In this document: piece by piece, positions 1 to 64,000 of the stretch
Layout: each line of letters starts with the position of its first letter
How positions within the stretch are numbered: the first letter of the stretch is position 1
Origin: an uncultured Pseudomonadota bacterium
GTDB taxonomy: Bacteria > Myxococcota_A > UBA796 > GCA-2862545
Length of the DNA stretch: 64,000 bases
Direction of reading: 5' to 3'
Assembly: GCA_903861005.1 (NCBI GenBank)
Contig: CAIOSP010000082.1
Span: forward strand, 1 to 64,000
Program-made: the position numbers and the translations under genes
Notes under the pieces: generated by a model
The model's database searches: none
Seen by the model: the letters and a program-made list of their open reading frames with translations, nothing else
What the model was told of the DNA's origin: nothing

Positions 1-125
1 CAAGCACGAGATCGAAATCGAGGCGGGCGGCGCGGCTCGGCGGCGGCGGCGGCGGCAACGCTGGCGGCAGCTCGGGCGGCGGCGGAGGGTTCGACGGTGG
101 TGGTGACGACGACATCCCGTTCTAG
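1..125 (+). CDS. ssb: single-stranded DNA-binding protein, C-terminal fragment
   Basis: Only the 3' end of this gene is in the window. The frame ending at the TAG at 123-125 encodes a glycine-rich linker and then the terminal peptide DDDIPF. An acidic tip ending in Ile-Pro-Phe is the hallmark of bacterial SSB and is the docking site for DNA repair and replication partners. The OB fold lies upstream, outside the window. The first dozen residues in this frame (basic, Ser/Arg-rich) are less typical than the tail, so a frame problem near the left edge is possible. The next gene begins inside this one. Confidence 0.7.
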   Translation, partial: STRSKSRRAARLGGGGGGNAGGSSGGGGGFDGGGDDDIPF

Positions 126-480
126 GCTCTACGCCTGGACGCTGCTGGGCTTGGTCGCCTTCGGGGGGGAGGGCTGCGCGTACAGCGTGCGGCTGCTCTC
201 CCAGCCCGAAGGCGCGAGCGTCCTGCTGCCTGACGGTTCTGGCACGGTCACCCCCGGCCAGGCGCGCTTTCGGTATCGGGCGGGCGGTCACCAGATCGTC
301 CGGGTCGAGGCCGAGGGCTACCGTCCGTTGGTGGTGGACATGCAACGCACCGAGGGTCCGATCCTGCGCTACATCGGCGGGGCGATCTTCCAGAAAGGCG
401 GCCGCGAGGTCACCTTTGTGCTGGAGCCTGATCGCCCCCCGGTGGGCACGGCCGAGCCGAGCGCGCCCCCGGCGCCCTAG
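97..480 (+). CDS. PEGA-domain-like envelope protein
   Basis: A 127-residue protein with a hydrophobic N-terminus followed by a Cys near residue 27 (context GEGC), which could be a weak lipobox, then a beta-rich domain. The stretch with QPEGASV and GHQIVRVEAEGY fits a PEGA domain, a surface or envelope module of about 70 residues common in this kind of bacterium. The tail is Pro/Ala-rich. The GTG at 97 is chosen because GGAGGG at 83-88 lies eight bases upstream; GTG codons at 100 and 103 are also possible. The start overlaps the end of ssb in another frame, so the two may be co-translated. The function is unknown. Confidence 0.65.
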   Translation: MVVTTTSRSRLYAWTLLGLVAFGGEGCAYSVRLLSQPEGASVLLPDGSGTVTPGQARFRYRAGGHQIVRVEAEGYRPLVVDMQRTEGPILRYIGGAIFQKGGREVTFVLEPDRPPVGTAEPSAPPAP

Positions 481-563
481 TCTGCCACGTCACGCGCCCG
501 GTTCAGGGTCGTGCGGACGCTGTCGCGCTGCAGCGCACCGGGCGGGTTGTCAGGCCCCAACGC

Positions 564-1388
564 TCACCGCGCGCCGCGCGTCGCGGCGATCAGCGCCTCG
601 TAGAGCCGCGCGTCGCCCAGGCGCTCCGGGTGCCACTGCACGCCCACGGCGAACCGGTGCTCGCGCCAGACGATCGCCTCGATCACGCTGTCGGGGCTGC
701 GGCCGGCCACCTCAAAGTCGGGGCCGCAGCGGTCCACCGCCTGGTGGTGGGTGGAATTGGCCTGCACCACGTCGCCCAGCCAGCCGGCGAGCGCGCCGCT
801 GAGCGCGACCGGGTGCCAGGGCGTCGAGGGGTCGGTCGGCTGCTCGTGCGTCGGCTCGGTCGGCAGGTCCTGAATCAGCGTGCCGCCGCCCACCACCGCG
901 AGCGCCTGCATGCCGCCGCACACGCCGAGGATGGGGATGCCTCGCGCCAGCGCGCCGCGGGCCAGCGCCAGCTCCAGGGTCGTGCGCTCCTCGACCACCC
1001 GGTCCAGGCGGGCGGTCACGGTCTGACCGTAGTGGCGCGGGTGGATGTCGAACGCGCCGCCCGCCAGGACGACCGCGTCCGCCAGGTCGAGCAGGCCGTC
1101 CACGTCGGTCTCGCCAGGGGGAACGAGCCACGGTCGTCCGCCCGCCCGCGCGACGCAGCGCGCGTAGGACGCCTCGATGCGGACGCGCCCGTAGACCAGA
1201 TCGGTGGTGATCAACACGCGCGGATCGGTGTCCGAGCCCAGGCCCGGGTCGAGCAGCGCCAGCCCGCCCTCCGACCTCGCGGCGAGCACGTCGTCGAAGT
1301 CCGCGACGAAGCGATCGGGCACCGGACGCACGCGCGGCCCCGGGCCAAATCCTTCGCCAAGCTCCAGTCGCGCCAGGATCGGTCGCAT
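564..1388 (-). CDS. class I glutamine amidotransferase (gamma-glutamyl hydrolase family)
   Basis: About 274 residues. The nucleophile elbow GVCGGMQAL supplies the catalytic Cys, and GVQWHPE supplies the catalytic His-x-Glu of the class I amidotransferase triad. The architecture, a stand-alone glutaminase fold with VLAGGAFDI and HPRHYG upstream, resembles the peptidase C26 / PuuD group that hydrolyses gamma-glutamyl amides such as gamma-glutamyl-GABA. The substrate is not determined by the sequence. ATG at 1388 is preferred over GTG at 1394 because GGAGGGG sits five bases before the ATG. The gene is divergent from the lipid-kinase-like gene at 1472. Confidence 0.8.
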   Translation of the reverse strand: MRPILARLELGEGFGPGPRVRPVPDRFVADFDDVLAARSEGGLALLDPGLGSDTDPRVLITTDLVYGRVRIEASYARCVARAGGRPWLVPPGETDVDGLLDLADAVVLAGGAFDIHPRHYGQTVTARLDRVVEERTTLELALARGALARGIPILGVCGGMQALAVVGGGTLIQDLPTEPTHEQPTDPSTPWHPVALSGALAGWLGDVVQANSTHHQAVDRCGPDFEVAGRSPDSVIEAIVWREHRFAVGVQWHPERLGDARLYEALIAATRGAR

Positions 1389-1471
1389 CTTCACCCCTCC
1401 GTCGCCCGCCGCAGCGCGGTAACATGCGATGCGGCAGGGCCGACCCCCTGCGTCCCGGAGTACCGGCGTCC

Positions 1472-2428
1472 ATGAGAATCGCGCTCCTCCCCAATGTGCA
1501 GTCGCGCGCCTTCCGCGAGGATCGCAAGCTCATCGACGAGCTGTGGCGCACCGCCCAAGGCAAGGGCACGCTGCTGGAGACAAACGGCGTGGGCGACCTG
1601 CCCGAGGCGCTGATGGACGCCCGCGAGTTCGGCGCGGACACCATCGTGATCGCGGGCGGCGACGGCACCGTCAGCCAGGTGACCACCGCGCTGCTCCGCA
1701 CCTGGCCGCGCGAGTCGCTGCCAAAGCTCTACGTGCTGCACTGCGGCACCATGAACACGGTCAGCAAGTCCACGGGCAACCGGGGCACGCCCCAAGACCA
1801 GCTCCAGGCCCTGGTGTCGGGCGGCCCAATGGGCAAGACCCGCCGCTGGCCCATCCAGGTGGGCGAGTCGCGCTGGGGCTGGCTGTTCGGCGCGGGCCTG
1901 ATCGCGTCCTACATCGAGGAGTACGAGCGTGGGCCGGAGCCGACGTCGCCCAAGAAGGCAGCGCGCACGCTGGCGTCTGCGGTGGCGGCGGCGTTCACCG
2001 GCGGCGAGCTGCACGATCGCCTGTTCGAGCGGGTCAGCGCCGAGGTGCTGGTTGACGGACACACCTGGCCGATCCGCGACTGGCTCCTGCTGAGCGCGGG
2101 CGGCATGCACGACCTCGGCCTGGGCTTTCGGCCGCACATGGCCGTGCTGGACCACCCCGAACACTTCCACCTGCTCGGCGTCGGCAGCACGGCGGCGCGC
2201 TTCGCGGGCGATTTGCTGCGCATCCGCATGGGCCGACTTCCGCGCCGCTCGCTCGTGTTCGACGCGCCCGCGCGCGAGGTTCGCCTGACCGCGACCAAGC
2301 CCATCCGCTACAACCTGGACGGCGAGCTCGAGGTCGGCACGTCCAAGCTCACCCTGCGCGTCGGGCCGCCGCTCACGTTCCTGCTGCCGCCCAACGCCAA
2401 GCCACCGTCGAACAAGCTCGGGCCCTGA
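1472..2428 (+). CDS. diacylglycerol/sphingosine kinase-like catalytic domain protein
   Basis: 318 residues from the internal ATG, which begins MRIALLPN and matches the usual family start. The motif VIAGGDGTVSQV is the nucleotide-binding GGDGT signature of the DAGK_cat superfamily. The C-terminal half, ending near YNLDGELEV, matches the beta-sandwich lid where family members carry a D-G-E element. These enzymes phosphorylate diacylglycerol or related lipids at the inner face of the membrane, or NAD in the distant NAD kinases. Which lipid is used here is not visible. A longer reading from 1424 adds an unlikely 16-residue leader. The gene converges on the lipoprotein at 2432. Confidence 0.78.
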   Translation: MRIALLPNVQSRAFREDRKLIDELWRTAQGKGTLLETNGVGDLPEALMDAREFGADTIVIAGGDGTVSQVTTALLRTWPRESLPKLYVLHCGTMNTVSKSTGNRGTPQDQLQALVSGGPMGKTRRWPIQVGESRWGWLFGAGLIASYIEEYERGPEPTSPKKAARTLASAVAAAFTGGELHDRLFERVSAEVLVDGHTWPIRDWLLLSAGGMHDLGLGFRPHMAVLDHPEHFHLLGVGSTAARFAGDLLRIRMGRLPRRSLVFDAPAREVRLTATKPIRYNLDGELEVGTSKLTLRVGPPLTFLLPPNAKPPSNKLGP

Positions 2429-2431
2429 GCG

Positions 2432-2878
2432 TCAGATTCCGCAGCCGTCGCCGTCGCCGCCGCACACGATCGGCCCGCACGGCGCGGTCGACCAGGTGCA
2501 GGTGATGGTGCCGACGTCGCCGTTGAAGGTGGGCACGGGCGCGGGACAGTCGAGTTGCTCGACCTCACCGAGGCAGCCGTCTGACGTGCAGGACGTGAAC
2601 CGGCCGAGGAAGAGCGTGACGGTGGTGCCGTCGTAGACCCAGCCGCGGGCGACGAGGTCGAGCACGCCCGCCTCCTGAGTCACGCCGACGAAGGGCACGC
2701 CGTCGCGGAGGTGCTCGGCCATGCAGGTGTCGACGTCGGTGCCGCCCGGGTCCTGCGTGCCGCAGTCGTCCGCGCCGACCGGGGCGGCCAGCTTGCCGAG
2801 CTGCGCCACGTCGCAGCGTTCGTCGGCGCCGGAGCAAGCCAGCGACAGCACGACCGCCAGGACGGGCGCGCGGCTCAT
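2432..2878 (-). CDS. cysteine-rich secreted lipoprotein, function unknown
   Basis: 148 residues beginning with a signal peptide that ends in the lipobox-like LSLACS, so probably lipid-anchored. The mature part contains about a dozen Cys residues, several closely spaced near the C-terminus (TAPCGP, VCGGDGDGCGI), suggesting a disulfide-bonded extracytoplasmic domain. I recognise no family. Its ATG overlaps the TGA of the upstream gene (ATGA at 2875-2878), so it should be translated with the SecD-head-like protein, and a shared envelope role is likely. Confidence 0.65.
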   Translation of the reverse strand: MSRAPVLAVVLSLACSGADERCDVAQLGKLAAPVGADDCGTQDPGGTDVDTCMAEHLRDGVPFVGVTQEAGVLDLVARGWVYDGTTVTLFLGRFTSCTSDGCLGEVEQLDCPAPVPTFNGDVGTITCTWSTAPCGPIVCGGDGDGCGI

Positions 2879-3597
2879 TTGTCGAGCTGCGTGGTGCCCA
2901 ACAGCGTCACCGGGCACGGCAGCGGCCCGCTCGACAGGACCACGCCCATCGCCGCGGCGAAGGTCACGACGTTCACGTCGGCCTGGCCTTCCGCCGCGAG
3001 GTCGAGCTGACCGTCGGCGATCGGCGGCGCGTTCTTGCGGCGCGTGACCACCTCACCGTCGACCCAGATGGAGACGTGGCCCTGCATGTCCGCGCTCATC
3101 GCGTCCTTGAGGCGCGCGCTGGCGGCGGGCTTGAGCTTGATCCAGGTGCGCGGCGCGTCCATGAAGCCCATGGAGACCGACACGTCGTCGATGTCCTCGG
3201 AGCTGGCGATCAGGCCGTCGTGCTCACCGCGGGCGACCTCGAGCTTGCCGGGCGCCGCGAGCGTCGCGGGGATGTCGGCCGCGACCTTCTCGTCGGCGGG
3301 CATGCGCACGGTCAGCGAGAAGCCCTTCTCCGTGGTCGCGAACACAGGGTTGGGAAGCCCCATGCGCTCCACGCGGTTGGCGATCACGGCCTGCGCGGCG
3401 GGGCACGCCTCAAAGTCGATGCGGGTTTTGGCGCCTTCGGCCGGGTGCCCGGCGTAGCCGTACCACAGCAGGATGCCGTACCCGATGCCCACGGCGATGA
3501 TGCTCACCACCGGCACCACAAGCACCACGATCCCGAGAGCACCACGGCGCTGCATGTTCAACGGTTCGGCCAACGTGGCCTCCTGGCGGCGCGCCAT
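2875..3597 (-). CDS. orphan SecD-like periplasmic head (P1) protein with one membrane anchor
   Basis: 240 residues: a cytoplasmic stub, one transmembrane helix at about residues 18-42, then a periplasmic domain. That domain keeps SecD landmarks in order: NRVERMGLPNPV corresponds to the RVDALGV..P element, a Pro-rich strand follows (VRMP), IWVDGEVV corresponds to the IVLDG element of the head subdomain, and LSSGPLPCPVTLL corresponds to the LLRSGALPVPL segment that ends the P1 domain. SecD then continues with about five transmembrane helices; here the protein stops. It is therefore a shortened paralogue or a domain reused elsewhere rather than a complete translocase subunit. It is translationally coupled to the lipoprotein downstream. 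ATG at 3597 is the likelier start; 3669 is possible. Confidence 0.65.
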   Translation of the reverse strand: MARRQEATLAEPLNMQRRGALGIVVLVVPVVSIIAVGIGYGILLWYGYAGHPAEGAKTRIDFEACPAAQAVIANRVERMGLPNPVFATTEKGFSLTVRMPADEKVAADIPATLAAPGKLEVARGEHDGLIASSEDIDDVSVSMGFMDAPRTWIKLKPAASARLKDAMSADMQGHVSIWVDGEVVTRRKNAPPIADGQLDLAAEGQADVNVVTFAAAMGVVLSSGPLPCPVTLLGTTQLDK

Positions 3598-3648
3598 ATC
3601 GCGGTCGTCCAACCCGCGCGGTATCGTAGGCGTCCGCGAGGGGCGGAG

Positions 3649-4872
3649 TTGGTCACGAACGATCACCACAGCTGGAAGCGCTTCCGGCGCGTGCTGGACG
3701 GCTCACCGCTGCCCGCCGCCCTGGTCGACATGGACGCGTTGGACGCCAACATCGCGCTCCTGACGGGCGCCCTGGGCGACCGCCAGACGCTGCGGATCGC
3801 CACCAAGTCCGTGCGCGTGCCCGCCCTGCTCCGCCACATTCTGGAGCGGGGCGGGTCCAAGGTTCGCGGCCTGATGACCTACTCGGCGCACGAGACGGTC
3901 TGGCTGGCTGAGCAGGGCTTCACCGACCTGCTGCTGGGCTACCCGATCTCGCGCGCGGACGAGGCGGCGGCCGTGGTGCGCGCGGCGGCGCGGACCGACG
4001 TGTGGGTGACGGTCGACGATCTGGCCCAAGCGCGCCTGCTGTCTGCGGCGGCGCAGGGCGCGGGGATCACGCTGCGCCTGTGCGTGGACGTCGACGTGTC
4101 CTGGCGACCGATGAACGGCGCCGCGCACCTGGGCGTGCGCCGCAGCCCCATCCGCGCCCCCGAGGACGCGGTGCGCCTGGCGCGCGGCGTGCGCGACCTG
4201 CCCGGCCTGAAGATCGACGCGGTCCTGGCCTACGAGGCGCAGGTGGCGGGCCTGCGCGACGCCGTGGGCGAAGGTGCGTCCGAGGCGGCGATGGGGCTGG
4301 TCCGCAAGCTGATCAAGGCGTCGAGCGTGCCGCTGGCCGCGCGCCGCCGGCGGGCGGTGGTGGACGCGCTGCGCGGCGAGGGCGTGACCGTCAGCCTGGT
4401 GAACGGCGGCGGGAGCGGCAGCGTACACAGCACCGCGCGCGACTCCACCTGCTCGGAGATCACGGCGGGGTCAGGCTTCTTGGACTCGCACCTGTTCGAC
4501 GGGTACGACCGCCTCCCCTTCCAGCCCGCCGCGTTCTTCGCGATCGCCGTCGCGCGCCGGTCCGACCCGGATCACCTGACCTGCACGGGCGGCGGCTACA
4601 TCGCGTCCGGCCCGCCCGGCGCCGACCGGAGTCCGCTCGTGCACGCGCCGCGCGGCCTGCGTCCGGTCGGTCTGGAGGGCTTCGGCGAGGTCCAGACGCC
4701 GTTCCAGGTGGGCCCGGACGCGCCGCCGCTGAACGTCGGCGACCCGGTGATCTGCCGCCACGCCAAGGCCGGCGAGCTGGCGGAGCGCTTCAACCGCTAC
4801 CTGCTATTCCGCGGCGAGGCCGTCGTGGACGCCGTCTCCACCTACCGCGGGCTCGGACAGTGCTTCTTCTAG
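3649..4872 (+). CDS. PLP-dependent alanine racemase N-domain protein (D-threonine aldolase / amino-acid deaminase-like)
   Basis: About 407 residues. The N-terminal TIM-barrel begins with ALVDMDALDANI and RIATKSVR, where the Lys of the TKS motif is the expected PLP Schiff-base residue of fold-type III enzymes. The C-terminal beta domain contains LVNGGGSGSVHST and VICRHAKAGEL; the HxxxxGE-type ending fits D-threonine aldolase / D-serine dehydratase-like enzymes with a metal-binding site. Reactions in the family include aldol cleavage or deamination of D-hydroxy amino acids. TTG at 3649 is selected because GAGGGG lies five bases upstream. The start codon is uncertain; the fold assignment is firm. 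The next gene follows after ten bases. Confidence 0.75.
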   Translation: MVTNDHHSWKRFRRVLDGSPLPAALVDMDALDANIALLTGALGDRQTLRIATKSVRVPALLRHILERGGSKVRGLMTYSAHETVWLAEQGFTDLLLGYPISRADEAAAVVRAAARTDVWVTVDDLAQARLLSAAAQGAGITLRLCVDVDVSWRPMNGAAHLGVRRSPIRAPEDAVRLARGVRDLPGLKIDAVLAYEAQVAGLRDAVGEGASEAAMGLVRKLIKASSVPLAARRRRAVVDALRGEGVTVSLVNGGGSGSVHSTARDSTCSEITAGSGFLDSHLFDGYDRLPFQPAAFFAIAVARRSDPDHLTCTGGGYIASGPPGADRSPLVHAPRGLRPVGLEGFGEVQTPFQVGPDAPPLNVGDPVICRHAKAGELAERFNRYLLFRGEAVVDAVSTYRGLGQCFF

Positions 4873-4882
4873 GGGGGACCGC

Positions 4883-5545
4883 ATGATGGCTCCGTGGTGG
4901 TACCTGCTGCTCTGGAGCCCCAGGCGCATCGAGGCGCGCCTGGAGCGCCTGCACGCGGACGGCGTGATCGCCGTGAAGCCCAACCTCTGGCAGGCGTGGC
5001 TGGGCGTGGTCTACATGTGGGTGCGCGTGGCCAAGCGCCCCGAGACCATCGGCCTGTCGGACGGCGCGCCGGTGCGGGACACGCTGGGCGCGCGGCGCAT
5101 GGACCAGAGGCTGTACCGGATCCCCGCGGTCCTTCGCGCCCGCGCCGTGAACCCGGGCGACCAGACCGGCCTTGGCAGCAGCGCGACACACGTCATCCGA
5201 CACGTGCTGGCCGCGTACCACCCCGCCGAGAACCTGCTCTACGACCTGGCGATCCTGGACACGGAGCCGGGCGCGTTGGCCGAGCTGCGCGCGCGCGCGA
5301 CCGCGGTGGTCGACGGCAGCGACCCGAACGCCGAGGCCCTACGCGACCTCACCGTCTACGAGGGCTACCACGAGAAGTTGCTCGCTCACGTGGTGCGGTG
5401 GATGGACGAGGGCCGGAGCGATCAGCACCAGGTGCACCCGGACACCACCTTGCCCGCCTTTTTGGCGTGGTGTGCGGCCCAGCCCGCGACGCCCGCGGCC
5501 ACGCTGCGGGCGATCGCAGCCGGTCTCCAGTCGTTCGTCCCCTGA
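4883..5545 (+). CDS. conserved-looking protein of unknown function
   Basis: 220 residues, mostly alpha-helical by composition, without a signal peptide. It opens with an aromatic stretch (MMAPWWYLLLWSP) and then a basic helix. Notable are several His and Trp residues (HHx-free), HVIRHVLAAYH, YEGYHEKLLAHVVRWMD and DQHQVHPDTT; the spaced histidines and acids could bind a metal. I recognise no family. It lies ten bases after the PLP enzyme with GGGGG just before its ATG, so the two probably form an operon and may act on the same substrate. Confidence 0.6.
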   Translation: MMAPWWYLLLWSPRRIEARLERLHADGVIAVKPNLWQAWLGVVYMWVRVAKRPETIGLSDGAPVRDTLGARRMDQRLYRIPAVLRARAVNPGDQTGLGSSATHVIRHVLAAYHPAENLLYDLAILDTEPGALAELRARATAVVDGSDPNAEALRDLTVYEGYHEKLLAHVVRWMDEGRSDQHQVHPDTTLPAFLAWCAAQPATPAATLRAIAAGLQSFVP

Positions 5546-5607
5546 TCGGGCGCCGGTGAAAGGGCCGCGGTAGGCGGGGATTCTTGGACCCGGACGCTTA
5601 GACCAGC

Positions 5608-6360
5608 ATGACCATCGACAGTGACAGCGATCTGCAGGGACTGCTCGCCGCGGGGCGGGTGGTGGCCAACTGCCTGGTGCACATGCAGGAGCAGGCTCAG
5701 CCCGGCATGACGACCGCCGAGCTGGACGCGATCGGCGCCGCCTTCCTCAAGCGCCACGGCGCCGAGTCCGCGCCGATCAAGGCCTACGCGTTCCCCGGCG
5801 CAACGTGCATCTCGGTCAACGAGGAGGTCGCGCACGGCGTGCCGGGTCGGCGCGTCTTTCGTGCGGGCGACCTGGTGAACATCGACGTCAGCGCCTACCT
5901 GAACGGCTACGTCGGCGACACCGGCGGCAGCTTCGTCGTCGGCGCCGACCCGACCGAGCTCCAAGCCCGCCTGTGCGCCGCCGCGCGGCGCGCCCGCGAC
6001 GAGGCCATCCTCGAAGTGCGCGCGGGCCGCGAGATCCGCCTGATCGGTCGCACGGTCGAGCAGGTCGCGCGCGAGTCCGGCTTCGCCGTGATCCGCAACC
6101 TCGGCAGCCACGGCGTCGGGCGCAGCCTGCACGAGGACCCGCAGTTCATCCCCGGCTACGAGGACCGCTCGGACCGCCGCCGCTTCCACGAGGGCATGGT
6201 GCTGACGGTCGAGCCGTTCCTCACCACCGGCAAGACGGTCGCACGCGAGGCGTCCGACGGCTGGACCCTGATGAACCACCGCGGCACGTTCTCCGCGCAG
6301 TACGAGCACACGCTGATCGTCACCCACGGCGAGCCGATCATCACGACGCTGCCGTCCTGA
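5608..6360 (+). CDS. map: type I methionine aminopeptidase
   Basis: 250 residues, the normal length for bacterial MetAP-I without an N-terminal extension. It removes the initiator Met co-translationally in the cytosol. The five metal ligands of the pita-bread fold are all visible: Asp93 and Asp104 in the NIDVSAYLNGYVGDTGG segment, His168 in GSHGVGRSLHE, Glu in VLTVEPF and Glu in QYEHTLIV. The substrate-pocket His in VAHGVPG is also present. There is no ribosomal-protein neighbour, unlike in enteric operons, so it is probably transcribed alone from the 60-base gap upstream. Confidence 0.93.
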   Translation: MTIDSDSDLQGLLAAGRVVANCLVHMQEQAQPGMTTAELDAIGAAFLKRHGAESAPIKAYAFPGATCISVNEEVAHGVPGRRVFRAGDLVNIDVSAYLNGYVGDTGGSFVVGADPTELQARLCAAARRARDEAILEVRAGREIRLIGRTVEQVARESGFAVIRNLGSHGVGRSLHEDPQFIPGYEDRSDRRRFHEGMVLTVEPFLTTGKTVAREASDGWTLMNHRGTFSAQYEHTLIVTHGEPIITTLPS

Positions 6361-6394
6361 TCGCCCGCCGCGACGCGCGGCCCACGCTCGACGA

Positions 6395-7177
6395 TCAACT
6401 GGCGGGGTCGACCGCCTCGCCGCCGTGCTCCTGCTGCCACTTGGACCAGCCCGCGCCGGTCCACGGCAGGACGATGTCGGGCGCGGTGCGCTGGTAGATG
6501 TCGGTCAGCATGTCGAGCTTGGCGGCGAGGGTCGGGAAGCGCTTGGCGAGGTCCCGCGCGCGGTCTGGGTGCATCCACGCCAGGCCCGCGATCTCGGAGA
6601 AGTCTTCGCCGGCGTTCTTGCTGGCGTAGGGGGTGACGAACCCGGCGTTGAGCCACTCGATGCGCGCCGAGTCCTTCCAGTGCTTCACCGGCGCGCGGCC
6701 CACATAGGATCCCGCGCTGACGTCGCGAAACCCGCTCGTCCGGTACGGCTCCTCGGCCTCGAACAGGTGGCCGATCTCGTGGTGCATGGTGCGCGCGAGC
6801 TCTTCGCGGTCGGTCTGCGGGTGCAGCGCCAGCTCGAAGCGCCCCTGACGCGGGTGCGCGAGGCCCAGAAACGGCACGTCCTCGATGCGCAGCTTGCCCA
6901 CCAGGTACAGGTTGCCGATCATGTCGTGCCGAACGGACGTCGGGTAGGCCATGAGCACGTCGCTCAGCAGCGGCAGCTCGCGGCGCGCCAGCTTGCGGTC
7001 GACGACGCCCAGCTCCACGCCATTGGCGACCGGCGGCAGCGGCTCGCCGAACGTGCCGGTGACGTGCACGTCGACGCCGGTCTGCTCCTCGAACTGTTTC
7101 ACGGCGGCGGTCAGGCTGTGCTTGGGGCCGCAGCCCGCCGCGACCAGCGCCACCGCGAGCATGAACGGGCGCAGCAT
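6395..7177 (-). CDS. secreted zinc-metalloprotease lipoprotein
   Basis: About 260 residues. The signal peptide ends in the lipobox VAAGC, so the protein should be lipid-anchored. HHEIGHLFEAEE contains the HExxH zinc motif, and the following Glu/Asp-rich segment (YRTSGFRDVSAG) may supply the third ligand. A second region with SARIEWLNAGFVTPYAS precedes the C-terminus. The family is not one I can name, though stand-alone single-domain HExxH lipoproteins are common in predatory and saprophytic delta-type bacteria. ATG at 7177 is preceded by a strong GGAGG. The gene lies downstream of bioA but ends before it and has its own ribosome-binding site. Confidence 0.7.
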   Translation of the reverse strand: MLRPFMLAVALVAAGCGPKHSLTAAVKQFEEQTGVDVHVTGTFGEPLPPVANGVELGVVDRKLARRELPLLSDVLMAYPTSVRHDMIGNLYLVGKLRIEDVPFLGLAHPRQGRFELALHPQTDREELARTMHHEIGHLFEAEEPYRTSGFRDVSAGSYVGRAPVKHWKDSARIEWLNAGFVTPYASKNAGEDFSEIAGLAWMHPDRARDLAKRFPTLAAKLDMLTDIYQRTAPDIVLPWTGAGWSKWQQEHGGEAVDPAS

Positions 7178-7233
7178 CGACACCTCCCTGCCGTGGATAC
7201 GCGCGACCCAGCGACGCCGAACCGCACGTGACG

Positions 7234-8472
7234 TCACGCGACCACCTCGCGCAGCGCGCCTTCCAGCGCGGACAGCGCGAACGCGAGGTCATCCCCCGCC
7301 GAGCAGTAGGGCGGCATCAGGTAGACCACGTCACCGAGGGGGCGCAGGTACAGGCCGCGCGCGAACGCGGCGTCGGCCACACGTCGGCCAATCGGGTCGA
7401 GGTAGCCGCCGACGTCGGTCGCCAGGTTGAGCGCGAGGATGCCGCCCATCCAGCGCACGTCGGTCACGCCGCGGATCGCCGACAGGACGGGCGCGGCGGC
7501 GGCGTACTGGGTGGACATCTCGGCCACGCGCGACAGCGTGTCCTCGTCACGGAACACCGACAGGCTCGCGATCGCCGCGGCGCACGCGATGGGGTTCCCC
7601 GTGTAGCTGTGGCCGTGCAGGAAGGCCGTGCGCTTGTCGGCGCCGAGGAAGGCGTTGAAGATGGGCGGCCGGCACGCGGTGACGCCCAGCGGCAGCGCCC
7701 CCCCCGTGATGCCCTTGGACAAACACATCAGGTCCGGCACCACGCCCGCCTGCTGACAGGCCCACATGGTGCCGGTGCGACCAAAGCCCGTCGCCACCTC
7801 GTCGAGAACCAGGAAGGCGCCCGCGCCCTGCACCGCCGCCGCCAGCCGCGACAGGTACTCGGGCGTGGTGAAGCGCATGCCGCCCGCGCACTGGATCAAG
7901 GGCTCGGCGATGCACAGGCAGACCTCGTGGCCGTGGGCCGCGAAGAAGGCCTCGGCCGCCTCGGCGTCGCCGTAGGGCAGGAAGGTCGCGTCGCCCAGCA
8001 GGCCCGCGAAGGCGTCGTTGAACGGGCCGCGCGCGCCCACGCGCATGCCCCCGAGCGTGTCCCCGTGGTAGCCGCCGTCCATGGCGACCAGCTTGGTGCG
8101 GCCGGTGTCGCCGCGCTGCTGGTGCGCCTGCCACGCCATCTTGAGCGCCACCTCCACCGCCGTGGAGCCGTCGTCGCTGAAGAACACGTGGTCCAGGTCA
8201 CCGGGCAGGATCGCGGCCAGCGCGTCGGACAGCTGCTCGGCCGGCCCGTGGCTGAAGTCGGCCAGGATGACCTGATCCAGCGACGCCGCCTGCGCCCCGA
8301 TCGCGGCCGCCACCGTGGGGTGCGCGTGCCCGTGCACGTTCACCCACCACGACGAGATGCCGTCAAACACACGCCGTCCGTCGTCCAGGGTGAGCCATGC
8401 GCCCCGCGCAGACACAAGTCGACCACGTGGCTGGAAGCCTTGGAGCTGGGCGAAAGGGAACCAAACAGGCAC
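7234..8472 (-). CDS. bioA: adenosylmethionine-8-amino-7-oxononanoate aminotransferase
   Basis: About 412 residues. BioA transfers an amino group from S-adenosylmethionine to KAPA, making DAPA in biotin synthesis; it is a cytosolic class III PLP aminotransferase. Diagnostic segments are DGISSWWVNVHGHAHP, FFSDDGSTAVEVALKMA, DGGYHGDT, VLDEVATGFGRTGTMWA and CLSKGITGGALPLG, the last carrying the PLP Lys. The double-Trp SSWW near the start is characteristic of BioA rather than other class III enzymes. The start is uncertain: GTG at 8472 gives the usual N-terminus; an upstream start would add 39 atypical residues. No other bio genes are nearby. A dyad at 8495-8536 lies just upstream. Confidence 0.88.
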   Translation of the reverse strand: MPVWFPFAQLQGFQPRGRLVSARGAWLTLDDGRRVFDGISSWWVNVHGHAHPTVAAAIGAQAASLDQVILADFSHGPAEQLSDALAAILPGDLDHVFFSDDGSTAVEVALKMAWQAHQQRGDTGRTKLVAMDGGYHGDTLGGMRVGARGPFNDAFAGLLGDATFLPYGDAEAAEAFFAAHGHEVCLCIAEPLIQCAGGMRFTTPEYLSRLAAAVQGAGAFLVLDEVATGFGRTGTMWACQQAGVVPDLMCLSKGITGGALPLGVTACRPPIFNAFLGADKRTAFLHGHSYTGNPIACAAAIASLSVFRDEDTLSRVAEMSTQYAAAAPVLSAIRGVTDVRWMGGILALNLATDVGGYLDPIGRRVADAAFARGLYLRPLGDVVYLMPPYCSAGDDLAFALSALEGALREVVA

Positions 8473-8494
8473 GGCAGATCTCGATTGTCGTATG

Positions 8495-8536
8495 GTGTTC
8501 GACGGATTGACACTGAACACACAGGATCTGGTGTTC
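8495..8536. promoter_or_regulatory. GTGTTC/GAACAC dyad cluster, candidate operator between bioA and the VIT gene
   Basis: Three copies of one hexamer alternate in orientation: GTGTTC at 8495-8500, GAACAC at 8515-8520 and GTGTTC at 8531-8536. The right-hand pair encloses CAG and CTG, giving a longer imperfect palindrome. A TTGACA hexamer at 8507-8512 lies inside the cluster on the plus strand. The position, just upstream of bioA and about 170 bases before the VIT gene, suits a repressor site. It does not match the usual BirA box. Confidence 0.45.
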
Positions 8537-8600
8537 GAAGGCGCGACGGGCACAAGTGCTTGGGGTACCCTGTTCTCGTGGGACGCCAACCACCTTCCTG

Positions 8601-8643
8601 CGAGCGCCCGGGCTGCACTGCAACCCGGGCGCTCGTTCTTTCT
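8601..8643 (+). terminator. intrinsic terminator-like hairpin upstream of the VIT transporter
   Basis: A perfect 12-bp stem (8601-8612 with 8624-8635, CGAGCGCCCGGG) closes an 11-base loop and is followed by TTCTTTCT. It reads as a plus-strand terminator. No gene ends here, because both flanking genes start and diverge. So it is either a transcription attenuator for the VIT gene 62 bases downstream or the end of a short RNA started in the dyad region. Confidence 0.65.
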
Positions 8644-8704
8644 GGGCTGGCCTGCGACGTGCTATCCCGAGGCCACCCGACAGCGGGACACCGATGAGGT
8701 GCTC

Positions 8705-9400
8705 GTGGCTTCCCACTCCGAAATTCATGCCCAGGACCGTCTCGCTTGGCTCCGCGCCGCCGTGCTCGGCGCCAACGACGGCATCGTCTCCACGTCCAGC
8801 CTGATGATCGGCGTCGTCGCCGCGGGGCAGTCGGCGAGCGCGACCCTGGTCGCGGGCGTCGCGGGGCTGGTCGCCGGCGCCATGTCGATGGCCGCGGGCG
8901 AGTTCGTGTCGGTCGCCTCCCAGCGAGACGCCGAGGACGCCGACATCGCCAAGGAGACGCGCGAGCTGGCCGAGACGCCGGCGTCCGAGCTCGACGAGCT
9001 GATCGCCATCTACAAGCACCGCGGGCTGGACGAGGCCCTCGCGCGCGCCGTGGCCGAGAAGTTCACCGCGCACGACGCGCTCCAGGCCCACCTCCGAGAT
9101 GAGCTCGGCATTACCGACCTCACCCGCGCCAAGCCCTTCCAGGCCGCGTGGGTGTCGGCGGTGAGCTTCGTGCTCGGCGCCGCCCTCCCCATCCTCGTCA
9201 GCCTGATCACGCCCGCCAACATGGCCGTGTGGGCGATCGGGGCCAGCGCGGCGCTCGCGCTCGGCGGCAGCGGCTACGTGGGCGCCAAGCTCGGCGGCGC
9301 CAACCCGCAGCTGGGCGCGGTCCGCGTCGGCCTGGGCGGGATCGCCGCGATGTCGCTCACGTTTGGCATCGGCCACCTTCTGGGCATCACGGTCGGGTAG
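8705..9400 (+). CDS. VIT1/CCC1-family iron/manganese transporter
   Basis: 231 residues with about five hydrophobic helices. The N-terminus has the family signature LGANDGIVSTSSLMIGV followed by AAGQSASATLVAGVAGLVAGAMSMAAGEFVSV, as in vacuolar iron transporters and bacterial homologues that move Fe(II) or Mn(II) out of the cytosol. The central cytosolic helical insertion (about residues 80-140) is the metal-binding hairpin region of this family, rich in Glu and Asp. GTG at 8705 follows GAGG at 8696-8699 and starts the expected N-terminus. A terminator-like hairpin in its leader suggests attenuation, though I could not match a known metal riboswitch. Confidence 0.8.
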   Translation: MASHSEIHAQDRLAWLRAAVLGANDGIVSTSSLMIGVVAAGQSASATLVAGVAGLVAGAMSMAAGEFVSVASQRDAEDADIAKETRELAETPASELDELIAIYKHRGLDEALARAVAEKFTAHDALQAHLRDELGITDLTRAKPFQAAWVSAVSFVLGAALPILVSLITPANMAVWAIGASAALALGGSGYVGAKLGGANPQLGAVRVGLGGIAAMSLTFGIGHLLGITVG

Positions 9401-9466
9401 TCGCGCCAGCGGCCGTCACGCCCTCGTCGCTTGACTTGGGCGGTCGGCGACGGCACTCCACGGGGC

Positions 9467-10429
9467 ATGTGGTTTTGGTTCACGCTCGCGCTCGCTTTGG
9501 CTGCCCCCGACGGCGACAGCTTGGCGCAGCACATGGCGGCCGCCGATCAAGCCGCCAAGGCCGAGCTGGCCCACGATTGGGAGGGCGCCGTGACGGCCTG
9601 CAAGGCCGCGATCACCGTGCTCCCCACGGGCCCCCGCGCCGCCCGCTGCGCCCGACGCGTCGCGTGGTTTGACGCGCGCCGCGACGTGGACGGCGGGTTC
9701 GACCTGTGGCGCGAGCTCGACACCGTGCGGCGCGAGACGTGGCGGGTCGATCCGGACGGCGCGCGCGCCACGGTCGCCACCCTCCGCGACGACGCGCAGG
9801 CCACGCCGATGCTGCGTGCCGAGGCCGGGCTGTGGCTCGCGAACGACGCGCTCGCCCGCAAGAAGGACGCCGCCCTGGCGCTGACCGACACCACGCCGCT
9901 CTACGACGCCCGCACCGCGTTCGACGACGAGCACCGCAAGAACGTCGTGCTCATGCACGCGCTCGCGCTGGTGCAGGTGGGGCGCGCCGACGAGGCCAAG
10001 ACCGTGGAGAATGAGGCGCTCGTCGGGGGCGGCGCGCTCGCCACGCCGGTGGACGAGGCCTTGATCGCCCAGCACCACCAGCGGGTACGCGTGGTCTCGT
10101 GGTCGGCGATCGCGCTGTTCGTCGCGGCGTCGCTGCTCGGCGCGTGGCGCGCGGTGGGCCAGCCGCGGCCGTGGGCGCTGCTCCCCATGACGGTGGGCCT
10201 GGTCGGCGCCTACGTCATCGGCACGTCGTGGGACCCGGGCTCGGCGGACGCCGTGCTCTGGATGAGCACCCCGCTCGTCGGCATCCACCTGCTCGCCGGG
10301 CGCGCGCAGCACGGGACCGCCAGCGCGATCGGGCGCGCCGGGATCGGCGCGCTGGCCGCCGTCGCCTCCTTCGCCGCCGCGTGGCTCGCGTTCTACGCCA
10401 CCGGCTCCCTCAATCAGGTCTGGTGGTGA
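9467..10429 (+). CDS. signal-peptide protein with helical repeats and C-terminal membrane helices
   Basis: 320 residues. A short signal peptide (MWFWFTLALALAAP) precedes about 190 residues of Ala/Arg-rich helices spaced like TPR-type repeats, then three or four transmembrane helices in the last 120 residues, ending FYATGSLNQVWW. I recognise no family. It is the first gene of a four-gene operon with a radical SAM protein, separated from it by only two bases. TPR-type domains plus membrane anchors often gather a partner or substrate at the membrane. ATG at 9467 is chosen since it starts the signal peptide directly. Confidence 0.6.
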   Translation: MWFWFTLALALAAPDGDSLAQHMAAADQAAKAELAHDWEGAVTACKAAITVLPTGPRAARCARRVAWFDARRDVDGGFDLWRELDTVRRETWRVDPDGARATVATLRDDAQATPMLRAEAGLWLANDALARKKDAALALTDTTPLYDARTAFDDEHRKNVVLMHALALVQVGRADEAKTVENEALVGGGALATPVDEALIAQHHQRVRVVSWSAIALFVAASLLGAWRAVGQPRPWALLPMTVGLVGAYVIGTSWDPGSADAVLWMSTPLVGIHLLAGRAQHGTASAIGRAGIGALAAVASFAAAWLAFYATGSLNQVWW

Positions 10430-10431
10430 GC

Positions 10432-11832
10432 ATGTCTGTGCCGCGCGACATCCACGTCCTCCGCGTTCGCCCCGGGCACAGCCCGAACTGCTCCGCCGCA
10501 GGCAGCGTCGTCGGCGCGGCGCTGCTGACCGCGGTCGGCGTGGCGGCGGTGCTCAACGCGTTCGCGGGGCGGCTCTCCGCGTGGCGACGCGACGGTGACG
10601 GCGGCCCGCCCACCGGCGTCGACCCATCGACCGAGACACCGCCTGATCCGACGCCGACTGACGACACGCCGCGCGTGCGCCGCGAGGCGTTCGGCGCGAT
10701 CGTGGCGGTGAACGATCCGCCCGCGCTCGTCTCCGTCGACGCTGAGAGCGCGCAGTCGCTGCTCGATCGCGGCGCGCGGGAGATCGGCGGCGGCACGTCG
10801 CCCGCAGGCGCCCTTTCCGCGCCGACCGAGGCGCACATCGCGGTGACCGATCGCTGCCCGGTGGCGTGTGACGGCTGCTACCTGGACGCCGGCCCGCACC
10901 GCGCCAGCCCTGACCCCACCGCGACCGACTTGGCGCGCGACCTGGACACGCTCCAGGCGATGGGCGTGTTCGAGGTGGCGCTGGGCGGCGGCGAGGTGCT
11001 GGTGCGCGAGGATCTGGCGGCGCTCATCGCGTCGATCCGCGCGCGCGGCATGGTGCCCAACCTCACCACCTCGGGCCTCGGCCTGACGACCGGCATGGCG
11101 GCCGCGCTCGCGCCGCACGTGGGCCAGGTCAACGTTAGCCTGGACGGCGTCGACGAGACCTACGCGGCGGTGCGCGGGTGGGACGGCACACGCGTGGCGC
11201 TCCGCGCGATCGCCACGCTGCGCGACGCGGGCATCCGCGTGGGCGTGAACACGGTGCTGTCGCGCAAGAACGTGCACGCGCTGGAGGCGATCGGCGACGC
11301 GATCGCGGCGCTCGGTGTGTCGGAGTGGCAGTGGGTGCGCTTCAAGCCCGCGGGCCGCGGCGTCGACACCTACGCGGAGCACGCGCTGTCGCAGGCGGAC
11401 GGCTTGAGCCTGTGGCCGCGCCTGCTCGACATCGAGGCGCGCACCGGCCTGATCATGCGCGTCGACTGCGCGCTCGTCCCCTTCCTGGCCGCGCACGGAC
11501 CCACGGCGGACGCGCTCGCGCGGCTGGGCGTGAACGGCTGCGTCGGCGGCGAGAGCCTGTGGGCGCGCGGCGCGAACGGTCACTGGGCGCCGTGCTCGTT
11601 CGCGCATGCGAGCTCGGTCGAAGACGATCGTCCGCTCACCGAGCGTTGGCAGTCCGACGACGTGCTCGACGCGTGGCGCGCCCGCGCGGCAGCGCCGCCC
11701 GCGCCGTGCGACACCTGCGACCACCAGCGCGTGTGCCGCGGCGGGTGCCGGATCGTGGCCGGCCACGTCACCGGCGACACGCTCGCGCCCGACCCGGAGT
11801 GCCCGCGCGTGATCGCGATGGCGGCGCTGTGA
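10432..11832 (+). CDS. membrane-anchored radical SAM/SPASM protein
   Basis: 466 residues. Radical SAM cluster ligands are Cys142, Cys146 and Cys149 in RCPVACDGC, followed by the GGGE motif (LGGGEVL) for SAM binding. The C-terminus carries a SPASM-type domain: Cys of NGCVGGES, PCSF, then CDTC, VCRGGC and ECP, enough for auxiliary 4Fe-4S clusters. SPASM proteins usually modify peptides or decarboxylate tetrapyrroles. Unusual is the N-terminus: PGHSPNCSAAGS followed by a transmembrane helix at about residues 23-42 and a Pro/Thr-rich linker, which would tether the enzyme to the membrane. Two small membrane proteins overlap its end. Substrate unknown. Confidence 0.8.
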   Translation: MSVPRDIHVLRVRPGHSPNCSAAGSVVGAALLTAVGVAAVLNAFAGRLSAWRRDGDGGPPTGVDPSTETPPDPTPTDDTPRVRREAFGAIVAVNDPPALVSVDAESAQSLLDRGAREIGGGTSPAGALSAPTEAHIAVTDRCPVACDGCYLDAGPHRASPDPTATDLARDLDTLQAMGVFEVALGGGEVLVREDLAALIASIRARGMVPNLTTSGLGLTTGMAAALAPHVGQVNVSLDGVDETYAAVRGWDGTRVALRAIATLRDAGIRVGVNTVLSRKNVHALEAIGDAIAALGVSEWQWVRFKPAGRGVDTYAEHALSQADGLSLWPRLLDIEARTGLIMRVDCALVPFLAAHGPTADALARLGVNGCVGGESLWARGANGHWAPCSFAHASSVEDDRPLTERWQSDDVLDAWRARAAAPPAPCDTCDHQRVCRGGCRIVAGHVTGDTLAPDPECPRVIAMAAL

Positions 11833-12140
11833 TCGGACCGTCGCGACGCGCGTGGGCGGTGGGCGCCATGGCCTTTGGCCTGGGCACGCCGGTGTCGTAC
11901 GCGACGCAGCGGCTGCTCGCCAAGCTGCTGCTGCACGAGAACCCGGCGATGGTGGTCAGCCAGGTGCACACGCCGTTCACGTGGCGCCTGTTCCTGTCGA
12001 TCCTGCACGGCGTGCTGCTGGGCTTGATCCTGGCGGTGGGGCTGTCGGACACGCGCGCGGGCCGCGTGCTCGCGGCGGGGCCGTGGATCGTGGCGGGTGT
12101 GATCATCCCGTTCGCCGTGTCGATGGTGATGGTCCCATGA
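11829..12140 (+). CDS. small integral membrane protein of the radical SAM operon
   Basis: 103 residues with about three hydrophobic segments. The GTG start overlaps the TGA of the radical SAM gene (GTGA at 11829-11832). Two His residues stand near membrane borders (LLLHENP and SQVHTPF), and SILHGV adds another inside a helix, so a haem or metal role is possible but unproved. No known family is evident. The tight overlap on both sides implies fixed stoichiometry with its neighbours. Confidence 0.65.
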   Translation: MIGPSRRAWAVGAMAFGLGTPVSYATQRLLAKLLLHENPAMVVSQVHTPFTWRLFLSILHGVLLGLILAVGLSDTRAGRVLAAGPWIVAGVIIPFAVSMVMVP

Positions 12141-12583
12141 CGCCTACGCTGTTCGCGCTGCTGGAGCGGGTGCACGGCCACCTGGCGCTGCTTGGCCTGG
12201 CGCTGCTCATGCACCCGATCGTCAGCCTGATGCGTCGCAAGGGCGTGCCGTGGTGGACGCAGGCGACCGCTGATCTGGCCGCGCTGCTGCTCGCGGCGCC
12301 GTTCGGCCTGGGCTGGTGGATCTACAGCGACTACCGCGCGCACGTGAAGGGCGGCCTGTACGCCACTAAGAGCCCCGCGTTGCCCGCGTTCGAGACCAAG
12401 GAGCACCTGGCGGTGTTCGCCATGGCGCTCGCGATCGCCGGCACGCTGACGCTGCGGCTGGCGGGCAAGGACCCGGGCGGCCGCCGCACCGCGCTCGCGC
12501 TGCTGCTGAGCGCGTGGTGCTGCGGCGTGGTCACGGGTGTGATCGGGATGTGGGTGTCAGCGGTGACCACGCACGCGTGGTGA
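12137..12583 (+). CDS. four-helix membrane protein of the radical SAM operon
   Basis: 148 residues with about four transmembrane helices. It starts with the ATGA overlap at 12137. Histidines sit in patterned places: HGHLALLGLALLMHP in the first helix and TKEHLAVFA at the third. Paired in-membrane His residues are typical of b-type haem proteins of the cytochrome b561 or DUF2231 kind, which is my best guess but weak. It closes the operon and converges on the thioesterase gene four bases away. Confidence 0.65.
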   Translation: MTPTLFALLERVHGHLALLGLALLMHPIVSLMRRKGVPWWTQATADLAALLLAAPFGLGWWIYSDYRAHVKGGLYATKSPALPAFETKEHLAVFAMALAIAGTLTLRLAGKDPGGRRTALALLLSAWCCGVVTGVIGMWVSAVTTHAW

Positions 12584-12587
12584 GCGA

Positions 12588-13013
12588 TCAGCGCTTGGAC
12601 GGGATCGCGTAGGTGACCGTCGCGTGCGCGACCGGGTTGTCGCCCGCACCCTCCGCGTGGATGTCGACCACCGCGACCGCCAGCGACTTGCCGAGCTTGA
12701 GCAGGCGCGCGTCGACATACAGCGTGCCGGGCGGCGGCTTGCGCAGGAAGTGCATCTCCAAGCTGGACGTGACGGCCAACGCCACCGGGCCCACGCGCGA
12801 CAGGATCACCAGGTAGGTCGCCGTGTCCGCCAGGGTCATCAGGGTGGGGCCCATGATGGTGCCGCCGGGCCGCAGGTGATGGTCGCCGGTGCGTAGGACC
12901 AACCCCACGCCCTGCGCGTCCACGCGGGTGATCTCGAAGCCCAGCTGGAGCGACTGGGGGAACTCCGCCGCGAGGAACCTACGCAGCGCGTCCGCGTCCA
13001 TCACCACGCTCAT
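12588..13013 (-). CDS. PaaI/DUF4442-type hotdog thioesterase
   Basis: 141 residues, the size of a single hotdog fold. The central segment RPGGTIMGPTLMTLADTATYLVI matches the PaaI helix with the GG..MGP..ADTA pattern, in which the Asp is catalytic for acyl-CoA hydrolysis. Strands at the C-terminus (VYVDARLLKLGKSLAVAVVDIHA type) complete the sheet. It would hydrolyse acyl-CoA in the cytosol; the acyl group is not specified. A very strong AGGAGG precedes the ATG. It is divergent from the acyl-CoA dehydrogenase gene, an apt neighbour for fatty or branched acyl metabolism. Confidence 0.78.
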   Translation of the reverse strand: MSVVMDADALRRFLAAEFPQSLQLGFEITRVDAQGVGLVLRTGDHHLRPGGTIMGPTLMTLADTATYLVILSRVGPVALAVTSSLEMHFLRKPPPGTLYVDARLLKLGKSLAVAVVDIHAEGAGDNPVAHATVTYAIPSKR

Positions 13014-13076
13014 GCAACCTCCTGCAGCCCCCGGCTGTACCGCGCCCGGTTAGCCCACCCCACCCCTGGAGGCCCA

Positions 13077-14729
13077 GTGTCGTACCGCCCGCATGTCCAG
13101 CTCCCCACGCACGAGGTCTTCAACCAGGCCCCCAACCTGCAGGACTACGACCTGTTCGGGACCGACGTGGTGCTGCAGGAGGCGGTGGAGCGCGAGGGCG
13201 CCGGCTGGGCCAAGGGCCGCCTGACCGCGTTCGGCACCGCGCTCGGCAGCTTTGAGATCCAAGAGGCCGGCCGCCTGGCGAACGTGAACGGGCCGATCCT
13301 ACGCAGCTTCAACCGCCAGGGCGAGCGGCTCGACGAGGTCGAATTCCACCCGGCCTACCACCAGTTCTTCAGCCTCGCGATGGCGCACGAGCAGCACAGC
13401 ATCGCCTGGACGACGACGGAGCGCGGCGGCCACGTGGCCCACACCGCCCTCGGCTACATGGCCGGGCAGATCGAGGCGGGCAGCGGCTGCCCCACCACCA
13501 TGACCTACGCGGTCGTCCCGTCGCTGCGCCACGAGCCCAAGGTGGCGGCCGAGTGGATCCCGCGCGTCACGCGCAACGTGTACGACCCGCGCCTGATCCC
13601 CGCGGACCAGAAGACGTCGGCCACCATCGGCATGTCGATGACCGAGAAGCAGGGCGGCTCGGACGTGCGCACCAACACCACGCGCGCCGTGCGCGACGGC
13701 GACGCCTACCGCCTGACCGGCCACAAGTACTTCTGCTCAGCGCCCATGTGCGACGCGTTCCTGACCCTCGGGCAGGCCGAGGGCGGGCTGACCTGCTTCC
13801 TGGTCCCGCGCTTCCTGCCGGACGGCACGCGCAACAACTTCTTCATCCAGCGGCTCAAGGACAAGCTCGGCAACAAGTCGAACGCGTCGAGCGAGATCGA
13901 GTACAACCACACCTACGCGCAGCGCGTGGGCGACGAGGGCCGCGGCGTGCGCACCATCCTGGAGATGGTCCACCACACGCGCCTGGACTGCACCACCGCG
14001 GCGGCGGCCTTGGGTCGCCAAGCGTTCGTGCAGGCCGCGCACCACGCCACGCACCGCAAGGCGTTCGGCAAGCGCCTGATCGAGCAGCCGCTGATGCGCA
14101 ACGTGCTCGCGGACCTGGCGGTGGAGATCGAGGCGCAGACCGCGCTCGCCATGCGCATGGCCCGCGCGTACGACGACAGCGAGCAGGATCCGGTCGCCGG
14201 GCAGCTCGCCCGCATTGGCATCGCGATCAGCAAGTACTGGACGAACAAGCGCTGCCCGACCGTGGTGGCCGAAGCGATGGAGTGCCTGGGCGGCGGCGGC
14301 TACGTCGAGGAGTCCATCCTGCCGCGGCTGTACCGCGAGGCGCCGCTCAACGGCATCTGGGAGGGCAGCGGCAACGTGATCTGCCTGGACGTGCTGCGCG
14401 CCCTGTCGCGTCAGCCCGAGGTGGCCGACGCGTTGATCGCCGAGATCGACCTGACCCGCGGCGCGAACGCCGCGCTCGACGCCGCCGTCGACCGCCTGAA
14501 GGTGGAGCTGCGCGACCCGACGAACGCCGAGTACCGCGCCCGCCGCACCACCGAGCTGGCCGCCGTCACGCTGCAGGCGTCGCTGCTGATCCGGAACTCG
14601 CCCAAGGCCGTGTCCGACGCGTTCCTGACCACCCGCCTGGGCGACGGCGGCTACGCGTTCGGCACGCTGCCGGTCGGCACGGACGTGGGTACCATCCTTA
14701 GCCGCGCGTGGGCTCCGGTCGACGCGTAG
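13077..14729 (+). CDS. aidB: AidB-type acyl-CoA dehydrogenase
   Basis: 550 residues, matching AidB (about 540) and longer than ordinary acyl-CoA dehydrogenases (about 380) because of the AidB N-terminal extension. GMSMTEKQGGSDVRTN is the AidB signature for FAD and substrate binding, and YVEESILPRLYREAPLNGIWEGSGNV near residues 410-435 carries the catalytic-acid region of the superfamily. AidB binds FAD and, in E. coli, DNA during the adaptive response to alkylation; other members may act as real isovaleryl-type dehydrogenases. GTG at 13077 has TGGAGG five bases before it. There is no ada or alkB nearby, so a metabolic role with the divergent thioesterase is equally plausible. Confidence 0.85.
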   Translation: MSYRPHVQLPTHEVFNQAPNLQDYDLFGTDVVLQEAVEREGAGWAKGRLTAFGTALGSFEIQEAGRLANVNGPILRSFNRQGERLDEVEFHPAYHQFFSLAMAHEQHSIAWTTTERGGHVAHTALGYMAGQIEAGSGCPTTMTYAVVPSLRHEPKVAAEWIPRVTRNVYDPRLIPADQKTSATIGMSMTEKQGGSDVRTNTTRAVRDGDAYRLTGHKYFCSAPMCDAFLTLGQAEGGLTCFLVPRFLPDGTRNNFFIQRLKDKLGNKSNASSEIEYNHTYAQRVGDEGRGVRTILEMVHHTRLDCTTAAAALGRQAFVQAAHHATHRKAFGKRLIEQPLMRNVLADLAVEIEAQTALAMRMARAYDDSEQDPVAGQLARIGIAISKYWTNKRCPTVVAEAMECLGGGGYVEESILPRLYREAPLNGIWEGSGNVICLDVLRALSRQPEVADALIAEIDLTRGANAALDAAVDRLKVELRDPTNAEYRARRTTELAAVTLQASLLIRNSPKAVSDAFLTTRLGDGGYAFGTLPVGTDVGTILSRAWAPVDA

Positions 14730-14803
14730 GCCAAGGCGCGGCTGACAGCGCGCGGGCGCGTGGCTATCGGGGGGTGTCCCCCTTCCCCCCTGCGAGGAAC
14801 ACC

Positions 14804-15088
14804 ATGGCCAATGTCCACGTCCGCCAGCCGCACTCCCTCTCCCGCGACGCCGCCAAGGCCAAGCTCGCGGGCTTTCAGGAGCTGCTCGGCAAGTACCGGG
14901 TCACGCTCAACTGGAAGGGCACCGACGCCACCATCCAAGGCCTCGGCGTGAGCGGCGACGTGAAGGTCAGCGACAGCGCCGTCGACGTGGATGTGAAGCT
15001 GGGCATGCTCGCCCGCGCCGCTGGCGTGGACGCCGCCAAGCTGGAAGGCAGCATCACCAAGCGGCTCAAGGAAGCGTTCGGCGCGTAG
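14804..15088 (+). CDS. polyhydroxyalkanoic acid system family protein
   Basis: 94 residues, cytosolic, one compact alpha/beta domain. HSLSRDAAKAKLAGF at the start and the hydrophobic core FSGDVKVSD-like strand (here LGVSGDVKVSDSAV) followed by VDVDVKLGML and KLEGSITKRLKEAF match the PHA_gran_rgn family, which is found near polyester granule genes but also widely as stand-alone genes. Its biochemical role is unsettled. ATG at 14804 has GAGGA six bases upstream. A short G6/C5 hairpin at 14769-14782 separates it from the acyl-CoA dehydrogenase gene, so the two may be separate transcripts. Confidence 0.72.
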   Translation: MANVHVRQPHSLSRDAAKAKLAGFQELLGKYRVTLNWKGTDATIQGLGVSGDVKVSDSAVDVDVKLGMLARAAGVDAAKLEGSITKRLKEAFGA

Positions 15089-15102
15089 GCCGGTCGGCGC
15101 CG

Positions 15103-15846
15103 TCAGGCCCGGACGGGCCGGCGAGACTTGGCCTCGGCGACGGCGCGGTCGCGCCAAGTCAGCACCTCGCTGAACTCGTGGGCGAGCGCGTCCTCGGTCC
15201 AGAGCGCGCGGCTGCGCGGCCCGAGCGGCGTGGACTCGTGCGGCTTCACGAAGCTCAAGCTCGCGGCGGCGGTGATGTCGGCGTAGCTGAACTCGCCGAG
15301 CAGCCAGTCGCGGCCCTCGAGCGCGTCGGCCAACTTGGTGAGCGCCAGGCGCATCTCCACCAGCATAGACTCGTCGGAGTTGTCGCCCACCGCGTACTTG
15401 GAGATCAGGTCACCGCTGGCCTTGCGGCCGATCGCCAAGCCGATGGGGCCCAGCGCGCGCACGGGCGGCGGCAGCGACTCGCGCAGCGCGTCGGCGTCGG
15501 CGCGCACGCGGCGCGTGGTGCGGATGCGACCGGCCTCCAGCGCGCGGTTGGCGAGCTCGTTGAAGGCCTCAACCTGCGCGCGGTTCTCGGGCGTGATCAG
15601 CGGGCGCGCGGAGCGGGCCGCGGCCCACGCGGCGATGTCGAACGAGTCGGTGAGCGCCGGGCCGTCGTCGGGGAACAGCACGGGCGTGGTGACCTTGCCG
15701 GTGAGCTGCTTGAGCCGCCAGCGCAGGCCCGGCTCGCTGATCTGCGGGATGTATGGGCGGCCCTTCCACGGCACGCCCTGGGCGTCGAGCGCGAGGCGCG
15801 CGCGCATGGACCACGGCGAGTAGGCGATGAAGACGAGCTCGTGCAT
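15103..15846 (-). CDS. glutathione S-transferase family protein
   Basis: 247 residues, a two-domain GST. The N-terminal thioredoxin fold reads HELVFIAYSPWSMRARLALD, where a Ser-Pro-Trp-Ser segment occupies the catalytic position, then TTPVLF (the cis-Pro loop) and LTDSFDIAAW (glutathione gamma-glutamyl site). The C-terminal helical domain contains WLLGEFSYADITAA, the N-capping box of GSTs. It would conjugate glutathione to electrophiles or reduce peroxides in the cytosol. GGAGG precedes ATG at 15846. No neighbour suggests a specific substrate. Confidence 0.85.
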   Translation of the reverse strand: MHELVFIAYSPWSMRARLALDAQGVPWKGRPYIPQISEPGLRWRLKQLTGKVTTPVLFPDDGPALTDSFDIAAWAAARSARPLITPENRAQVEAFNELANRALEAGRIRTTRRVRADADALRESLPPPVRALGPIGLAIGRKASGDLISKYAVGDNSDESMLVEMRLALTKLADALEGRDWLLGEFSYADITAAASLSFVKPHESTPLGPRSRALWTEDALAHEFSEVLTWRDRAVAEAKSRRPVRA

Positions 15847-15945
15847 GGGGCCTCCGCGGCGGACGAGGGGTGAGGTAGCATGTCGTATCGAGGCCGGAGG
15901 ATGTGCGGGAGCGACGCCGGGCGCGTGTGGCGTGGCCTCGGTGCA

Positions 15946-15974
15946 TTGACATCCCCCGCTCGCTGTCGGAAAAT
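15946..15974 (+). promoter_or_regulatory. sigma-70-type promoter for the 57-residue secreted peptide
   Basis: TTGACA at 15946-15951 is a perfect -35 hexamer. After a 17-base spacer, GAAAAT at 15969-15974 matches the -10 consensus at four of six positions. The predicted transcript would begin near 15981 and leave about 28 bases before the TTG start at 16009, so it also argues against ATG at 15973 as the start. Confidence 0.6.
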
Positions 15975-16008
15975 GGTCGGACAGCGACACCTCACCGCTG
16001 GAGGGCCT

Positions 16009-16182
16009 TTGACCCGTAGGACCTTCGCGCAGCTCGCCTTCCTCGTCCTCGCCACCGCGTTCGTGGCGCCCGCCGCGTTCGCCGCGCCCGCCGCGCCTGA
16101 GCTGGACGCGGGCTCGCTCTCGAGCGGTCTGGCGCTCGCGTCGTCGGTGGTGCTGCTGCTGTCGCATCGCGGGCAGAAGTAG
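16009..16182 (+). CDS. 57-residue secreted or tail-anchored peptide
   Basis: The peptide starts with a Sec signal peptide (RRTFAQLAFLVLATAF, cleavage after AFA) and is followed by only about 30 mature residues. These end in a second hydrophobic stretch, LALASSVVLLL, and the basic tail SHRGQK. This is the layout of a miniature sorting signal or membrane anchor, without the Cys of MYXO-CTERM. TTG at 16009 follows GGAGGG at 16000-16005 and a good promoter. It lies alone between convergent and divergent neighbours. The function is unknown; it is small enough to be missed by gene callers. Confidence 0.6.
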   Translation: MTRRTFAQLAFLVLATAFVAPAAFAAPAAPELDAGSLSSGLALASSVVLLLSHRGQK

Positions 16183-16241
16183 GCGCGTCCGCGTGCGAGG
16201 CGGAGACCACGGCGCACGCGCGCCGTCGGTCGCTGCGTCGC

Positions 16242-18215
16242 TCACATGTCCAAGAAGCTCCGCAGTCGGCGGAACAGATCCTCCGACGCCGCCGAGTCCG
16301 CGCCCGCCTCCGGGTCGTGGCGCAGGAACTCCACCAGGTCGTCGAGGTGCTCGATCGGCTCCAGCAGCGAGCAGCCCGGCCCCACGCCGGTGGGCCCGCG
16401 CGTGCGCACGAAGTGCGGACGGGTCAGCCACAGCTCGCGGCGCGCGCGGGTGACGGCGACGTAGAGCAGGCGGATCTCCTCCTCCATCGCGCTGTCGTCG
16501 TCGAGCGACCACGCGCTGGGGAAGCCGCCGTCGGCGAGCTGGAGCAAGTGCACCGCCTCCCACTCCAGGCCCTTCGATGAGTGGATGGTGGACAAGGTCA
16601 GGATCTCGTCGTCACCCTCGGGCCGATCGGCGTTGGCATCCTCGATCGGGTCGATGGCGACGGTGCTCAAGAAGCTCTCGATCGACTGGTGGCGCTCGGC
16701 GACGAGCGGCAGCGCGTCGAGATCCTTGAGGCGGCGCTTGGCGTCGTCGTAGATCGACGGCATGCGCTCGCGGTACCAGGCGACCACCGCCTCGACACAG
16801 CTGACCGGCTCCATGACGAGCGGCGCCCAGCTGTCGAGCTGGTTGGCCAGGTCGAGCAGGGCGGCGTGGTACTTGCGGCCCTTGAACTGAGCGGCGTCGA
16901 GCACCGGATCGTCGGCGTTGGCGATGGCGTCGCCGATCTTCTGCGCAGTCTTCTCGCCCAGGCCCTCGAACCAGCCGAGCACGCGGAACCACGCCATCGC
17001 ATCGCGCGGGTTCGCGACCAGGCGCACGAGCGCGAGCGCGTCCTTGATGTGGGCCGCCTCGCCAAAGCGCATGCCACCGAACTTCTTGAAGGCGATCTCC
17101 TCTTCGACCAGCCGCGTCTCCAGCAGGAACGAGTGGTAGGCGCTGCGGAAGAGCACCGCCTGCTTGGAGACGGGCACGCCCGCGGCGCGCAGGGCGAGGA
17201 TGCGCTTGACCACCGCGTCGGCTTGGTCGTGCTCGTCGATCACGTCGACGATGCGGGGCAGCGGGCCCTCGCCGCGGACGGCGCGCAGGCGCTTGTGGAA
17301 GCCCTCGCGCGCGGAGTCGAGCACCGCGTTCGCCAGGTCGAGCACGGGCTGGGTGCTGCGGTAGTTCTCCTCCAGCTTGGTGATCTGGATGTCGGGGAAC
17401 AGCTTGGGGAAGTCAAGGATGTTGCGGACGGACGCGCCGCGGAAGCCGTAGATCGACTGCGCCTCGTCGCCCACCACCATCAGGTTGCCGTGCGCGCTCG
17501 ACAAGAGGACGGCGATCTCGGCCTGCAGCCGGTTGGTGTCCTGGAATTCGTCGACGAGCACGTGGTGCGCCTCGCTCGACAGCTTGCGGCGGGCCTCGGG
17601 GTGATCGCGCAGCAGCGTGGCGAGCAGCACCAGCAGGTCGTCGTAGTCCATCACGCCGTGGGCCTGCTTGCGCTCGGCGTAGCGGCGACCGATGGCCTCG
17701 AACGCATCCGCGAAGGCGCCGTACTGCGGGTACTGGTCGGACAGCACCTCTTGGATGGTCTTGTGGGTGTTCACCGAGCGCGAGAGCACGTCGAGCACGG
17801 TGCCCTTGCGGGCGAACTTCTGCTTGCCCTCGGCGTAGCCCAGCTCGCTGCGGACCAGGCCGACCATGTCCTCGGCGTCCTCGCGATCCATCACGGTGAA
17901 CGACGGCGTCCAGCCGAGCGTGTCGGCGAAGCGGCGCAGCGCGCCCAACGCGAAGGCGTGGAAGGTGCCGCCGCGGACGGCGCGGGCCTCAGGGCCGACC
18001 TGCGCGGCGACGCGATCGAGCATCTCCTCGGCGGCGCGGCGGGTGAAGGTCAGCAGCACGATCTGCCCGGGCGCGACCCCCTGCTCGATCAGCCACGCCA
18101 CCCGATGGACCAGCGTTCGGGTCTTCCCGGTACCCGCGCCGGCCACGACCAAGTGTGCGCCATCACGCGACTGCACCGCCGCACGCTGGGCCTCGTTGAG
18201 CTCGTCGAGAGACAA
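16242..18215 (-). CDS. UvrD/PcrA-type superfamily 1A DNA helicase
   Basis: 657 residues, a 3'-5' DNA helicase acting in repair and replication restart. Motifs are in order: Q motif LNEAQRAAV, Walker A GAGTGKT, DEFQDTN (Walker B), GDEAQSIYGFRGA (III), LEENYRS (IV), STIHSSKGLEWEAVHLL (V) and EEEIRLLYVAVTRARREL (VI). The C-terminal extension beyond motif VI is short. TTG at 18215 is chosen because GGAG lies seven bases upstream and the protein then starts MSLDELNEAQ, as in UvrD; the longer reading from 18353 adds 46 atypical residues. It is transcribed away from the hybrid kinase. Confidence 0.87.
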   Translation of the reverse strand: MSLDELNEAQRAAVQSRDGAHLVVAGAGTGKTRTLVHRVAWLIEQGVAPGQIVLLTFTRRAAEEMLDRVAAQVGPEARAVRGGTFHAFALGALRRFADTLGWTPSFTVMDREDAEDMVGLVRSELGYAEGKQKFARKGTVLDVLSRSVNTHKTIQEVLSDQYPQYGAFADAFEAIGRRYAERKQAHGVMDYDDLLVLLATLLRDHPEARRKLSSEAHHVLVDEFQDTNRLQAEIAVLLSSAHGNLMVVGDEAQSIYGFRGASVRNILDFPKLFPDIQITKLEENYRSTQPVLDLANAVLDSAREGFHKRLRAVRGEGPLPRIVDVIDEHDQADAVVKRILALRAAGVPVSKQAVLFRSAYHSFLLETRLVEEEIAFKKFGGMRFGEAAHIKDALALVRLVANPRDAMAWFRVLGWFEGLGEKTAQKIGDAIANADDPVLDAAQFKGRKYHAALLDLANQLDSWAPLVMEPVSCVEAVVAWYRERMPSIYDDAKRRLKDLDALPLVAERHQSIESFLSTVAIDPIEDANADRPEGDDEILTLSTIHSSKGLEWEAVHLLQLADGGFPSAWSLDDDSAMEEEIRLLYVAVTRARRELWLTRPHFVRTRGPTGVGPGCSLLEPIEHLDDLVEFLRHDPEAGADSAASEDLFRRLRSFLDM

Positions 18216-18381
18216 TACGGTACTCCACCCCTTCAGTGGGGCCTGAGAAGATCCGATGACCCCTATCTCACGGGCGTAATCCCCGTCGGGCCGCTCGGGG
18301 CCCACCTCACGCAAGCTCGCTTCCGGAAGCGCGCACCGGTACGACGGAAACACCCTCGGACCAACCTAGGATCCAGCGCAG

Positions 18382-20478
18382 ATGAGCCTCCCCGCCGTCC
18401 AGCTCGACAGCCAGCCCAACGAAGCTGGAGACGTGCGCGTGGGCCGGCTGGTCATGGCGGTGATGGCGGCGGCGTTCCCGGTGTGGTGGTGGGTGCTCCA
18501 AGCGACCTACCCCTGGGCCAAGGACCCTCTGGCGCCGCGCCTGCTGATCAGCCTGCTGGCGATTGGCGTGGCGGGGGCGTCGCTGGTGTCGGAGCAGCGC
18601 GCGCGCGAGGTGCCAGGCTGGATGGCGCTGGTCTGCTCGCTGGCCTCCATGGTGGCCGTCTGGCTGGCGTGGACCAACGCCGCGCTCCCCGCGTACGTCG
18701 GGCAGCTGGTGGCGACGGTGGGCGTCAGCGCGCTGGCGGTGCGCAACCTGACCCACGTGCGCTGGTATTGGACGAGCGTGCTGGTCAGTGCGCTGATCGC
18801 GGCGGCGTGGAGCGTGTTCGGGCTGGGCGAGTCGCTCGCCGAGGACGCGCCGTTCGTGGTGGTGGCGTGCGCCGTCATGTTCGTGGTGCACTGGAACGTG
18901 GCCAAGCAGGAGGGCCTGCTCCAGGATGAGATCACCGACCGCACCACGCTGCTCCGCGCGATCTTTGAGAACGCCACGGACGCCTTGTTCCTGGTGGACC
19001 CGGTCACCAACGCCACGGAGCTGGTCAACGAGCGCGCGGTCGACATGTTCGAGGCGCGCAGCACCGAGTCGCTGACCGGCAAGAGCCTGTCCAAGCTTCA
19101 GACGCGCACGTTCACGTCTGCGGAGCTCAACGACATCTGGCGCATCACCGACGCGGGCGGCGAATTCCGCGCCGAGGTGCAGTACCACTCGCTGTCGGGC
19201 AACGCGTTCTGGGGCGAGGTGGTCTACCGCCCGCTCGACATCCGCAACCGCCGCCTGCTGCTGGTGCGCATCGACAAGGTCGACGAGCGCGTGCAGGCCA
19301 AGCAGGCCCTGGAGGCCGCGCGCGACGCCGCCCAGGCCGCCACGGTCGCGCGCACCGACTTCCTGGCGCGCATGTCGCACGAGATCCGCACCCCGCTCAA
19401 CGGCGTGCTGGGCCTGGCGTCGCTGCTGGAGGGCACCAAGCTCACCGAGGAGCAGCTCTCCTACATCCAGACCATCCTGACCAGCGGCCGCAACCTGCGC
19501 GCGCTGATCGACGAGATCCTAGACTTCTCCAGCGGCGAGGCCGGCGAGCTGGTGCTGGTCGACGAGATGTTCGACGTGAACACCGCGATCGACGAGCTGC
19601 AGCTGCTGTTCCGCATGCAGGCCGTGGCCAAGGACCTGACGCTGACCTTCAAGACCGAGACCGGCGTGCCGGACAAGTGCCTAGTGGATGGGCGACGCAT
19701 CCGACAGGTGCTGGTCAACCTGATCGGCAACGCGCTGAAGTTCACCGAGAAGGGCAGCGTGACGGTCACCGTGCGGGCTGCGACCGGGCTCGACCGCCTG
19801 GGGCTGCGGTTTGAGGTGGTGGACACCGGCATCGGCATCGCGCCGGACGTGCTGCCCCGCCTGTTCGAGCCGTTCCACCAGGCCGACCCGGGCATCAGCC
19901 GCCGCTACGGCGGTACGGGCCTGGGCCTGGCGATCTCCAAGGCGATCGCCAAGCGGCTGGGCGGCTCGATCCGCGCGGTCAGCCAGGTGGGCAAGGGCTC
20001 GTCGTTCACGTTCGACGCGCCCGTCCGCCCCGCGCCGATCGAGGTCGTGCCAGAGCGCCAGGCGGCCAAGGAGGCGATCCCCACCGACAAGCGCCACCAG
20101 GTGCTGATGGCCGAGGACAACGAGGTCAACGTGATGGTGACGGCGGCCATGCTGCGCCGCCTGAACTGCGACGTGGACATCGCCCGCAACGGCGCCGAGG
20201 CCGCCGAGCGCGCCCGCCAGCGTCCGTACGAGATCATCTTCATGGACGTCATGATGCCCGACGTGGACGGCCTGGAGGCCACGCGCCGCATCCGCGCCAT
20301 GCGCCCGGCCAAGCGCCCCTACATCGTGGCGCTGACCGCGGGCGTCATGCCCACCGACCGCGAGCGCTGCGTCGCCGCCGGCATGGACGACTTTGTGCCC
20401 AAGCCCGTGCAGCTCGAAGAGATCCGCTCGGCGATCGATCGCGCGGACCGCGCCGCACGCCTGCGCTCACAGCCCTGA
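18382..20478 (+). CDS. membrane hybrid histidine kinase (6TM-PAS-HisKA-HATPase-REC)
   Basis: 698 residues. About six transmembrane helices occupy residues 15-175, forming a 6TM input domain. A PAS-like domain follows (residues 190-300, FENATDALFLVDP). The HisKA helix holds His333 in SHEIRTPLNG, followed by the HATPase domain with N box NLIGNALKFTEKG, G1 DTGIGIAPD and G2 GGTGLGLAISKA. The receiver domain has the acid pocket MAEDNEVN, phospho-Asp622 in FMDVMMPDVDG and PKPV. The phosphate would go from His333 to Asp622, and an external Hpt protein would be needed to pass it on; none is encoded nearby. Signal unknown. Confidence 0.9.
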   Translation: MSLPAVQLDSQPNEAGDVRVGRLVMAVMAAAFPVWWWVLQATYPWAKDPLAPRLLISLLAIGVAGASLVSEQRAREVPGWMALVCSLASMVAVWLAWTNAALPAYVGQLVATVGVSALAVRNLTHVRWYWTSVLVSALIAAAWSVFGLGESLAEDAPFVVVACAVMFVVHWNVAKQEGLLQDEITDRTTLLRAIFENATDALFLVDPVTNATELVNERAVDMFEARSTESLTGKSLSKLQTRTFTSAELNDIWRITDAGGEFRAEVQYHSLSGNAFWGEVVYRPLDIRNRRLLLVRIDKVDERVQAKQALEAARDAAQAATVARTDFLARMSHEIRTPLNGVLGLASLLEGTKLTEEQLSYIQTILTSGRNLRALIDEILDFSSGEAGELVLVDEMFDVNTAIDELQLLFRMQAVAKDLTLTFKTETGVPDKCLVDGRRIRQVLVNLIGNALKFTEKGSVTVTVRAATGLDRLGLRFEVVDTGIGIAPDVLPRLFEPFHQADPGISRRYGGTGLGLAISKAIAKRLGGSIRAVSQVGKGSSFTFDAPVRPAPIEVVPERQAAKEAIPTDKRHQVLMAEDNEVNVMVTAAMLRRLNCDVDIARNGAEAAERARQRPYEIIFMDVMMPDVDGLEATRRIRAMRPAKRPYIVALTAGVMPTDRERCVAAGMDDFVPKPVQLEEIRSAIDRADRAARLRSQP

Positions 20479-20542
20479 TCGGTTTGCGGGGATCGACGGC
20501 CCGCGGCTCGCGCGGTACGCGACGGGACCTCCCGGAGGCCCC

Positions 20543-21739
20543 ATGAGCGCCCGTCCCCTGTTGATGATCCCCGGCCCCATCGAGATCTCGGACGCCGTCG
20601 CCGACGCCGTCGCGGAGCGCCCGCGCGCGCACACCGCGCCCGACTTCGTCGCCGCCTATGGCCGCGCGTTGGACGGCATGGCGCAGATCTGGCGCGCCCC
20701 TGAGGGCGCCGTGCCGTTCGCCGTCCCGGGTTCCGGCACCCTCGCCATGGAGACGGCCGCGTCCAACCTGATCGACCCGGGCGACGCCGTGGTGGTCGCC
20801 AGCACGGGCTACTTTGGCGACCGCATGGCCGAGATGCTGCGCCGCCGCGGCGCCACCGTGACCCTGGTCCAAGCCCCCACCGTGGGCGACGTGCCCGACG
20901 TGGCCGCCGTGCGCGAGGCGCTGGCCGCGACCGGCGCGAAGGCGCTGTTCGCCACCCACGTCGACACCTCCACCGGCGTTCGGATCGACCCGGTGCCGCT
21001 GGCCGCGGCCGCACGCGACGCGGGCGCGCTGAGCGTGTTCGACGGCGTGTGCGCCACCGCGGCCGAGGCCTTCGACATGGCCGCCCTGGGCGCCGACGTG
21101 TACCTGACAGCCTCGCAGAAGGCGATCGGGCTGCCCCCGGGCATGGCGCTGTGGGTCGCGTCCGCGCGCGCCCTCGCCACGCGCGCCGCGCTGACGAGCC
21201 CGCCGCCCATGTCGATCGACTGGCAGCCCTGGCAGCCCGTGATGGAGGCCTACCGCGCTGGGAAGCCGTCCTACTTCTCCACGCCGGCCACCACGCTGGG
21301 CTGGGCGCTGGCCGTGGGCACTACCGAGATCTTGGCGGGCGACGCCGACCCGGCCAAGGCGATGGAGCTCCGCTGGGCCGCGCACCGCCGCACCGCGCTC
21401 GGCTTTCGCGCCGCGTGGGCCGCGATGGGTCTCAGGCTCCTCCCCGTCCGCGACGAGGTCACGGCGCACACGCTGTCGGCGCTGTGGCTGCCCGACGGCG
21501 TCGACGCGCCCCGCCTGCTGCCGGAGGTCCGCAACCGCGGCGCGATCATCGCGGGCGGCCTGCACCCGGCCGTGCGCGAGCGCACCTTCCGCGTGGGCCA
21601 CATGGGCGTGGTCACCGGCCGGCCCGACGCGCTTCGCCTGACGGTGTCCGCTGTGGCGGGCGGCTTGGCGGCCTGCGGCGTGTCGGTAGACGAGGCCGCG
21701 GCGCTCAACGCGTTCGACGCGGCGTTTCAGAGCGCCTGA
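20543..21739 (+). CDS. class V aminotransferase, alanine-glyoxylate/serine-glyoxylate type
   Basis: 398 residues, PLP fold-type I. It starts LLMIPGPIEI, the PGP motif typical of serine/alanine-glyoxylate aminotransferases, followed by AVPGSGTLAMET and SVFDGVCATAAE. TASQKAIGLPPGMA carries the PLP Lys (SQK). The C-terminus has RVGHMGVV, the usual glyoxylate-group ending. It would transfer the amino group of Ser or Ala to glyoxylate in the cytosol. ATG at 20543 follows CGGAGG. No photorespiration or serine-cycle genes are visible, so the physiological pathway stays open; related enzymes also act on phosphonates. Confidence 0.82.
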   Translation: MSARPLLMIPGPIEISDAVADAVAERPRAHTAPDFVAAYGRALDGMAQIWRAPEGAVPFAVPGSGTLAMETAASNLIDPGDAVVVASTGYFGDRMAEMLRRRGATVTLVQAPTVGDVPDVAAVREALAATGAKALFATHVDTSTGVRIDPVPLAAAARDAGALSVFDGVCATAAEAFDMAALGADVYLTASQKAIGLPPGMALWVASARALATRAALTSPPPMSIDWQPWQPVMEAYRAGKPSYFSTPATTLGWALAVGTTEILAGDADPAKAMELRWAAHRRTALGFRAAWAAMGLRLLPVRDEVTAHTLSALWLPDGVDAPRLLPEVRNRGAIIAGGLHPAVRERTFRVGHMGVVTGRPDALRLTVSAVAGGLAACGVSVDEAAALNAFDAAFQSA

Positions 21740-21746
21740 GCGCCGA

Positions 21747-22016
21747 TCAGGCCTGACGACGACGCGCGGCGAGCAGACCCGCCGCGACCACTAGGCCCGC
21801 GACCGCAGGGCTGAGCGCGTCGGCGTTGCAGGCGCAACCGCCCGTCTCACCCGACAGCGCGGCCGCGCCCAGGCCACCGGACGGGTAGGTGTCCAAGTCG
21901 GACCCGACGTCGGTGTCGGTGGACGCGTCCGTATCCGAGTCGGTGTCCGAGTCCGTGTCCGCCGCCAGGGCAAACGACGGGACGATCAACGCCAGCACAA
22001 GCCACACCGCGCGCAT
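21747..22016 (-). CDS. small MYXO-CTERM-type surface protein with Asp-Ser/Thr repeats
   Basis: 89 residues: signal peptide (cleavage near ALAA), then an acidic DTDSDTDSDT repeat tract, a short Gly/Ser linker, and a C-terminal tail with GGCACN followed by a hydrophobic helix (VAGLVVAAGLLAA) and RRRQA. Gly-Cys-x-Cys plus helix plus Arg cluster is the MYXO-CTERM sorting signal, processed at the Cys by a myxosortase-type protease for surface anchoring. The mature protein is little more than an acidic linker, so it may be a minimal surface spacer or a Ca2+-binding tract. It converges on the aminotransferase gene. Confidence 0.75.
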   Translation of the reverse strand: MRAVWLVLALIVPSFALAADTDSDTDSDTDASTDTDVGSDLDTYPSGGLGAAALSGETGGCACNADALSPAVAGLVVAAGLLAARRRQA

Positions 22017-22069
22017 GTCTCCTCCGAGGCGATCTCCCTAGCCTCGCAGGCGACGATCGGCCCCTGCGA

Positions 22070-24052
22070 TCAGGGCCTGCGCTCGCAGGCCCCGCCGTCA
22101 GGGAGCGCGGCCGTCGCCGGTGTGGGCATCCAAGAGAGCGCGACCCGGTCGACGTTGAGCGAGCGCGGCCACCACTGGACCGTGTCGCCGTTCTCCCGAA
22201 GCTCGGCGACCACCGAGGGCACGCCGCCGTCGTCGGCCATGACGCGCAAGACGCCGCGCTCAAGCACCGCCGCGCGGACCGTCGTGCGGGCGTCGCCCCA
22301 GATCAGGTAGCCACCGTCCCCATCGACGCCGATCTGGACGTTGTCGCCGGACGTGCACCGCACGCGACCGGAGTCGCGATCCTCGACCGGCGACCACGAC
22401 GGCTCGACGCGGGCCAAGGTGATGGGGCCCTCGTCCCACGCGGCGCGCTCGGCGGCGGTGAGCGGGCGGGTGACCACAGCGGAGCTGCCGTCGCGCACCA
22501 CGCCAAGCACGCCCTCGCCGTCCCACTGGACGCGCGTCGGGTAGCGCAGCTTGGGCCAGGGCAGGACCAGCGTCGCCTCATTCTTCTGCAGGGTCAGGCG
22601 GTACAGGCCCGGGTGCGCGCCCTCGTCGGTGAACAGCAGGGTGCCGGGGTCGTCGAACGCCACGTCGACCGGCGCGCGGTCGGGGGCAGCGTCGTAGACG
22701 ATGACGCGGTCGTCCACAGCGCGCGCGCTCCACCACACCACAGCGCCCTTGTCGGCGGTGGCGTGCACCGAGCCATCGGGCGAGGACGCGACGGCGTCCG
22801 GAGGCGGCACAGGCTTGGGGAGCGTGCGGGTGAGCGGTCCGCCGTCCGCGCGCATCAGCACGGTGGCCAACGGCCGGGCCTTGTCGGCGCCGAACACGTT
22901 GAGCGACGACGAGGTGGCGACCATGTGCGAGAAGCTCTCGCGCGGGCGCGGGTGCGCGACGGTGGTGGCCAACCAGGTGGCCGGCGGCAGAGGCGGCACG
23001 CACACGTCCAGCTCGGTCGCCGACGGATCGGCCGGGTCAGCGTAGACACCGGAGGCGAGGCCGAGGCTCGGGTCGAACCACACATCGCGCCACGCGCCGT
23101 CACCGACGATCGACGCCAGGATGCGAGGCGCGCCGGACGGCGACTGGGTCAGCAGCGCCAGGCAGCCAGGCCCACACGGGAGCGCCTGCTTGGACGAGGC
23201 CGAGCCGACCGTGACCGAGTCCGACGAGGCGGCGGTGGTGATGGGCGCAGCCGGCGTGCAGGGCTTGGGACGAAGGATGCCGCCGGACGCGGTGCGGACC
23301 GCGGCGGTGAGCGTGGCAGGGACGCCGGACGCGTGCAGCGCCGCGACCGCAGGCTTGGGCGCGTCACCGGGCGGGATGGCGACGAGCACGCGCGCCACGT
23401 CGGAGTGCTCGATGTAGGCGACGCGGTCCTGGCCGTTGACCGTCCAGATCACCGGGGCGCCGACGTCACCCTCGGGCACGATGCGCACCGCGGGGCCCTT
23501 GGGCAGCGAGATCCGGTAGATGCCGCCCAGGTCGCCGATCTCGGCCACGACGACCGCGCCGCCCCCGACGGTGACACCGGGGTGCGCCAGCTTGAGCGTC
23601 TTGTTGTCGCGCAGGGCCAACACGCGGCCGCCCGCGCCCGACTTGTCGGTGAGCGTGACCTGGACGTGCTCGCCCTCGTTGATCATCGCGCGCCAGCCGC
23701 CGTCCGGCGACGCGCCGGACGTGAGGGTGACGCCGCCGACCGACAGCTTGGTGCCGCTGACGTGGTACACGCCGGGGCCGTCGAGCACGACCACTCGCCG
23801 CGACCCATCCGCCTTGGCGAGCGCGACGATCGGGTGGGGGTCGCCGTCGGTGGTGAGGGCGAGCGCGTCAACCCGCTCGCCGGCGTCGGCGACGAACCAC
23901 ACCTGCTGGGTCCACGGCTCGGCCGCCGCCTTGTCGAGGGGGTTGAGTCGGTCGTCCGCCTCGACCGGGGCCGCGGCCTCATCGTTGGTCCAGCACCCAG
24001 GAACCGAGACGAGCACCCCAAGGGTCAGCAACCAGCTCCAACGCACAGACAC
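22070..24052 (-). CDS. large secreted lipoprotein with beta-propeller-like repeats
   Basis: 660 residues. The signal peptide ends in the lipobox SVPGC, so it should be lipid-anchored. The mature part is Trp/Asp-rich and repeats short strand-turn units such as LALTTDGDPHP, AYIEHSDVARVL, ASSPDGSVHAT and LLFTDEGAHPGLYRL, typical of TolB/WD40-like propellers. No enzyme motif is visible. Start GTG at 24052 has GAGGAGG just before it. It diverges from a Ser/Thr kinase gene across 123 bases; kinase and propeller pairs often report envelope states, but that link is only contextual. Confidence 0.65.
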   Translation of the reverse strand: MSVRWSWLLTLGVLVSVPGCWTNDEAAAPVEADDRLNPLDKAAAEPWTQQVWFVADAGERVDALALTTDGDPHPIVALAKADGSRRVVVLDGPGVYHVSGTKLSVGGVTLTSGASPDGGWRAMINEGEHVQVTLTDKSGAGGRVLALRDNKTLKLAHPGVTVGGGAVVVAEIGDLGGIYRISLPKGPAVRIVPEGDVGAPVIWTVNGQDRVAYIEHSDVARVLVAIPPGDAPKPAVAALHASGVPATLTAAVRTASGGILRPKPCTPAAPITTAASSDSVTVGSASSKQALPCGPGCLALLTQSPSGAPRILASIVGDGAWRDVWFDPSLGLASGVYADPADPSATELDVCVPPLPPATWLATTVAHPRPRESFSHMVATSSSLNVFGADKARPLATVLMRADGGPLTRTLPKPVPPPDAVASSPDGSVHATADKGAVVWWSARAVDDRVIVYDAAPDRAPVDVAFDDPGTLLFTDEGAHPGLYRLTLQKNEATLVLPWPKLRYPTRVQWDGEGVLGVVRDGSSAVVTRPLTAAERAAWDEGPITLARVEPSWSPVEDRDSGRVRCTSGDNVQIGVDGDGGYLIWGDARTTVRAAVLERGVLRVMADDGGVPSVVAELRENGDTVQWWPRSLNVDRVALSWMPTPATAALPDGGACERRP

Positions 24053-24175
24053 CTGGCCTCCTCGGACCGCCCGGACCCGCCGGCCACAGGACGACGAAGG
24101 CGTCACCGGGTGGACACTTTGGATTCGTACCACAGTCGAGGGCGCGCTACGCGGGCCCGGGAGGGGAATGTTCAG

Positions 24176-25981
24176 GTGAAGGAAGCGTCTACGCCGCCGG
24201 CGGCTGATCTGAACGGCCCCACCTCGCAAGAGACCCTGGTTGCACGGGCACTTGGCCCTGGTGAGCGGCTGGGGCGCTGGGTGCTCGTGCGGACCCTCGG
24301 CGAGGGCGCCACGGCGACCGTGTGGGCCGCGCGCCACGAGCAGCTCGGCGCAGAGGTCGCCATCAAGGTCTTCCACCGCAAGGACCTGCCGTTCCACACC
24401 GTGCTGGGCGAGGCCAAGGCGGCCGCGGGGATCCCGTCCCGCAACGCGATCTGGGTGTACGACGTCGACACGTTCGGCGGGCACCACGCGATCGTCATGG
24501 AGCTGTGCGCAGACGGCGACCAAGCCGCGCGCTCTCTGCGCGACGCGCAGCCCAAGGATCACGCCGAGGCCGCGCGCTGGATCGCCGAGGCCGCGCGAGG
24601 CCTGGCCGCCGCGCACGACGGCGGCGTGTTCCACAAGGACGTGAAGCCCGCGAACATCCTGATCAACCCGAGCGACGACCGCGCGCAGATCACCGACTTT
24701 GGCTTGGCGAACCCGGCGCTGTGGCGCCCGCGCTCCGCTCGGTCGCGGCACGCTGCGCAGGCCACCGTGGCGCTCGACGACCTGATCGAGTCGCCGCTGT
24801 CGGTGGTCGACCCGCTCGCCTCCATCCGCGGGTCGATGCGGCTGGGCACGCCCGAGTTCATGGCGCCGGAGCAGGCGGTCGGCCTGCGCCGCGACCTGGA
24901 CGGCAACCACGCGCTGGACCGTCGCCACCTGATCGCGATCGACGTCTACGGACTCGGCGCCACGCTCTGGTACCTGCTGGTCGGCCATCCGCCCTTCCCG
25001 CTCGACGGCGGCGACCCCGAGCAGATGACGCCCGCCGAGATCATGGCGCAGGTGGTGGAGCGCTCCCCGCCCACCGCCCGCAAGGCCAACCCCAAGGTGC
25101 CTCGCCGTCTGGCCGCGATCGTCGACAAGGCGATGCACCGCGACCCGCTCAAGCGCTACCGGGACGCGTCCGCGCTGGCGGACGACCTGGACGCGTGGCG
25201 CACCGGGCACCCCACGTCGCTCGACCGCGGGCCGATCGCGCGCGCCGCCGTGCACCTGTGGCGCGAGCGCGCGTTGACGGCGCTGCTGGTCGTGCTCGCG
25301 TTCATCACCGCCGGGTCCACCTGGGTGGTCCGCGCGAACGACGCGCGCATCCGCGAGCAGTCGTCGCAGATCGAGGAGCAGCACCTGGCGCTAGAGACTC
25401 AGGAGGTCAGCTTCACCGACCTGGAGCGCAAGCACTCCAAGACCGAGGCCGTGCTCGACAAGACCCGCGCGACCTTGGAGTCTACGCGCACCGCGCTCAG
25501 CGCGTCGGACGGCGCCATCCACCAGCGCGACGCTGAGCTCGCCGCGCGCGACGCGCAGCTCCAGGCCGCCGCCGACCAGCTCGCCGCCGCCGAGACCGCG
25601 CTCACCGAGACGTCGACCAGCCTCGACGACACCCGCCGCGACCTGCTGGCCCTGCAGCTCGACCGCGACGCGCAGGTCGCCCAGCTGGAGTCGACGCGGC
25701 GCGCGCTGGCCGACACCTCCAAGCAACTCGACCGCACCAACGATGCGCTGTCCACCGCCACCGAGAACAACCTCGACCTGCGCCACACGGTCGATGACCT
25801 CGAAGGCGACGTGGCGGCACGCTCCGCGCGCATCGCCGCGTTGGAGAAGGCCGACGCCGCGTCTCGCCAGGAGCTCGCCACCCTGCGCGATCAGGTCGCC
25901 CAGGCCCGGCAGCGGATCACCGAGCTGCGCGCCGAGGCTGACCGCCTACGGGCTCTGCAGGACGCCCCGAGCGGCGGCTGA
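24176..25981 (+). CDS. transmembrane Ser/Thr protein kinase with long coiled coil
   Basis: 601 residues. The N-terminal kinase domain (about residues 40-300) has the glycine loop GEGATATVW, Lys64 in VAIKVF, FHKDVKPANI with Asp155 as catalytic base, DFG Asp174 and APEQAV. HKD replaces the usual HRD but keeps the base, so activity is expected. A transmembrane helix spans about 366-386. Outside it lies about 200 residues of heptad-rich Glu/Ala/Leu coiled coil, with no PASTA or other sensor domain. Start GTG at 24176 has GGGAGGGG nine bases upstream. The 3' end overlaps a convergent lipoprotein gene by 36 bases. Confidence 0.88.
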   Translation: MKEASTPPAADLNGPTSQETLVARALGPGERLGRWVLVRTLGEGATATVWAARHEQLGAEVAIKVFHRKDLPFHTVLGEAKAAAGIPSRNAIWVYDVDTFGGHHAIVMELCADGDQAARSLRDAQPKDHAEAARWIAEAARGLAAAHDGGVFHKDVKPANILINPSDDRAQITDFGLANPALWRPRSARSRHAAQATVALDDLIESPLSVVDPLASIRGSMRLGTPEFMAPEQAVGLRRDLDGNHALDRRHLIAIDVYGLGATLWYLLVGHPPFPLDGGDPEQMTPAEIMAQVVERSPPTARKANPKVPRRLAAIVDKAMHRDPLKRYRDASALADDLDAWRTGHPTSLDRGPIARAAVHLWRERALTALLVVLAFITAGSTWVVRANDARIREQSSQIEEQHLALETQEVSFTDLERKHSKTEAVLDKTRATLESTRTALSASDGAIHQRDAELAARDAQLQAAADQLAAAETALTETSTSLDDTRRDLLALQLDRDAQVAQLESTRRALADTSKQLDRTNDALSTATENNLDLRHTVDDLEGDVAARSARIAALEKADAASRQELATLRDQVAQARQRITELRAEADRLRALQDAPSGG

Positions 25982-26731
25982 GACGATCGGCGTGAGGTCG
26001 CTGAGTCGCGCGCCCGCGCGCTCGTCGTCGGACAGCTGACCGTTCGCGTCCAGGTCGGAGTAGAGCCCGGCGTCCGACAGCAGCGCGGCGACCAGCGCGT
26101 CGTGCTCGGCGGAGTCGGGTCCAATCGACACGTCCTGGCCCGCGTCCAGGGCGGGCTGCACCGACGCGAGCCACTCGGGCGCGCCAAAGTCGAGGATGAC
26201 CGGCACGACGACCGGGGTCTTGTTGGCCTTGCCGGTGGTCTCGCCCGAGTCCGCGCCGAACTCGACGTCGCCAGGCAGGCCCAGGTCCGGGAAGCTGAGG
26301 TCGAGGTCGATCGTGGTTCCGTCCGGAAGCGCACCGTGGCCGACCAGCCCGCCCTGCATCACCAGGTCGAGCGCACACCACGGGCCGAGCGGGGCGCGAA
26401 CGCGAGGCGGCAGCAGCGTGTTGTACGGGTTGTCCAGGCCCACGATCCACGGCTGCGGCACGCCCTTGCGCGGGTTGGCGACCGTGCCCGGGGGCGCGCC
26501 CACGCGCGGCACAACGCCCACCTCAGGGGGCAGGCCGGGCCAGTCGAGCTGGTCGTCGCGCGGCGCGCAGGGCCGGAAGCGGACCGCGCGGACGCCGAGC
26601 TCCAGGGTGTCCCAGGTGAGGGTCTCCAGGCCCCGCGACGCCCGCACCCGCATGGCGACGCGCACCGGGTCCTTGCCCGCGTCCGGCGAGCACCCCATCC
26701 CCAGCGCGACGAGCAAGATCCAGCACCGCAT
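25946..26731 (-). CDS. secreted lipoprotein with an EF-hand-like loop
   Basis: 261 residues with signal peptide and lipobox ALGMGC. The mature domain is mainly beta and contains Cys residues at RPCAP and PWCALD. Near the C-terminus DLDANGQLSDDE follows the D-x-D-x-N-G-x-L-x-x-x-E pattern of an EF-hand/dockerin calcium loop. I recognise no family. It lies nine bases downstream of cysH and may be co-transcribed with it. Its 3' end overlaps the kinase gene on the other strand. Confidence 0.65.
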   Translation of the reverse strand: MRCWILLVALGMGCSPDAGKDPVRVAMRVRASRGLETLTWDTLELGVRAVRFRPCAPRDDQLDWPGLPPEVGVVPRVGAPPGTVANPRKGVPQPWIVGLDNPYNTLLPPRVRAPLGPWCALDLVMQGGLVGHGALPDGTTIDLDLSFPDLGLPGDVEFGADSGETTGKANKTPVVVPVILDFGAPEWLASVQPALDAGQDVSIGPDSAEHDALVAALLSDAGLYSDLDANGQLSDDERAGARLSDLTPIVSAAARGVLQSP

Positions 26732-26740
26732 ACCGGTGTT

Positions 26741-27472
26741 CTACCCCGCGGCCACCGCCCTGCCCGCCACCTCGACGATGTCCGGGTAGTGCATGCCGCA
26801 CTCAGTCTTGGCCGTGCCCGCCCAGCGGCCGGCCCGTTCGTCGTTTGGATCGGCGTCCGCGCTCACCGGGTGGGTGCACGGCGCGCAGCCGATGCTGCGG
26901 TAGCCCTGCTCCAGCAGCGGGTTGTACGGCACGTCCTGGGCGGCCAGGTAGGCGAACACGCGGGCGCGGTTCCAGTCGGCCAGTGGGTTCACCTTCACCA
27001 GCCCGTAAGCGTGGTCCCACTCGACGAGGCTGGTCGAGCCACGGGACGTGGACTGGTCGCGCCGCACGCCGGTGATCCACGCGTCCAGCTCGGACAGGGC
27101 GCCGCGCAGCGGCTCGACCTTGCGCAGCTTGCAGCACGCGTCCGGGTCGCGGTCCCACAGCGCGTCGCCGTGGGTCGCCGCCTGAGCGCGCACCGACTCG
27201 CGCGGGCGGACCGAGCGGATCTGCAGATCGTAGCGCGCTTGGATTCGCTCGCGGAGCTCGTAGGTCTCCGGGAAGAGCAGGCCGGTGTCCAGGAAGAAGA
27301 CCGGCACCGGGCGGCCCAGACCCGCCAGCATGTCGATCACGACCAGCGTCTGCGGGCCGAGCGAGCTGGCGATGGCGATGCGGTCGCCAAACTGATCGGT
27401 GACGGCGCGCAGGACATCCAGCGGATCCGTGAGGCGGGTCAGTTGTTCTGCGACGTGGCGGGTGACGTTCAT
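26741..27472 (-). CDS. cysH: adenylyl-sulfate (APS-type) reductase of sulfate assimilation
   Basis: 243 residues. The enzyme reduces activated sulfate to sulfite with thioredoxin electrons in the cytosol, on the way to cysteine. PAPS/APS signatures: ASSLGPQTLVVIDML (nucleotide loop), FFLDTGLLFPETY, and the C-terminal ECGMH with the catalytic Cys. CCKLRKVEPL together with CAPCTHP gives the CC...CxxC set that binds a 4Fe-4S cluster, so the enzyme most likely prefers APS over PAPS. No cysDNIJ neighbours are visible. Upstream lies a 370-base leader with a Cys-rich leader peptide and terminator, described separately. Confidence 0.9.
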   Translation of the reverse strand: MNVTRHVAEQLTRLTDPLDVLRAVTDQFGDRIAIASSLGPQTLVVIDMLAGLGRPVPVFFLDTGLLFPETYELRERIQARYDLQIRSVRPRESVRAQAATHGDALWDRDPDACCKLRKVEPLRGALSELDAWITGVRRDQSTSRGSTSLVEWDHAYGLVKVNPLADWNRARVFAYLAAQDVPYNPLLEQGYRSIGCAPCTHPVSADADPNDERAGRWAGTAKTECGMHYPDIVEVAGRAVAAG

Positions 27473-27478
27473 CAGGTT

Positions 27479-27579
27479 CTCCGAGGGGGCGTTCGTTTCG
27501 TGGAACGCATCGTCGGAGCCGAACCCCCGACGATGCGCCGGGGTTCGGGGTCCTCTGGACTCGACCTAGGTCGAGGTCC
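27479..27579 (-). promoter_or_regulatory. structured cysH leader with mutually exclusive stems and a possible RBS sequestrator
   Basis: Reading along the cysH transcript: a palindrome (27575-27560, CTCGACCTAGGTCGAG); stem A (27548-27540, CCGAACCCC) pairs with A' (27527-27519); stem B (27536-27527, GCATCGTCGG) pairs with B' (27516-27507). B lies in the A loop, so A and B either form a pseudoknot or exclude each other. CTCCGA (27518-27513) at B' is also complementary to TCGGAG (27484-27479), which contains the cysH ribosome-binding GGAG six bases before the ATG. The pairing is exact; the switching role is inference. Confidence 0.55.
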
Positions 27580-27680
27580 GCACAGACCCGTCCGCCCGGT
27601 GCAGGCAGCACGGACAGGGACAGCACATGGCGGAGGAGAGGAAGCGCATCAGTCAGGGTCCAGGGTCAGGAGAGAGGTCG

Positions 27681-27727
27681 AAAATACACGAAGCCCGCCG
27701 CGGTGGTCACCGGGGCGGGCTTCGTGT
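27681..27727 (-). terminator. intrinsic terminator in the cysH leader (attenuator)
   Basis: On the minus strand, ACACGAAGCCCGCC (27727-27714) pairs perfectly with 27699-27686 across a 14-base loop and is followed by ATTTTC. It lies 37 bases after the leader-peptide stop and about 210 bases before cysH. The 5' arm and the two bases before it (CCACACG on the RNA, 27729-27723) can instead pair with CGTGTGG in the last codons of the leader peptide, giving an antiterminator. Confidence 0.75.
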
Positions 27728-27763
27728 GGATCCCAGAAGGATCAGGCGAATCGGTCAGACGAC

Positions 27764-27835
27764 TCAGCCACACGCACCCGCGCCGGTGCACATACAGGCA
27801 CACGGACAACAGGCGATGGCGGCGAAGGTCTTCAT
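27764..27835 (-). CDS. Cys-rich leader peptide of cysH (23 codons, apparently leaderless)
   Basis: A 23-codon ORF with Cys at positions 9, 10, 12, 14, 16 and 22; the core reads CCPCACMC. Five of the six Cys codons fall within eight codons. A promoter 10 bases upstream leaves only three or four bases of leader, so translation would be leaderless, and no Shine-Dalgarno is visible. The codons sit just before competing stems and a terminator, all upstream of cysH on the same strand. Ribosome stalling at these codons when Cys-tRNA is scarce would favour antitermination. Cys-rich leaderless ORFs of this kind are known upstream of sulfur genes in mycobacteria. It could alternatively be a free peptide, but the layout fits attenuation better. 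Confidence 0.6.
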   Translation of the reverse strand: MKTFAAIACCPCACMCTGAGACG

Positions 27836-27844
27836 GATGGCGGC

Positions 27845-27873
27845 AGTCTATCAGGAGATCCCCGCGTCGCCAA
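27845..27873 (-). promoter_or_regulatory. promoter for the cysH leader transcript
   Basis: On the minus strand, TTGGCG (27873-27868) and TAGACT (27850-27845) stand 17 bases apart. Each matches its consensus at four of six positions. The start site would fall near 27838, immediately before the ATG at 27835, so the first ORF would be leaderless. It lies 16 bases beyond the stop of the upstream lipoprotein gene. Confidence 0.55.
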
Positions 27874-27888
27874 ATTCCGGACGCAGGA

Positions 27889-29001
27889 TCAGCCGCCGTC
27901 GGCCGCGGGCACGTCGCAGGCGTCGCCCGAGCACGGGACAAAGCCGAGCGAGAAGGGCGCGAACCGAGGACGGAGCCAGTCGTCGCCGACCGCCGAGCAG
28001 GTCCTGAGGTCGACGATCAGCACGCCGCCCTCGTCCGTGGGATCGGCCCACCCGCGACGCACCGCAAACCAGGCCTGGTCGCCGTGGACCGCCACGTCGG
28101 GCACGTAGTGCTCGAGCGACTCCAGCGTGGTGACCGTCCAGGGTGTCGTGGTGGCGTCCACGCAGCCGATCACGTGGTGGGAGGACCCTGGCGTGCCGTC
28201 GCGCGCGATGAACGCGCCCTTGCCCGCCTCGGACACCGCCAGGTCGACCACCGGAGCGCCGTCGACTGGGCCCAGGAGCACGTCGGTGACGTCGCCATCG
28301 ACGAACGCGCGCACGCCGTCCACCGAGGCGAACGTCGGCAGGCCCTGCCCGCCCAGCTGCGGGTTGGGGCCGAGCGGCCAGGTGTGGGTGACCGCGCCCG
28401 ACGCGCAGTCGATCTGCACGAGCTGACCGCCCGGGTCGACAGTCCAGCCGTTCGTCCGGTCCAGGCGCTGCGCCACGGCGTAAAGCAGGTCGTCCTGCAC
28501 GAACAGGCCCGCGAGCTCCGGCAAGCCGTCGTCGTCGGCCACGGACGACAGGTCGACCTCACCCAGCGACTCCCCCGTCTCGGACGACAGAATCCTCAGC
28601 GACGCGCTCTCGTAGATCGACACGAAGAGGCGGCCGCCACAACGGGCCGCGTCCTGCGGGTTGGCGCCCGCCCCGACCGACGCCTCCCAGACAGGCTCGT
28701 CCCACACGCCGGGCGTGTAGCGACGCACGGTGTCGCCCCCTTGTCGGTTGATCTCCCACACGACCGCCCCGCCCGGCGCCGAGGCGTCCAGCTCCACCGA
28801 CACCACGGCGTCTGGGTAGATGGCGGCCACGTCGGCGATGGCGTGGTCGGTGAGCCCCACCACCGTCAGCGCGCCCACCGCGTAGTCGTCCGACGACGTC
28901 GCCATCACGGCGAGGCCTTGGTCGGGGTCCGGCGGGTCGACGTGCTCATGGGTCGGCGGCGTACACGCGACGGCGAGGCACAGCAGGACGAGTGGGCGCA
29001 C
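27889..29001 (-). CDS. secreted lipoprotein with beta-propeller-like repeats
   Basis: 370 residues with a short signal peptide and lipobox LAVACT, so probably lipid-anchored. The body consists of repeated strands with Asp-Gly turns (AVVSVELDAS, RLFVSIYESASLRIL, VRAFVDGDVTDVLLG, AWFAVRRGWAD), consistent with a six- or seven-bladed propeller similar to those in secreted scaffold proteins. Cys pairs near the end (SCSAV-like TCSAVGDD and PCSGDACD) may form disulfides. I see no catalytic motif and no named family. Its stop codon lies just before the cysH leader promoter, but it is unlikely to be part of that unit. Confidence 0.65.
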   Translation of the reverse strand: MRPLVLLCLAVACTPPTHEHVDPPDPDQGLAVMATSSDDYAVGALTVVGLTDHAIADVAAIYPDAVVSVELDASAPGGAVVWEINRQGGDTVRRYTPGVWDEPVWEASVGAGANPQDAARCGGRLFVSIYESASLRILSSETGESLGEVDLSSVADDDGLPELAGLFVQDDLLYAVAQRLDRTNGWTVDPGGQLVQIDCASGAVTHTWPLGPNPQLGGQGLPTFASVDGVRAFVDGDVTDVLLGPVDGAPVVDLAVSEAGKGAFIARDGTPGSSHHVIGCVDATTTPWTVTTLESLEHYVPDVAVHGDQAWFAVRRGWADPTDEGGVLIVDLRTCSAVGDDWLRPRFAPFSLGFVPCSGDACDVPAADGG

Positions 29002-29135
29002 GAGCGGCCTCGGAAGGGACGGCAGGGTAGCGCGCCGCCCACGCTCCGGGGAGGGTGTTCAACCGCCGCTCCAGAAAGCGACAACGCGCGGCGGCCTGGA
29101 GGGGCACACCGCGCGCGTTCGAACCCAGCGACGGA

Positions 29136-31553
29136 CTAGCGACCGACGGGTCGGATCATGCCTTCCACGACACTCGGGCCGCCGAGGTCTTCGGCGCTGT
29201 CGTAGAGCAGCTCGGCCATGTACGGGAAGTTGTGCGCCCAGCCGCCCGGGTCGTTGACCGAGAACTGGTAGTTGAAGGCGGCGCGCATCAGCTCGGGCGT
29301 CCACGACTTGTACGAGTTGGTGCTGACGGCGTCCGCCGGGGCACATGGCTCGCCCAGATCGGTGCCGACGTTGTTCTTGAACCAGTACGGGTTGTTCGAC
29401 GCTCGGCAGATCGGGTGGCCGTTGTCGTAGGCGACGAGCTGAATCTGCTCCATGAGCACCGCCTCGTAGGCGTCGAGCTCCTGGGTCAGCTGCTCGGTGC
29501 CGTCGCCGTCGCCGTCGTAGTCGACGCCGATCCGGTCGAGCCACTTGATGTCGTCGATCTCCTGGATCTGCTGATGGCAGGCGTGGCAGCGCGCGTAGTT
29601 CGCCTGAATGGCGTGCGAGTGGTCGGTGCCGGTGACCGCGTGGCAGTCGACGCAGGCCGAGCCTCCGGCGTGATCTTCCCAGGCGCGCGCGTAGGTCTTG
29701 CTCGGGTACTGGTAGCCGACCTGACCATCGCCGCCCGACAGCGTGGAGCCGGCCGGGAAGTAGTGGATGTTCTTGAAGGCGTAGGTGCCGGTGGCGATCT
29801 GCGCGTCCACCGTGGCCATGGACTCGCGGCCCTGGTGGCAGGTGGCGCAGAGGTTCGAGTAGTCGCCGTAGAAGTTGCGGACGATGCCGCTCGGCAGCTT
29901 CACGCTCGGGACGTTGACCACCGCGAAGTTCGAGAAGTTCTCGTGGCAGGTGTAGCAGTCCATGCCGTTGTCGGGCGTGTCCACCAGCTTGGTGATGCCG
30001 TAGGTCAGGAAGAAGCGGAAGCCCTCGCTGCCGCTGTGGCAGCGCGAGCACGTGGCGGAGACGGCCTCGTCCTCGTCCCAGTGGCGGGCGGCCTCAGACG
30101 ATCCGTTGAAGTGGCTGGCGTCCGTGCGGGCCGCCATGCTCAGGTCCACGGGAAGCGCGATGACCGTGTTGAGGTCGGCGGTGCTGTCGTGCAGCAGCTC
30201 GATCACGTACTTGGCGTTGTGCGCCCAGCTGCCCGGGTCGCGCATCGACACCTGGTAGTTGTAGGCGGCGCGGAGCAGGCGGGGTGTCCACTCGGTGAAC
30301 GCGTTGGCGAAGCCGACCTCGGCCGCGTCGCAGGTGGTGCCCGACGAGTCCGTGTCCTTGAACCAGTAGGGGTAGGCCTCGGTGTCGTAGCAGATGGACG
30401 CGCTGCCGCTGACCGCCGGGTAGTCGCCGATCGCGATGAGCAGCTTGGCCTTCATGCCCTGCACTTCGTAGTACATGCCCTCGGTGCGGTTGCCGTTGCC
30501 GTCGTAGTCCTGGCCGCGCGACGGCAGCTGACGGATGTCGCGGGCGTGAGAGAGATCGGTCACGCCGGCGTGGCAGGTGACGCAGCGGTCAAAGCGGAGC
30601 TGGAGCGAGTGCTGGTCGTGGCAGTCGTCGCAGTGCTCCATCTCGGGCGCGTGACGGAAGCGCCAATCGTAGGTCTCGCCCTCGTACTGGTAGCCACCAC
30701 GAACTTGGCCCGCGAGCAGCGTGGCGCCGGCCGCGTAGTTGTGGATGTTGTCGAAGTGCAGGCTGGTGCTGATGACGTCGTCGTCCACGTTGGCGGACGC
30801 GATCTGCGCGTCGACGCTGTCGGTGGAGGCGCGGCCCTGGTGGCAGGTCATGCAGCGGGCTTCGCCGCCGAGGTTGTCGATGCGCACGCCGGACGGGAAC
30901 ACCACGTGATCCACGTTGTCGGCGGTGGCGTTGTGGCAGGCGGTGCACTCGATCACGCCGCCCGCAGGGTGGTCGCCGTCGGTCTGGTCGACCGCGGTGC
31001 CGTCCGCGCCCATGTAGTCCTGCACGCCCGACGTGGTGTGGCATCGCGCGCACTCCGCGGGGACGACGCCCGTGCTGTCCCAGTGGGTGAACGCAGGCGA
31101 GTTGACGTTGGCGTGGGCCGAGTGGGCCCAGAGGTCGCGGTAGGGCGTGTCGACCGAGATGGACACGCCAAGCTTGCCGCTGACGCCGGTGACGTTGCCC
31201 GTGGCGGTGATGGTGACGGCGCCCGCGCTGAGGCCGTGGACCACGCCCGCGTCGCTCACGGTGGCGATGACCGGATCACTAGACGTCCACGTCCATGATG
31301 TGTCGTCACCGTTGACGGTGTGCGCCGTGAGCGTGGTGAATTCACCCAAGAGCAGCGTGAAGACGCCGTCGATCACGACGACGGGCTCACCGGGCTTGAC
31401 CACGTCGGTGTCGTCGACGGTGGTGTCGGTGTCGACCACGACGGTGTCGGTGTCCACGACGACGGTGTCCGTGTCCTTGTCGGTGGGGTCAGTGCCGATG
31501 CACCCCGCGAGGAGGAGACCAGTCAGCAAGAACAGATGCGGCGCCCGAGTCAT
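29136..31553 (-). CDS. decahaem c-type cytochrome lipoprotein with Ig-like (BIG2) domain
   Basis: 805 residues. Signal peptide and lipobox LLAGC, an Asp-Thr-Asp linker (residues 20-52), a BIG2-type Ig domain (about 55-130, ending in VSIS), then ten CxxCH haem sites: CARCH, CTACH, CMTCH, CDDCH, CVTCH, CSRCH, CYTCH, CATCH, CVDCH, CHACH. The cytochrome part is an internal duplication: each half has five haems, a CHQGR motif, an acidic YDGxGxxTE loop, a YWFK segment and a W-T-P-x-L-x-R-A-x-x-N-Y-Q block. It would transfer electrons outside the inner membrane, probably at the cell surface. It is divergent from the large cytochrome operon across 149 bases, presumably co-regulated. Confidence 0.9.
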   Translation of the reverse strand: MTRAPHLFLLTGLLLAGCIGTDPTDKDTDTVVVDTDTVVVDTDTTVDDTDVVKPGEPVVVIDGVFTLLLGEFTTLTAHTVNGDDTSWTWTSSDPVIATVSDAGVVHGLSAGAVTITATGNVTGVSGKLGVSISVDTPYRDLWAHSAHANVNSPAFTHWDSTGVVPAECARCHTTSGVQDYMGADGTAVDQTDGDHPAGGVIECTACHNATADNVDHVVFPSGVRIDNLGGEARCMTCHQGRASTDSVDAQIASANVDDDVISTSLHFDNIHNYAAGATLLAGQVRGGYQYEGETYDWRFRHAPEMEHCDDCHDQHSLQLRFDRCVTCHAGVTDLSHARDIRQLPSRGQDYDGNGNRTEGMYYEVQGMKAKLLIAIGDYPAVSGSASICYDTEAYPYWFKDTDSSGTTCDAAEVGFANAFTEWTPRLLRAAYNYQVSMRDPGSWAHNAKYVIELLHDSTADLNTVIALPVDLSMAARTDASHFNGSSEAARHWDEDEAVSATCSRCHSGSEGFRFFLTYGITKLVDTPDNGMDCYTCHENFSNFAVVNVPSVKLPSGIVRNFYGDYSNLCATCHQGRESMATVDAQIATGTYAFKNIHYFPAGSTLSGGDGQVGYQYPSKTYARAWEDHAGGSACVDCHAVTGTDHSHAIQANYARCHACHQQIQEIDDIKWLDRIGVDYDGDGDGTEQLTQELDAYEAVLMEQIQLVAYDNGHPICRASNNPYWFKNNVGTDLGEPCAPADAVSTNSYKSWTPELMRAAFNYQFSVNDPGGWAHNFPYMAELLYDSAEDLGGPSVVEGMIRPVGR
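31401..31482 (-). repeat. tandem repeat encoding the Asp-Thr-Asp linker
   Basis: Imperfect 21-24-base units around GACACCGTCGTCGTGGAC (minus strand) recur about four times and encode VVVDTDT-type repeats between the lipobox and the Ig domain of the decahaem cytochrome. Such DTD tracts recur in several lipoproteins of this window and look like surface-exposed spacers; the DNA repeat may vary in length by slippage. Confidence 0.6.
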
Positions 31554-31702
31554 GGACACTCCCTCTCAGGGGGACACAAGTACGTGCAATGAGTGTGCCG
31601 GTCAAGAGACCTCGACGAATGGCCCGCTCCGTGCATAAGCGCACAACCCTCAGGTCGCGCGGCTGGCGCGACGTTACCATGCGCCCGCGAGAATACACGA
31701 CG
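31554..31702. promoter_or_regulatory. divergent control region of the cytochrome island
   Basis: 149 bases between the divergent decahaem gene and the nine-gene operon. A dyad GTGC (31631-31634) / GCAC (31641-31644) and a distant ACACTC / GAGTGT pair (about 31556-31561 and 31596-31601) are visible, but no convincing -35/-10 pair on either strand. This is the only gap of any size in the 12-kb island, so both transcripts must be controlled here. Confidence 0.4.
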
Positions 31703-33775
31703 ATGCGCGCCCAGCTTCCCCTCCTGAACCTGATGTGCGTCCTCCTCATTGGCTGCAACACGCGGCCGGACGGGGTGGGATCGGACACCGACACCGACGC
31801 CGGACAGGCGCGCGGCGCCTTGCGTGTTCACGTCGTCGACGCGGACGGCAACCCCGTCAACGCCGCGTGGGTCACCGTCGCGCCGTACGGCCGAGACGCC
31901 GCGACCAACGTCGATGGCGACGCCACGCTCGAGCGCCTGGCGCCCGGCGCCGCGCACGTCCAGGCCACCGCGCCGGGCTACGTCTCGTCCAGCGCCGACG
32001 TGTCGCTCGATGTGGCTGGCGCGGACGTCCGCGTCACGCTGTCGCCGATCGTCCTTCACGGCGCGACGCTGTCGGGATCGGTGTCGGACCCGTACTCAGC
32101 ACCGGTCGTCGGCGCGATGGTCCTGCTCGACGGATCGCCCGCGGGCACCACCGCGGCGGACGGCACCTTCACGCTCACCGGCCTCGCCGCCGGACACTAC
32201 GCGGTGAACATCGCGCCACCCGACGGCACGAACCTGCTGCCGCAGGACATGGGCAGCATCGACCTGATCACCGAAGGCAAGCTGCGGCTCGACACCACGC
32301 TCCCGGGCCACCCTGGCGCCACGTCCACCTACATCGGGTCGACGTCCTGCATGATCTGCCACCCGGACGAGGGCACGGCGTGGCAGCAGAGCGCGCACGC
32401 CCGGGCCGCGCGGTCCACGGTCGACCTGTCGAGCACCGACATCGCGGACGCGGTGGAGGGCGGCGTCACCGTCGCTCTTAACGGTACTGGCGCCACCGCT
32501 GAGCTGGGCACGGACGAAGGCGGCGCGTGGACGGTCAACGTCCGCGACGGCCACGGCCACAGCACCGGCCCGCTCACCGTCACCGTGGTTTACGGCGCGC
32601 GTCGTCACGGCGCCGCGTTGGCGCTGGACGTCGGCGGTACGCTCACGCTCGCGCCGGTCGTGTGGGCTGGCCCCGGTGAAGGCCTCGGCGCCGAGCAGCC
32701 CGACGCCGGCTTTATCTCCGCGTGGGTCGACTCCTGGCTCCCCGGCGGCACGCTCGCCGTCAGCACGTCCGCCGCGCCACCCGCCGCGCTCTCCTTCGAC
32801 CTGTCCTGCGCGGGCTGCCACGCCTCCGGGTTCAAGGTGCAGTCGACGCTCGGCTCCTACGCGCTCGCGTCGCTCAGCAGCCGCGGCCCTGGCCCCGGCG
32901 TCGGACCTGACGCGGGCGACGACATCGAGCGCGTCGTCGGCTGCGAGGCCTGCCACGGTCCCGGCAGCCGTCATCGTCGCTTTGTCCCGACGAGCAAGGA
33001 CCAGATCTTCAACCCGGCCTACCTGTCCGCCTCGCAGCGCCTCGACGTGTGCGCCGGCTGCCACGAGGCCGCCACCGCCACCGAGCACCCGTTCGCGGAC
33101 CCCGCCGGCACCCCGCTCACCGCCGAGGGCACGCCCAAGGCGCCGTGGACGCTCCTGTCGCTGATCGCGAACGCCACGCCCGTCTGGTGGGAGTCGATCG
33201 ACGCCTCGCGCGTGCGCGCCGATCAGGTCGGCGAACTCCGCTCGTCGCCGCACCGCACGTCGGACTCGCACTTCGCCGGCGCGTGCGAGGACTGTCACCA
33301 GCCGCACGGCAGCGCCTTCAAGGCCTCACTCCGGCATGACCCCTGGGACAACGCGCTGTGCACCAGCTGCCACGCGCTCACGTTCCCGGACGCCGCCGCC
33401 ATCGCCAAGCACTCCGGACACACGGCCGCGTCGAGCGGGGCGTGGGGATCGGCGTCGTGCGTCGGCTGCCACATGCCGCGCTCGGCGGTGGTCGTGCGCG
33501 GAGACGCCAACACCGGCATCGGCGAGGCACGCAGCCACGGCATGCTGGCCTGGACGCCCAATCAGGTGCTCGCCTCGTTCGACGCCGCGGGCGCGTCCAC
33601 CCTGCCCAAGGGTGAGGTGCCCGTCGACGGGTGCATCGACTGCCACGTGCAGCGCGAGGAGGCCGCCAAGCAGACCGGCGGATCCTGCAACTGCCCCCAG
33701 GGTGACGTGACCAAGCGCACCACCTGGGAAGCCCTCAAGGCGTCCTTCGACGCGATGTTCCCGGGTGCCGAATGA
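31703..33775 (+). CDS. octahaem c-type cytochrome lipoprotein with two carboxypeptidase-regulatory-like domains
   Basis: 690 residues. Signal peptide with lipobox LLIGC, a DTDTD linker, then two Ig-like CarboxypepD_reg modules (VHVVDADGNPVNAAWV and GSVSDPYSAPVVGAMV, residues 35-195). Eight CxxCH sites follow: CMICH, CAGCH, CEACH, CAGCH, CEDCH, CTSCH, CVGCH, CIDCH. The spacing is irregular with long beta inserts, as in surface decahaem oxidoreductases of electron-transfer conduits rather than small periplasmic c3 carriers. First gene of the nine-gene operon; its TGA overlaps the next ATG. ATG at 31703 is the natural start of the signal peptide. Most probably an outer-membrane terminal reductase or oxidase module. 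Confidence 0.85.
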   Translation: MRAQLPLLNLMCVLLIGCNTRPDGVGSDTDTDAGQARGALRVHVVDADGNPVNAAWVTVAPYGRDAATNVDGDATLERLAPGAAHVQATAPGYVSSSADVSLDVAGADVRVTLSPIVLHGATLSGSVSDPYSAPVVGAMVLLDGSPAGTTAADGTFTLTGLAAGHYAVNIAPPDGTNLLPQDMGSIDLITEGKLRLDTTLPGHPGATSTYIGSTSCMICHPDEGTAWQQSAHARAARSTVDLSSTDIADAVEGGVTVALNGTGATAELGTDEGGAWTVNVRDGHGHSTGPLTVTVVYGARRHGAALALDVGGTLTLAPVVWAGPGEGLGAEQPDAGFISAWVDSWLPGGTLAVSTSAAPPAALSFDLSCAGCHASGFKVQSTLGSYALASLSSRGPGPGVGPDAGDDIERVVGCEACHGPGSRHRRFVPTSKDQIFNPAYLSASQRLDVCAGCHEAATATEHPFADPAGTPLTAEGTPKAPWTLLSLIANATPVWWESIDASRVRADQVGELRSSPHRTSDSHFAGACEDCHQPHGSAFKASLRHDPWDNALCTSCHALTFPDAAAIAKHSGHTAASSGAWGSASCVGCHMPRSAVVVRGDANTGIGEARSHGMLAWTPNQVLASFDAAGASTLPKGEVPVDGCIDCHVQREEAAKQTGGSCNCPQGDVTKRTTWEALKASFDAMFPGAE

Positions 33776-34578
33776 GGATCCTCTTTCTCACCCTGGCGCT
33801 CGCCGCCTGTGGGACTCCAGCAGGGTCGCACCCGACCCCGCCCGCGGACGCGGCGTTCCCGCACCCCGCGGACTTCAAGGAGCACCACGGCGCCCCGGCG
33901 TTGGCGGCCGACGCGCCCTGCAGCCAGTGCCACGCGGTGGACGACGGCCCCACGCTGCCCGGTCCGTCCTGCCACAGCTGCCACAGCTTCCCGCACCCCG
34001 CGGACTTTCGGAGCGGTGAGGTCCACGGCCCGCGCTGGAAGGAGATCGGCCAGACCGACTGCGTGACCTGCCACGGCGCCAACGGTGACCAGGCCCCCGC
34101 GGACGTCGCTTCCGCCACCTGCGTGAACTGCCACAGCACCTTCCCGCACCCGGCGGGCTGGGAGCTGCTGGGCGGTCACGGCGCCGCCGTCGTCGCGCGC
34201 GGTGGCACGGCCGCCTGCGAGGGCTGCCACGGCGGGCCCGAGGGCATCAAGGCCGCGACGCAGTGCACCAAGTGCCACACCGCCTGGCCGCACCAGGACG
34301 GGTGGGAGCTGCCGACGGGCCACGGCGCCGCGTACATCGCGTCGCCCACCACCTGCACCACCGGCTGCCACACCGTGCGCACGCCGCCGTCGCCGCCCGC
34401 CTGCGTGCAGTGCCACGACGTGTTCCCGCACGCCGCCAACTGGAAGTCCGCGCACATCGCGACGGTCCAGCAGCGCGGCAAGGCGTCGTGCACCGGCTGC
34501 CACCCCGCGGGTGAGCTCGCCGGTCCGCCGCTCCCCAACCCCACTTGCGGCCTCGGCTGCCACGTGGCGGCTCCATGA
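33772..34578 (+). CDS. multihaem cytochrome c lipoprotein with eight CxxCH and two CxxxCH sites
   Basis: 268 residues with lipobox ALAAC. Haem motifs in order: CSQCH, CHSCH, CVTCH, CVNCH, CEGCH, CTKCH, CTTGCH, CVQCH, CTGCH, CGLGCH. The seventh and tenth have three residues between the Cys pair, an atypical spacing that some maturation systems accept. A unit FPHPxxW/F recurs before or after many haems (FPHPADF twice, FPHPAGW, WPHQDGW, FPHAANW), suggesting a repeat-built wire with about one haem per 25 residues. The ATGA overlaps at both ends (33772 and 34575) couple it to the octahaem protein and the barrel. Likely a barrel-associated or periplasmic electron wire. Confidence 0.85.
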   Translation: MRILFLTLALAACGTPAGSHPTPPADAAFPHPADFKEHHGAPALAADAPCSQCHAVDDGPTLPGPSCHSCHSFPHPADFRSGEVHGPRWKEIGQTDCVTCHGANGDQAPADVASATCVNCHSTFPHPAGWELLGGHGAAVVARGGTAACEGCHGGPEGIKAATQCTKCHTAWPHQDGWELPTGHGAAYIASPTTCTTGCHTVRTPPSPPACVQCHDVFPHAANWKSAHIATVQQRGKASCTGCHPAGELAGPPLPNPTCGLGCHVAAP

Positions 34579-35831
34579 TCGCGTTGATGCTGCTATGGGC
34601 TTCGGCCTGGGCCGCGCCGGAAGGGTCGGTCAACGCCACCTCCGAGACCACGTTTCAGGTCCGCCCCAACCTGTTCACCGGCATGCCGTGGGGCGGGTTC
34701 GGCGAGCGACTGGGCTTGGACGCCACGCTGCCCAAGGGCTTCTCCCTGAGCGCGGGCGGCGGCCTTCGGTTCCGCGTGCCGGACCCGGGCGAGACCATCA
34801 CCGGCGATCTGTGGCGCCTGTCGTTCAGCCACACCGGCCAGATCCACCGGGTCGACGTGGGCCGCATCGTCCGCCTGGACGCACGCGGCTTTGAGCGCTT
34901 GGACGGCGCCGCCGCCGAGATCAAGCCCACGGGCCCGGCCAGCGTGTCGGTCTGGGCGGGTCGCCTGTGGGCTCCCGCCGACTGGTCGCCCGACACCACC
35001 GTCGTCGCCGGGGTGCAGGGCCACTACCGCCCCATGGTCGACGGCATGGCCAGCAAGGCCGTGCAGGTCACCGCCGGCTGGGAAGGTCGCTACACGCCCA
35101 AGGCCGCCTTCCGTAACCGCCTGATGGGCGCGTTCAGCTTCTACGGCCCGCGCAACGCACGCCTGAGCGCCCTGCTTGAGGGCGAGACCGGGTCGGACAA
35201 GCGGGTGCCGGTGCGCGCCGAGGTTCACGGCGGCGGGCCGGTCGGCCACCACGTCGACCTACGCGGCGACGTCGCCTGGCAGGGCCTGGATCACCCCAGC
35301 ACCCCAGACGGCGCCATCACGCCGTTCGATTGGCTCACCCAGGACGGCTACGGCATCGCCAGCGTCGGGCTGGTCTGGGCGTACGGCCCGTTCAGCGTGG
35401 ACGCGTATGGCGGCCCCACGATGCAGGTCGACCGCCTGTACACGCCGGTCCCCGGTGGTCACGGTCGCGTCGCGTTCGGCGCGCGCATCCAGCACGCGTC
35501 CTTTGGTGTGTTCGCCAACGGCGCGAGCATCGGCGGATCGTGGATGGCGGGTGGCGGCGCCGAGTTCGGCGGCCACTGGGAGCGCTATGACTTCGTCCTC
35601 GACTCGGCGGTCGACCGCATGACCCCGCTCGACGGCAGCGCGCGTTGGCTCGGCGAGGCACGGGCGCGCGGCTCGATCGAGCTGCTCGACATCACCTCAG
35701 GTGAGCTGGAGAACACCATCGGACTGGCGCTTGAAGCGGCCACCGGCGCCGACCGCATGCTGTCCCCGTGGGTCCGCGGTGGGCTCGCGATTCAAATCGG
35801 CGTGCGCCGCACCCCGGGGGCGACGCCATGA
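34575..35831 (+). CDS. outer-membrane beta-barrel of the cytochrome conduit
   Basis: 418 residues with signal peptide (LLWASAWA) and no lipobox. The mature protein consists of alternating polar/hydrophobic strands with Gly and aromatic residues at the borders, such as SLSAGGGLRFRVP, LWRLSFSHTGQIHRVDVG, VSVWAGRLWAP and HVDLRGDVAWQGL, ending GGLAIQIGVRRTP. Strand number was not counted. The family is not an obvious MtrB and it lacks an N-terminal CxxC. Placed between haem proteins with four-base overlaps both sides, it is the most likely sleeve through which a multihaem cytochrome passes electrons across the outer membrane, as in porin-cytochrome complexes. Confidence 0.75.
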   Translation: MIALMLLWASAWAAPEGSVNATSETTFQVRPNLFTGMPWGGFGERLGLDATLPKGFSLSAGGGLRFRVPDPGETITGDLWRLSFSHTGQIHRVDVGRIVRLDARGFERLDGAAAEIKPTGPASVSVWAGRLWAPADWSPDTTVVAGVQGHYRPMVDGMASKAVQVTAGWEGRYTPKAAFRNRLMGAFSFYGPRNARLSALLEGETGSDKRVPVRAEVHGGGPVGHHVDLRGDVAWQGLDHPSTPDGAITPFDWLTQDGYGIASVGLVWAYGPFSVDAYGGPTMQVDRLYTPVPGGHGRVAFGARIQHASFGVFANGASIGGSWMAGGGAEFGGHWERYDFVLDSAVDRMTPLDGSARWLGEARARGSIELLDITSGELENTIGLALEAATGADRMLSPWVRGGLAIQIGVRRTPGATP

Positions 35832-36433
35832 AGCGCGCACTTCCCCTGCTGATCCTCGCCCTGCTGTTCGTGGTCCTGACCACGTTCGGCGGCAACGCGG
35901 GCGCCACAGCGCACCCCGCGCTCAAGGACCCGTTCCCGTTTGACCACGGCGTGCACTCGGACGTCTTCCGCAAGGCAGACATCACCTGTGTGACCTGCCA
36001 CCCCGTCGGCCTGCGCGTGCCCATCGCCGACGGCGGCAGCGTGGCGCCCGATGCCGACATCAAGCCGCCGCTCACCAGCTGCCACGTCTGCCACCTGCAG
36101 CAGGCCAAGGGCGTGCCCCGTCAGGCGCCCGGCACCTGCGAGACCTGCCACGCCAACCGCGCCGAGCTCAAGCCCGCGGGACATGACGCCACCTGGGCGA
36201 CCGAGCACGGCGACGCCGCCCGCGCGCGCGGATCGGACTGCGAGAGCTGCCACACGCCGCGCACCTGCCTGGACTGCCACGAGAAGCGCGGCCCCATGGT
36301 CACCAGCCCCCACCCCCCCGGCTTCGGCTCGTTCCACGGCATCGAGGCGCGAATCGACCCCATCTCGTGCAGCTCCTGCCACACCGGCGACAACTGCACA
36401 GCTTGCCATCTTAGCGGGACACGCCCATGGTGA
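35828..36433 (+). CDS. heptahaem c-type cytochrome (c3/c7-like)
   Basis: 201 residues with an N-terminal signal peptide or anchor (LLILALLFVVLTTFGG) and no lipobox Cys. Seven CxxCH sites: CVTCH, CHVCH, CETCH, CESCH, CLDCH, CSSCH, CTACH, about one per 28 residues, typical of small periplasmic multihaem carriers. Extra His residues (PFDHGVHSDVF, GHDATWATEHGDAA) can act as distal haem ligands, the FDHxxH element being usual in class III cytochromes. ATGA overlap at 35828 with the barrel gene and seven-base overlap with the next gene. Likely moves electrons in the periplasm towards the barrel-bound cytochrome. Confidence 0.86.
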   Translation: MKRALPLLILALLFVVLTTFGGNAGATAHPALKDPFPFDHGVHSDVFRKADITCVTCHPVGLRVPIADGGSVAPDADIKPPLTSCHVCHLQQAKGVPRQAPGTCETCHANRAELKPAGHDATWATEHGDAARARGSDCESCHTPRTCLDCHEKRGPMVTSPHPPGFGSFHGIEARIDPISCSSCHTGDNCTACHLSGTRPW

Positions 36434-36711
36434 AGTGGCTCCCCCTCCTCGCGATCCTCGCCGTGTCGGCTTGTGAGCCTGCGCCGTGTGATGGCTCGAT
36501 GATCGACTCTCCTGGCGGCCTGATCGTCACCCCCGTCGAGCACCCGACGGGCTGGGGCGAGGCCAACTGCGAGGAGTGTCACGTGGCCAACATCACCCAC
36601 ACGAGCGGCTGCACCCCTGGCGTCGACCTGGACGCGGTGCGCGCCAAGATCGAGGCCGAGGGCCCCGACGTCTGCGTCGAGTGCCACGGCGACAACGGAA
36701 GGTCCGAGTGA
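36427..36711 (+). CDS. dihaem cytochrome c lipoprotein
   Basis: 94 residues with signal peptide and lipobox AVSAC, and just two CxxCH sites, CEECH and CVECH, near residues 47 and 85. His in TPVEHPTGWG and ITHTSG could be distal ligands. It is among the smallest lipid-anchored dihaem proteins I can recall, and its acidic haem motifs (CEECH, CVECH) stand out. It overlaps the previous gene by seven bases and the next by four. It may act as a docking partner between the heptahaem and octahaem proteins. Confidence 0.82.
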   Translation: MVKWLPLLAILAVSACEPAPCDGSMIDSPGGLIVTPVEHPTGWGEANCEECHVANITHTSGCTPGVDLDAVRAKIEAEGPDVCVECHGDNGRSE

Positions 36712-37592
36712 ATCGCCTCTTCCCGTTCCTGCTCGTCGGCTTGGGCCTGAGCGTGGCGTACGGCGCCGGCATGGACAAGCCGCTTGGCGTCAGCCCGCAC
36801 GGCAAGCCCGACCAGTGCCTGGCCTGCCACGCGCCCCCGCCCGCCGGTTCCCCCGCCGGCACCAAGGTCGGCCCGCCCAAGCCGATCGTCGAGACGTGCC
36901 GCGGCTGTCACCCCACCGCGGACATGCACCCGGTCCACGTGACGCCGTCGCGCACGGTCCCGCCCGCCGACTTCCCGCTGGAGAACGGCCAGGTGGTCTG
37001 CGCCACGTGCCACACCGAGCCGTCGCACGACTGGTTCGACCGCACGTTGCCGCCGCCCTGGTTCCGCGACGGTCCCTACGAGCGCATCACGGACCTGTGC
37101 ATTCAGTGCCACGCGCCCACCGTCTACAAGCGCGTCGAGCCGCACCAGGGCCGTACGGGCAACATGGGCAGCTGCGCGGCGTGCCACATCGGACCGGTCG
37201 TGGCGGGCGCCACCCAGGCGGGCTGGCGCCTTCGCACCAAGCCCGAGAACACCTGCGAGGTGTGCCACGAGGGCACGGTGCACGCGGGCACGGCGGCGCA
37301 CCTCGGCAAGGAGGTCCCGCCGGACGTCGCGGCCACGCTGCCGCAGACCATGGCGCTGGTGGACGGCAAGATCGCCTGCTTCACCTGCCATGAGGTGCAC
37401 GACGGTCTGCACTCCGGGTCGGTGAACGGCGCGCTGCCCCAGGTGCTGCGCTCCATCGCCCAGACCGAGGGATGGGCTCCCGTCCCCGACACGTCGATTT
37501 GGCCTGGTCAGGACACCGGCACCGCGCTCCTCGCGCTGCCGCTCGAGGGCAGCGAGCTCTGCTCCGCATGCCACGGAAAGGGCGGAAGATGA
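36708..37592 (+). CDS. octahaem c-type cytochrome
   Basis: 294 residues with signal peptide ending AYGAG. Eight CxxCH sites: CLACH, CRGCH, CATCH, CIQCH, CAACH, CEVCH, CFTCH, CSACH, with many additional His (HPVHVTP, HAGTAAHLG) as candidate distal ligands. CIQCHAP and CATCHTEPSHDWF resemble segments of multihaem nitrite-reductase/hydroxylamine-oxidoreductase-like and OmcA-like proteins, but no catalytic Tyr crosslink motif is evident, so electron transfer is the safer call. GTG start overlaps TGA of the preceding gene (36708-36711). Confidence 0.84.
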   Translation: MNRLFPFLLVGLGLSVAYGAGMDKPLGVSPHGKPDQCLACHAPPPAGSPAGTKVGPPKPIVETCRGCHPTADMHPVHVTPSRTVPPADFPLENGQVVCATCHTEPSHDWFDRTLPPPWFRDGPYERITDLCIQCHAPTVYKRVEPHQGRTGNMGSCAACHIGPVVAGATQAGWRLRTKPENTCEVCHEGTVHAGTAAHLGKEVPPDVAATLPQTMALVDGKIACFTCHEVHDGLHSGSVNGALPQVLRSIAQTEGWAPVPDTSIWPGQDTGTALLALPLEGSELCSACHGKGGR

Positions 37593-40039
37593 AGCGCGTA
37601 CTCCCGTTGATGCTGCTCTCTGCGTGCGGGTGGGGATCGCCGGTAATGCCGGAGCTGGAATCCAAGCCCCAGCTGGTCGCGGTCCATGCGATCGACAAGA
37701 TCTCCACGGGCGCCACGCTTCCGTCGGACATCCTGCTGCGCCCGGAAGGCGGCTTCGCCGTGCTCGACTCCATGCGCGGCCACATGCTGCTGTACGGAAA
37801 GGACGGCGCGCCCAACGGCGAGCTGTCGGGCAAGGACTGGCTGCGCGCGGTGCGCGGCGACCTGTCGGCGGACGGCAAGGCCTGGTGGCTGGCGCGTCCG
37901 GATGATGGCACCGTCGCCAAGGTCGGCCCGGACGGCGCGATCCTCCAGGTGTTCAAGGTCCTGACGATCGACGGTAAGGGCATGGCGCCTGTCGCCGTGC
38001 ACGACCTGGGCGACAGCCTGATGGTCGGCACCCGCTCGGGCGAGCTGCTCTGGCTCAACAGCGCCGGCGTGACCACCAAGCAGGTCCAGTCCGACGTGGA
38101 AGGCCGCACGTTCGGCTGCATCGCCGACTTGAGCCCGCTCGCGGACGGCGGCGTTGCCATGGTCGACACGCTCGGCGCCACCATCCAGATCCTGAGCGCG
38201 GACGGTACGCCCACCTCGTTCTTCGGCCTGCGCGGGCCGTGGATCGGGCACATGATGAAGCCCAAGGCGGTCACGCTGGGGCCTGAGAACACGCTGCTCG
38301 TGGTCGACTCGTACCAGGGCGCAGCCCAGCTGTTCGACGAGGACGGCAGCCCGCTCGGCGCGCTCGCGGTCGACAACGCCATCCTCCGCTTTGACCATCC
38401 CATCGCGGTGGCCTGCGCGGACGACATCTGCGAAGTGCTCGACCAGACCGACGGCACCGTCACGCGCTTCGGCCTGAAGGCCGAAGACATCGACGTCGCG
38501 CGCGAGGACGCCAAGGTGCGCCACCTGCGCACGCCGCTGGTCGCCGCCCGTACGGAGGACGCCGAGGGCGATCAGCGCCTGTGCATCCAGTGCCACGACG
38601 GCATCGTCAACGACGACCGCGACGTCTGGGACAAGGCGCTGGCGCACCATCCGGTGGGCGTGGTGCCCGACCTGGTGACCGTGCCCAAGGGCTTCCCCCT
38701 GGACGCCGCGGGCAAGCTGCGCTGCGGCACCTGCCACAGCCCGCACGGCGTGTCCGACCTCGACGAGCTGGCGGCCGCCGACGCGGGCGCCCCGCTCATC
38801 CGCCACGACAGCGGCGCCGCCGATCGCTTCACCCGCGCCAAGCGCAGCGACAGCAGCCTGTGCCTCGCGTGCCACACCGACGCCCCGCACGACGCCGTCG
38901 TCGCCAAGCTTGGCCTGCCCGGCGCGGGCGTGCACCCGTCTGGCCCCAAGCTGGTGGCCGCCCTGGCCAAGCGCGGCGGCAAGGCCGGCGATCTGGATCT
39001 CCCGATCGGCGTGGACGGCAGCTGCCTGTCCTGCCACGCGGTCCACGGCGCCGCCCCCGGCTCGCTGCGCCGCGAAGTCGCCGACGGCGGCACCTGTCTG
39101 GGCTGCCACGGAGACCGTTCGGGGACCAGCAACCACCCGCTCCCCCGCGAGCCGCACGCCGACATGGAAGACGGCGGCCGCGAGGCCTGCTTCGCCTGCC
39201 ACGACATCGTCGGTGGTCGGACCGACGCGCTGCTGCGCTTCAGCAAGTCGGGCGAGGGCCCCTGCGTCGGCTGCCACACCAACAAGGTGGAGGGGTCGCC
39301 GCACGCGCGCGTCCAGGGCGACGCCGGCATGGCGTGCCTGGGCTGCCACGCCCCCCACGGCGCGCCGCCGCCGAACTACCTGACCACGCTCAAGGTCGCG
39401 AGCGATCGCGACCCGTCTGGCTGCCTGACCTGCCACAACAAGCCGACCGACTCCGGCGCGCAGCCTGGCGTCGTCGGGCACCACGTGAACGCCAAGGTGG
39501 CGTGCAGCGACTGCCATGCTGACCCGCACCAGCCGCAGGACGTGAAGGCCTGCGGGTCGTGCCACACGGTCCAGGCCGAGGCCGCCGCCCGCGGCGGTCA
39601 TGGTCGCGCCGTCTGCGCGGACTGCCACCCGGCGCACTCGCCGCAGCCCGTCCTGACACACGCCCCGGCCGACCTGAACCCGGCGTCGCGTCGCTGCCTG
39701 GCCTGCCACGCGGTCGGTCAGCCCGGAGACGCGCCCACGGTGCCGTCCTACGAACACCCGGTCCCCGTGTTCACGCCCACCGGCGAGCGCTGGGCGCCGC
39801 TGTCCAAGCTGCCGCTCTTTGGCCCGAACGGTCAGGTGGTCGCGGCGGGGCAGAACGGCGAACTGGTCTGCCAGAGCTGTCACCTGGTCCACGGACCAGA
39901 CCCGCAGCGGCCCGGCGAGAACCTGCGCCAGCCCAACTGGCAGGAGGCCTGCTCCGCCTGCCACGCGGACGACGCGCTGCCCTTGTACCGTTGGTTCCAC
40001 GCGCCCCAGCGCCGGGCCGGCCTGTTGGAGAGCCCGTGA
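37589..40039 (+). CDS. beta-propeller (NHL-like) fused to a 15-haem cytochrome, lipoprotein
   Basis: 816 residues. Signal peptide and lipobox LLSAC, then residues 25-320 of NHL/propeller type blades (PSDILLRPEGGFAVLDS, MVGTRSGELLWLN, DGGVAMVDTLGATIQIL, NTLLVVDSYQGAAQLF). From about residue 330 come fifteen CxxCH sites: CIQCH, CGTCH, CLACH, CLSCH, CLGCH, CFACH, CVGCH, CLGCH, CLTCH, CSDCH, CGSCH, CADCH, CLACH, CQSCH, CSACH. This is the largest haem load of the island in one protein. A propeller fused to a haem wire could bind the electron partner or substrate. ATGA overlaps both sides. Probably the long conductive element or the extracellular face. Confidence 0.85.
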   Translation: MKRVLPLMLLSACGWGSPVMPELESKPQLVAVHAIDKISTGATLPSDILLRPEGGFAVLDSMRGHMLLYGKDGAPNGELSGKDWLRAVRGDLSADGKAWWLARPDDGTVAKVGPDGAILQVFKVLTIDGKGMAPVAVHDLGDSLMVGTRSGELLWLNSAGVTTKQVQSDVEGRTFGCIADLSPLADGGVAMVDTLGATIQILSADGTPTSFFGLRGPWIGHMMKPKAVTLGPENTLLVVDSYQGAAQLFDEDGSPLGALAVDNAILRFDHPIAVACADDICEVLDQTDGTVTRFGLKAEDIDVAREDAKVRHLRTPLVAARTEDAEGDQRLCIQCHDGIVNDDRDVWDKALAHHPVGVVPDLVTVPKGFPLDAAGKLRCGTCHSPHGVSDLDELAAADAGAPLIRHDSGAADRFTRAKRSDSSLCLACHTDAPHDAVVAKLGLPGAGVHPSGPKLVAALAKRGGKAGDLDLPIGVDGSCLSCHAVHGAAPGSLRREVADGGTCLGCHGDRSGTSNHPLPREPHADMEDGGREACFACHDIVGGRTDALLRFSKSGEGPCVGCHTNKVEGSPHARVQGDAGMACLGCHAPHGAPPPNYLTTLKVASDRDPSGCLTCHNKPTDSGAQPGVVGHHVNAKVACSDCHADPHQPQDVKACGSCHTVQAEAAARGGHGRAVCADCHPAHSPQPVLTHAPADLNPASRRCLACHAVGQPGDAPTVPSYEHPVPVFTPTGERWAPLSKLPLFGPNGQVVAAGQNGELVCQSCHLVHGPDPQRPGENLRQPNWQEACSACHADDALPLYRWFHAPQRRAGLLESP

Positions 40040-40155
40040 GTCGCATCGTCCGTCTGGCGATCATCGCCTTCGTGCTCGGCGCGGCCACGGCCTTCGCCTT
40101 GCTGTTCGCGCTACGGTTTGTCGTCTCGTCGATCGAGCACGGGGGTTTCTGGTGA
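40036..40155 (+). CDS. 39-residue single-helix membrane peptide of the cytochrome operon
   Basis: A 39-residue protein dominated by one transmembrane helix (LAIIAFVLGAATAFALLFAL), with basic N-terminus and an aromatic Gly-Phe-Trp end. Both ends overlap neighbours by four bases (GTGA at 40036 and at 40152), which speaks for a real translated gene between the 15-haem and the NapC-like proteins. Tiny one-helix subunits often assist membrane oxidoreductase assembly or quinone-site packing. No family can be named at this length. Confidence 0.65.
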   Translation: MSRIVRLAIIAFVLGAATAFALLFALRFVVSSIEHGGFW

Positions 40156-40916
40156 TCCGCCGCGTAATCACGAGCATCTGGACCTGGGTGAAGGAAGCGA
40201 TCGCGTTCGCCTTCTCCACGCCCGCCCGCGTCACCCTCATCGTCTGCGCGTTCTGTGTGGGCTTCGCCGCGTCGGCGCCGGTGTCGGACGGCGCCTACAA
40301 CTACATGTGGGCGAACCCGACCTTCTGCGGCAGTTGCCACATCCACGACTACGCGGACGCGGCCTTCTTCCGCTCGGCGCACGCCGGCGTGACCACCTGC
40401 CACGACTGCCATCGCGTGCCGCTGATGCACTACCCTCCTCAGGCGTACAACACGATCCGCTACGGCGCCCTCACTCAGTGGGAGATGCCCAAGCCGAACG
40501 TGCCCTCCGTGCTGTGCGAGACGTGCCACACCGACTCCGAGCATGAGGCCATGACCGGCCCCATGAGCGACGAGATGCGCGCCAACGTCGTGAAGATCGA
40601 CCAGAGCCCGCTGCACCGCATCCACCTGGACGCCAAGCGCCGCAACCCTGGCACCGCCAAGGGCGGCCCGCACGACGGCGCCCCCGGCGCGCCCACCGCC
40701 GCCGACGACGTGATGCGCAAGGGCGAGACCTCGCTGATCACCTGCATGGACTGCCACGGCAGCCAGAACAACCGCGCGCACCACTTCCTGCCCACCCGTG
40801 AGAACTGCGTGGCGTGCCACAGCGACGCGGACAAGGCCGGCGGCCGCCTGAAGACCCTGCAGTGCCAGGAGTGCCACTTCGACGGCTTCGTCGGCCGCAA
40901 GCCGGGCTTCGAGTAG
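40152..40916 (+). CDS. NapC/NrfH-type inner-membrane hexahaem cytochrome, quinol dehydrogenase
   Basis: 254 residues. A single N-terminal membrane anchor (about residues 22-45, VTLIVCAFCVGFAAS) precedes six CxxCH sites: CGSCH, CHDCH, CETCH, CMDCH, CVACH, CQECH. The opening NPTFCGSCHIHDYADAAFFRSAHAG followed by CHDCH is close to the first two haems of NrfH/NapC/CymA-like menaquinol oxidases, which take electrons from the quinol pool to periplasmic cytochromes. CymA has four haems; two more here suggest an extra wire. Last gene of the operon; its position completes the route from inner membrane to surface. Confidence 0.87.
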   Translation: MIRRVITSIWTWVKEAIAFAFSTPARVTLIVCAFCVGFAASAPVSDGAYNYMWANPTFCGSCHIHDYADAAFFRSAHAGVTTCHDCHRVPLMHYPPQAYNTIRYGALTQWEMPKPNVPSVLCETCHTDSEHEAMTGPMSDEMRANVVKIDQSPLHRIHLDAKRRNPGTAKGGPHDGAPGAPTAADDVMRKGETSLITCMDCHGSQNNRAHHFLPTRENCVACHSDADKAGGRLKTLQCQECHFDGFVGRKPGFE

Positions 40917-40965
40917 CCGCGACATGTCCGACGCTCGGCGGGCGACCGTCGTGTTGTTGCGCAAA

Positions 40966-40981
40966 TCGTCAATTCTGACGA
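40966..40981. promoter_or_regulatory. perfect inverted repeat, candidate HipB operator 1
   Basis: TCGTCAATTCTGACGA is a perfect 6-4-6 palindrome about 35 bases upstream of the hipB -35 box. A related site overlaps the promoter, which suggests cooperative binding by the adjacent HipB-type repressor. Confidence 0.55.
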
Positions 40982-41005
40982 GCTGAACCCACAACGGGCC
41001 TCAAC

Positions 41006-41043
41006 TCGTCGGATTTGACGTGTCTACCGGAACTACTTATCCT
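41006..41043 (+). promoter_or_regulatory. hipBA promoter with overlapping operator 2
   Basis: TTGACG at 41015-41020 and TATCCT at 41038-41043 stand 17 bases apart and form a good sigma-70-type promoter. The half-palindrome TCGTCGGATTTGACG at 41006-41020 resembles operator 1 (12 of 17 aligned positions) and covers the -35 box, so HipB or the HipBA complex bound here would block the polymerase. The predicted transcript starts near 41050, about 60 bases before hipB. Confidence 0.6.
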
Positions 41044-41112
41044 GAGCACAACTCCTCGAATTACACGAGCCGGTGCCCGGAATCTGGTACCACTCTTCGA
41101 AGGTGATGACTC

Positions 41113-41460
41113 ATGCAGATCGACCGCACGCTGAGCGACGACGCCGTCCTGGCCGAGTTGGGGGTCCGCCTGCGTCGGCAGCGACTGGACCAGAACGCCA
41201 CCCAGGCCGCCGTCGCCCACGAGGCCGGCGTGTCCAAGTCCACCGTCGAGCGGCTGGAGGCCGGCGAGTCGGTCCAGCTGTCCAGCTTGGTCCGCGTGCT
41301 GCGCGCCTTGGGCCTGTCGGAGCGCCTGGAGCTGGCTGTCCCCGCGCCGCTGCCGTCCCCCATGCGCCTGCTGGAGCGCGACGGTGAGCTCCGCCAACGC
41401 GCCTCCGCGCCCGTCGCCGCGTCCCCCGCCGCCCCCTGGACCTGGGGTGATGAGCCGTGA
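41113..41460 (+). CDS. hipB: HipB-like XRE-family antitoxin/repressor
   Basis: 115 residues. The first 70 form an XRE-type helix-turn-helix domain: LGVRLRRQRLDQNATQAAVAHEAGVSKSTVERLEAGES, with the HTH at about residues 30-55. The C-terminal part is Pro/Ala-rich, without a clear fold. Known HipB proteins bind operators as dimers and neutralise HipA; the overlap GTGA at 41457 with hipA and the palindromes upstream fit this. AAGGTGA before ATG 41113 is the ribosome-binding site. Confidence 0.85.
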   Translation: MQIDRTLSDDAVLAELGVRLRRQRLDQNATQAAVAHEAGVSKSTVERLEAGESVQLSSLVRVLRALGLSERLELAVPAPLPSPMRLLERDGELRQRASAPVAASPAAPWTWGDEP

Positions 41461-42758
41461 GCGTGCCCGTCCGCGTCCGCATGTGGGGGCGCACAATCGG
41501 CGCGGTCGCCATGGTGCCCGGCTCGGACGTCGCCGCCTTCCAGTATGACCGCGACTTCGCCCGCAGCGGCGTCGAGGTGTCGCCGCTGACCATGCCGGCC
41601 TCGGAGCGGGTCTACAGCTTCCCCGAGCTGCCGCGCGCCGCGTTCAAGGGCCTGCCGGGCCTGATCGCCGACGTGCTGCCCGACAAGTTCGGCAACGCGC
41701 TGATCGACGCCTGGCTGGCCCGCCAGGGCCGGACGCCCGAGAGCTTCACGCCCGTCGACCGCCTCTGCTACATCGGCTCGCGGGGCGTCGGCGCGCTGGA
41801 ATTCGAGCCGTCCACGGGGCCCGACGTCGGCCCGTCCGAGCGGCTGGACGTCGAGGCGCTGGTCGGCCTGGCCTCCGAGGTGCTGAGCGCGCGCGGCGCG
41901 GTCCAGAGCTCGCTCGACCAGCCCCACCGCACCGACGCGCTCGCCCACATCCTGCGCGTCGGCACGTCCGCCGGCGGTGCGCGCGCCAAGGCCTTGATCG
42001 CCTGGAACCCCACCACGCACGAGGTCCGCTCCGGCCAGATCGAGCACGGCAGCGGCTTTGAGCACTGGCTGATCAAGTTCGACGGCGTGGCCCACAACCG
42101 CGACAAGGAGCTGGCCGACCCCAAAGGCTACGGCGCCGTCGAGTTCGCCTACCATCGCATGGCGGTGACGGCGGGCGTGGAGATGAGCGCGTGTCGGCTG
42201 CTGGAGGAGGGCGGTCGCAGGCACTTCCTCACCCGCCGCTTCGACCGCACCCCGCAGGGGCGGCTGCACATGCAGTCGCTCGCCGCGCTCGCGCACCTGG
42301 ACTTCAACGCGCCCGGCGCGCACGGCTACGAGCAAGCGCTGTCGACCGTCCGTCGCCTGGGCCTGGGCATGGACGCGCTGGAGCAGCAGGTCCGCCGCAT
42401 GGTCTTCAACGTGGTCGCGCGCAACCAGGACGACCACGTGAAGAACATCGCGTTCCTCATGGACCGTCAGGGCACCTGGTCGCTGTCGCCCGCGTTCGAC
42501 GTCACCTGGGCCTACAACCCGCAGGGCGCCTGGACCCAGCAGCACCAGATGAGCCTGAACGGCAAGCGCGACGGCTTCGTGCTGGACGACCTGCGGGCGG
42601 TCGCGCGCGGCGCCTCGCTCAAGCGCGGCCGGGTCGACGAGATCGTCGACGAGGTGGTGGCGGCCACGTCGCGCTGGCCGGAGTTTGCGCACGACGCGCA
42701 GGTCACGCCCGCGTGGGTCGACGCCATCGCCGCCACGCACCGGCTGGTCTGGCGCTGA
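41457..42758 (+). CDS. hipA: HipA-type serine/threonine kinase toxin
   Basis: 433 residues, full length. The N-subdomain (VRMWGRTIGAVAMVPG) and HipA core are fused in one chain as in E. coli. Glycine loop GTSAGGARAKALIA has Ser171 in the position autophosphorylated in HipA; the catalytic loop is NQDDHVKNIAF with Asp326 and His327, and SPAFDVTW gives the metal-binding Asp. In E. coli HipA phosphorylates glutamyl-tRNA synthetase and induces persistence. Target here unknown. GTG start overlaps hipB stop. No truncation, so the module should be functional. Confidence 0.9.
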   Translation: MSVPVRVRMWGRTIGAVAMVPGSDVAAFQYDRDFARSGVEVSPLTMPASERVYSFPELPRAAFKGLPGLIADVLPDKFGNALIDAWLARQGRTPESFTPVDRLCYIGSRGVGALEFEPSTGPDVGPSERLDVEALVGLASEVLSARGAVQSSLDQPHRTDALAHILRVGTSAGGARAKALIAWNPTTHEVRSGQIEHGSGFEHWLIKFDGVAHNRDKELADPKGYGAVEFAYHRMAVTAGVEMSACRLLEEGGRRHFLTRRFDRTPQGRLHMQSLAALAHLDFNAPGAHGYEQALSTVRRLGLGMDALEQQVRRMVFNVVARNQDDHVKNIAFLMDRQGTWSLSPAFDVTWAYNPQGAWTQQHQMSLNGKRDGFVLDDLRAVARGASLKRGRVDEIVDEVVAATSRWPEFAHDAQVTPAWVDAIAATHRLVWR

Positions 42759-42776
42759 CTCGGACGCGCCGTAGCT

Positions 42777-44783
42777 TCAGCGCGGTCGCCACGTCAGCGT
42801 GAACAGCAGCGTGCGGCCCGGCAGCGGGTAGCCGACGAAGTCCGTCACCGCGCGCGGGATCTGGCCGGCGTCCTCGCCGATCGGATCGCGCTCCACCACC
42901 TCCACGCGACGGTCCGTCAGGTTTCGAACCTCAAAGCCCAGCGTCAGCGGCGGGATCAGCGTCCAGCCGAGCGACAGCCCGTGCAGCAGACGCGCGGGCT
43001 GCCGGTACAGGTTGGTCGCGTCGGCGAAGGTGCCGTCGGTCAGGTGGAAGGACCAGCCCAGCCGCAGGTGATCGGGCCACGCCAGACCCAGGTCGGTGTC
43101 GACCACCACCTGCGGCACCAGCGGCACGCGGCTGCCGAGCGTGCTGGAGTCCGGGTCGACGTCGCGCGCGTCGGTCCACGCGGCGCTCACCCGCGCGTCC
43201 ACGATCTGACGCCAGCCGAGGGACGTGCCCAGCTCCACGCCGCCGATCCGCGCCATCCCAAAGTTCACCGGCCGCACCGTCGCCTGGCTGTTCTGGACCC
43301 AGGTGATGCGGTCGCGCGTCCAGCCGATGTAGCCGCCCGCGTCGAACGACCAGTCCACCGGCCACGCGCGCGGCGACGCCCAGCGCACCGACAGATCGCC
43401 CTGCCACGACGACTCCGGCCGCAGGTCCGGGTTGCCGTTGAGCACGCCCCGATCACCGTACAGCTCGGACAGGTCCGGGGGACGGAACGCCCGACCGCCC
43501 GACAGCCGGAGCTGCAGCGCGTCGATCGGCGACACCTCCACCGCCAGGCCCGGGTTCACCGCCGCGATCGCCTTCTCGCCCGCCGCCAGCAGCGCGCGCA
43601 CGTCCACGCCCGGCACGATCGCCACCACGCCATGCGGCGGGGCGAAGCGCAGATCGGCCGCCGCCCCCAGCACCGTCCGCCCGCGCGGCGCGTCGGTGCT
43701 CCCATTGGCCAGCGCCCGCCGCCCAAACCACTCGCCGCGCGCCGACGCCGACCAGCCCACACCCAGCCACGCGAGCGGTGACACGCCCCCGTCGACGTGC
43801 GCGCCGAGCAGCTGCGTGATGTCACGCTCCCACGCGCCGCCGATCCCCAGCTCCGCCGCGCGATCGTCGAGCGTCTCCACCCGGGCCAGGTGCCAGAGCC
43901 GCGCCGTGGTGCGCGTCGCGCCCAGCTTGAGCTCCGCCTGCAGCACGCCCAAGTTGCGGACCGTGTCGAGCGAGGCCTCAATCGCGGGGTCACCGGTGGG
44001 GCCCGGCAGGTCCTCCCGACGACCGACCACGGCGTCGAGCACGGTGCCGCGCAGCCGCGCCGACCCAAACCGCACGCGCGCGGTCAGCGCCGCCTGCGTG
44101 CGCGCCGCGTGCTCGCGCACCACGAACGCGTCGTCGTCCTGGTTGAACGAGGTGCCGCCGTCCGAGAAGTACGGGAAGTCCCCGCGTGTGCTGAACACGT
44201 CGCCCGCGACCAGCCCGTCGACCGTGTGGTGGGTGTTGGTGAAGGTGCCCGCGCCCGACCCGCGCAGCGACCCCCAGCTCCCCACCATCGCCGACAGCTG
44301 CGGCGGCCCGGACCGCGCCGCCGTCCGCAGGTCGACCAGCCCGCCCATCGGCGACGCGCCATAGGTGGCCGGGACGCGACCGCGAAACACCCGCACCGTG
44401 TCCAGCGCCGCGAGCGGCAGCTCCGACAGATCGACCGAGTCGACGCCATCCGGGTTCAGCGGCACGCCATCCAGGTCGATTTGCACCTGCCGAAACGAGG
44501 AGCCGCGCAGGCTCACCCCGGTCCACGCGCCAAGCCCGCCCAGCCGTCGCACCTCAGCGCCGGGTACCTGGGCCAGAAGATCGCCCAGCTCGTCGCCAGG
44601 GGTCGTCGAGTCCGCCACCACCAAGGTCACCGCGCCCGACGGCGCATCCGTGGGCGCGACGACCGTGACAGACACAGCCTCTTCGTCCGGCTCGCCCGCA
44701 TGGACGAGCGCCGCCGCCGCCCACACAAACCAGCCCAAGACCATCATGCGCAGCGCGTACCTGAGCGCGGTGTAAGCCGCCAC
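42777..44783 (-). CDS. TonB-dependent outer-membrane receptor
   Basis: 668 residues with signal peptide (WAAAALVHAG). The plug domain is visible: ELGDLLAQVPGAEVRRLGG, VSLRGSSFRQVQIDLDGVPLN and VRVFRGRVPATYGASPMGGLVDLRT. The C-terminal barrel has repeating strands and ends PLPGRTLLFTLTWRPR, the terminal Phe/Arg-aromatic pattern of outer-membrane proteins. The length and strand pattern suit BtuB or small siderophore receptors; ligand not determinable. No TonB, ExbB or ABC transporter genes are adjacent, so energy coupling must come from elsewhere. GTG at 44783 has AGGA upstream; ATG at 44747 also possible. It is divergent from the caspase-like gene. Confidence 0.88.
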   Translation of the reverse strand: MAAYTALRYALRMMVLGWFVWAAAALVHAGEPDEEAVSVTVVAPTDAPSGAVTLVVADSTTPGDELGDLLAQVPGAEVRRLGGLGAWTGVSLRGSSFRQVQIDLDGVPLNPDGVDSVDLSELPLAALDTVRVFRGRVPATYGASPMGGLVDLRTAARSGPPQLSAMVGSWGSLRGSGAGTFTNTHHTVDGLVAGDVFSTRGDFPYFSDGGTSFNQDDDAFVVREHAARTQAALTARVRFGSARLRGTVLDAVVGRREDLPGPTGDPAIEASLDTVRNLGVLQAELKLGATRTTARLWHLARVETLDDRAAELGIGGAWERDITQLLGAHVDGGVSPLAWLGVGWSASARGEWFGRRALANGSTDAPRGRTVLGAAADLRFAPPHGVVAIVPGVDVRALLAAGEKAIAAVNPGLAVEVSPIDALQLRLSGGRAFRPPDLSELYGDRGVLNGNPDLRPESSWQGDLSVRWASPRAWPVDWSFDAGGYIGWTRDRITWVQNSQATVRPVNFGMARIGGVELGTSLGWRQIVDARVSAAWTDARDVDPDSSTLGSRVPLVPQVVVDTDLGLAWPDHLRLGWSFHLTDGTFADATNLYRQPARLLHGLSLGWTLIPPLTLGFEVRNLTDRRVEVVERDPIGEDAGQIPRAVTDFVGYPLPGRTLLFTLTWRPR

Positions 44784-44844
44784 ACAGTCCTGCGTTTCGG
44801 GGACACGCCACTTGTGCTACCCAAGCCATACATCGGAGGGGTCC

Positions 44845-47013
44845 ATGCGATTCTCACACTTCCTGGCCGCGCTCGCTGCGTCCGGGGTTCTGTCCTCGGC
44901 CGCGCACGCGGAGAACGTGCTCGACATCGACGGCAAGCTCGACAAGAAGGACGCCAAGCTCACCAGCGGCGAGTGGTACGAGAACTACACCTTCGAGGCC
45001 GCCGCGGGCTCCACGATCGTGGTCGAGATGACGTCGGACCAGTTCGACCCGTACCTGGGCGTGCACTCGCCGTCGGACGTCAACACCGAGAACGACGACA
45101 ACAACGGTGACGTCCACTCGTCGCGCGTCGAGATCAAGGCGGAAGAGTCCGGCACCTGGACGCTCTTCGCCACCAGCAACCACCCCGGCGAGAAGGGCAA
45201 GTTCCACCTGTCCGTCGACGTGTCTGAGCCCGGCGTCCAGCACATCTCCGACACCATCGACGTGCACGACCCCAAGCTCACCAGCGGCGAGTACAAGGAG
45301 AGCTGGACCTTCCAGGGTCACGCGGGCCAGCTGCTCACCGCCGACCTGCGCTCGGGCGAGTTCGACCCGTACCTGATGATCATCTCCCCCAGCGGCAAGC
45401 ACGAGGAGAACGACGACTACGAGGGCTCCAGCAGCCGAAGCCTGATCGCCATGCGCTTGGAGGAGGAGGGCGAGTACCAGATCATCGTCACCACCTACAA
45501 GCCCGGCATGACCGGCCACTACGACCTGGCCCTGCGCGTGCAGGACTCGGACGAGGCCGGCTCGGGCGACAAGGACTCCAGCGGCGCGCTCACCACCGAC
45601 GACGCCAAGCTCGCCACCGGCGAGTACGTCGACACCTACGAGGTCGAGGGCGCGCCCGGCGACAAGCTCGTCATCGACGTCGCCTCCACCGACTTCGACA
45701 CCTACCTGATCGTGCGCGGCGCGGGCGTGTCCGAGGACAACGACGACGGCCCCGAGTCCGGCCACAGCCACATCGAGGTCGTCCTGCCTGAGGCGGGCAC
45801 GGTCAAGGTCGCCGTCACCAGCTACGGCGTGGGCGCCACAGGCGACTACGACCTGACGATCGACCACCAGGCGGCCGCCGACACGTCGTCGAACTCCAAC
45901 GACGTCACGCGGCTGGAGCCCGGTCAGACGGTCGAGGGCGACCTCAGCAGCTCCGACGGCACCCTGAGCCAGGGCGAGTACGTCGACATCTACAGCTTCG
46001 ACGCGGCGGCCGGTCAGTCGATCACCGTCGACATGACCGCCACCGACATCGACGCGTTCCTCGCGGTCATCCTGCCGGACGGCAAGACCATCCAGAACGA
46101 CGACTTCGCCGGGCAGGGCTCCAACTCCCGCGTGCAGTTCAACGCGCCGATTGGCGGCCGCTACCAGGTCTGGGCCACGACGTACGCGGGCGGCGCCACC
46201 GGCCACTACAAGGTGTCGCTGTCCTCCGGCGCCATCCCGGACGTGGCGCCGGTCACCATGGGCTCGGGCCGTCTGCACGGCATCTTCATGGGCATCGCCG
46301 ACTACCCGGACAGCCGCAAGATGAACGACCTGGACTTCACCGACGAGGACGCCGAGCGGATGTACCGCGCGATGCCCGGCCTGGGTGGCATGGCCCCCGG
46401 CCTGACCTTCCAGTTCGTGAACAGCGACGCCACCGCGGCCAACCTGCGCGCCTCGATCGCCAAGATCGCCGCCGACGCCAAGCCCGGCGACATGTTCGTG
46501 TTCTTCTACTCGGGCCACGGCGGCCGCGTGCCCCGCGCGTCCTGGCAGCCCGCCGATCCGGACGGCCTGGACGAGACCATCGAGTTGGCCGACGAGGCCG
46601 TCCTCGACGACGACTTCTCCGCGCTGCTCGACACCCTGCCCAACGGCGTGACGTCCATCGTCCTGCTCGACTCCTGCTTCAGCGGCGGCTTCAGCAAGGA
46701 TGTCATCTCCAAGCCCGGCCGCATGGGCATGTTCTCGTCCGACGAGGACGTCACCAGCGCGGTCGCCGCCAAGTTCCGCGCCGGCGGCTACCTGGCCCGG
46801 TTCCTCGATGAGGGCATCGGCGACAAGCTGGCCGACGACGGCGACGGCGCGCTCACCGCGCTCGAGCTCTCCGAGTACGTGCAGGCCCGCTACCGCGAGG
46901 ACGTGAAGTCGAACTCCACGGACTTCGTCCAGGTCGGCGCCAACCTGGGCTACCAGCACGTCGTCATCGACCGCGGCAGCATCGGCGCCTTCGAGGTCCT
47001 GTTCCGCTGGTAG
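44845..47013 (+). CDS. secreted caspase-like (C14) protease with four PPC domains
   Basis: 722 residues. Signal peptide (AAHAE), then four repeats of about 100 residues, each with LTSGEYxExxTFxG..GQ, FDPYL, ENDD and GxGHYDL landmarks (at roughly 25-120, 125-225, 240-345 and 360-460), the PPC fold often found next to secreted peptidases. The C-terminal caspase-like p20 domain has His558 in FFYSGHGGRV and Cys611 in LLDSCFSGGF, the catalytic dyad. Domain order is unusual: PPC usually follows the protease. Specificity is not readable, although an acidic pocket would suggest Arg/Lys as in metacaspases. GGAGGGG precedes ATG 44845. Confidence 0.85.
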   Translation: MRFSHFLAALAASGVLSSAAHAENVLDIDGKLDKKDAKLTSGEWYENYTFEAAAGSTIVVEMTSDQFDPYLGVHSPSDVNTENDDNNGDVHSSRVEIKAEESGTWTLFATSNHPGEKGKFHLSVDVSEPGVQHISDTIDVHDPKLTSGEYKESWTFQGHAGQLLTADLRSGEFDPYLMIISPSGKHEENDDYEGSSSRSLIAMRLEEEGEYQIIVTTYKPGMTGHYDLALRVQDSDEAGSGDKDSSGALTTDDAKLATGEYVDTYEVEGAPGDKLVIDVASTDFDTYLIVRGAGVSEDNDDGPESGHSHIEVVLPEAGTVKVAVTSYGVGATGDYDLTIDHQAAADTSSNSNDVTRLEPGQTVEGDLSSSDGTLSQGEYVDIYSFDAAAGQSITVDMTATDIDAFLAVILPDGKTIQNDDFAGQGSNSRVQFNAPIGGRYQVWATTYAGGATGHYKVSLSSGAIPDVAPVTMGSGRLHGIFMGIADYPDSRKMNDLDFTDEDAERMYRAMPGLGGMAPGLTFQFVNSDATAANLRASIAKIAADAKPGDMFVFFYSGHGGRVPRASWQPADPDGLDETIELADEAVLDDDFSALLDTLPNGVTSIVLLDSCFSGGFSKDVISKPGRMGMFSSDEDVTSAVAAKFRAGGYLARFLDEGIGDKLADDGDGALTALELSEYVQARYREDVKSNSTDFVQVGANLGYQHVVIDRGSIGAFEVLFRW

Positions 47014-47020
47014 CCGCACC

Positions 47021-47050
47021 GGGCCGGGGCCTGGGTTAATCGCCCGGCCC
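47021..47050 (+). other. GC-rich hairpin between caspase-like gene and trpS
   Basis: GGGCCGGG (47021-47028) pairs with CCCGGCCC (47043-47050) across 14 bases. It lies just after the upstream stop and immediately before the trpS ribosome-binding GGAG. It could slow transcription or shield the trpS start; without a T-run it is not a standard intrinsic terminator. Confidence 0.4.
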
Positions 47051-47060
47051 CGGAGCCCCG

Positions 47061-48065
47061 ATGACTTCCACACCCCTGGTTCGTGCGTTCTCTGGCGTCC
47101 AGCCCACCGGCCGACTGCACCTCGGCAACTACCTGGGCGCCATCAAGCCCTGGGTCGAGCACCAGCACGCCCGTGAGAACCTGTTCTGCGTGGTCGACCT
47201 GCACGCGCTGACGGTCCCCGAGGCCATCAAGTCCGACGAGCTCAAGGCCCGCAGCCGCAACGTGGCCGCCGCGTTCCTGGCCGCCGGCATCGACCCGTCC
47301 GTGTCGTCGCTGTTCATCCAGTCGCACGTGCGCGAGCACACTGAGCTGACCTGGGTGCTCAACTGCGTCACGCCGCTGGGCTGGCTCGAGCGCATGACCC
47401 AGTTCAAGTCCAAGTCCGAGGGCCGCGAGACCGTCGGCACGGGCCTGCTCGACTACCCGGTGCTCATGGCGGCCGACATCCTGCTCTACGACAGCCAGGT
47501 CGTCCCCGTGGGCGAGGACCAGAAGCAGCACATCGAGCTGGCCCGCGACGTGGCCGTCCGCTTCAACCACATGTTCGGTGAGACCTTCGTCGTGCCGCAG
47601 CCGTCGATCCCGCTGTCGGGCGCGCGCGTGATGGGCTTCGACGAGCCGACCGTGAAGATGTCCAAGTCGATCGCCGAGTCCCGCCCGCACCACGCCGTCC
47701 ACCTGGACGACGCGCCGGAGAAGATCCGCAAGTCGATCATGAAGTCCGTGACCGACGCCGGCTGCGACTACGACCCGGCCACCGCGTCCCCCGGCGTGGT
47801 GAACCTGATGCACGTGCTCTCCGCCGTGTCAGGCGAGGGGATCCCGTCGATCTCCAACCGCTACACCGGCAAGGGCTACGGCTACCTCAAGCAGGAGGTC
47901 GCCGAGGCGGTCACCGCCGAGCTGGCCCCGGTGCAGGACAAGTACCGCCGCCTCCTCGATGAGGCAGGCTACCTGGACCAGGTGCTCGCCCAGTCCACCG
48001 CCAAGGTTCGAACGCTCGCGGAGGCCACGATGACACGCGTTCGTCACGCAGTCGGCATCGGCTGA
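47061..48065 (+). CDS. trpS: tryptophan-tRNA ligase
   Basis: 334 residues, the standard length of bacterial TrpRS. It charges tRNA-Trp in the cytosol. Class I signatures: FSGVQPTGRLHLGNYLGA (HIGH-type element HLGN) and VKMSKSIAES (KMSKS). The tryptophan pocket segment GEDQKQHIEL is intact. The C-terminus with its helical anticodon domain is complete. There are no trp-biosynthesis neighbours. A GC hairpin abuts the ribosome-binding site. Confidence 0.95.
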   Translation: MTSTPLVRAFSGVQPTGRLHLGNYLGAIKPWVEHQHARENLFCVVDLHALTVPEAIKSDELKARSRNVAAAFLAAGIDPSVSSLFIQSHVREHTELTWVLNCVTPLGWLERMTQFKSKSEGRETVGTGLLDYPVLMAADILLYDSQVVPVGEDQKQHIELARDVAVRFNHMFGETFVVPQPSIPLSGARVMGFDEPTVKMSKSIAESRPHHAVHLDDAPEKIRKSIMKSVTDAGCDYDPATASPGVVNLMHVLSAVSGEGIPSISNRYTGKGYGYLKQEVAEAVTAELAPVQDKYRRLLDEAGYLDQVLAQSTAKVRTLAEATMTRVRHAVGIG

Positions 48066-48196
48066 TCCATACGCTCGATCCTTGCTCGTCGCCGCAAGAT
48101 CGTGGTTTTCACCGGACGTTCAAATCGAACATGTACGTACTATCACGTAGTCTTTTGTGGCACCGTCTTCGGAAACACCGCATTAAAGAATCGAAC

Positions 48197-48316
48197 GTCG
48201 AGCCGCCCGAGGATAGGAACCGCGGATCCCCAGCCGCGCAGTGAGGTGCGCCTCCAGCTGACACTCCCCCTTGTGTCGCGGAGGTAGGTCCATTCTCGGG
48301 CGGCTCGACCTGTTTT
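48197..48316 (+). ncRNA. candidate structured RNA between trpS and a secreted-protein gene
   Basis: A perfect 15-bp closing stem (48197-48211, GTCGAGCCGCCCGAG, with 48295-48309) encloses three further hairpins: CGCGG/CCGCG, GCGCA/TGCGC and a composite stem CCTCC..GACAC/GTGTC..GGAGG (about 48251-48284). CTGTTTT follows the closing stem. This multibranch layout in a 385-base gap (48066-48450), partly AT-richer than its surroundings, looks like a non-coding RNA or leader. I matched it to no known family; 6S, SRP and tmRNA features are missing. The rest of the gap holds no ORF with support. Confidence 0.5.
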
Positions 48317-48320
48317 CAAG

Positions 48321-48356
48321 CGCCCGCTGGCCAAGCCAGCGGGCGACTCGCTTTCT
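48321..48356 (+). terminator. hairpin after the RNA candidate
   Basis: A perfect 10-bp stem (48321-48330 with 48336-48345, CGCCCGCTGG) with a five-base loop, followed after ten bases by CTTTCT. The T-run is offset, so termination is possible but not strong. It would set the 3' end of the RNA candidate or act as an attenuator for the gene at 48451. Confidence 0.45.
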
Positions 48357-48450
48357 GGCCCCGCTGGCCGGTGCAGAACGGATCGCGTAAGCCGCGGGTC
48401 GAATAGGACTGCAGGCCCACGCGTCTGCACGTCATCCGAATGGAGCCCTC

Positions 48451-48918
48451 ATGCGGTTCACCGCCACCTCCCTCGCGCTGTGCGCGCTCCTGTTCAACTG
48501 GCCCACGCTCGACGCGATGGCCGCGCCCCCGCCCGGCGCGCCCGCCGCGGCCACCGTCCACATCGAGATCGCGTTGGTCCGCGCAGGTCATGGCGACCGC
48601 TCGGTCGACCCCGCCCTGTCCGCGTTCGCCGCGGACCTACGCGCCCTTCCCTACGAGCGCTTCGTGCGGGTCGACAGCAAGAGCGTCGCCACCACGCCTG
48701 GCGCCCGGCAGGAGATCACCCTGGGCAGCGGCCTGCGCGCGGTCGTCACGGTTGACGCCATCGACGACAGCGGCGCCGCCACCACGCTGTCCCTGTACCG
48801 CAACGACCGCGAGGTCACCCACACCACCGTGAAGCGCCCCTGGGGTCGCGCGCAGGTGATCAGCGTGGGCAAGGAAGGCGAGGACATGCTCGTCGTCCCG
48901 ATCGCCATCACCCGGTAG
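48451..48918 (+). CDS. small secreted protein of unknown function
   Basis: 155 residues with a signal peptide ending near DAMAAP. The mature domain is beta-rich, with VHIEIALVRAG, EITLGSGLRAVVTVDAI and AQVISVGKEGEDMLVVPIAIT, suggestive of a compact immunoglobulin- or lipocalin-like sandwich. No Cys in the mature part and no known family. GGAG six bases before ATG 48451. Its 3' end overlaps the permease gene on the other strand by 11 bases. The structured region upstream may regulate it. Confidence 0.65.
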   Translation: MRFTATSLALCALLFNWPTLDAMAAPPPGAPAAATVHIEIALVRAGHGDRSVDPALSAFAADLRALPYERFVRVDSKSVATTPGARQEITLGSGLRAVVTVDAIDDSGAATTLSLYRNDREVTHTTVKRPWGRAQVISVGKEGEDMLVVPIAITR

Positions 48919-50095
48919 GCTGGTACCCGGCCTTGCGGACGGCGTCGCAGAGGGCGGCTCGGTCCACCACGCCGTCGACCACGAGCAGTCCTTCGGTCAG
49001 CCGCACCTCAGCCGCGGTCACGCCCGCGATGCCGCGCGCGGCGGTCTCCACGCGGCCCGCGCACTTGTTGCAGGTCATGCCCGCCACCGGGATGGACAGG
49101 GTGACGGCCTGCATGGGCGGGCGCATCCAGGCCTCCAGATCGCGCGCCGCGTAGCGGGCCATCAGCAGCAGCAGGACAATCGCGGCGAGCGCGGCCGTCG
49201 GCGAGTCGTGGTGGTGAGCCGCCAGCGACCCGAGGTCGGTCGGCAGCACGGCGTCAAACAGCAGGCCGAGCGCGTACGAGCCAATCGCCACCGTGCCCAG
49301 GTAGGTCGCAAGCACCCGGCCGCCGAACGCCTTGTAGACCGCGCCGATCGTCGCCACGTTGGACGCAGGCCCGGCGAGCAGGAACACCAGGGCCGCGCTC
49401 GGCGGCAGGCCCGCGTGCAACAGCCCCGCCGCGATCGGCACGCTCGCCGTGGCGCAGACGTAGAGCGGGATGGCGATCAGCAGCACCGCCAGCGACGCCA
49501 GCGGCCCTGACCCGAGCACCGTGCCCGACAGCGCGCCCAACGGGATCCACGTCGTCAGCGCGGCCGAGGCCAGCACGCCGAACGCGAGCCAGCCCCAGAT
49601 CGATCCGATCACGTCGTCCGCGTGCGCGAGGCCCCGCGCCCACGCCGAGCGGTCGTCGTGGGTCTCCTCCCGCGTCAGCGGCGCGGTGCCTTGTGCGCCC
49701 CCGGTCGCGTCCACCAGCGCCCCCGCGACCAAGCCGGTCGACGTGGCCGCGAACACCTTGAACAGCGCGAACGGCAGGCCCAGGAACGACGCGCTCACCA
49801 GGATGGAGTCGACGCCGGTCTGCGGCGTGCTCACCAGGAACGCGATCGCCGCGCCGTCGCTCGCGCCGTCCTTCTTTAGGCCCAGCGTCGCCGGGATGAC
49901 ACCGCACGAGCACAGCGGCATCGGCACGCCGAGCGCGGTGGCCTTCAGCACACCCCAGCGGCCATTGAGCTGGCGGTGCACGAAGCCCTGCGGGAGCAGC
50001 GCGTGCACGGCGCCAGACACCACGGCGCCCAACAGCAGCCAAGGCGCCAGCTCCAACAACACCTGCCACGCCGCGACGACCACGTGTACTCCCAT
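48908..50095 (-). CDS. permease (SO_0444/DUF318-type) fused to a heavy-metal-associated domain
   Basis: 395 residues with eight or more transmembrane helices in two repeats. The signature VPMPLCSCGVIPATLGLKKDGASDGAAIAFLVSTPQTGVDSI is that of the permease family with the paired CSCG cysteines, implicated in arsenic, zinc or copper export. The C-terminal 75 residues form an HMA domain with metal-binding MTCNKC. The fusion suggests that soft metal is handed from HMA to the CSCG membrane site. Start at 50095 or at 50120 are both possible. It overlaps the convergent gene at its 3' end and is divergent from the lipoprotein at 50190. Confidence 0.83.
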   Translation of the reverse strand: MGVHVVVAAWQVLLELAPWLLLGAVVSGAVHALLPQGFVHRQLNGRWGVLKATALGVPMPLCSCGVIPATLGLKKDGASDGAAIAFLVSTPQTGVDSILVSASFLGLPFALFKVFAATSTGLVAGALVDATGGAQGTAPLTREETHDDRSAWARGLAHADDVIGSIWGWLAFGVLASAALTTWIPLGALSGTVLGSGPLASLAVLLIAIPLYVCATASVPIAAGLLHAGLPPSAALVFLLAGPASNVATIGAVYKAFGGRVLATYLGTVAIGSYALGLLFDAVLPTDLGSLAAHHHDSPTAALAAIVLLLLMARYAARDLEAWMRPPMQAVTLSIPVAGMTCNKCAGRVETAARGIAGVTAAEVRLTEGLLVVDGVVDRAALCDAVRKAGYQPTG

Positions 50096-50189
50096 AGCCC
50101 CAGCATCGTTCCGACCGCACGCATCGTCAAGACGCTTCCGCCGCGCGGGCCGCCGCGGTACTGTACGGGCCCGGACTGCGGAGTCCCTG

Positions 50190-51092
50190 TTGCGCCGTCT
50201 CCTGACGCTGTTCTTGTTCGCTTGCGCTGTCCCGGAGGCACCTCCCGCTGAGGACCCGCGGACCTGCGACGCCGGTGCTGAGAAGATCGGGGTGGTGACC
50301 TCGGTCGTGTTCGCGCGGCCGGATGAGAACGGTCATATCGCAGGCTTTGACCTGGACCATGACGCCACCGGGTTTGGCGGGACCGGTGGCTGCGGCGTGA
50401 CGGACGACGTGTCACCGGACGGCGTCGCGGGCATCGACAGCGTGTTCGCCCGCCTGCTCCCCGCGCTGGAGCTGACCGAGGCGCAGGCGGTCGAAGAGAT
50501 CATGCAGGAGCTGATCAACTCGGGGCATGTCTTGATCCTATGGGACATGCACGGCCTCGACGGTCTCTCGTCGGACTCGTGCGCCACGGTCGAACTCCTC
50601 CGGGGCCAGGACGCGCCGTTCATCGGCGGTCGGGGCTTCATCAACCCCGGCCAGACGTTTGACGTGCTCGCCGGCTTCACGCCGATCGATGCCGGTGAGG
50701 TCACCATCCAGGACGGCACGTTCCAGGCGAGCGGCTTCGACTTCGACCTGCCGTTCAGCTTCCTCGGCACCTTCGTCGACTTTGGGATGCACGACGCGGT
50801 GTTCCAGGTCACGCTCCAGCCGGACGGCACGTTCAACGGTATGCTCGCTGGCGGCATCAGCCTCGAAGACGTCTTCCGCGTCGCGAGCGAGAACAACGTC
50901 GACCCCGCCATCGTCGGGCTACTCCAGAACCTGGTAGTCCCCATCGCGGACCTCGCCCCAGACGAGTCCGGCAAGTGCACCCAAATCTCGGTCACGCTCG
51001 CCTTCAACGGCGTGTCCGCCTTCCTCTACGAGACGCCGGCCCCTGAGGCAGACGACTCCGACTCTCCCACCGCCCTCGACACGGATCTGTAG
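50190..51092 (+). CDS. secreted lipoprotein, function unknown
   Basis: 300 residues with a signal peptide and lipobox LFLFAC. The mature protein is acidic and beta-rich, with DLDHDATGFGGTGGCGVTDDV, possibly a Ca2+ loop, and Cys at ESGKCT. It ends in the acidic DSDSPTALDTDL. I recognise no family. TTG at 50190 is chosen because GGAG at 50180-50183 lies six bases upstream and the signal peptide starts there. The kinase gene follows after three bases, so the two are probably co-transcribed; the lipoprotein might give the signal. Confidence 0.62.
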   Translation: MRRLLTLFLFACAVPEAPPAEDPRTCDAGAEKIGVVTSVVFARPDENGHIAGFDLDHDATGFGGTGGCGVTDDVSPDGVAGIDSVFARLLPALELTEAQAVEEIMQELINSGHVLILWDMHGLDGLSSDSCATVELLRGQDAPFIGGRGFINPGQTFDVLAGFTPIDAGEVTIQDGTFQASGFDFDLPFSFLGTFVDFGMHDAVFQVTLQPDGTFNGMLAGGISLEDVFRVASENNVDPAIVGLLQNLVVPIADLAPDESGKCTQISVTLAFNGVSAFLYETPAPEADDSDSPTALDTDL

Positions 51093-51095
51093 CGA

Positions 51096-52892
51096 ATGGC
51101 CGTCGAGCACCACGTCCTGCTGATCGAGGACAACGACGTCGATGCCGCCGTGTTCGAGCGGTACGTCACCGCCATGCCCGGCTGGGTCGTCACGCGCACC
51201 CGCAGCCTGGAGGAGGCCGAGGAGGAGATCAACCGCGTCGGCGCGTCGTGGTTCCACCTGGCCGCGGTCGACCTGACCTTGCCCGACGCCGTCGACTTGG
51301 AGTCGATCGCGTTCGCCCGCGAGTTCCTGCCCCAGGCCGCGTGCGTCGCCGTCACCGCCCGCAACCCCGCCGAGGTCGACGAGCGCGCCCTGCGCGCAGG
51401 CGCCGCCGACTTGCTCGTGAAGATGCAGATGAACGCCCGAGGCGTTCAGCGCGCCTTGAGCCACGCCGTCGAACGAAACGAGCTGGTCCGCTGGCAGCTG
51501 GACTCCGAGCGCAACCTGCGCAGCGTGCTCGGCGCGTGGAACGATGCCCTGTTCGTGGTCGACGAGTCCCGCAAGGTGCTGTTCCGCAACGACGCCGCCG
51601 CCAACTACGCGGACGCCATGACCGTGGACGGCGGCCAGCGCTTCGCGGTGCCCATCGATCCGGGCGACGTGCTCCAGGTCGAGCTGCCTCGCCCCGGCGG
51701 CGAGCCCATCCCCATCGAGCTGCGCTCCTGGCGCATCACCTGGGCGAACGAGGCCGCGCGCGTGATCATCCTGCGCGACCGCCTGGCCGAGCGCGCCGCC
51801 GAGCGTGCCCGCGCCCGCATCGAAGAGGCCGAGCGCAGGGCGCACCTGGGCGAAGGCGCCATGGCCGGCGTGCACGACATCGGCAACCGCGTCACGTCCA
51901 TGCTCGACGTGCTGCAGGACGCGCGCGACGCGCTGGCCGCCGTCACGTCGGACCGCGACGATCGCCTCGCGAACGCCCTCGCCACGCTCGACGCGTCGTG
52001 CAACCACATCGCCGCCGTAGCGCGGGACAGCCGCCGCGCCGCGCAAGAGGTGCGCCACATCCGCGCGCCGATCGACGTCGCCGCGTTCGTCCGCACCTGC
52101 TGCGACGCCATGCGCTCGTCGATCGAGACGTCCGCCCGCCTGCGCCTGCAGCTCGAGCCCGCTGCCGAGGTCCTGGGTGACCCGGTCGCGCTCGGCCGCG
52201 TGATCGACAACCTGCTCGCCAACGCCGTGCAGGCGATCGGCCGCGGCGCGCCCGAGCGCAACGAGATCCGCGTGTCCGTGCGGCAGGAAGGCGACCGCGT
52301 CCTGGTCGAGGTGGCCGACACGGGCCCCGGCGTGCCGGACTCCGTGCGCGACCGCCTGTTCGAGCGCCTCTTCACCACCAAGGCCACCGGCACCGGCCTG
52401 GGCTTGGCGAACGTGCGCGACATCGTCACCGAGCACGGCGGCACCGTCGAGCTGAGCCCGGCCAGCGGCCAGGGCGCGTGCTTTGTCGTGTCGCTGCCCG
52501 GCATCCGCGCGCGCGTGTCGTCGGTGCGCATCCTCATGGTCGAGGACCGCCCCGAGGTCGCCCGCGCCAACCAGCGCATCCTCTCGGGTCGTTACCACGT
52601 GGACCTGGCCGTGGACGGCCGCGAGGCGCTCGACCGCATCCAGGCCAACGAGCCCTACTCGGTCATCCTCTGCGACCTGGACATGCCCGGCATGGACGGC
52701 CGCGAGTTCTACGAGACGCTCGCCGCTGAACGACCGGAGCTTACGCAGCGCGTCGTGTTCTGCTCGGGCGGCGCCACGTCCGAGGAGCTCGACAGGTTCC
52801 TCCACCGCAGCGGCCGCCCGTGTCTGCCCAAGCCCATCGACCTGGGCGAGGCGATCGCCGCGATCGATGCGGCGGCAGGCCCCGACGTCTAG
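51096..52892 (+). CDS. soluble REC-PAS-histidine kinase-REC hybrid
   Basis: 598 residues, no membrane segment. N-terminal receiver: LLIEDNDVDAA and AAVDLTLPDA with the phospho-Asp. A PAS-like domain (about 145-240, WNDALFVVDESRKVLF) follows, then a dimerisation helix with His in GVHDIGNRV, a degenerate HisKA variant lacking the usual HE-x-R/T-P. The ATPase domain has NLLANAVQAIG, DTGPGVP and GTGLGLANV. The C-terminal receiver has MVEDRPEVA, DLDMPGMDG and LPKPI. REC on both ends suggests a phosphorelay hub. It lies three bases after the lipoprotein gene; no output regulator is nearby. Confidence 0.87.
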   Translation: MAVEHHVLLIEDNDVDAAVFERYVTAMPGWVVTRTRSLEEAEEEINRVGASWFHLAAVDLTLPDAVDLESIAFAREFLPQAACVAVTARNPAEVDERALRAGAADLLVKMQMNARGVQRALSHAVERNELVRWQLDSERNLRSVLGAWNDALFVVDESRKVLFRNDAAANYADAMTVDGGQRFAVPIDPGDVLQVELPRPGGEPIPIELRSWRITWANEAARVIILRDRLAERAAERARARIEEAERRAHLGEGAMAGVHDIGNRVTSMLDVLQDARDALAAVTSDRDDRLANALATLDASCNHIAAVARDSRRAAQEVRHIRAPIDVAAFVRTCCDAMRSSIETSARLRLQLEPAAEVLGDPVALGRVIDNLLANAVQAIGRGAPERNEIRVSVRQEGDRVLVEVADTGPGVPDSVRDRLFERLFTTKATGTGLGLANVRDIVTEHGGTVELSPASGQGACFVVSLPGIRARVSSVRILMVEDRPEVARANQRILSGRYHVDLAVDGREALDRIQANEPYSVILCDLDMPGMDGREFYETLAAERPELTQRVVFCSGGATSEELDRFLHRSGRPCLPKPIDLGEAIAAIDAAAGPDV

Positions 52893-52958
52893 GACGCTGC
52901 GCGGTGCGTCTGCCCCTCGCCGTCGAGCGCCCGGTGGGCCGACGTCGCAGCGCGATCG

Positions 52959-53501
52959 TCAGATCTGGTAGTGCGCCCGGTCGCCCATGTCGTGCGTCAG
53001 CGGCATGCGCAGCTTAGCCATCGCCACCGCCGCCACGCCAATCGCGCTCAGGCCAAAGCACACCGCGGTCAGCGTGTCGTGGCCCCAGTGGTTGCCGAGC
53101 ACACCCACCACCAGCGCCGCGGGTGTCAAGCGCACCAGCGGGATGCGAAAGCAGAACCACTCCTTGAGCACCAAGGCCGAGAGCGCCGCCAGCGACAGCC
53201 CGAGGCCTAGCGTGGTGAGCGGCCGGTTGGCCACGTCCGACGCGGCCCACGCCAGCAGCGAGCCCCAGCCCAGCCACGCGATGACCCACCGCACGCGCTT
53301 GTCGTACAGGTGCATGTTCCCGACCGACAGGATCACCGCGAAGGTCAGCAGTGCGATCGGCCGCTTGGCCTCGTGGTGCACGGACAGCTGCATCGCCGTC
53401 AGGCCCAGCCCCACCGACGACAGCACGAGCCCGGTTCGGTACGCCAGGATCGATCGCCGATCAAAGGCGTCCAGGACTTCGATGTGCTTGGGGTGCGCCA
53501 T
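52959..53501 (-). CDS. integral membrane protein (DUF2301-like)
   Basis: About 180 residues with five or six predicted membrane helices. The segment LVLKEWFCFRIPLVRLTPAALV and the end AMAKLRMPLTHDMGDRAHYQI recall the DUF2301 integral membrane family, whose function is unknown; this match is from memory of family style. ATG at 53501 is selected as the start of the compact protein; a longer reading adds 40 polar residues. Isolated, with a 95-base divergent gap to the sigma-like gene. Confidence 0.6.
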   Translation of the reverse strand: MAHPKHIEVLDAFDRRSILAYRTGLVLSSVGLGLTAMQLSVHHEAKRPIALLTFAVILSVGNMHLYDKRVRWVIAWLGWGSLLAWAASDVANRPLTTLGLGLSLAALSALVLKEWFCFRIPLVRLTPAALVVGVLGNHWGHDTLTAVCFGLSAIGVAAVAMAKLRMPLTHDMGDRAHYQI

Positions 53502-53596
53502 GCTCGGACTCCGGACAAGCGGCCTTGTCATCCCAACCTTAGCGCACGCCGCCCGGCGCGCACCCAGGGAGGCTATATCGGCGGGCGGAGGCGCCG

Positions 53597-54436
53597 TTGT
53601 CGTCCGACGCTCGACCCACATGGCCGGACCTGGCTCCGCTTCTCCGCGGCACGCAGCTCGACCGCGACGCGGTGTGGGCGGCGATCGAACGGCACGCCGA
53701 GTTCACGTACGGCGCGGTGCGGCGCGTGATCGCCGGCGCGCGCGACGTCACCGCGCGCCACGACGGAAACGCCGATCTGGCCGCGCGCGAGGCGCTCTCG
53801 TGGTCGATCGACAGGCTCTACGCGCGCGTGGTCAAGCCACCCCCCGGCCTGCCGGTCTCGGCCCGACGTGACGGCAGCCCCGGCGACGCCGCCGCGTGGT
53901 ACCGCCTGGTCTGGGCCAACCTCGCCCGCGACTGGTGCAAGGCGCAGCGCCGCCAGTGGCGCCGTGAAGAGGCGCTCGACGACGCCCGCCCGCCCGCCTC
54001 GCCCGAGCCTGACCCGTGGGACGACGCCGCCCTGCGCGGGCTGCAAAACCTGCTCGCCCGCCCCGAGCGCTCCGGCGTGTCGGCGACCCACGTGCTCACC
54101 TACCTGGCGCTCGTGAAGCCCGACCGCGTCGACGCCCGCCTCGTCGACCTCGCCACGACCTTCATCGCGTCCGCCGGCTCGCGCTCGGGCGCCATGGGCC
54201 TCGTGCGGCCGTCCGCCGAGACGTGGACGCTGCTCCAGCGCTGGCGCGACACCCACGACGGCGCGACCGACACCTCGCGCGCCCGCATCACGCTCGCCTG
54301 GATCTTGCGCAGCCAGGACGACGGCGACCCGGCCACCTGGAAGGCCCGCGCCCCAGCCGACGCGCGCACCGCCACCGTCACCGTCGGCAAGTGGGCCATC
54401 CGCTGCGCCGACGCCCTGCAGCTCCCCAGGGCATGA
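53597..54436 (+). CDS. sigma-70 region-2-like protein
   Basis: 279 residues. The N-terminal 125 residues resemble an ECF sigma region 2: a first helix (AIERHAEFTYGAVRRVI), a second with acid/aromatic spacing (DLAAREALSWSIDRLYARV) and a third, AAWYRLVWANLARDWCKAQRRQ, equivalent to the R-A-W-L-x-x-I-A-R-N-L-A-x-D-x-x-R-R-R segment. The C-terminal part lacks a convincing region-4 helix-turn-helix, so it may act as an atypical sigma or an evolved regulator. TTG at 53597 has GGAGG six bases upstream. First gene of a three-gene cassette. Confidence 0.6.
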   Translation: MSSDARPTWPDLAPLLRGTQLDRDAVWAAIERHAEFTYGAVRRVIAGARDVTARHDGNADLAAREALSWSIDRLYARVVKPPPGLPVSARRDGSPGDAAAWYRLVWANLARDWCKAQRRQWRREEALDDARPPASPEPDPWDDAALRGLQNLLARPERSGVSATHVLTYLALVKPDRVDARLVDLATTFIASAGSRSGAMGLVRPSAETWTLLQRWRDTHDGATDTSRARITLAWILRSQDDGDPATWKARAPADARTATVTVGKWAIRCADALQLPRA

Positions 54437-54494
54437 CCATGGGCTGTCCGCACCGGCACGTGTACGTCGTCCTTCCCGTCCCCCGGAGGTCTGC

Positions 54495-55358
54495 ATGACG
54501 CACCCGATCTTCGACGCGCTGAGCGCCCGGCGCCCTGGCGTCGACGCGCTCGCCGCCGGTCACGGTGACCCGCTCGACCTGGCCGCCGCCTGCCTGCCCG
54601 ACGTGCCGGCGCAGCTCGCCCGCGCCGCCGCGAGCACGGTCGACGCCCGCGTCGACACCCCGTTCGCCGACCCACAGGCGGACGACGACGCACCGGCGAT
54701 GCGCCTCGCGGTCGCCGCGACGCTCGCCGAGCTGCTCCCCGACGCAGGCGCCACCCGCCGCTGGGCCGACCACGCGCGCGGCCTGATCGCCGACGCCGAG
54801 TCCCGCCCCCGCCGCTGGCGCGACCTGTCCGAAGACGCGATCGCCCTGTCCTCCTCGCTCAACTTGGAAGGTCGCGGCGCCGCGCTGCTCGACGCCGTCG
54901 CGAACGCCGCGCTCCACGTCGTCCCGCCCGGCGCCGTCCACGCCGCGCAAGAGCTGGTCGCCGCCGCCGCACGACGCGCCCGCCTGGAGGACGCACGACG
55001 CTGGCTGCGATTGGTCCCCCAGGCTTCGCGCCCGTCCTTCGACCGCGCGTTCGACCAACTCGCGCAGCGCGCGGTGCCGATGGCGGCCGCCGCTGAGGCC
55101 CCCGCGGCGCTCGCTCGCGTGGTCCTCGGCCACGCGTTCGACGGCGAGGTCACGCTCGCCGTGCTGCCCAACGGGCTCGTCGTGGAGTGGGACGGAGACG
55201 GCGCCCCGCCCGACACGCTGCACGTCGACGATCGGCTGGCCAAGGCGCTGCCGGAGGGCGCCAGCCTCGCCGCGCGCGGCTGGTGGCTGGACGCCGACAT
55301 CGGCGAGATCACCATCACCCGCGGCGGCGCCGTCACGTCGATCGCGCAGGTCCGATGA
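54495..55358 (+). CDS. uncharacterised protein between sigma-like and Lon-like genes
   Basis: 287 residues, no signal peptide. Residues 1-210 are Ala/Arg/Asp-rich helices, perhaps a helical solenoid; 220-287 switch to beta strands (VTLAVLPNGLVVEWDGDG, GWWLDADIGEITITRGGAV), a possible small barrel. No family known to me. GGAGG precedes ATG 54495 strongly, and the 3' end overlaps the Lon-like gene by ATGA at 55355. By position it may be the substrate or inhibitor that the protease cleaves, or an adapter to the sigma-like protein; this is inference. Confidence 0.55.
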   Translation: MTHPIFDALSARRPGVDALAAGHGDPLDLAAACLPDVPAQLARAAASTVDARVDTPFADPQADDDAPAMRLAVAATLAELLPDAGATRRWADHARGLIADAESRPRRWRDLSEDAIALSSSLNLEGRGAALLDAVANAALHVVPPGAVHAAQELVAAAARRARLEDARRWLRLVPQASRPSFDRAFDQLAQRAVPMAAAAEAPAALARVVLGHAFDGEVTLAVLPNGLVVEWDGDGAPPDTLHVDDRLAKALPEGASLAARGWWLDADIGEITITRGGAVTSIAQVR

Positions 55359-56995
55359 CCGATCCGGTCGAGCTCCGACGGCGCACCCTGGGCGCGCCCG
55401 ACACGCTGCGCGCGGCGCTGCGGCGCTTGGCGGAGGACCCGACCGCGCCTCGCCTGACCCGCAAGGAGGCCGAGCGCGCGCTCGCGCAGGTCGAGGCGTC
55501 TCCGCGCGGCGTCGGCGTCGTGCCCTTCGTGATCGTCGACGGCGAGGGCGACGGCGCCGTGCTGTTCGCGATCGTCACCGACGGCCCGCGGCCTGACCTG
55601 TTCCCGGCGCCACGCGCCCACGTCGATCGCGTCCGCGCCTGGCTCGCCGCCACCTGGCCCACGCTGCCCTTCGCGGGGCTGCACCTGCACGTCAGCGCGC
55701 CCGAAGGCCTGCGTTGGTCGGGTCGCTCCTGCGAGCTCGCCCTCGCGCTCGCGGCGCTCTCCTGCGAGATCAAGCGCGCGCCCGATCCGCGGATGGTGGT
55801 GACCGGCGCCGTCGGCGCGCCGGGGCAAGCGGAGGCGGTCCAGCACGTTGAGGCCAAGCGGGAGATCGTGGGGCGCGATCGGCCCGGCGACGCGCTGTTC
55901 GCGCCCGGCGACGCGGGCATCACGCCGCTCCTCGACGACGTGATCCCGGGCGCCACTGCCGCCATCTCCGCGCGCCCGCGTCGCCACGCAGGCGCCGACG
56001 CACGGCGCGCGCTCGACGCGCTGCTCTCCGGCAAGCACGACCTAGCCAGCGACCTCGCGTCGCGCGCCCTCGCCGCGGACGCGTCTGACGCGCCGACCAT
56101 CGCGCGGACGCGCTGGGTGGAGGGCGCGCTGGCGCTGCACGCGGGGCACGTGGAGCGCGGGCTCGCGGCGCTACACGCGGCGGCCGCGGCGCTGCCCGCG
56201 TGGGTCGACCACACGCACGACATGGCCGACGCCCTCACCGCCGAGGAGCTCGACGCCTACTTGATCGTCGCCCTGATCGACGCGGGCCACACACGCGCGG
56301 CAGCCACCCACGCCGCCGAGGTGCTCGCGCGACTGGAGCGGGTCGCCGATCGGTCGCGACGCTGGCGCGCGGTCACGCTGCAGGTCGCGGGCTCAGCGCA
56401 CCGCGCCGCCGTGACGCGCGGGGCGCTGGAGGAGGCCGCGGACCTGCTCACCAGCTGGTCGCTCGATCGCGCCGCGCTGGTCGATCAACGCGCGCGCACG
56501 CTCGGCGATCTGGCGGAGGTCGCGCGCCGCGCCGGAGATCGCCACGCGGCCGCCCGACACCTCGACGACGCAACGGACGCGCTCGCCGACGCGCCCGACG
56601 ACGGCGGCCGCACGCACGCGTTCCTTGAGCTGTTTCGCGCGCGGCTGCGCGCGGAGGACGGCGTCGAGATCCCCGCCGCGCGCGGCGACCTGCCGCGCTG
56701 GCCCGCGCTCGCGTTCGACCTGCTCCGCACGCGCCGCGGCAGCGCCGACCTGCGCGCGCTGCACGTCGACCCGGTCGTGCGATCGAGCGCCCCGCTGCGG
56801 GGTGTGGTGACGGCGGAGATCGCGTGGCACGTGCTCCACGACGGGCCGTTCGCGTCGATGCGCACCGAGCTTCAGGCGGACGCCGCCGCGCACGTCACGG
56901 ACGACCCACAGGCCGCCGCGCTGTTCGCGCGTGTCGCCGCGGACGCCACCGACGACGACCTGCGCGAGCTGCGCAGGCGCGCGCCCTACGGCTGA
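55355..56995 (+). CDS. Lon-type (S16) Ser-Lys protease domain fused to a helical repeat region, no ATPase
   Basis: 546 residues. Residues 50-195 read like a Lon proteolytic domain: VVPFVIVDGEGDGAVLFAIV, LHLHVSAPEGLRWSGRSCELALALAALS, VVTGAVGAPGQAEAVQHVEAKREIV, LFAPGDAG. Ser125 (GRSCEL, in the position of GPSAG) and Lys168 (VEAKREI) are 43 residues apart, the same as Ser679-Lys722 of E. coli Lon. From about 215 on, TPR-like helical repeats continue to the C-terminus; there is no AAA+ module. It would be an ATP-independent, locally targeted protease or a pseudoprotease. Overlaps the preceding gene by four bases. Confidence 0.65.
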   Translation: MTDPVELRRRTLGAPDTLRAALRRLAEDPTAPRLTRKEAERALAQVEASPRGVGVVPFVIVDGEGDGAVLFAIVTDGPRPDLFPAPRAHVDRVRAWLAATWPTLPFAGLHLHVSAPEGLRWSGRSCELALALAALSCEIKRAPDPRMVVTGAVGAPGQAEAVQHVEAKREIVGRDRPGDALFAPGDAGITPLLDDVIPGATAAISARPRRHAGADARRALDALLSGKHDLASDLASRALAADASDAPTIARTRWVEGALALHAGHVERGLAALHAAAAALPAWVDHTHDMADALTAEELDAYLIVALIDAGHTRAAATHAAEVLARLERVADRSRRWRAVTLQVAGSAHRAAVTRGALEEAADLLTSWSLDRAALVDQRARTLGDLAEVARRAGDRHAAARHLDDATDALADAPDDGGRTHAFLELFRARLRAEDGVEIPAARGDLPRWPALAFDLLRTRRGSADLRALHVDPVVRSSAPLRGVVTAEIAWHVLHDGPFASMRTELQADAAAHVTDDPQAAALFARVAADATDDDLRELRRRAPYG

Positions 56996-58054
56996 TCAGC
57001 GTAGCGGGCCCCACGCGCAGCGAAAGCCCACGTCGACCAGCTTCACGTCCGGCGCCACGATGGTGCGGATGGTCGCGCGCAGGTTCACCGGGTCCGACTC
57101 GGTCCACCCGCCGCCGCGCTGGATCTTGAGTGTGCCGGTCAGCGGACCGTAGGGATCGGTCGCGTCGGCGGCGCTGGGCCCCGCGGGGTCGTACCAGTCG
57201 GCCACCCACTCCAGCACGTTCCCCGCCATCCCCGAGATGTGGGTGCCGGGCGTGTCGCCGAACAGCTGGTTGTAAGCGTGCGTGCCGGTGCCCGTGCACG
57301 TGCCGGTCACCATGAAGCGCTCCCACGGCCGCGCCGGGTTGGCGTCGTAGGTGCCGCAGCCTGGTTCATTGCCCCACGGGTACAGGCGACCCTCGGGCCC
57401 GCGCGCCGCGAACTCCCACTCCGCCTCGGTGGGCAGCCGCGCGCCGAGCATGTCGCAGAAGCGGGACGCGCCCTGCCAGGTCACCATGTTGATCGGGTGG
57501 TCGCGCAGGTCGTTGCGCCCAAAGTTGGCGCCGTCGCCGTGGCCGAACATGTCGTCGCTGAACCACACGCCGTGCTGCCGCTTGAGGTCGGCGATGGCGA
57601 CCGCGTTGCGGTGGATCCAGAACGTCGACACGGTGACGCGGCGCGGCGGGCCCTCGGACGGCGTCGCGTTGGGGTCGTACCCAGGCTTGTCCGGCGACGT
57701 GCTCTGCGCGCCCATCCAGAACGTGCCGCCCTCCACGCGCTGGAAGCAGTGGTTGGAGCCCATGCCGTCGGAGCAGCGCAGCTCTGGCGGCGGCGCATCC
57801 AAGAACGGGTTCGCCGTGTACTGGACCTTGTCTCCGGGCACGTCCGCGTTGAGCGGGTCCGTCTCGCTGCGGACCTCCACGCCGTCCGACGTGCCGTCGC
57901 CGTCTGAGTCGGGCTTCATGGGGTCCGTGCCGCGCGCGATCTCGTCGGCGTCCGACAGGCGGTCGGAGTCCTGATCCGGGGCGCTGCTCCACAGCCCGCA
58001 CCCACTCAACAGCACGAGCGCCAGCGACCAAATCACGAGCCACCACCAAAGCAC
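56996..58054 (-). CDS. formylglycine-generating-enzyme-like (SUMF1) lipoprotein, probably non-catalytic
   Basis: 352 residues. Lipobox LLSGC, then thrombospondin-3/calcium-binding repeats (DQDSDRLSDADE, DSDGDGTSDGVE, residues 28-70), followed by the FGE-sulfatase fold: GGTFWMGAQ, HPINMVTWQGASRFCDMLGARLPTEAEWEFAARG, PWGNE, NVLEWVADWYD and VGFRCAW. The copper-binding Cys pair of active FGE in the segment after RGGS is missing here (RGGGWTESDP), so no formylglycine formation is expected; a ligand- or sugar-binding surface role is likelier. It overlaps the upstream propeller gene by 22 bases. Confidence 0.8.
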   Translation of the reverse strand: MLWWWLVIWSLALVLLSGCGLWSSAPDQDSDRLSDADEIARGTDPMKPDSDGDGTSDGVEVRSETDPLNADVPGDKVQYTANPFLDAPPPELRCSDGMGSNHCFQRVEGGTFWMGAQSTSPDKPGYDPNATPSEGPPRRVTVSTFWIHRNAVAIADLKRQHGVWFSDDMFGHGDGANFGRNDLRDHPINMVTWQGASRFCDMLGARLPTEAEWEFAARGPEGRLYPWGNEPGCGTYDANPARPWERFMVTGTCTGTGTHAYNQLFGDTPGTHISGMAGNVLEWVADWYDPAGPSAADATDPYGPLTGTLKIQRGGGWTESDPVNLRATIRTIVAPDVKLVDVGFRCAWGPLR

Positions 58055-59445
58055 AGCACGTGGTCGAGCGTGCGCACGAACAGCCGACCGTGGTCAAACA
58101 CCATCGTGCTCCGCACTGCCTCCCACGCGCCCAGCTGCTCGGCGTCCCCGGCCACGTTGAACACCCCGATCGCGCCGCTCTCAGACGCTACCCAGACCCG
58201 CCCGTCGACCACCACCGGGCTTGAGTAAACCAGCCCCAGCTTGCCCGCGCCGAGCACCTTGGTCATCGCGGTGACGGCGCCGCTGGCCTGATCCACGCGC
58301 CACACGTTGGCGCCGCGGTCCACGGAGATCAACGCGTCACCCGCTACCACCGGAGACGTGTAGAGCGGCTCCTTGGTGGGCACCACCTGATCCCAGCGCT
58401 TGGTCGCGCGGACGTCGCCCGGGCCGACCTCGGCCAGACGCCAGGACACCGCGTGGAGCGGCTGGCCCGTCTCGATCTGGTGCTCGGCGTGACCGCCCAC
58501 GTAGAACACGTCGTTGCCGATCACCTGCGGACCCGCGAACCACAGGTCGCCCAGCCCCTTGCTCAGGACGTAGCCGTCCACCGCGCGGACCAGCTCGCCC
58601 GATGGCGTGAGAAGCACCGTGGTGTGACCGACGTGCGCCACCGCCGGCGTGCCGAAGTCCGCGTACGGCACGCTGCGCCAGAGCTCGCGACCGGTGGCCG
58701 CGTCGAGCGCCATCAGCTGCGCGTGGGGCACGATCAACATGCCGTCCACCAACACCAGCGACGCGCCGCTGCCGATCATGTACCCGCGAGGCGGCTTGGC
58801 CGCGGGCCCAGCCCAGCGCGACCAGACGCGCTTTCCGGACGCGTCGAACGCCGAGACCACGCCGTTCCCAGTGAGCACGTAGAGTCGCGCGCTGTCGCTC
58901 GCCGGGGTGTGCGTCGTGTAGCCGATGATCTCGCGGTTGGGCGGCGTCAGGAAGGGCGCGAAGCCGTCCACCAGCGCGCGCGCCGACGCCAGCTTGGACG
59001 AGAGGTCGGCGATCTGCGCGGTGATCGTGGCGTCACCGGGCGCGGCGCGCAGGGCGCGTCGGGCGGCGCCGTACTGCGCCTGGAGGCCCGCCACGTCCTT
59101 CTCGGCGACGGCCGCCTGCTCGCGTCGCGCGGCGAACGACACCCGCTCGTCCGCGGAGAGCGTGTCCTGGTAGTCGTTGGTCGCGGTCCACCGCGTTCGA
59201 CCGGTCGCGCCGTCCAGGCACCACACGGTCGTCGGCTCGGACAGGCCACACACCATGCCCGCGAACACCACCGGAGAGCTGTTGCTCCACGACGAGGTCG
59301 GCACCTTCCAGGTGGCGTCGGTCAGCGCCTTCCACTGGGCGGGCGGGTGCCCGTCGTAGGCGACGCCCGCGTTGCGGAACTCCGACGCCGTCGCGACGGA
59401 GGACCACAGGCACGCGATCAGCGCTGACAGGAGGAGGCGCATCAT
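58033..59445 (-). CDS. secreted PQQ-type beta-propeller protein
   Basis: 470 residues with signal peptide (IACLWSSVATAS). The repeats GATGRTRW, GKRVWSRW and AATGRELWRS are the A-x-x-G-x-x-x-W PQQ/propeller blade motif. Between blades, residues 105-160 contain a heptad-rich Ala/Arg/Glu coiled coil (REQAAVAEKDVAGLQAQY) as an insertion, a curious feature for a propeller. No quinone ligands can be identified, so BamB-like scaffolding is more plausible than dehydrogenation. ATG at 59445 lacks a Shine-Dalgarno and could be leaderless. Co-transcribed with the FGE-like lipoprotein. Confidence 0.72.
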   Translation of the reverse strand: MMRLLLSALIACLWSSVATASEFRNAGVAYDGHPPAQWKALTDATWKVPTSSWSNSSPVVFAGMVCGLSEPTTVWCLDGATGRTRWTATNDYQDTLSADERVSFAARREQAAVAEKDVAGLQAQYGAARRALRAAPGDATITAQIADLSSKLASARALVDGFAPFLTPPNREIIGYTTHTPASDSARLYVLTGNGVVSAFDASGKRVWSRWAGPAAKPPRGYMIGSGASLVLVDGMLIVPHAQLMALDAATGRELWRSVPYADFGTPAVAHVGHTTVLLTPSGELVRAVDGYVLSKGLGDLWFAGPQVIGNDVFYVGGHAEHQIETGQPLHAVSWRLAEVGPGDVRATKRWDQVVPTKEPLYTSPVVAGDALISVDRGANVWRVDQASGAVTAMTKVLGAGKLGLVYSSPVVVDGRVWVASESGAIGVFNVAGDAEQLGAWEAVRSTMVFDHGRLFVRTLDHVLCFGGGS

Positions 59446-59638
59446 GCGCACGGTAACACGCGGCGCCGGACGCAGGTTCCCGACCCAAGGCGGGTCAGGG
59501 CCTACGCACACTCCGCGCCCGCTTGGACGGCGCGCCACACGCTCCAGGATCCGGGAACGGAGGGACCGGGTCGGACACGCGCACGCTCATGGGTTGGCCA
59601 AGCGCGTCGGCATGTCCGACCTGACGTCGGCCCAGCGC

Positions 59639-61207
59639 TTACCGAGGGCCGCGCGGATCGACGGGCGTGTGCGGGAAGCCCGGCGCCTTGGACACACCCG
59701 CCTCGATGGCGCCCATCACCGCCAGCGCGATGTGCTCCTCCCAGGGGCGCGCGATGATCTGCGCGGCCACCGGCAGCCCGGCGCTCCCCGCCTCAAAGCG
59801 CGCGGCCTTCTTGTCCAGGCGGTCGACCAGGTTGCCGCGCACCTGCTCGTCGTCGCGCACGGTCGACACCGGCACCACGCCCGCGGGCAGGTCGAGCAGG
59901 TTGTAGCGCATGGTGTGCCAGGCGCCGGCGCTCCAGTCGTGTGTCTCCCCGGGGATCGCGGCAGGCGTGACGGTCGGCGGCCCGACGAGCGCGTCGATGC
60001 CGGCCTCGCGCCACGCCGCCATCTCGGCCTGCTTGAGCTCGTTGCGCAGCACCACCAGCGCCCAGTGGCGGGTGACCGACTTCTCGCCGAGCGCGCCGAG
60101 CATGCGGCTGACCCGGGACTCGCCCGCGGCGCCCAGCGCCTGCGCCAGGCCCTTGCGCACGACCGAGGGCAGGCGGCCAAGCCGCGCGACCGACTTGAGC
60201 TGCGGCGTGATCGCCTCGCCTTCGATCACGGCCAGGCCAGTCTTGAAGCCGTCGGCCGAAAGCAGGCCGAAGTAGTCCTCGAACATGTCCCACGACCGCG
60301 GCGGGGTGTACGGCACCACCTTGACGCCCGCGGCGCGCAGCGCGTCCACCGCCTCACGCACAGCGCGACGCACGGACGCGGCCGGCGTGAAGATGCCATC
60401 GTCCTCGTAGTAGCCGACCGTGATCTTGGACAGGTCGACGGTGGTCGGGTCGACGAACGGGATGGGCGGGACGAGCGAGTCGAGCGCGTGCTGCCGCTCC
60501 GGCGACAGCGCCTTCATCAGCATCACGACGTCGGCGACGGTGCGCGCCATCGGGCCCGCCTGACCGCGGATCGCCTCTTGGCCCGGCTGACCGCCCGCCA
60601 CGCCGACCATCGACCAGCGCCCAGCGGTCGGCTTCAGCCCGCAGATGCCGCACCACGCCGCCGGGTTGCGGATCGATCCGCCGATGTCGGTGCCCAAGCC
60701 CGCAGGCGACGACCCTGACGCGATCAGCGCCGCTTCGCCGCCGGACGACCCACCCGGCACGCGGCCCGTGTTCCACGGGTTGTACGTGGTGCCCCAGATG
60801 TCGTTGTGCGACTCGATCGCCAGCAGCAGCTGCGGGACGTTGGACTTGCCCAGGATCACGCAGCCCGCGTCGAGCGCGGTCGCGACGAGCGCGGAGTTCG
60901 CGGTCGCCTTGCGGGCCAGGCGCGCGCGCACGCCCACCGTCGCGGGGGTCCCGACCAGGCCGAAGTTCTCTTTGACGGAGATCGGCAGGCCGGCGAGCGA
61001 CCCCAACGCGTCGCCGCGCGCGCGGGCCGCGTCCACCCGGCGGGCCGCGGCGAGCGACGCGTCCCGGTACTGCTCGGTGAAGCCGCGGACCGCGCCCTCC
61101 ACCGCGTCAGCCCGGGCGTGAAGCGCGCGCACAAGCTCCTCAGACGACACCGCACGCGACTGGAGCGCGGCCACCATCGACACCGCGGACTCTTCGTACA
61201 GGGCCAT
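59639..61207 (-). CDS. amidase signature family hydrolase
   Basis: 522 residues. The amidase triad is complete: Lys in LPISVKENFG, first Ser in GGSSGGEAALIA and the nucleophilic Ser in GLGTDIGGSIRNPAAWCG. The length and the LPAGVVPVS segment suit eukaryote-like fatty-acid-amide-hydrolase-type members rather than GatA, as there is no gatB/gatC nearby. It would hydrolyse small-molecule amides in the cytosol; there is no signal peptide. ATG at 61207 has GGAGG nine bases upstream. Confidence 0.88.
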   Translation of the reverse strand: MALYEESAVSMVAALQSRAVSSEELVRALHARADAVEGAVRGFTEQYRDASLAAARRVDAARARGDALGSLAGLPISVKENFGLVGTPATVGVRARLARKATANSALVATALDAGCVILGKSNVPQLLLAIESHNDIWGTTYNPWNTGRVPGGSSGGEAALIASGSSPAGLGTDIGGSIRNPAAWCGICGLKPTAGRWSMVGVAGGQPGQEAIRGQAGPMARTVADVVMLMKALSPERQHALDSLVPPIPFVDPTTVDLSKITVGYYEDDGIFTPAASVRRAVREAVDALRAAGVKVVPYTPPRSWDMFEDYFGLLSADGFKTGLAVIEGEAITPQLKSVARLGRLPSVVRKGLAQALGAAGESRVSRMLGALGEKSVTRHWALVVLRNELKQAEMAAWREAGIDALVGPPTVTPAAIPGETHDWSAGAWHTMRYNLLDLPAGVVPVSTVRDDEQVRGNLVDRLDKKAARFEAGSAGLPVAAQIIARPWEEHIALAVMGAIEAGVSKAPGFPHTPVDPRGPR

Positions 61208-61341
61208 CACCACCTCCGTCCGCGCCCCTAACGTCCGCGTCCGCCCGGGTCGCGGCGCGGTCCAGGCGGAAACCAGGACACACTGTCGAGGCATCCCCCC
61301 ACCGTCGTCGGCTAGGCTGCCAATGACGAACCGAGGACCCC

Positions 61342-63186
61342 ATGATTGGCCCCCGCGCGCTGCTGCTGCTTGCGCTCTCTGCCTGCACCGGCCTGAACCC
61401 CACCCCCGTCGACACCGACGTCGCCGACTCCGTGGCCGACACCGACGCCGCCTTAAATGCGCCCGCCACGCTCGCTGAGCTGGCCGACGCGGATCTGGTC
61501 CTCACCGAGGTCATGCTCGACCCCGTCGCGTGCCCGCTCTCGCAGTACCTGGAGCTCGAGTACCGCGGCGCGGTGCCCGCGGACCTGTCCGGCCTGATCG
61601 TGTCCAGCAGCACGCAGAGCCGAACGCTGCCCGGCCCCCTCGTCGTCCGTCCTGGCGATCGGATCGTGCTCGCGCGCGAGCAGAGCGCGGTGTCGGGCTG
61701 CTACGACACCACCGTCGCCGCCGCCTACGACCTGGCGCTCGACGCCGCGACGGACACGCTCACCCTGGGCGACGGCGCGCTGCGCCTGTTCGGCGAGGTC
61801 GACCTGACCACGCTGCCCCGCCAGCCCGGCGTCGCCGCCGAGCGGGACGACGGCGACGACACCACCTGGTGCGCCGCCACCGACGCGATCGCCGCCACCG
61901 CCGACCTGGGCTCGCCCGGGGCGCCCAACGGCGCGTGCGGCCCTGAGGACACCGACGCGCCAGACGACACCGACCCCGGCTCGCTCATCCCCGGCGTCGA
62001 CAGCCTGTCGCCCGGCGACCTGACGATCACCGAGCTGATGCCCAACCCGACGGCCGGTGACGACACGCTGCTGGAGTACGTCGAGGTGCTCAACCACACC
62101 ACCGCGCCGGTCGACCTGCAGGGGCTGGTGCTCGAGGACGCGAGCACGGTGGCCTTCCGGGTCACGGGACACCCCGCCGTGGGCGCAGGCCAGCGGCTGG
62201 TGCTGGTCCGCGACCTGGGCGCGTTCGCCGCCGTCTACGGCGTCACCGCAGGCGCGGTCGAGGGGATCGGCCTGAACAACAGCGGCGACCTGCTCCGCGT
62301 GTCGAACCGCGTCGGCGTGATCGATGAGGTCGACTTCCGCACGTGGAGCGTGCCTGCCGGCGCGTCCCTGCAGCGAGACGAGACCGGCGCGTGGTGCTCG
62401 TCCACCACGTCGATCGGGGCGACCGCCGACAAGGGAACGCCAGGCGCCGCCAACACCGCGTGTGACGCCGCCGACACTGACCCGCCCGCCGACACCGACG
62501 TCGCGGCCGACACGGACCCGGCGGCCGACACCGACGCTCCCCCGCTCGCGCTCGCCGACCTCGCGCCGGGTGAGCTGGAGATCGTCGAGTTCATGGCGGA
62601 CCCGTCGGCCTGCACAGACCCGAGCGGCGAGTACGTCGAGATCCGGGTCAGGACGGCCCGCCCGGTCGACCTCGCCGGGCTGGTGTTGGCCGACGCCGTC
62701 ACCCACAAGGCCTTCGCCGCGTCCCACGTGGTCCGGCCGGACGCGCGCGTCCTGTTGTTCTGGAGCGGCTCGACCAACTGCTACGGGCTGAGCGGCCTGC
62801 CCTATACCGGACTCACCCTGAACAACTCCGGCGGCGATCGGATCACGATCGAGGACAGCGCCGGGCGCGCGCTCGCCTCGCTCGACTACGGCGGCTGGCC
62901 GCTCACCACCGGGCGCTCTTGGGAGCGCGACTTCTCGGGCGCGTGGTGCCTGGGCGAGGTCGACATCGCGGGCACCGGCGACCAGGGCTCGCCGGGCGTC
63001 GCCAACGGCGCGTGCCCCGGTACGGACACCGGCGGGGCCGACACGGACGTCGGCGCCGCGGACACCGACACCGTCACGCCAGCGGGGCCGATCGGGGTCG
63101 ACACGGGCGCGCACACCGGTGACACGGCGCCAGCGCCCGGGGCGCGCGCGCGCCCCCGCGGCGTGGTGTTCGGAGGGTTCCCATAA
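61342..63186 (+). CDS. lipoprotein with three lamin-tail (LTD) domains and DTD linkers
   Basis: 614 residues. Lipobox ALSAC, short DTD linker, then three lamin-tail Ig-like domains, each starting L-x-I-x-E-x-M-x-x-P (VLTEVMLDP, TITELMPNP, EIVEFMADP) with YVEV/YLELEY strands and ending in GSPGAPN / GTPGAANT / GSPGVANG. The domains are separated by DTDAPDDTDP and DTDVAADTDP tracts. LTDs bind DNA, metals or membranes in secreted nucleases and surface proteins; none of the accompanying enzymatic domains is present. The C-terminus lacks a MYXO-CTERM. Likely a surface scaffold. It precedes the lipase gene by 11 bases. Confidence 0.8.
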   Translation: MIGPRALLLLALSACTGLNPTPVDTDVADSVADTDAALNAPATLAELADADLVLTEVMLDPVACPLSQYLELEYRGAVPADLSGLIVSSSTQSRTLPGPLVVRPGDRIVLAREQSAVSGCYDTTVAAAYDLALDAATDTLTLGDGALRLFGEVDLTTLPRQPGVAAERDDGDDTTWCAATDAIAATADLGSPGAPNGACGPEDTDAPDDTDPGSLIPGVDSLSPGDLTITELMPNPTAGDDTLLEYVEVLNHTTAPVDLQGLVLEDASTVAFRVTGHPAVGAGQRLVLVRDLGAFAAVYGVTAGAVEGIGLNNSGDLLRVSNRVGVIDEVDFRTWSVPAGASLQRDETGAWCSSTTSIGATADKGTPGAANTACDAADTDPPADTDVAADTDPAADTDAPPLALADLAPGELEIVEFMADPSACTDPSGEYVEIRVRTARPVDLAGLVLADAVTHKAFAASHVVRPDARVLLFWSGSTNCYGLSGLPYTGLTLNNSGGDRITIEDSAGRALASLDYGGWPLTTGRSWERDFSGAWCLGEVDIAGTGDQGSPGVANGACPGTDTGGADTDVGAADTDTVTPAGPIGVDTGAHTGDTAPAPGARARPRGVVFGGFP

Positions 63187-63197
63187 CGACGCTGAAC

Positions 63198-64000
63198 ATG
63201 CAGCTGCTGTTGCTCGCCGTTGTCCTCGCGCCACTCGCCTGGACCTGGGCGTTCGTGTTGTTCACCTGGAGCGTGCGCACCCAGTACGGCGCCCGTCGCG
63301 ACCGTCCGCTCCCCAAGCGCACCCTGCTCGCGCAGATCGCCGTGCTGTGGCGCGAGGTCGTGGCGCTGCTGCACGCGCAGTCCTGGCACCTGTCGCTGCC
63401 GTTCACCGCCACCCACACCAAGCCAGCCACCCCGGTCGACAACCCGGTGCTGTGTGTGCACGGCTTCACCCAGGACGCGTCGAATTGGCGCCGGGTGCGC
63501 GCCGCCCTGCACGCTCGCGGTCGGCAGGTGGACGCGGTGAGCATGGGCTACCCGCCGCGCGCGATCGACCGCTACGTCGACGCGCTGGAGCGACGCACCG
63601 ACGCGCTGCTCGCCACCACCCAGGGCCCGATCGACGTGGTCTGCCACTCGATGGGGGGCGTGATCCTGCGGCTGCTGCTTCGCAAGCGCCCGGACATCGC
63701 CGCGCGGCTGGCGCGCGTGGTGACGGTCGCCACGCCACACCGGGGCACGGCCGCCGCCAAGGGCGTGCTGCTCGCCGAGACGCGGCTACTCGCGCGCGGC
63801 AGCGACATGCTCCAGATGGTCCCCATGCTGCCCAAGCTCGCGCCGCACGCCTTGATCGTGTCGATCGGCAGCCTGGATGACGCCACCGTCTACCCAGAGC
63901 CCACCACGCGCGCGGGCGGCACGCACATCACGCTGATCGGGCTCGGCCACGCGGCGGTGATCTCTGACCCGGAGGGCGTGGACGCCATCGTCCGCGCCCT
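63198..64000 (+). CDS. alpha/beta-hydrolase lipase, truncated by the window edge
   Basis: At least 267 residues visible; the 3' end lies outside the window. A hydrophobic N-terminal anchor (LLLLAVVLAPLAWTWAFVLF) precedes an alpha/beta-hydrolase domain. NPVLCVHGFTQDASNWRRV is the HG oxyanion element, VVCHSMGGVILR supplies the nucleophile Ser in S-M-G-G (GxSxG variant CHSMG), TVATPHRGTAAA is a typical lipase strand, and IGLGHAAVI gives the catalytic His. Family: triacylglycerol lipase/PGAP1-like. ATG at 63198 is chosen because it starts the anchor; ribosome-binding site weak. Confidence 0.82.
   Translation, partial: MQLLLLAVVLAPLAWTWAFVLFTWSVRTQYGARRDRPLPKRTLLAQIAVLWREVVALLHAQSWHLSLPFTATHTKPATPVDNPVLCVHGFTQDASNWRRVRAALHARGRQVDAVSMGYPPRAIDRYVDALERRTDALLATTQGPIDVVCHSMGGVILRLLLRKRPDIAARLARVVTVATPHRGTAAAKGVLLAETRLLARGSDMLQMVPMLPKLAPHALIVSIGSLDDATVYPEPTTRAGGTHITLIGLGHAAVISDPEGVDAIVRA

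Follow-up and report, generated by a model that had tools for sequence, protein, structure and literature searches.

A Putative Tandem Ribosome-Mediated Cysteine Attenuator Preceding cysH in a Probable Member of the Myxococcota

Introduction

The window, i.e., the whole stretch of 64,000 nucleotides analysed here, contains only two ORFs of at most 75 codons with at least five Cys codons within eight codons, and both are located directly before cysH, a gene of sulfate reduction. As a control for chance, 582 kb from 40 control regions (both strands) contained six ORFs of at most 75 codons with at least four Cys codons within eight, and a single one with at least five. Classical attenuators of the trp and his type comprise a leader ORF whose control codons specify the amino acid made by the pathway, followed by RNA in which a 2:3 antiterminator competes with a 3:4 terminator. 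The original prediction placed one attenuator before cysH. The attenuator itself is supported by the present analysis, but not as a single device, since 27649-27479 contains a further Cys leader with a switch of its own, and the entire region 27873-27479 very probably acts on cysH as a tandem cysteine attenuator mediated by ribosomes.

The genome from which the window derives (G000) comprises 5.8 Mb with 72% GC. The window is probably of myxococcotal origin, an assignment made partly because a small protein encoded at 21747-22016 (minus strand), with Asp-Thr-Asp-Ser repeats, has by eye a MYXO-CTERM-like C-terminus.

Leader ORF 1 and the Proposed Terminator Switch

The promoter-like hexamers, the ORF, the pairing segments, and the terminator predicted for the first leader were all found by eye at their positions on the minus strand (Table 1). 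The -10-like hexamer TAGACT is followed after 9 nt by the ATG of ORF 1 (27835), and a comparable layout, i.e., TTGnnn, 17-18 nt, TA/CAnnnN, 6-11 nt, and ATG, precedes every first leader in the relatives as well as the leader of the sulfite reductase gene, sir, with a -10-like hexamer located 6-11 nt before the ATG in all first leaders. A scan with the sigma-70 consensus reported no site, a frequent outcome in a genome of such GC content. ORF 1 contains six Cys codons in its 23, as predicted, and five of these fall within codons 9-16, while its mRNA appears to be leaderless, to judge from the promoter spacing. Computational folding, which had been proposed as a check, yielded -78.9 kcal/mol for the ORF 1 leader RNA, far more stable than the mean of dinucleotide shuffles (-59.5 kcal/mol, z -4.3). 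Rfam covariance models provided no family match for the leader above the gathering score and just two chance-level matches to one microRNA model.

Table 1. Positions of the leader elements and of the genes that they precede (coordinates of the window unless a contig is named).
Feature	Position (strand)	Sequence or pairing	Remarks
Promoter-like hexamers	27845..27873 (-)	TTGGCG 27873-27868, 17-nt spacer, TAGACT 27850-27845	Read by eye from sequence
Leader ORF 1	27764..27835 (-)	MKTFAAIACCPCACMCTGAGACG, then stop	23 codons; Cys cluster at codons 9-16; from sequence; identical in congener G001
Segment 2, antiterminator 5' side	27768..27787 (-)	ACCGGCGCGGGUGCGUGUGG	Pairs with segment 3 in a transcript ending before the terminator 3' arm
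Segment 3, antiterminator 3' side	27708..27729 (-)	CCACACGAAGCCCGCCCCGGUG	Overlaps terminator 5' arm
Intrinsic terminator	27681..27726 (-)	CACGAAGCCCGCC...GGCGGGCUUCGUG + UAUUUU	Hairpin 27726-27687
Leader ORF 2	27566..27649 (-)	MRFLSSAMCCPCPCCLHRADGSVRTST, then stop	Five Cys in codons 9-15; identical in G001
Switch 2, segment 2	27584..27603 (-)	UGCACCGGGCGGACGGGUCU	Directly after ORF 2 Cys codons; pairs with segment 3 (27553-27534)
Switch 2, segment 3	27534..27553 (-)		Contains 3:4 arm CCGAACCCC (27548-27540)
Switch 2, 3:4 partner	27519..27527 (-)	GGGGUUCGG	OFF state
Switch 2, 4:5 alternative hairpin	27506..27537 (-)	CGCAUCGUCGG (27537-27527) with CCGACGAUGCG (27516-27506)	11 perfect pairs
SD sequestor	27479..27518 (-)	CUCCGA (27518-27513) with SD UCGGAG (27484-27479)	
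cysH, phosphoadenylyl-sulfate reductase	26741..27472 (-)		243 aa; NCBIfam NF002537 E 3e-79, TIGR00434 E 3e-70, Pfam PF01507
Third Cys leader, before sir of G000	G000:C1 57814-57909 (= L253:915-1010)	MNLTPANAGLFCCCTGCCACCCMRRAGACRV, then stop	Translation type

The predicted pairing segments are present as GCACC (27789-27785), GGTGC (27778-27774), CGTGTGG (27774-27768), and CCACACG (27729-27723). The pairing of the last two in an antiterminator was reproduced in the model, but its length of 7 bp was not, since the modelled span joins 27787-27768 to 27729-27708, as seen with the ribosome at Cys12; nested hairpins included, the pairing of segments 2 and 3 amounts to -44 kcal/mol. The core of the terminator is near-identical in G069, from the same class (GAACCCGCCCCGGTCCCTGACCGCGGCGGGTTTTT).

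The influence of the ribosome was modelled by masking the RNA as far as 12 nt beyond the A-site codon in a transcript that ends before the 3' arm of the hairpin, and by computing how far the 5' arm of this hairpin pairs with the RNA upstream of it. For ORF 1, this pairing is 0.77 both without a ribosome and with a ribosome at codons 9-14, and drops once the modelled ribosome passes Cys16 and covers segment 2. Therefore, the masking of segment 1, which had been held to favour the antiterminator, is not needed in the model, where the decisive element is an uncovered segment 2. Likewise, no protection against antitermination by a 1:2 hairpin in untranslated RNA was found for ORF 1, the value without a ribosome being the same; even RNA free of ribosomes inclines to antitermination in the model, which counts against an attenuator. 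Such a protective hairpin is not universal among attenuators and, thus, its absence is treated as secondary. Moreover, the untranslated state of the leader may be rare, since translation would begin once the leaderless 5' end emerges.

Leader ORF 2 and Predicted Sequestration of the Shine-Dalgarno Sequence

ORF 2 is located between the terminator of switch 1 and cysH, and is followed by RNA able to form two hairpins of which only one can exist at a time. The OFF structure, which combines 3:4 pairing with sequestration of the cysH SD and includes an inner stem of the sequestor (GCGUUC, 27508-27503, with GAACGC, 27494-27489), corresponds to the minimum free energy (-47.7 kcal/mol). The 4:5 hairpin excludes 3:4 and frees the SD, and the state forced into 4:5 reaches -40.2 kcal/mol without segment 2. 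Since the two hairpins of switch 2 exclude each other, and the 3' arm of 4:5 overlaps the anti-SD CUCCGA, i.e., the partner of the cysH SD, the two ORFs appear to form a series, with ORF 1 attenuating transcription and ORF 2 translation.

In an equilibrium model of translation-type leaders, release of the SD is strong for the G057 leader alone and partial for that of G061, and the SD stays hidden at every ribosome position for ORF 2 and the G019 leader, so that a kinetic route would be required for these two. Equilibrium accessibility of the SD is uninformative for ORF 2, G019, and G062 and, thus, the first-step pairing in truncated transcripts was used instead.

Putatively Controlled Genes and Occurrence in Relatives

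The NF002537 and TIGR00434 matches of cysH both exceed their cut-offs. In G000, sir is located on another contig than cysH and is preceded by a third Cys leader, in which the complement of GCGCCGGGG was recognised by eye in CUCCGGCGC, whose alternative partner is the SD region of sir, CGCUGGAG. Thus, G000 contains three Cys leaders, each located directly before a gene of assimilatory sulfate reduction. A pattern search for further Cys leaders in this genome resulted in 56 matches, from which 30 loci were retrieved; apart from these three leaders, the loci examined appeared to be out of frame or within genes, L060 being rejected for the latter reason. No Cys leader was found before a second PAPS-reductase-like gene or before the ATP sulfurylase gene, the latter counting against the attenuator explanation.

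Lack of conservation in related genomes would, by the original prediction, have refuted it; both the clusters of Cys codons and the competing stems recur there before cysH, and before sir in G000, so that the prediction withstood this check. A poly-Cys leader directly precedes cysH in the incomplete congener G001, in G019 of the same family, in G057, G061, and G062 of the same order, and in G069 of the same class. In G336, from another family of the phylum, two tandem poly-Cys leaders with seven and eight consecutive Cys codons (L258:1441-1766), each with its own intrinsic terminator, precede a cysH-cysC-cobA-sir region, in which cysC and cobA were named by eye. Terminators equivalent to that of ORF 1 are, thus, found in G069 and twice in G336, and single leaders of the translation type in G057, G061, G062, and before sir of G000. 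cysH and sir adjoin in most of the relatives that bear leaders.

A match to sir over E 1e-15 was obtained in 8 of the 71 genomes of the class, among which G064, whose three matches fall in shorter ORFs apart from one another, is probably a dissimilatory case. The remaining seven genomes carry a sir of assimilatory type, and six of them show a poly-Cys leader before cysH, sir, or both. The Cys leader is not universal, since G006, from the same family, possesses cysH and sir without a leader before either (L004, L255); its cysH has a related lipoprotein gene upstream, and the leader has apparently been lost or replaced by a different control.

Beyond these genomes, no poly-Cys leader was found directly before cysH in 40 further regions of the phylum, except for L086, which is the G057 contig VGRE01000004.1 of a 'Deltaproteobacteria bacterium', a name assigned by NCBI to Myxococcota and, thus, the other basis for the probable origin of the window, nor in about 80 named loci of Bacillota, Actinomycetota, and other groups. 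The actinomycetotal loci were judged directly before cysH rather than before the first gene of the operon and so provide no evidence against leaders of the mycobacterial type. Matches to the pattern CCCCC in G336 were mostly noise from TGC repeats, and in L277 a weak ORF with CC..CC that overlaps sir was not counted as a leader.

The motif CCTAG, found post hoc, occurs between -2 and +6 nt from the stop codon of the leader in five of the eight non-redundant leaders, e.g., at the ORF 2 stop (27568-27564 region) and after the leader stops in L259, L256, and L258. Its background in these genomes is low (about 0.1-0.2 per kb and strand), and in four of the five the UAG that it contains lies in the -1 frame with respect to the leader. 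In a scan of 379 genomes of the phylum for Cys runs followed by CCTAG, the plausible leader ORFs among the loci inspected were cysH leaders only.

Dependence of Modelled Pairing on Ribosome Position

The model described above was applied to ten leaders, eight of them non-redundant. In all ten, the RNA that immediately follows the Cys codons forms pairs with the first arm (5') of the hairpin downstream, and this pairing reaches 0.56-1.00 with the ribosome at the Cys codons versus 0.10-0.44 past them. The decrease is from 0.77 to 0.21 for ORF 1 (W1) and from 0.70 to 0.15 for ORF 2 (W2), from 0.97 to 0.44 for the sir leader, from 0.94 to 0.29 for G019, from 1.00 to 0.18 for both G057 and G062, from 1.00 to 0.17 for G061, from 0.56 to 0.10 for G069, and, for the two leaders of G336, from 0.87 to 0.34 (G336a) and from 0.90 to 0.42 (G336b). 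Footprints of 8-16 nt leave this picture unchanged. Per leader, 240 dinucleotide shuffles were made of the RNA that starts at the first Cys codon and extends to the arm, and 0-9 of these 240 reached the observed difference (1 for ORF 1, 7 for ORF 2). Over the eight non-redundant leaders, Fisher's combined p is about 3e-9, an optimistic value, since the arms and segment boundaries of the translation-type leaders were picked after inspection, while the four terminator-type arms are fixed by the terminator itself.

The shuffle support of ORF 2 is among the weaker ones, which agrees with an explanation in which only the ORF 1 switch matters, while ORF 2 is either a duplicate that has degenerated or an ORF that serves coupling by delivering ribosomes to cysH. 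The SD of cysH, sequestered at equilibrium for all positions of the ribosome on ORF 2, points in the same direction, as does ORF 2 itself, before which neither a promoter-like layout nor an SD of its own was seen, as in the second leader of G336. Nevertheless, this explanation is rather unlikely, given that ORF 2 retains five Cys in seven codons together with an 11-bp pair of mutually exclusive hairpins, that the whole stretch is identical in G001, that G336 independently carries two tandem leaders, and that translation-type leaders occur singly in G057, G061, G062, and before sir.

Sequence Constraint

Between G000 and G001, the sequence from the leader ATG to the cysH ATG is identical (363/363), the identity beginning exactly at the leader ATG, before which the preceding base differs. 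Elsewhere, the 54 nt immediately preceding the leader ATG show 83% identity, the upstream gene 94.9%, and cysH 98.0% (third positions 232/243). Local recombination is a possible cause, since the identity runs on into a little-diverged early part of cysH. In G057, G061, and G062, conservation extends over the promoter hexamers and almost all of the sequence from the Cys cluster through to the SD, but not over the N-terminus of the leader or the DNA further upstream. For an analysis of covariation, the leaders are too divergent to be aligned across genera and too similar within them.

These comparisons also bear on the explanation that the Cys-rich ORFs encode functional small peptides expressed together with cysH, e.g., binding metals or redox-active and sensing copper or oxidants, with hairpins that are incidental or belong to the terminator of the upstream gene. 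CC and CxC motifs can indeed bind metals, and the terminator hairpin is also located 163 nt beyond the stop of the lipoprotein gene upstream. Outside the Cys cluster, however, the leader peptides share only A-G-A, which recurs at the C-termini in several genomes as a reading of the pairing RNA GCCGGGGCN and, therefore, indicates conservation of RNA rather than peptide. Moreover, the spacing of Cys varies freely (CCPCAC, CCPCPCC, CCCTGCCACCC, CCCCCCC), the genes downstream of the leaders are exclusively those of cysteine synthesis, and the pairing depends on the modelled ribosome position in every leader, which together render a peptide function highly improbable.

Proposed Mechanism

In a tandem cysteine attenuator, transcription would start at or within about 2 nt of the ATG at 27835, and ORF 1 would be translated while emerging. 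When Cys-tRNA is scarce, the ribosome would stall at codons 9-14 of ORF 1, so that segment 2 would stay uncovered and could bind the 5' arm of the terminator, and RNA polymerase would read through. When Cys-tRNA is plentiful, the ribosome would pass the cluster and cover segment 2, allowing the terminator to form. In transcripts that read through, a ribosome stalled on the Cys codons of ORF 2 would let segment 2 of the second switch hold segment 3, so that 4:5 would replace 3:4 and the cysH SD would be free. If no such stall occurs, 3:4 would form and the anti-SD CUCCGA would hide the SD. The third, translation-type leader would control sir in G000 and, since a Cys leader would thereby act on this gene as well, the last two steps of sulfate reduction would answer to one signal. 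The full proposal, i.e., a serial, dual-output attenuator that requires two successive stalls, a Cys-tRNA regulon of cysH and sir in probable Myxococcota, and, in G336, a version with two terminators that is either shared or convergent, is reasonably probable.

The original prediction of a control of sulfate reduction by the level of Cys-tRNA is, thus, supported by the recurrence of leaders before cysH and sir and by the modelled ribosome-dependent pairing. A signal other than Cys-tRNA (sulfide or sulfite, O-acetylserine, or a metal), acting through a protein or an aptamer while the Cys codons tune the speed of translation, would agree with the control of many sulfur genes in other bacteria by CysB, CymR, or SAM riboswitches, but is the least probable explanation, given that Rfam provided chance microRNA-like matches only, that no conserved aptamer-like core is shared across the leaders, and that the control codon specifies the end product of the pathway in every leader.

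Relation to Known Systems

Clustered codons for the end product, a terminator between ORF 1 and cysH, and an antiterminator that depends, in silico, on the ribosome are shared with the trp and his type, from which the region differs in its cysteine codons, in matching no Rfam leader, in its apparently leaderless ORF, and in the translation-level switch that follows.

In mycobacteria, leaderless poly-Cys sORFs are reported to mediate an attenuation that depends on elongation through the Cys codons (Canestrari et al. 2020, via PMC9031893, PMC9094748, and PMC13236596), described as a translation attenuation (PMC13236596); an earlier prediction of such leaders described no conserved terminator hairpins (PMC1262725). 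The leaders analysed here resemble these sORFs in being short and rich in consecutive Cys codons, with a gene of the cysteine or sulfur pathway downstream, and may also share a leaderless start. Unlike the actinomycetotal sORFs, ORF 1 has an intrinsic terminator with an antiterminator, and two leaders are arranged in series. The uORFC-8-2 motif preceding cysS in Rhodobacterales is likewise predicted to be an attenuator with Cys control codons and an intrinsic terminator at its end (PMC8632094). By its description it is set apart by its target, cysteinyl-tRNA synthetase, its two tandem Cys codons at positions 14-15, its occurrence in Alphaproteobacteria, and the lack of a second switch. In the mgtCBR leader of Salmonella, two short ORFs are each proposed to affect stem-loops (PMC3641672), an arrangement similar to that before cysH, although signals and genes differ, and before cysH a single amino acid serves both ORFs, with sequestration of an SD as the output of the second.

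The open-licence literature searched contains no report of Cys leaders in this phylum, of such leaders before cysH or sir in organisms other than actinobacteria, or of two in series. The claim of a new lineage and gene agrees with this search, while the principle of cysteine attenuation itself was already known; what appears to be new is the lineage, the choice of target genes, and the tandem arrangement with two outputs. If the proposal is true, cysteine-specific ribosome attenuation extends to another phylum and to cysH and sir themselves, and one leader design has been reused with two outputs, i.e., a terminator and occlusion of the SD. The tandem layout represents a testable means by which the response to an amino acid might be sharpened in bacteria. 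Such short leaders are easily missed in annotation, and a search for Cys codons combined with the pairing test of segments 2 and 3 could reveal more of them.

Neighbouring Genes

Elsewhere in the window, two large divergent genes, 29136-31559 (minus strand) and 31589-33775 (plus strand), are rich in CXXCH motifs. The product of the former matches cytochrome c7 and MtrC-like multihaem domains, while that of the latter was judged by eye.
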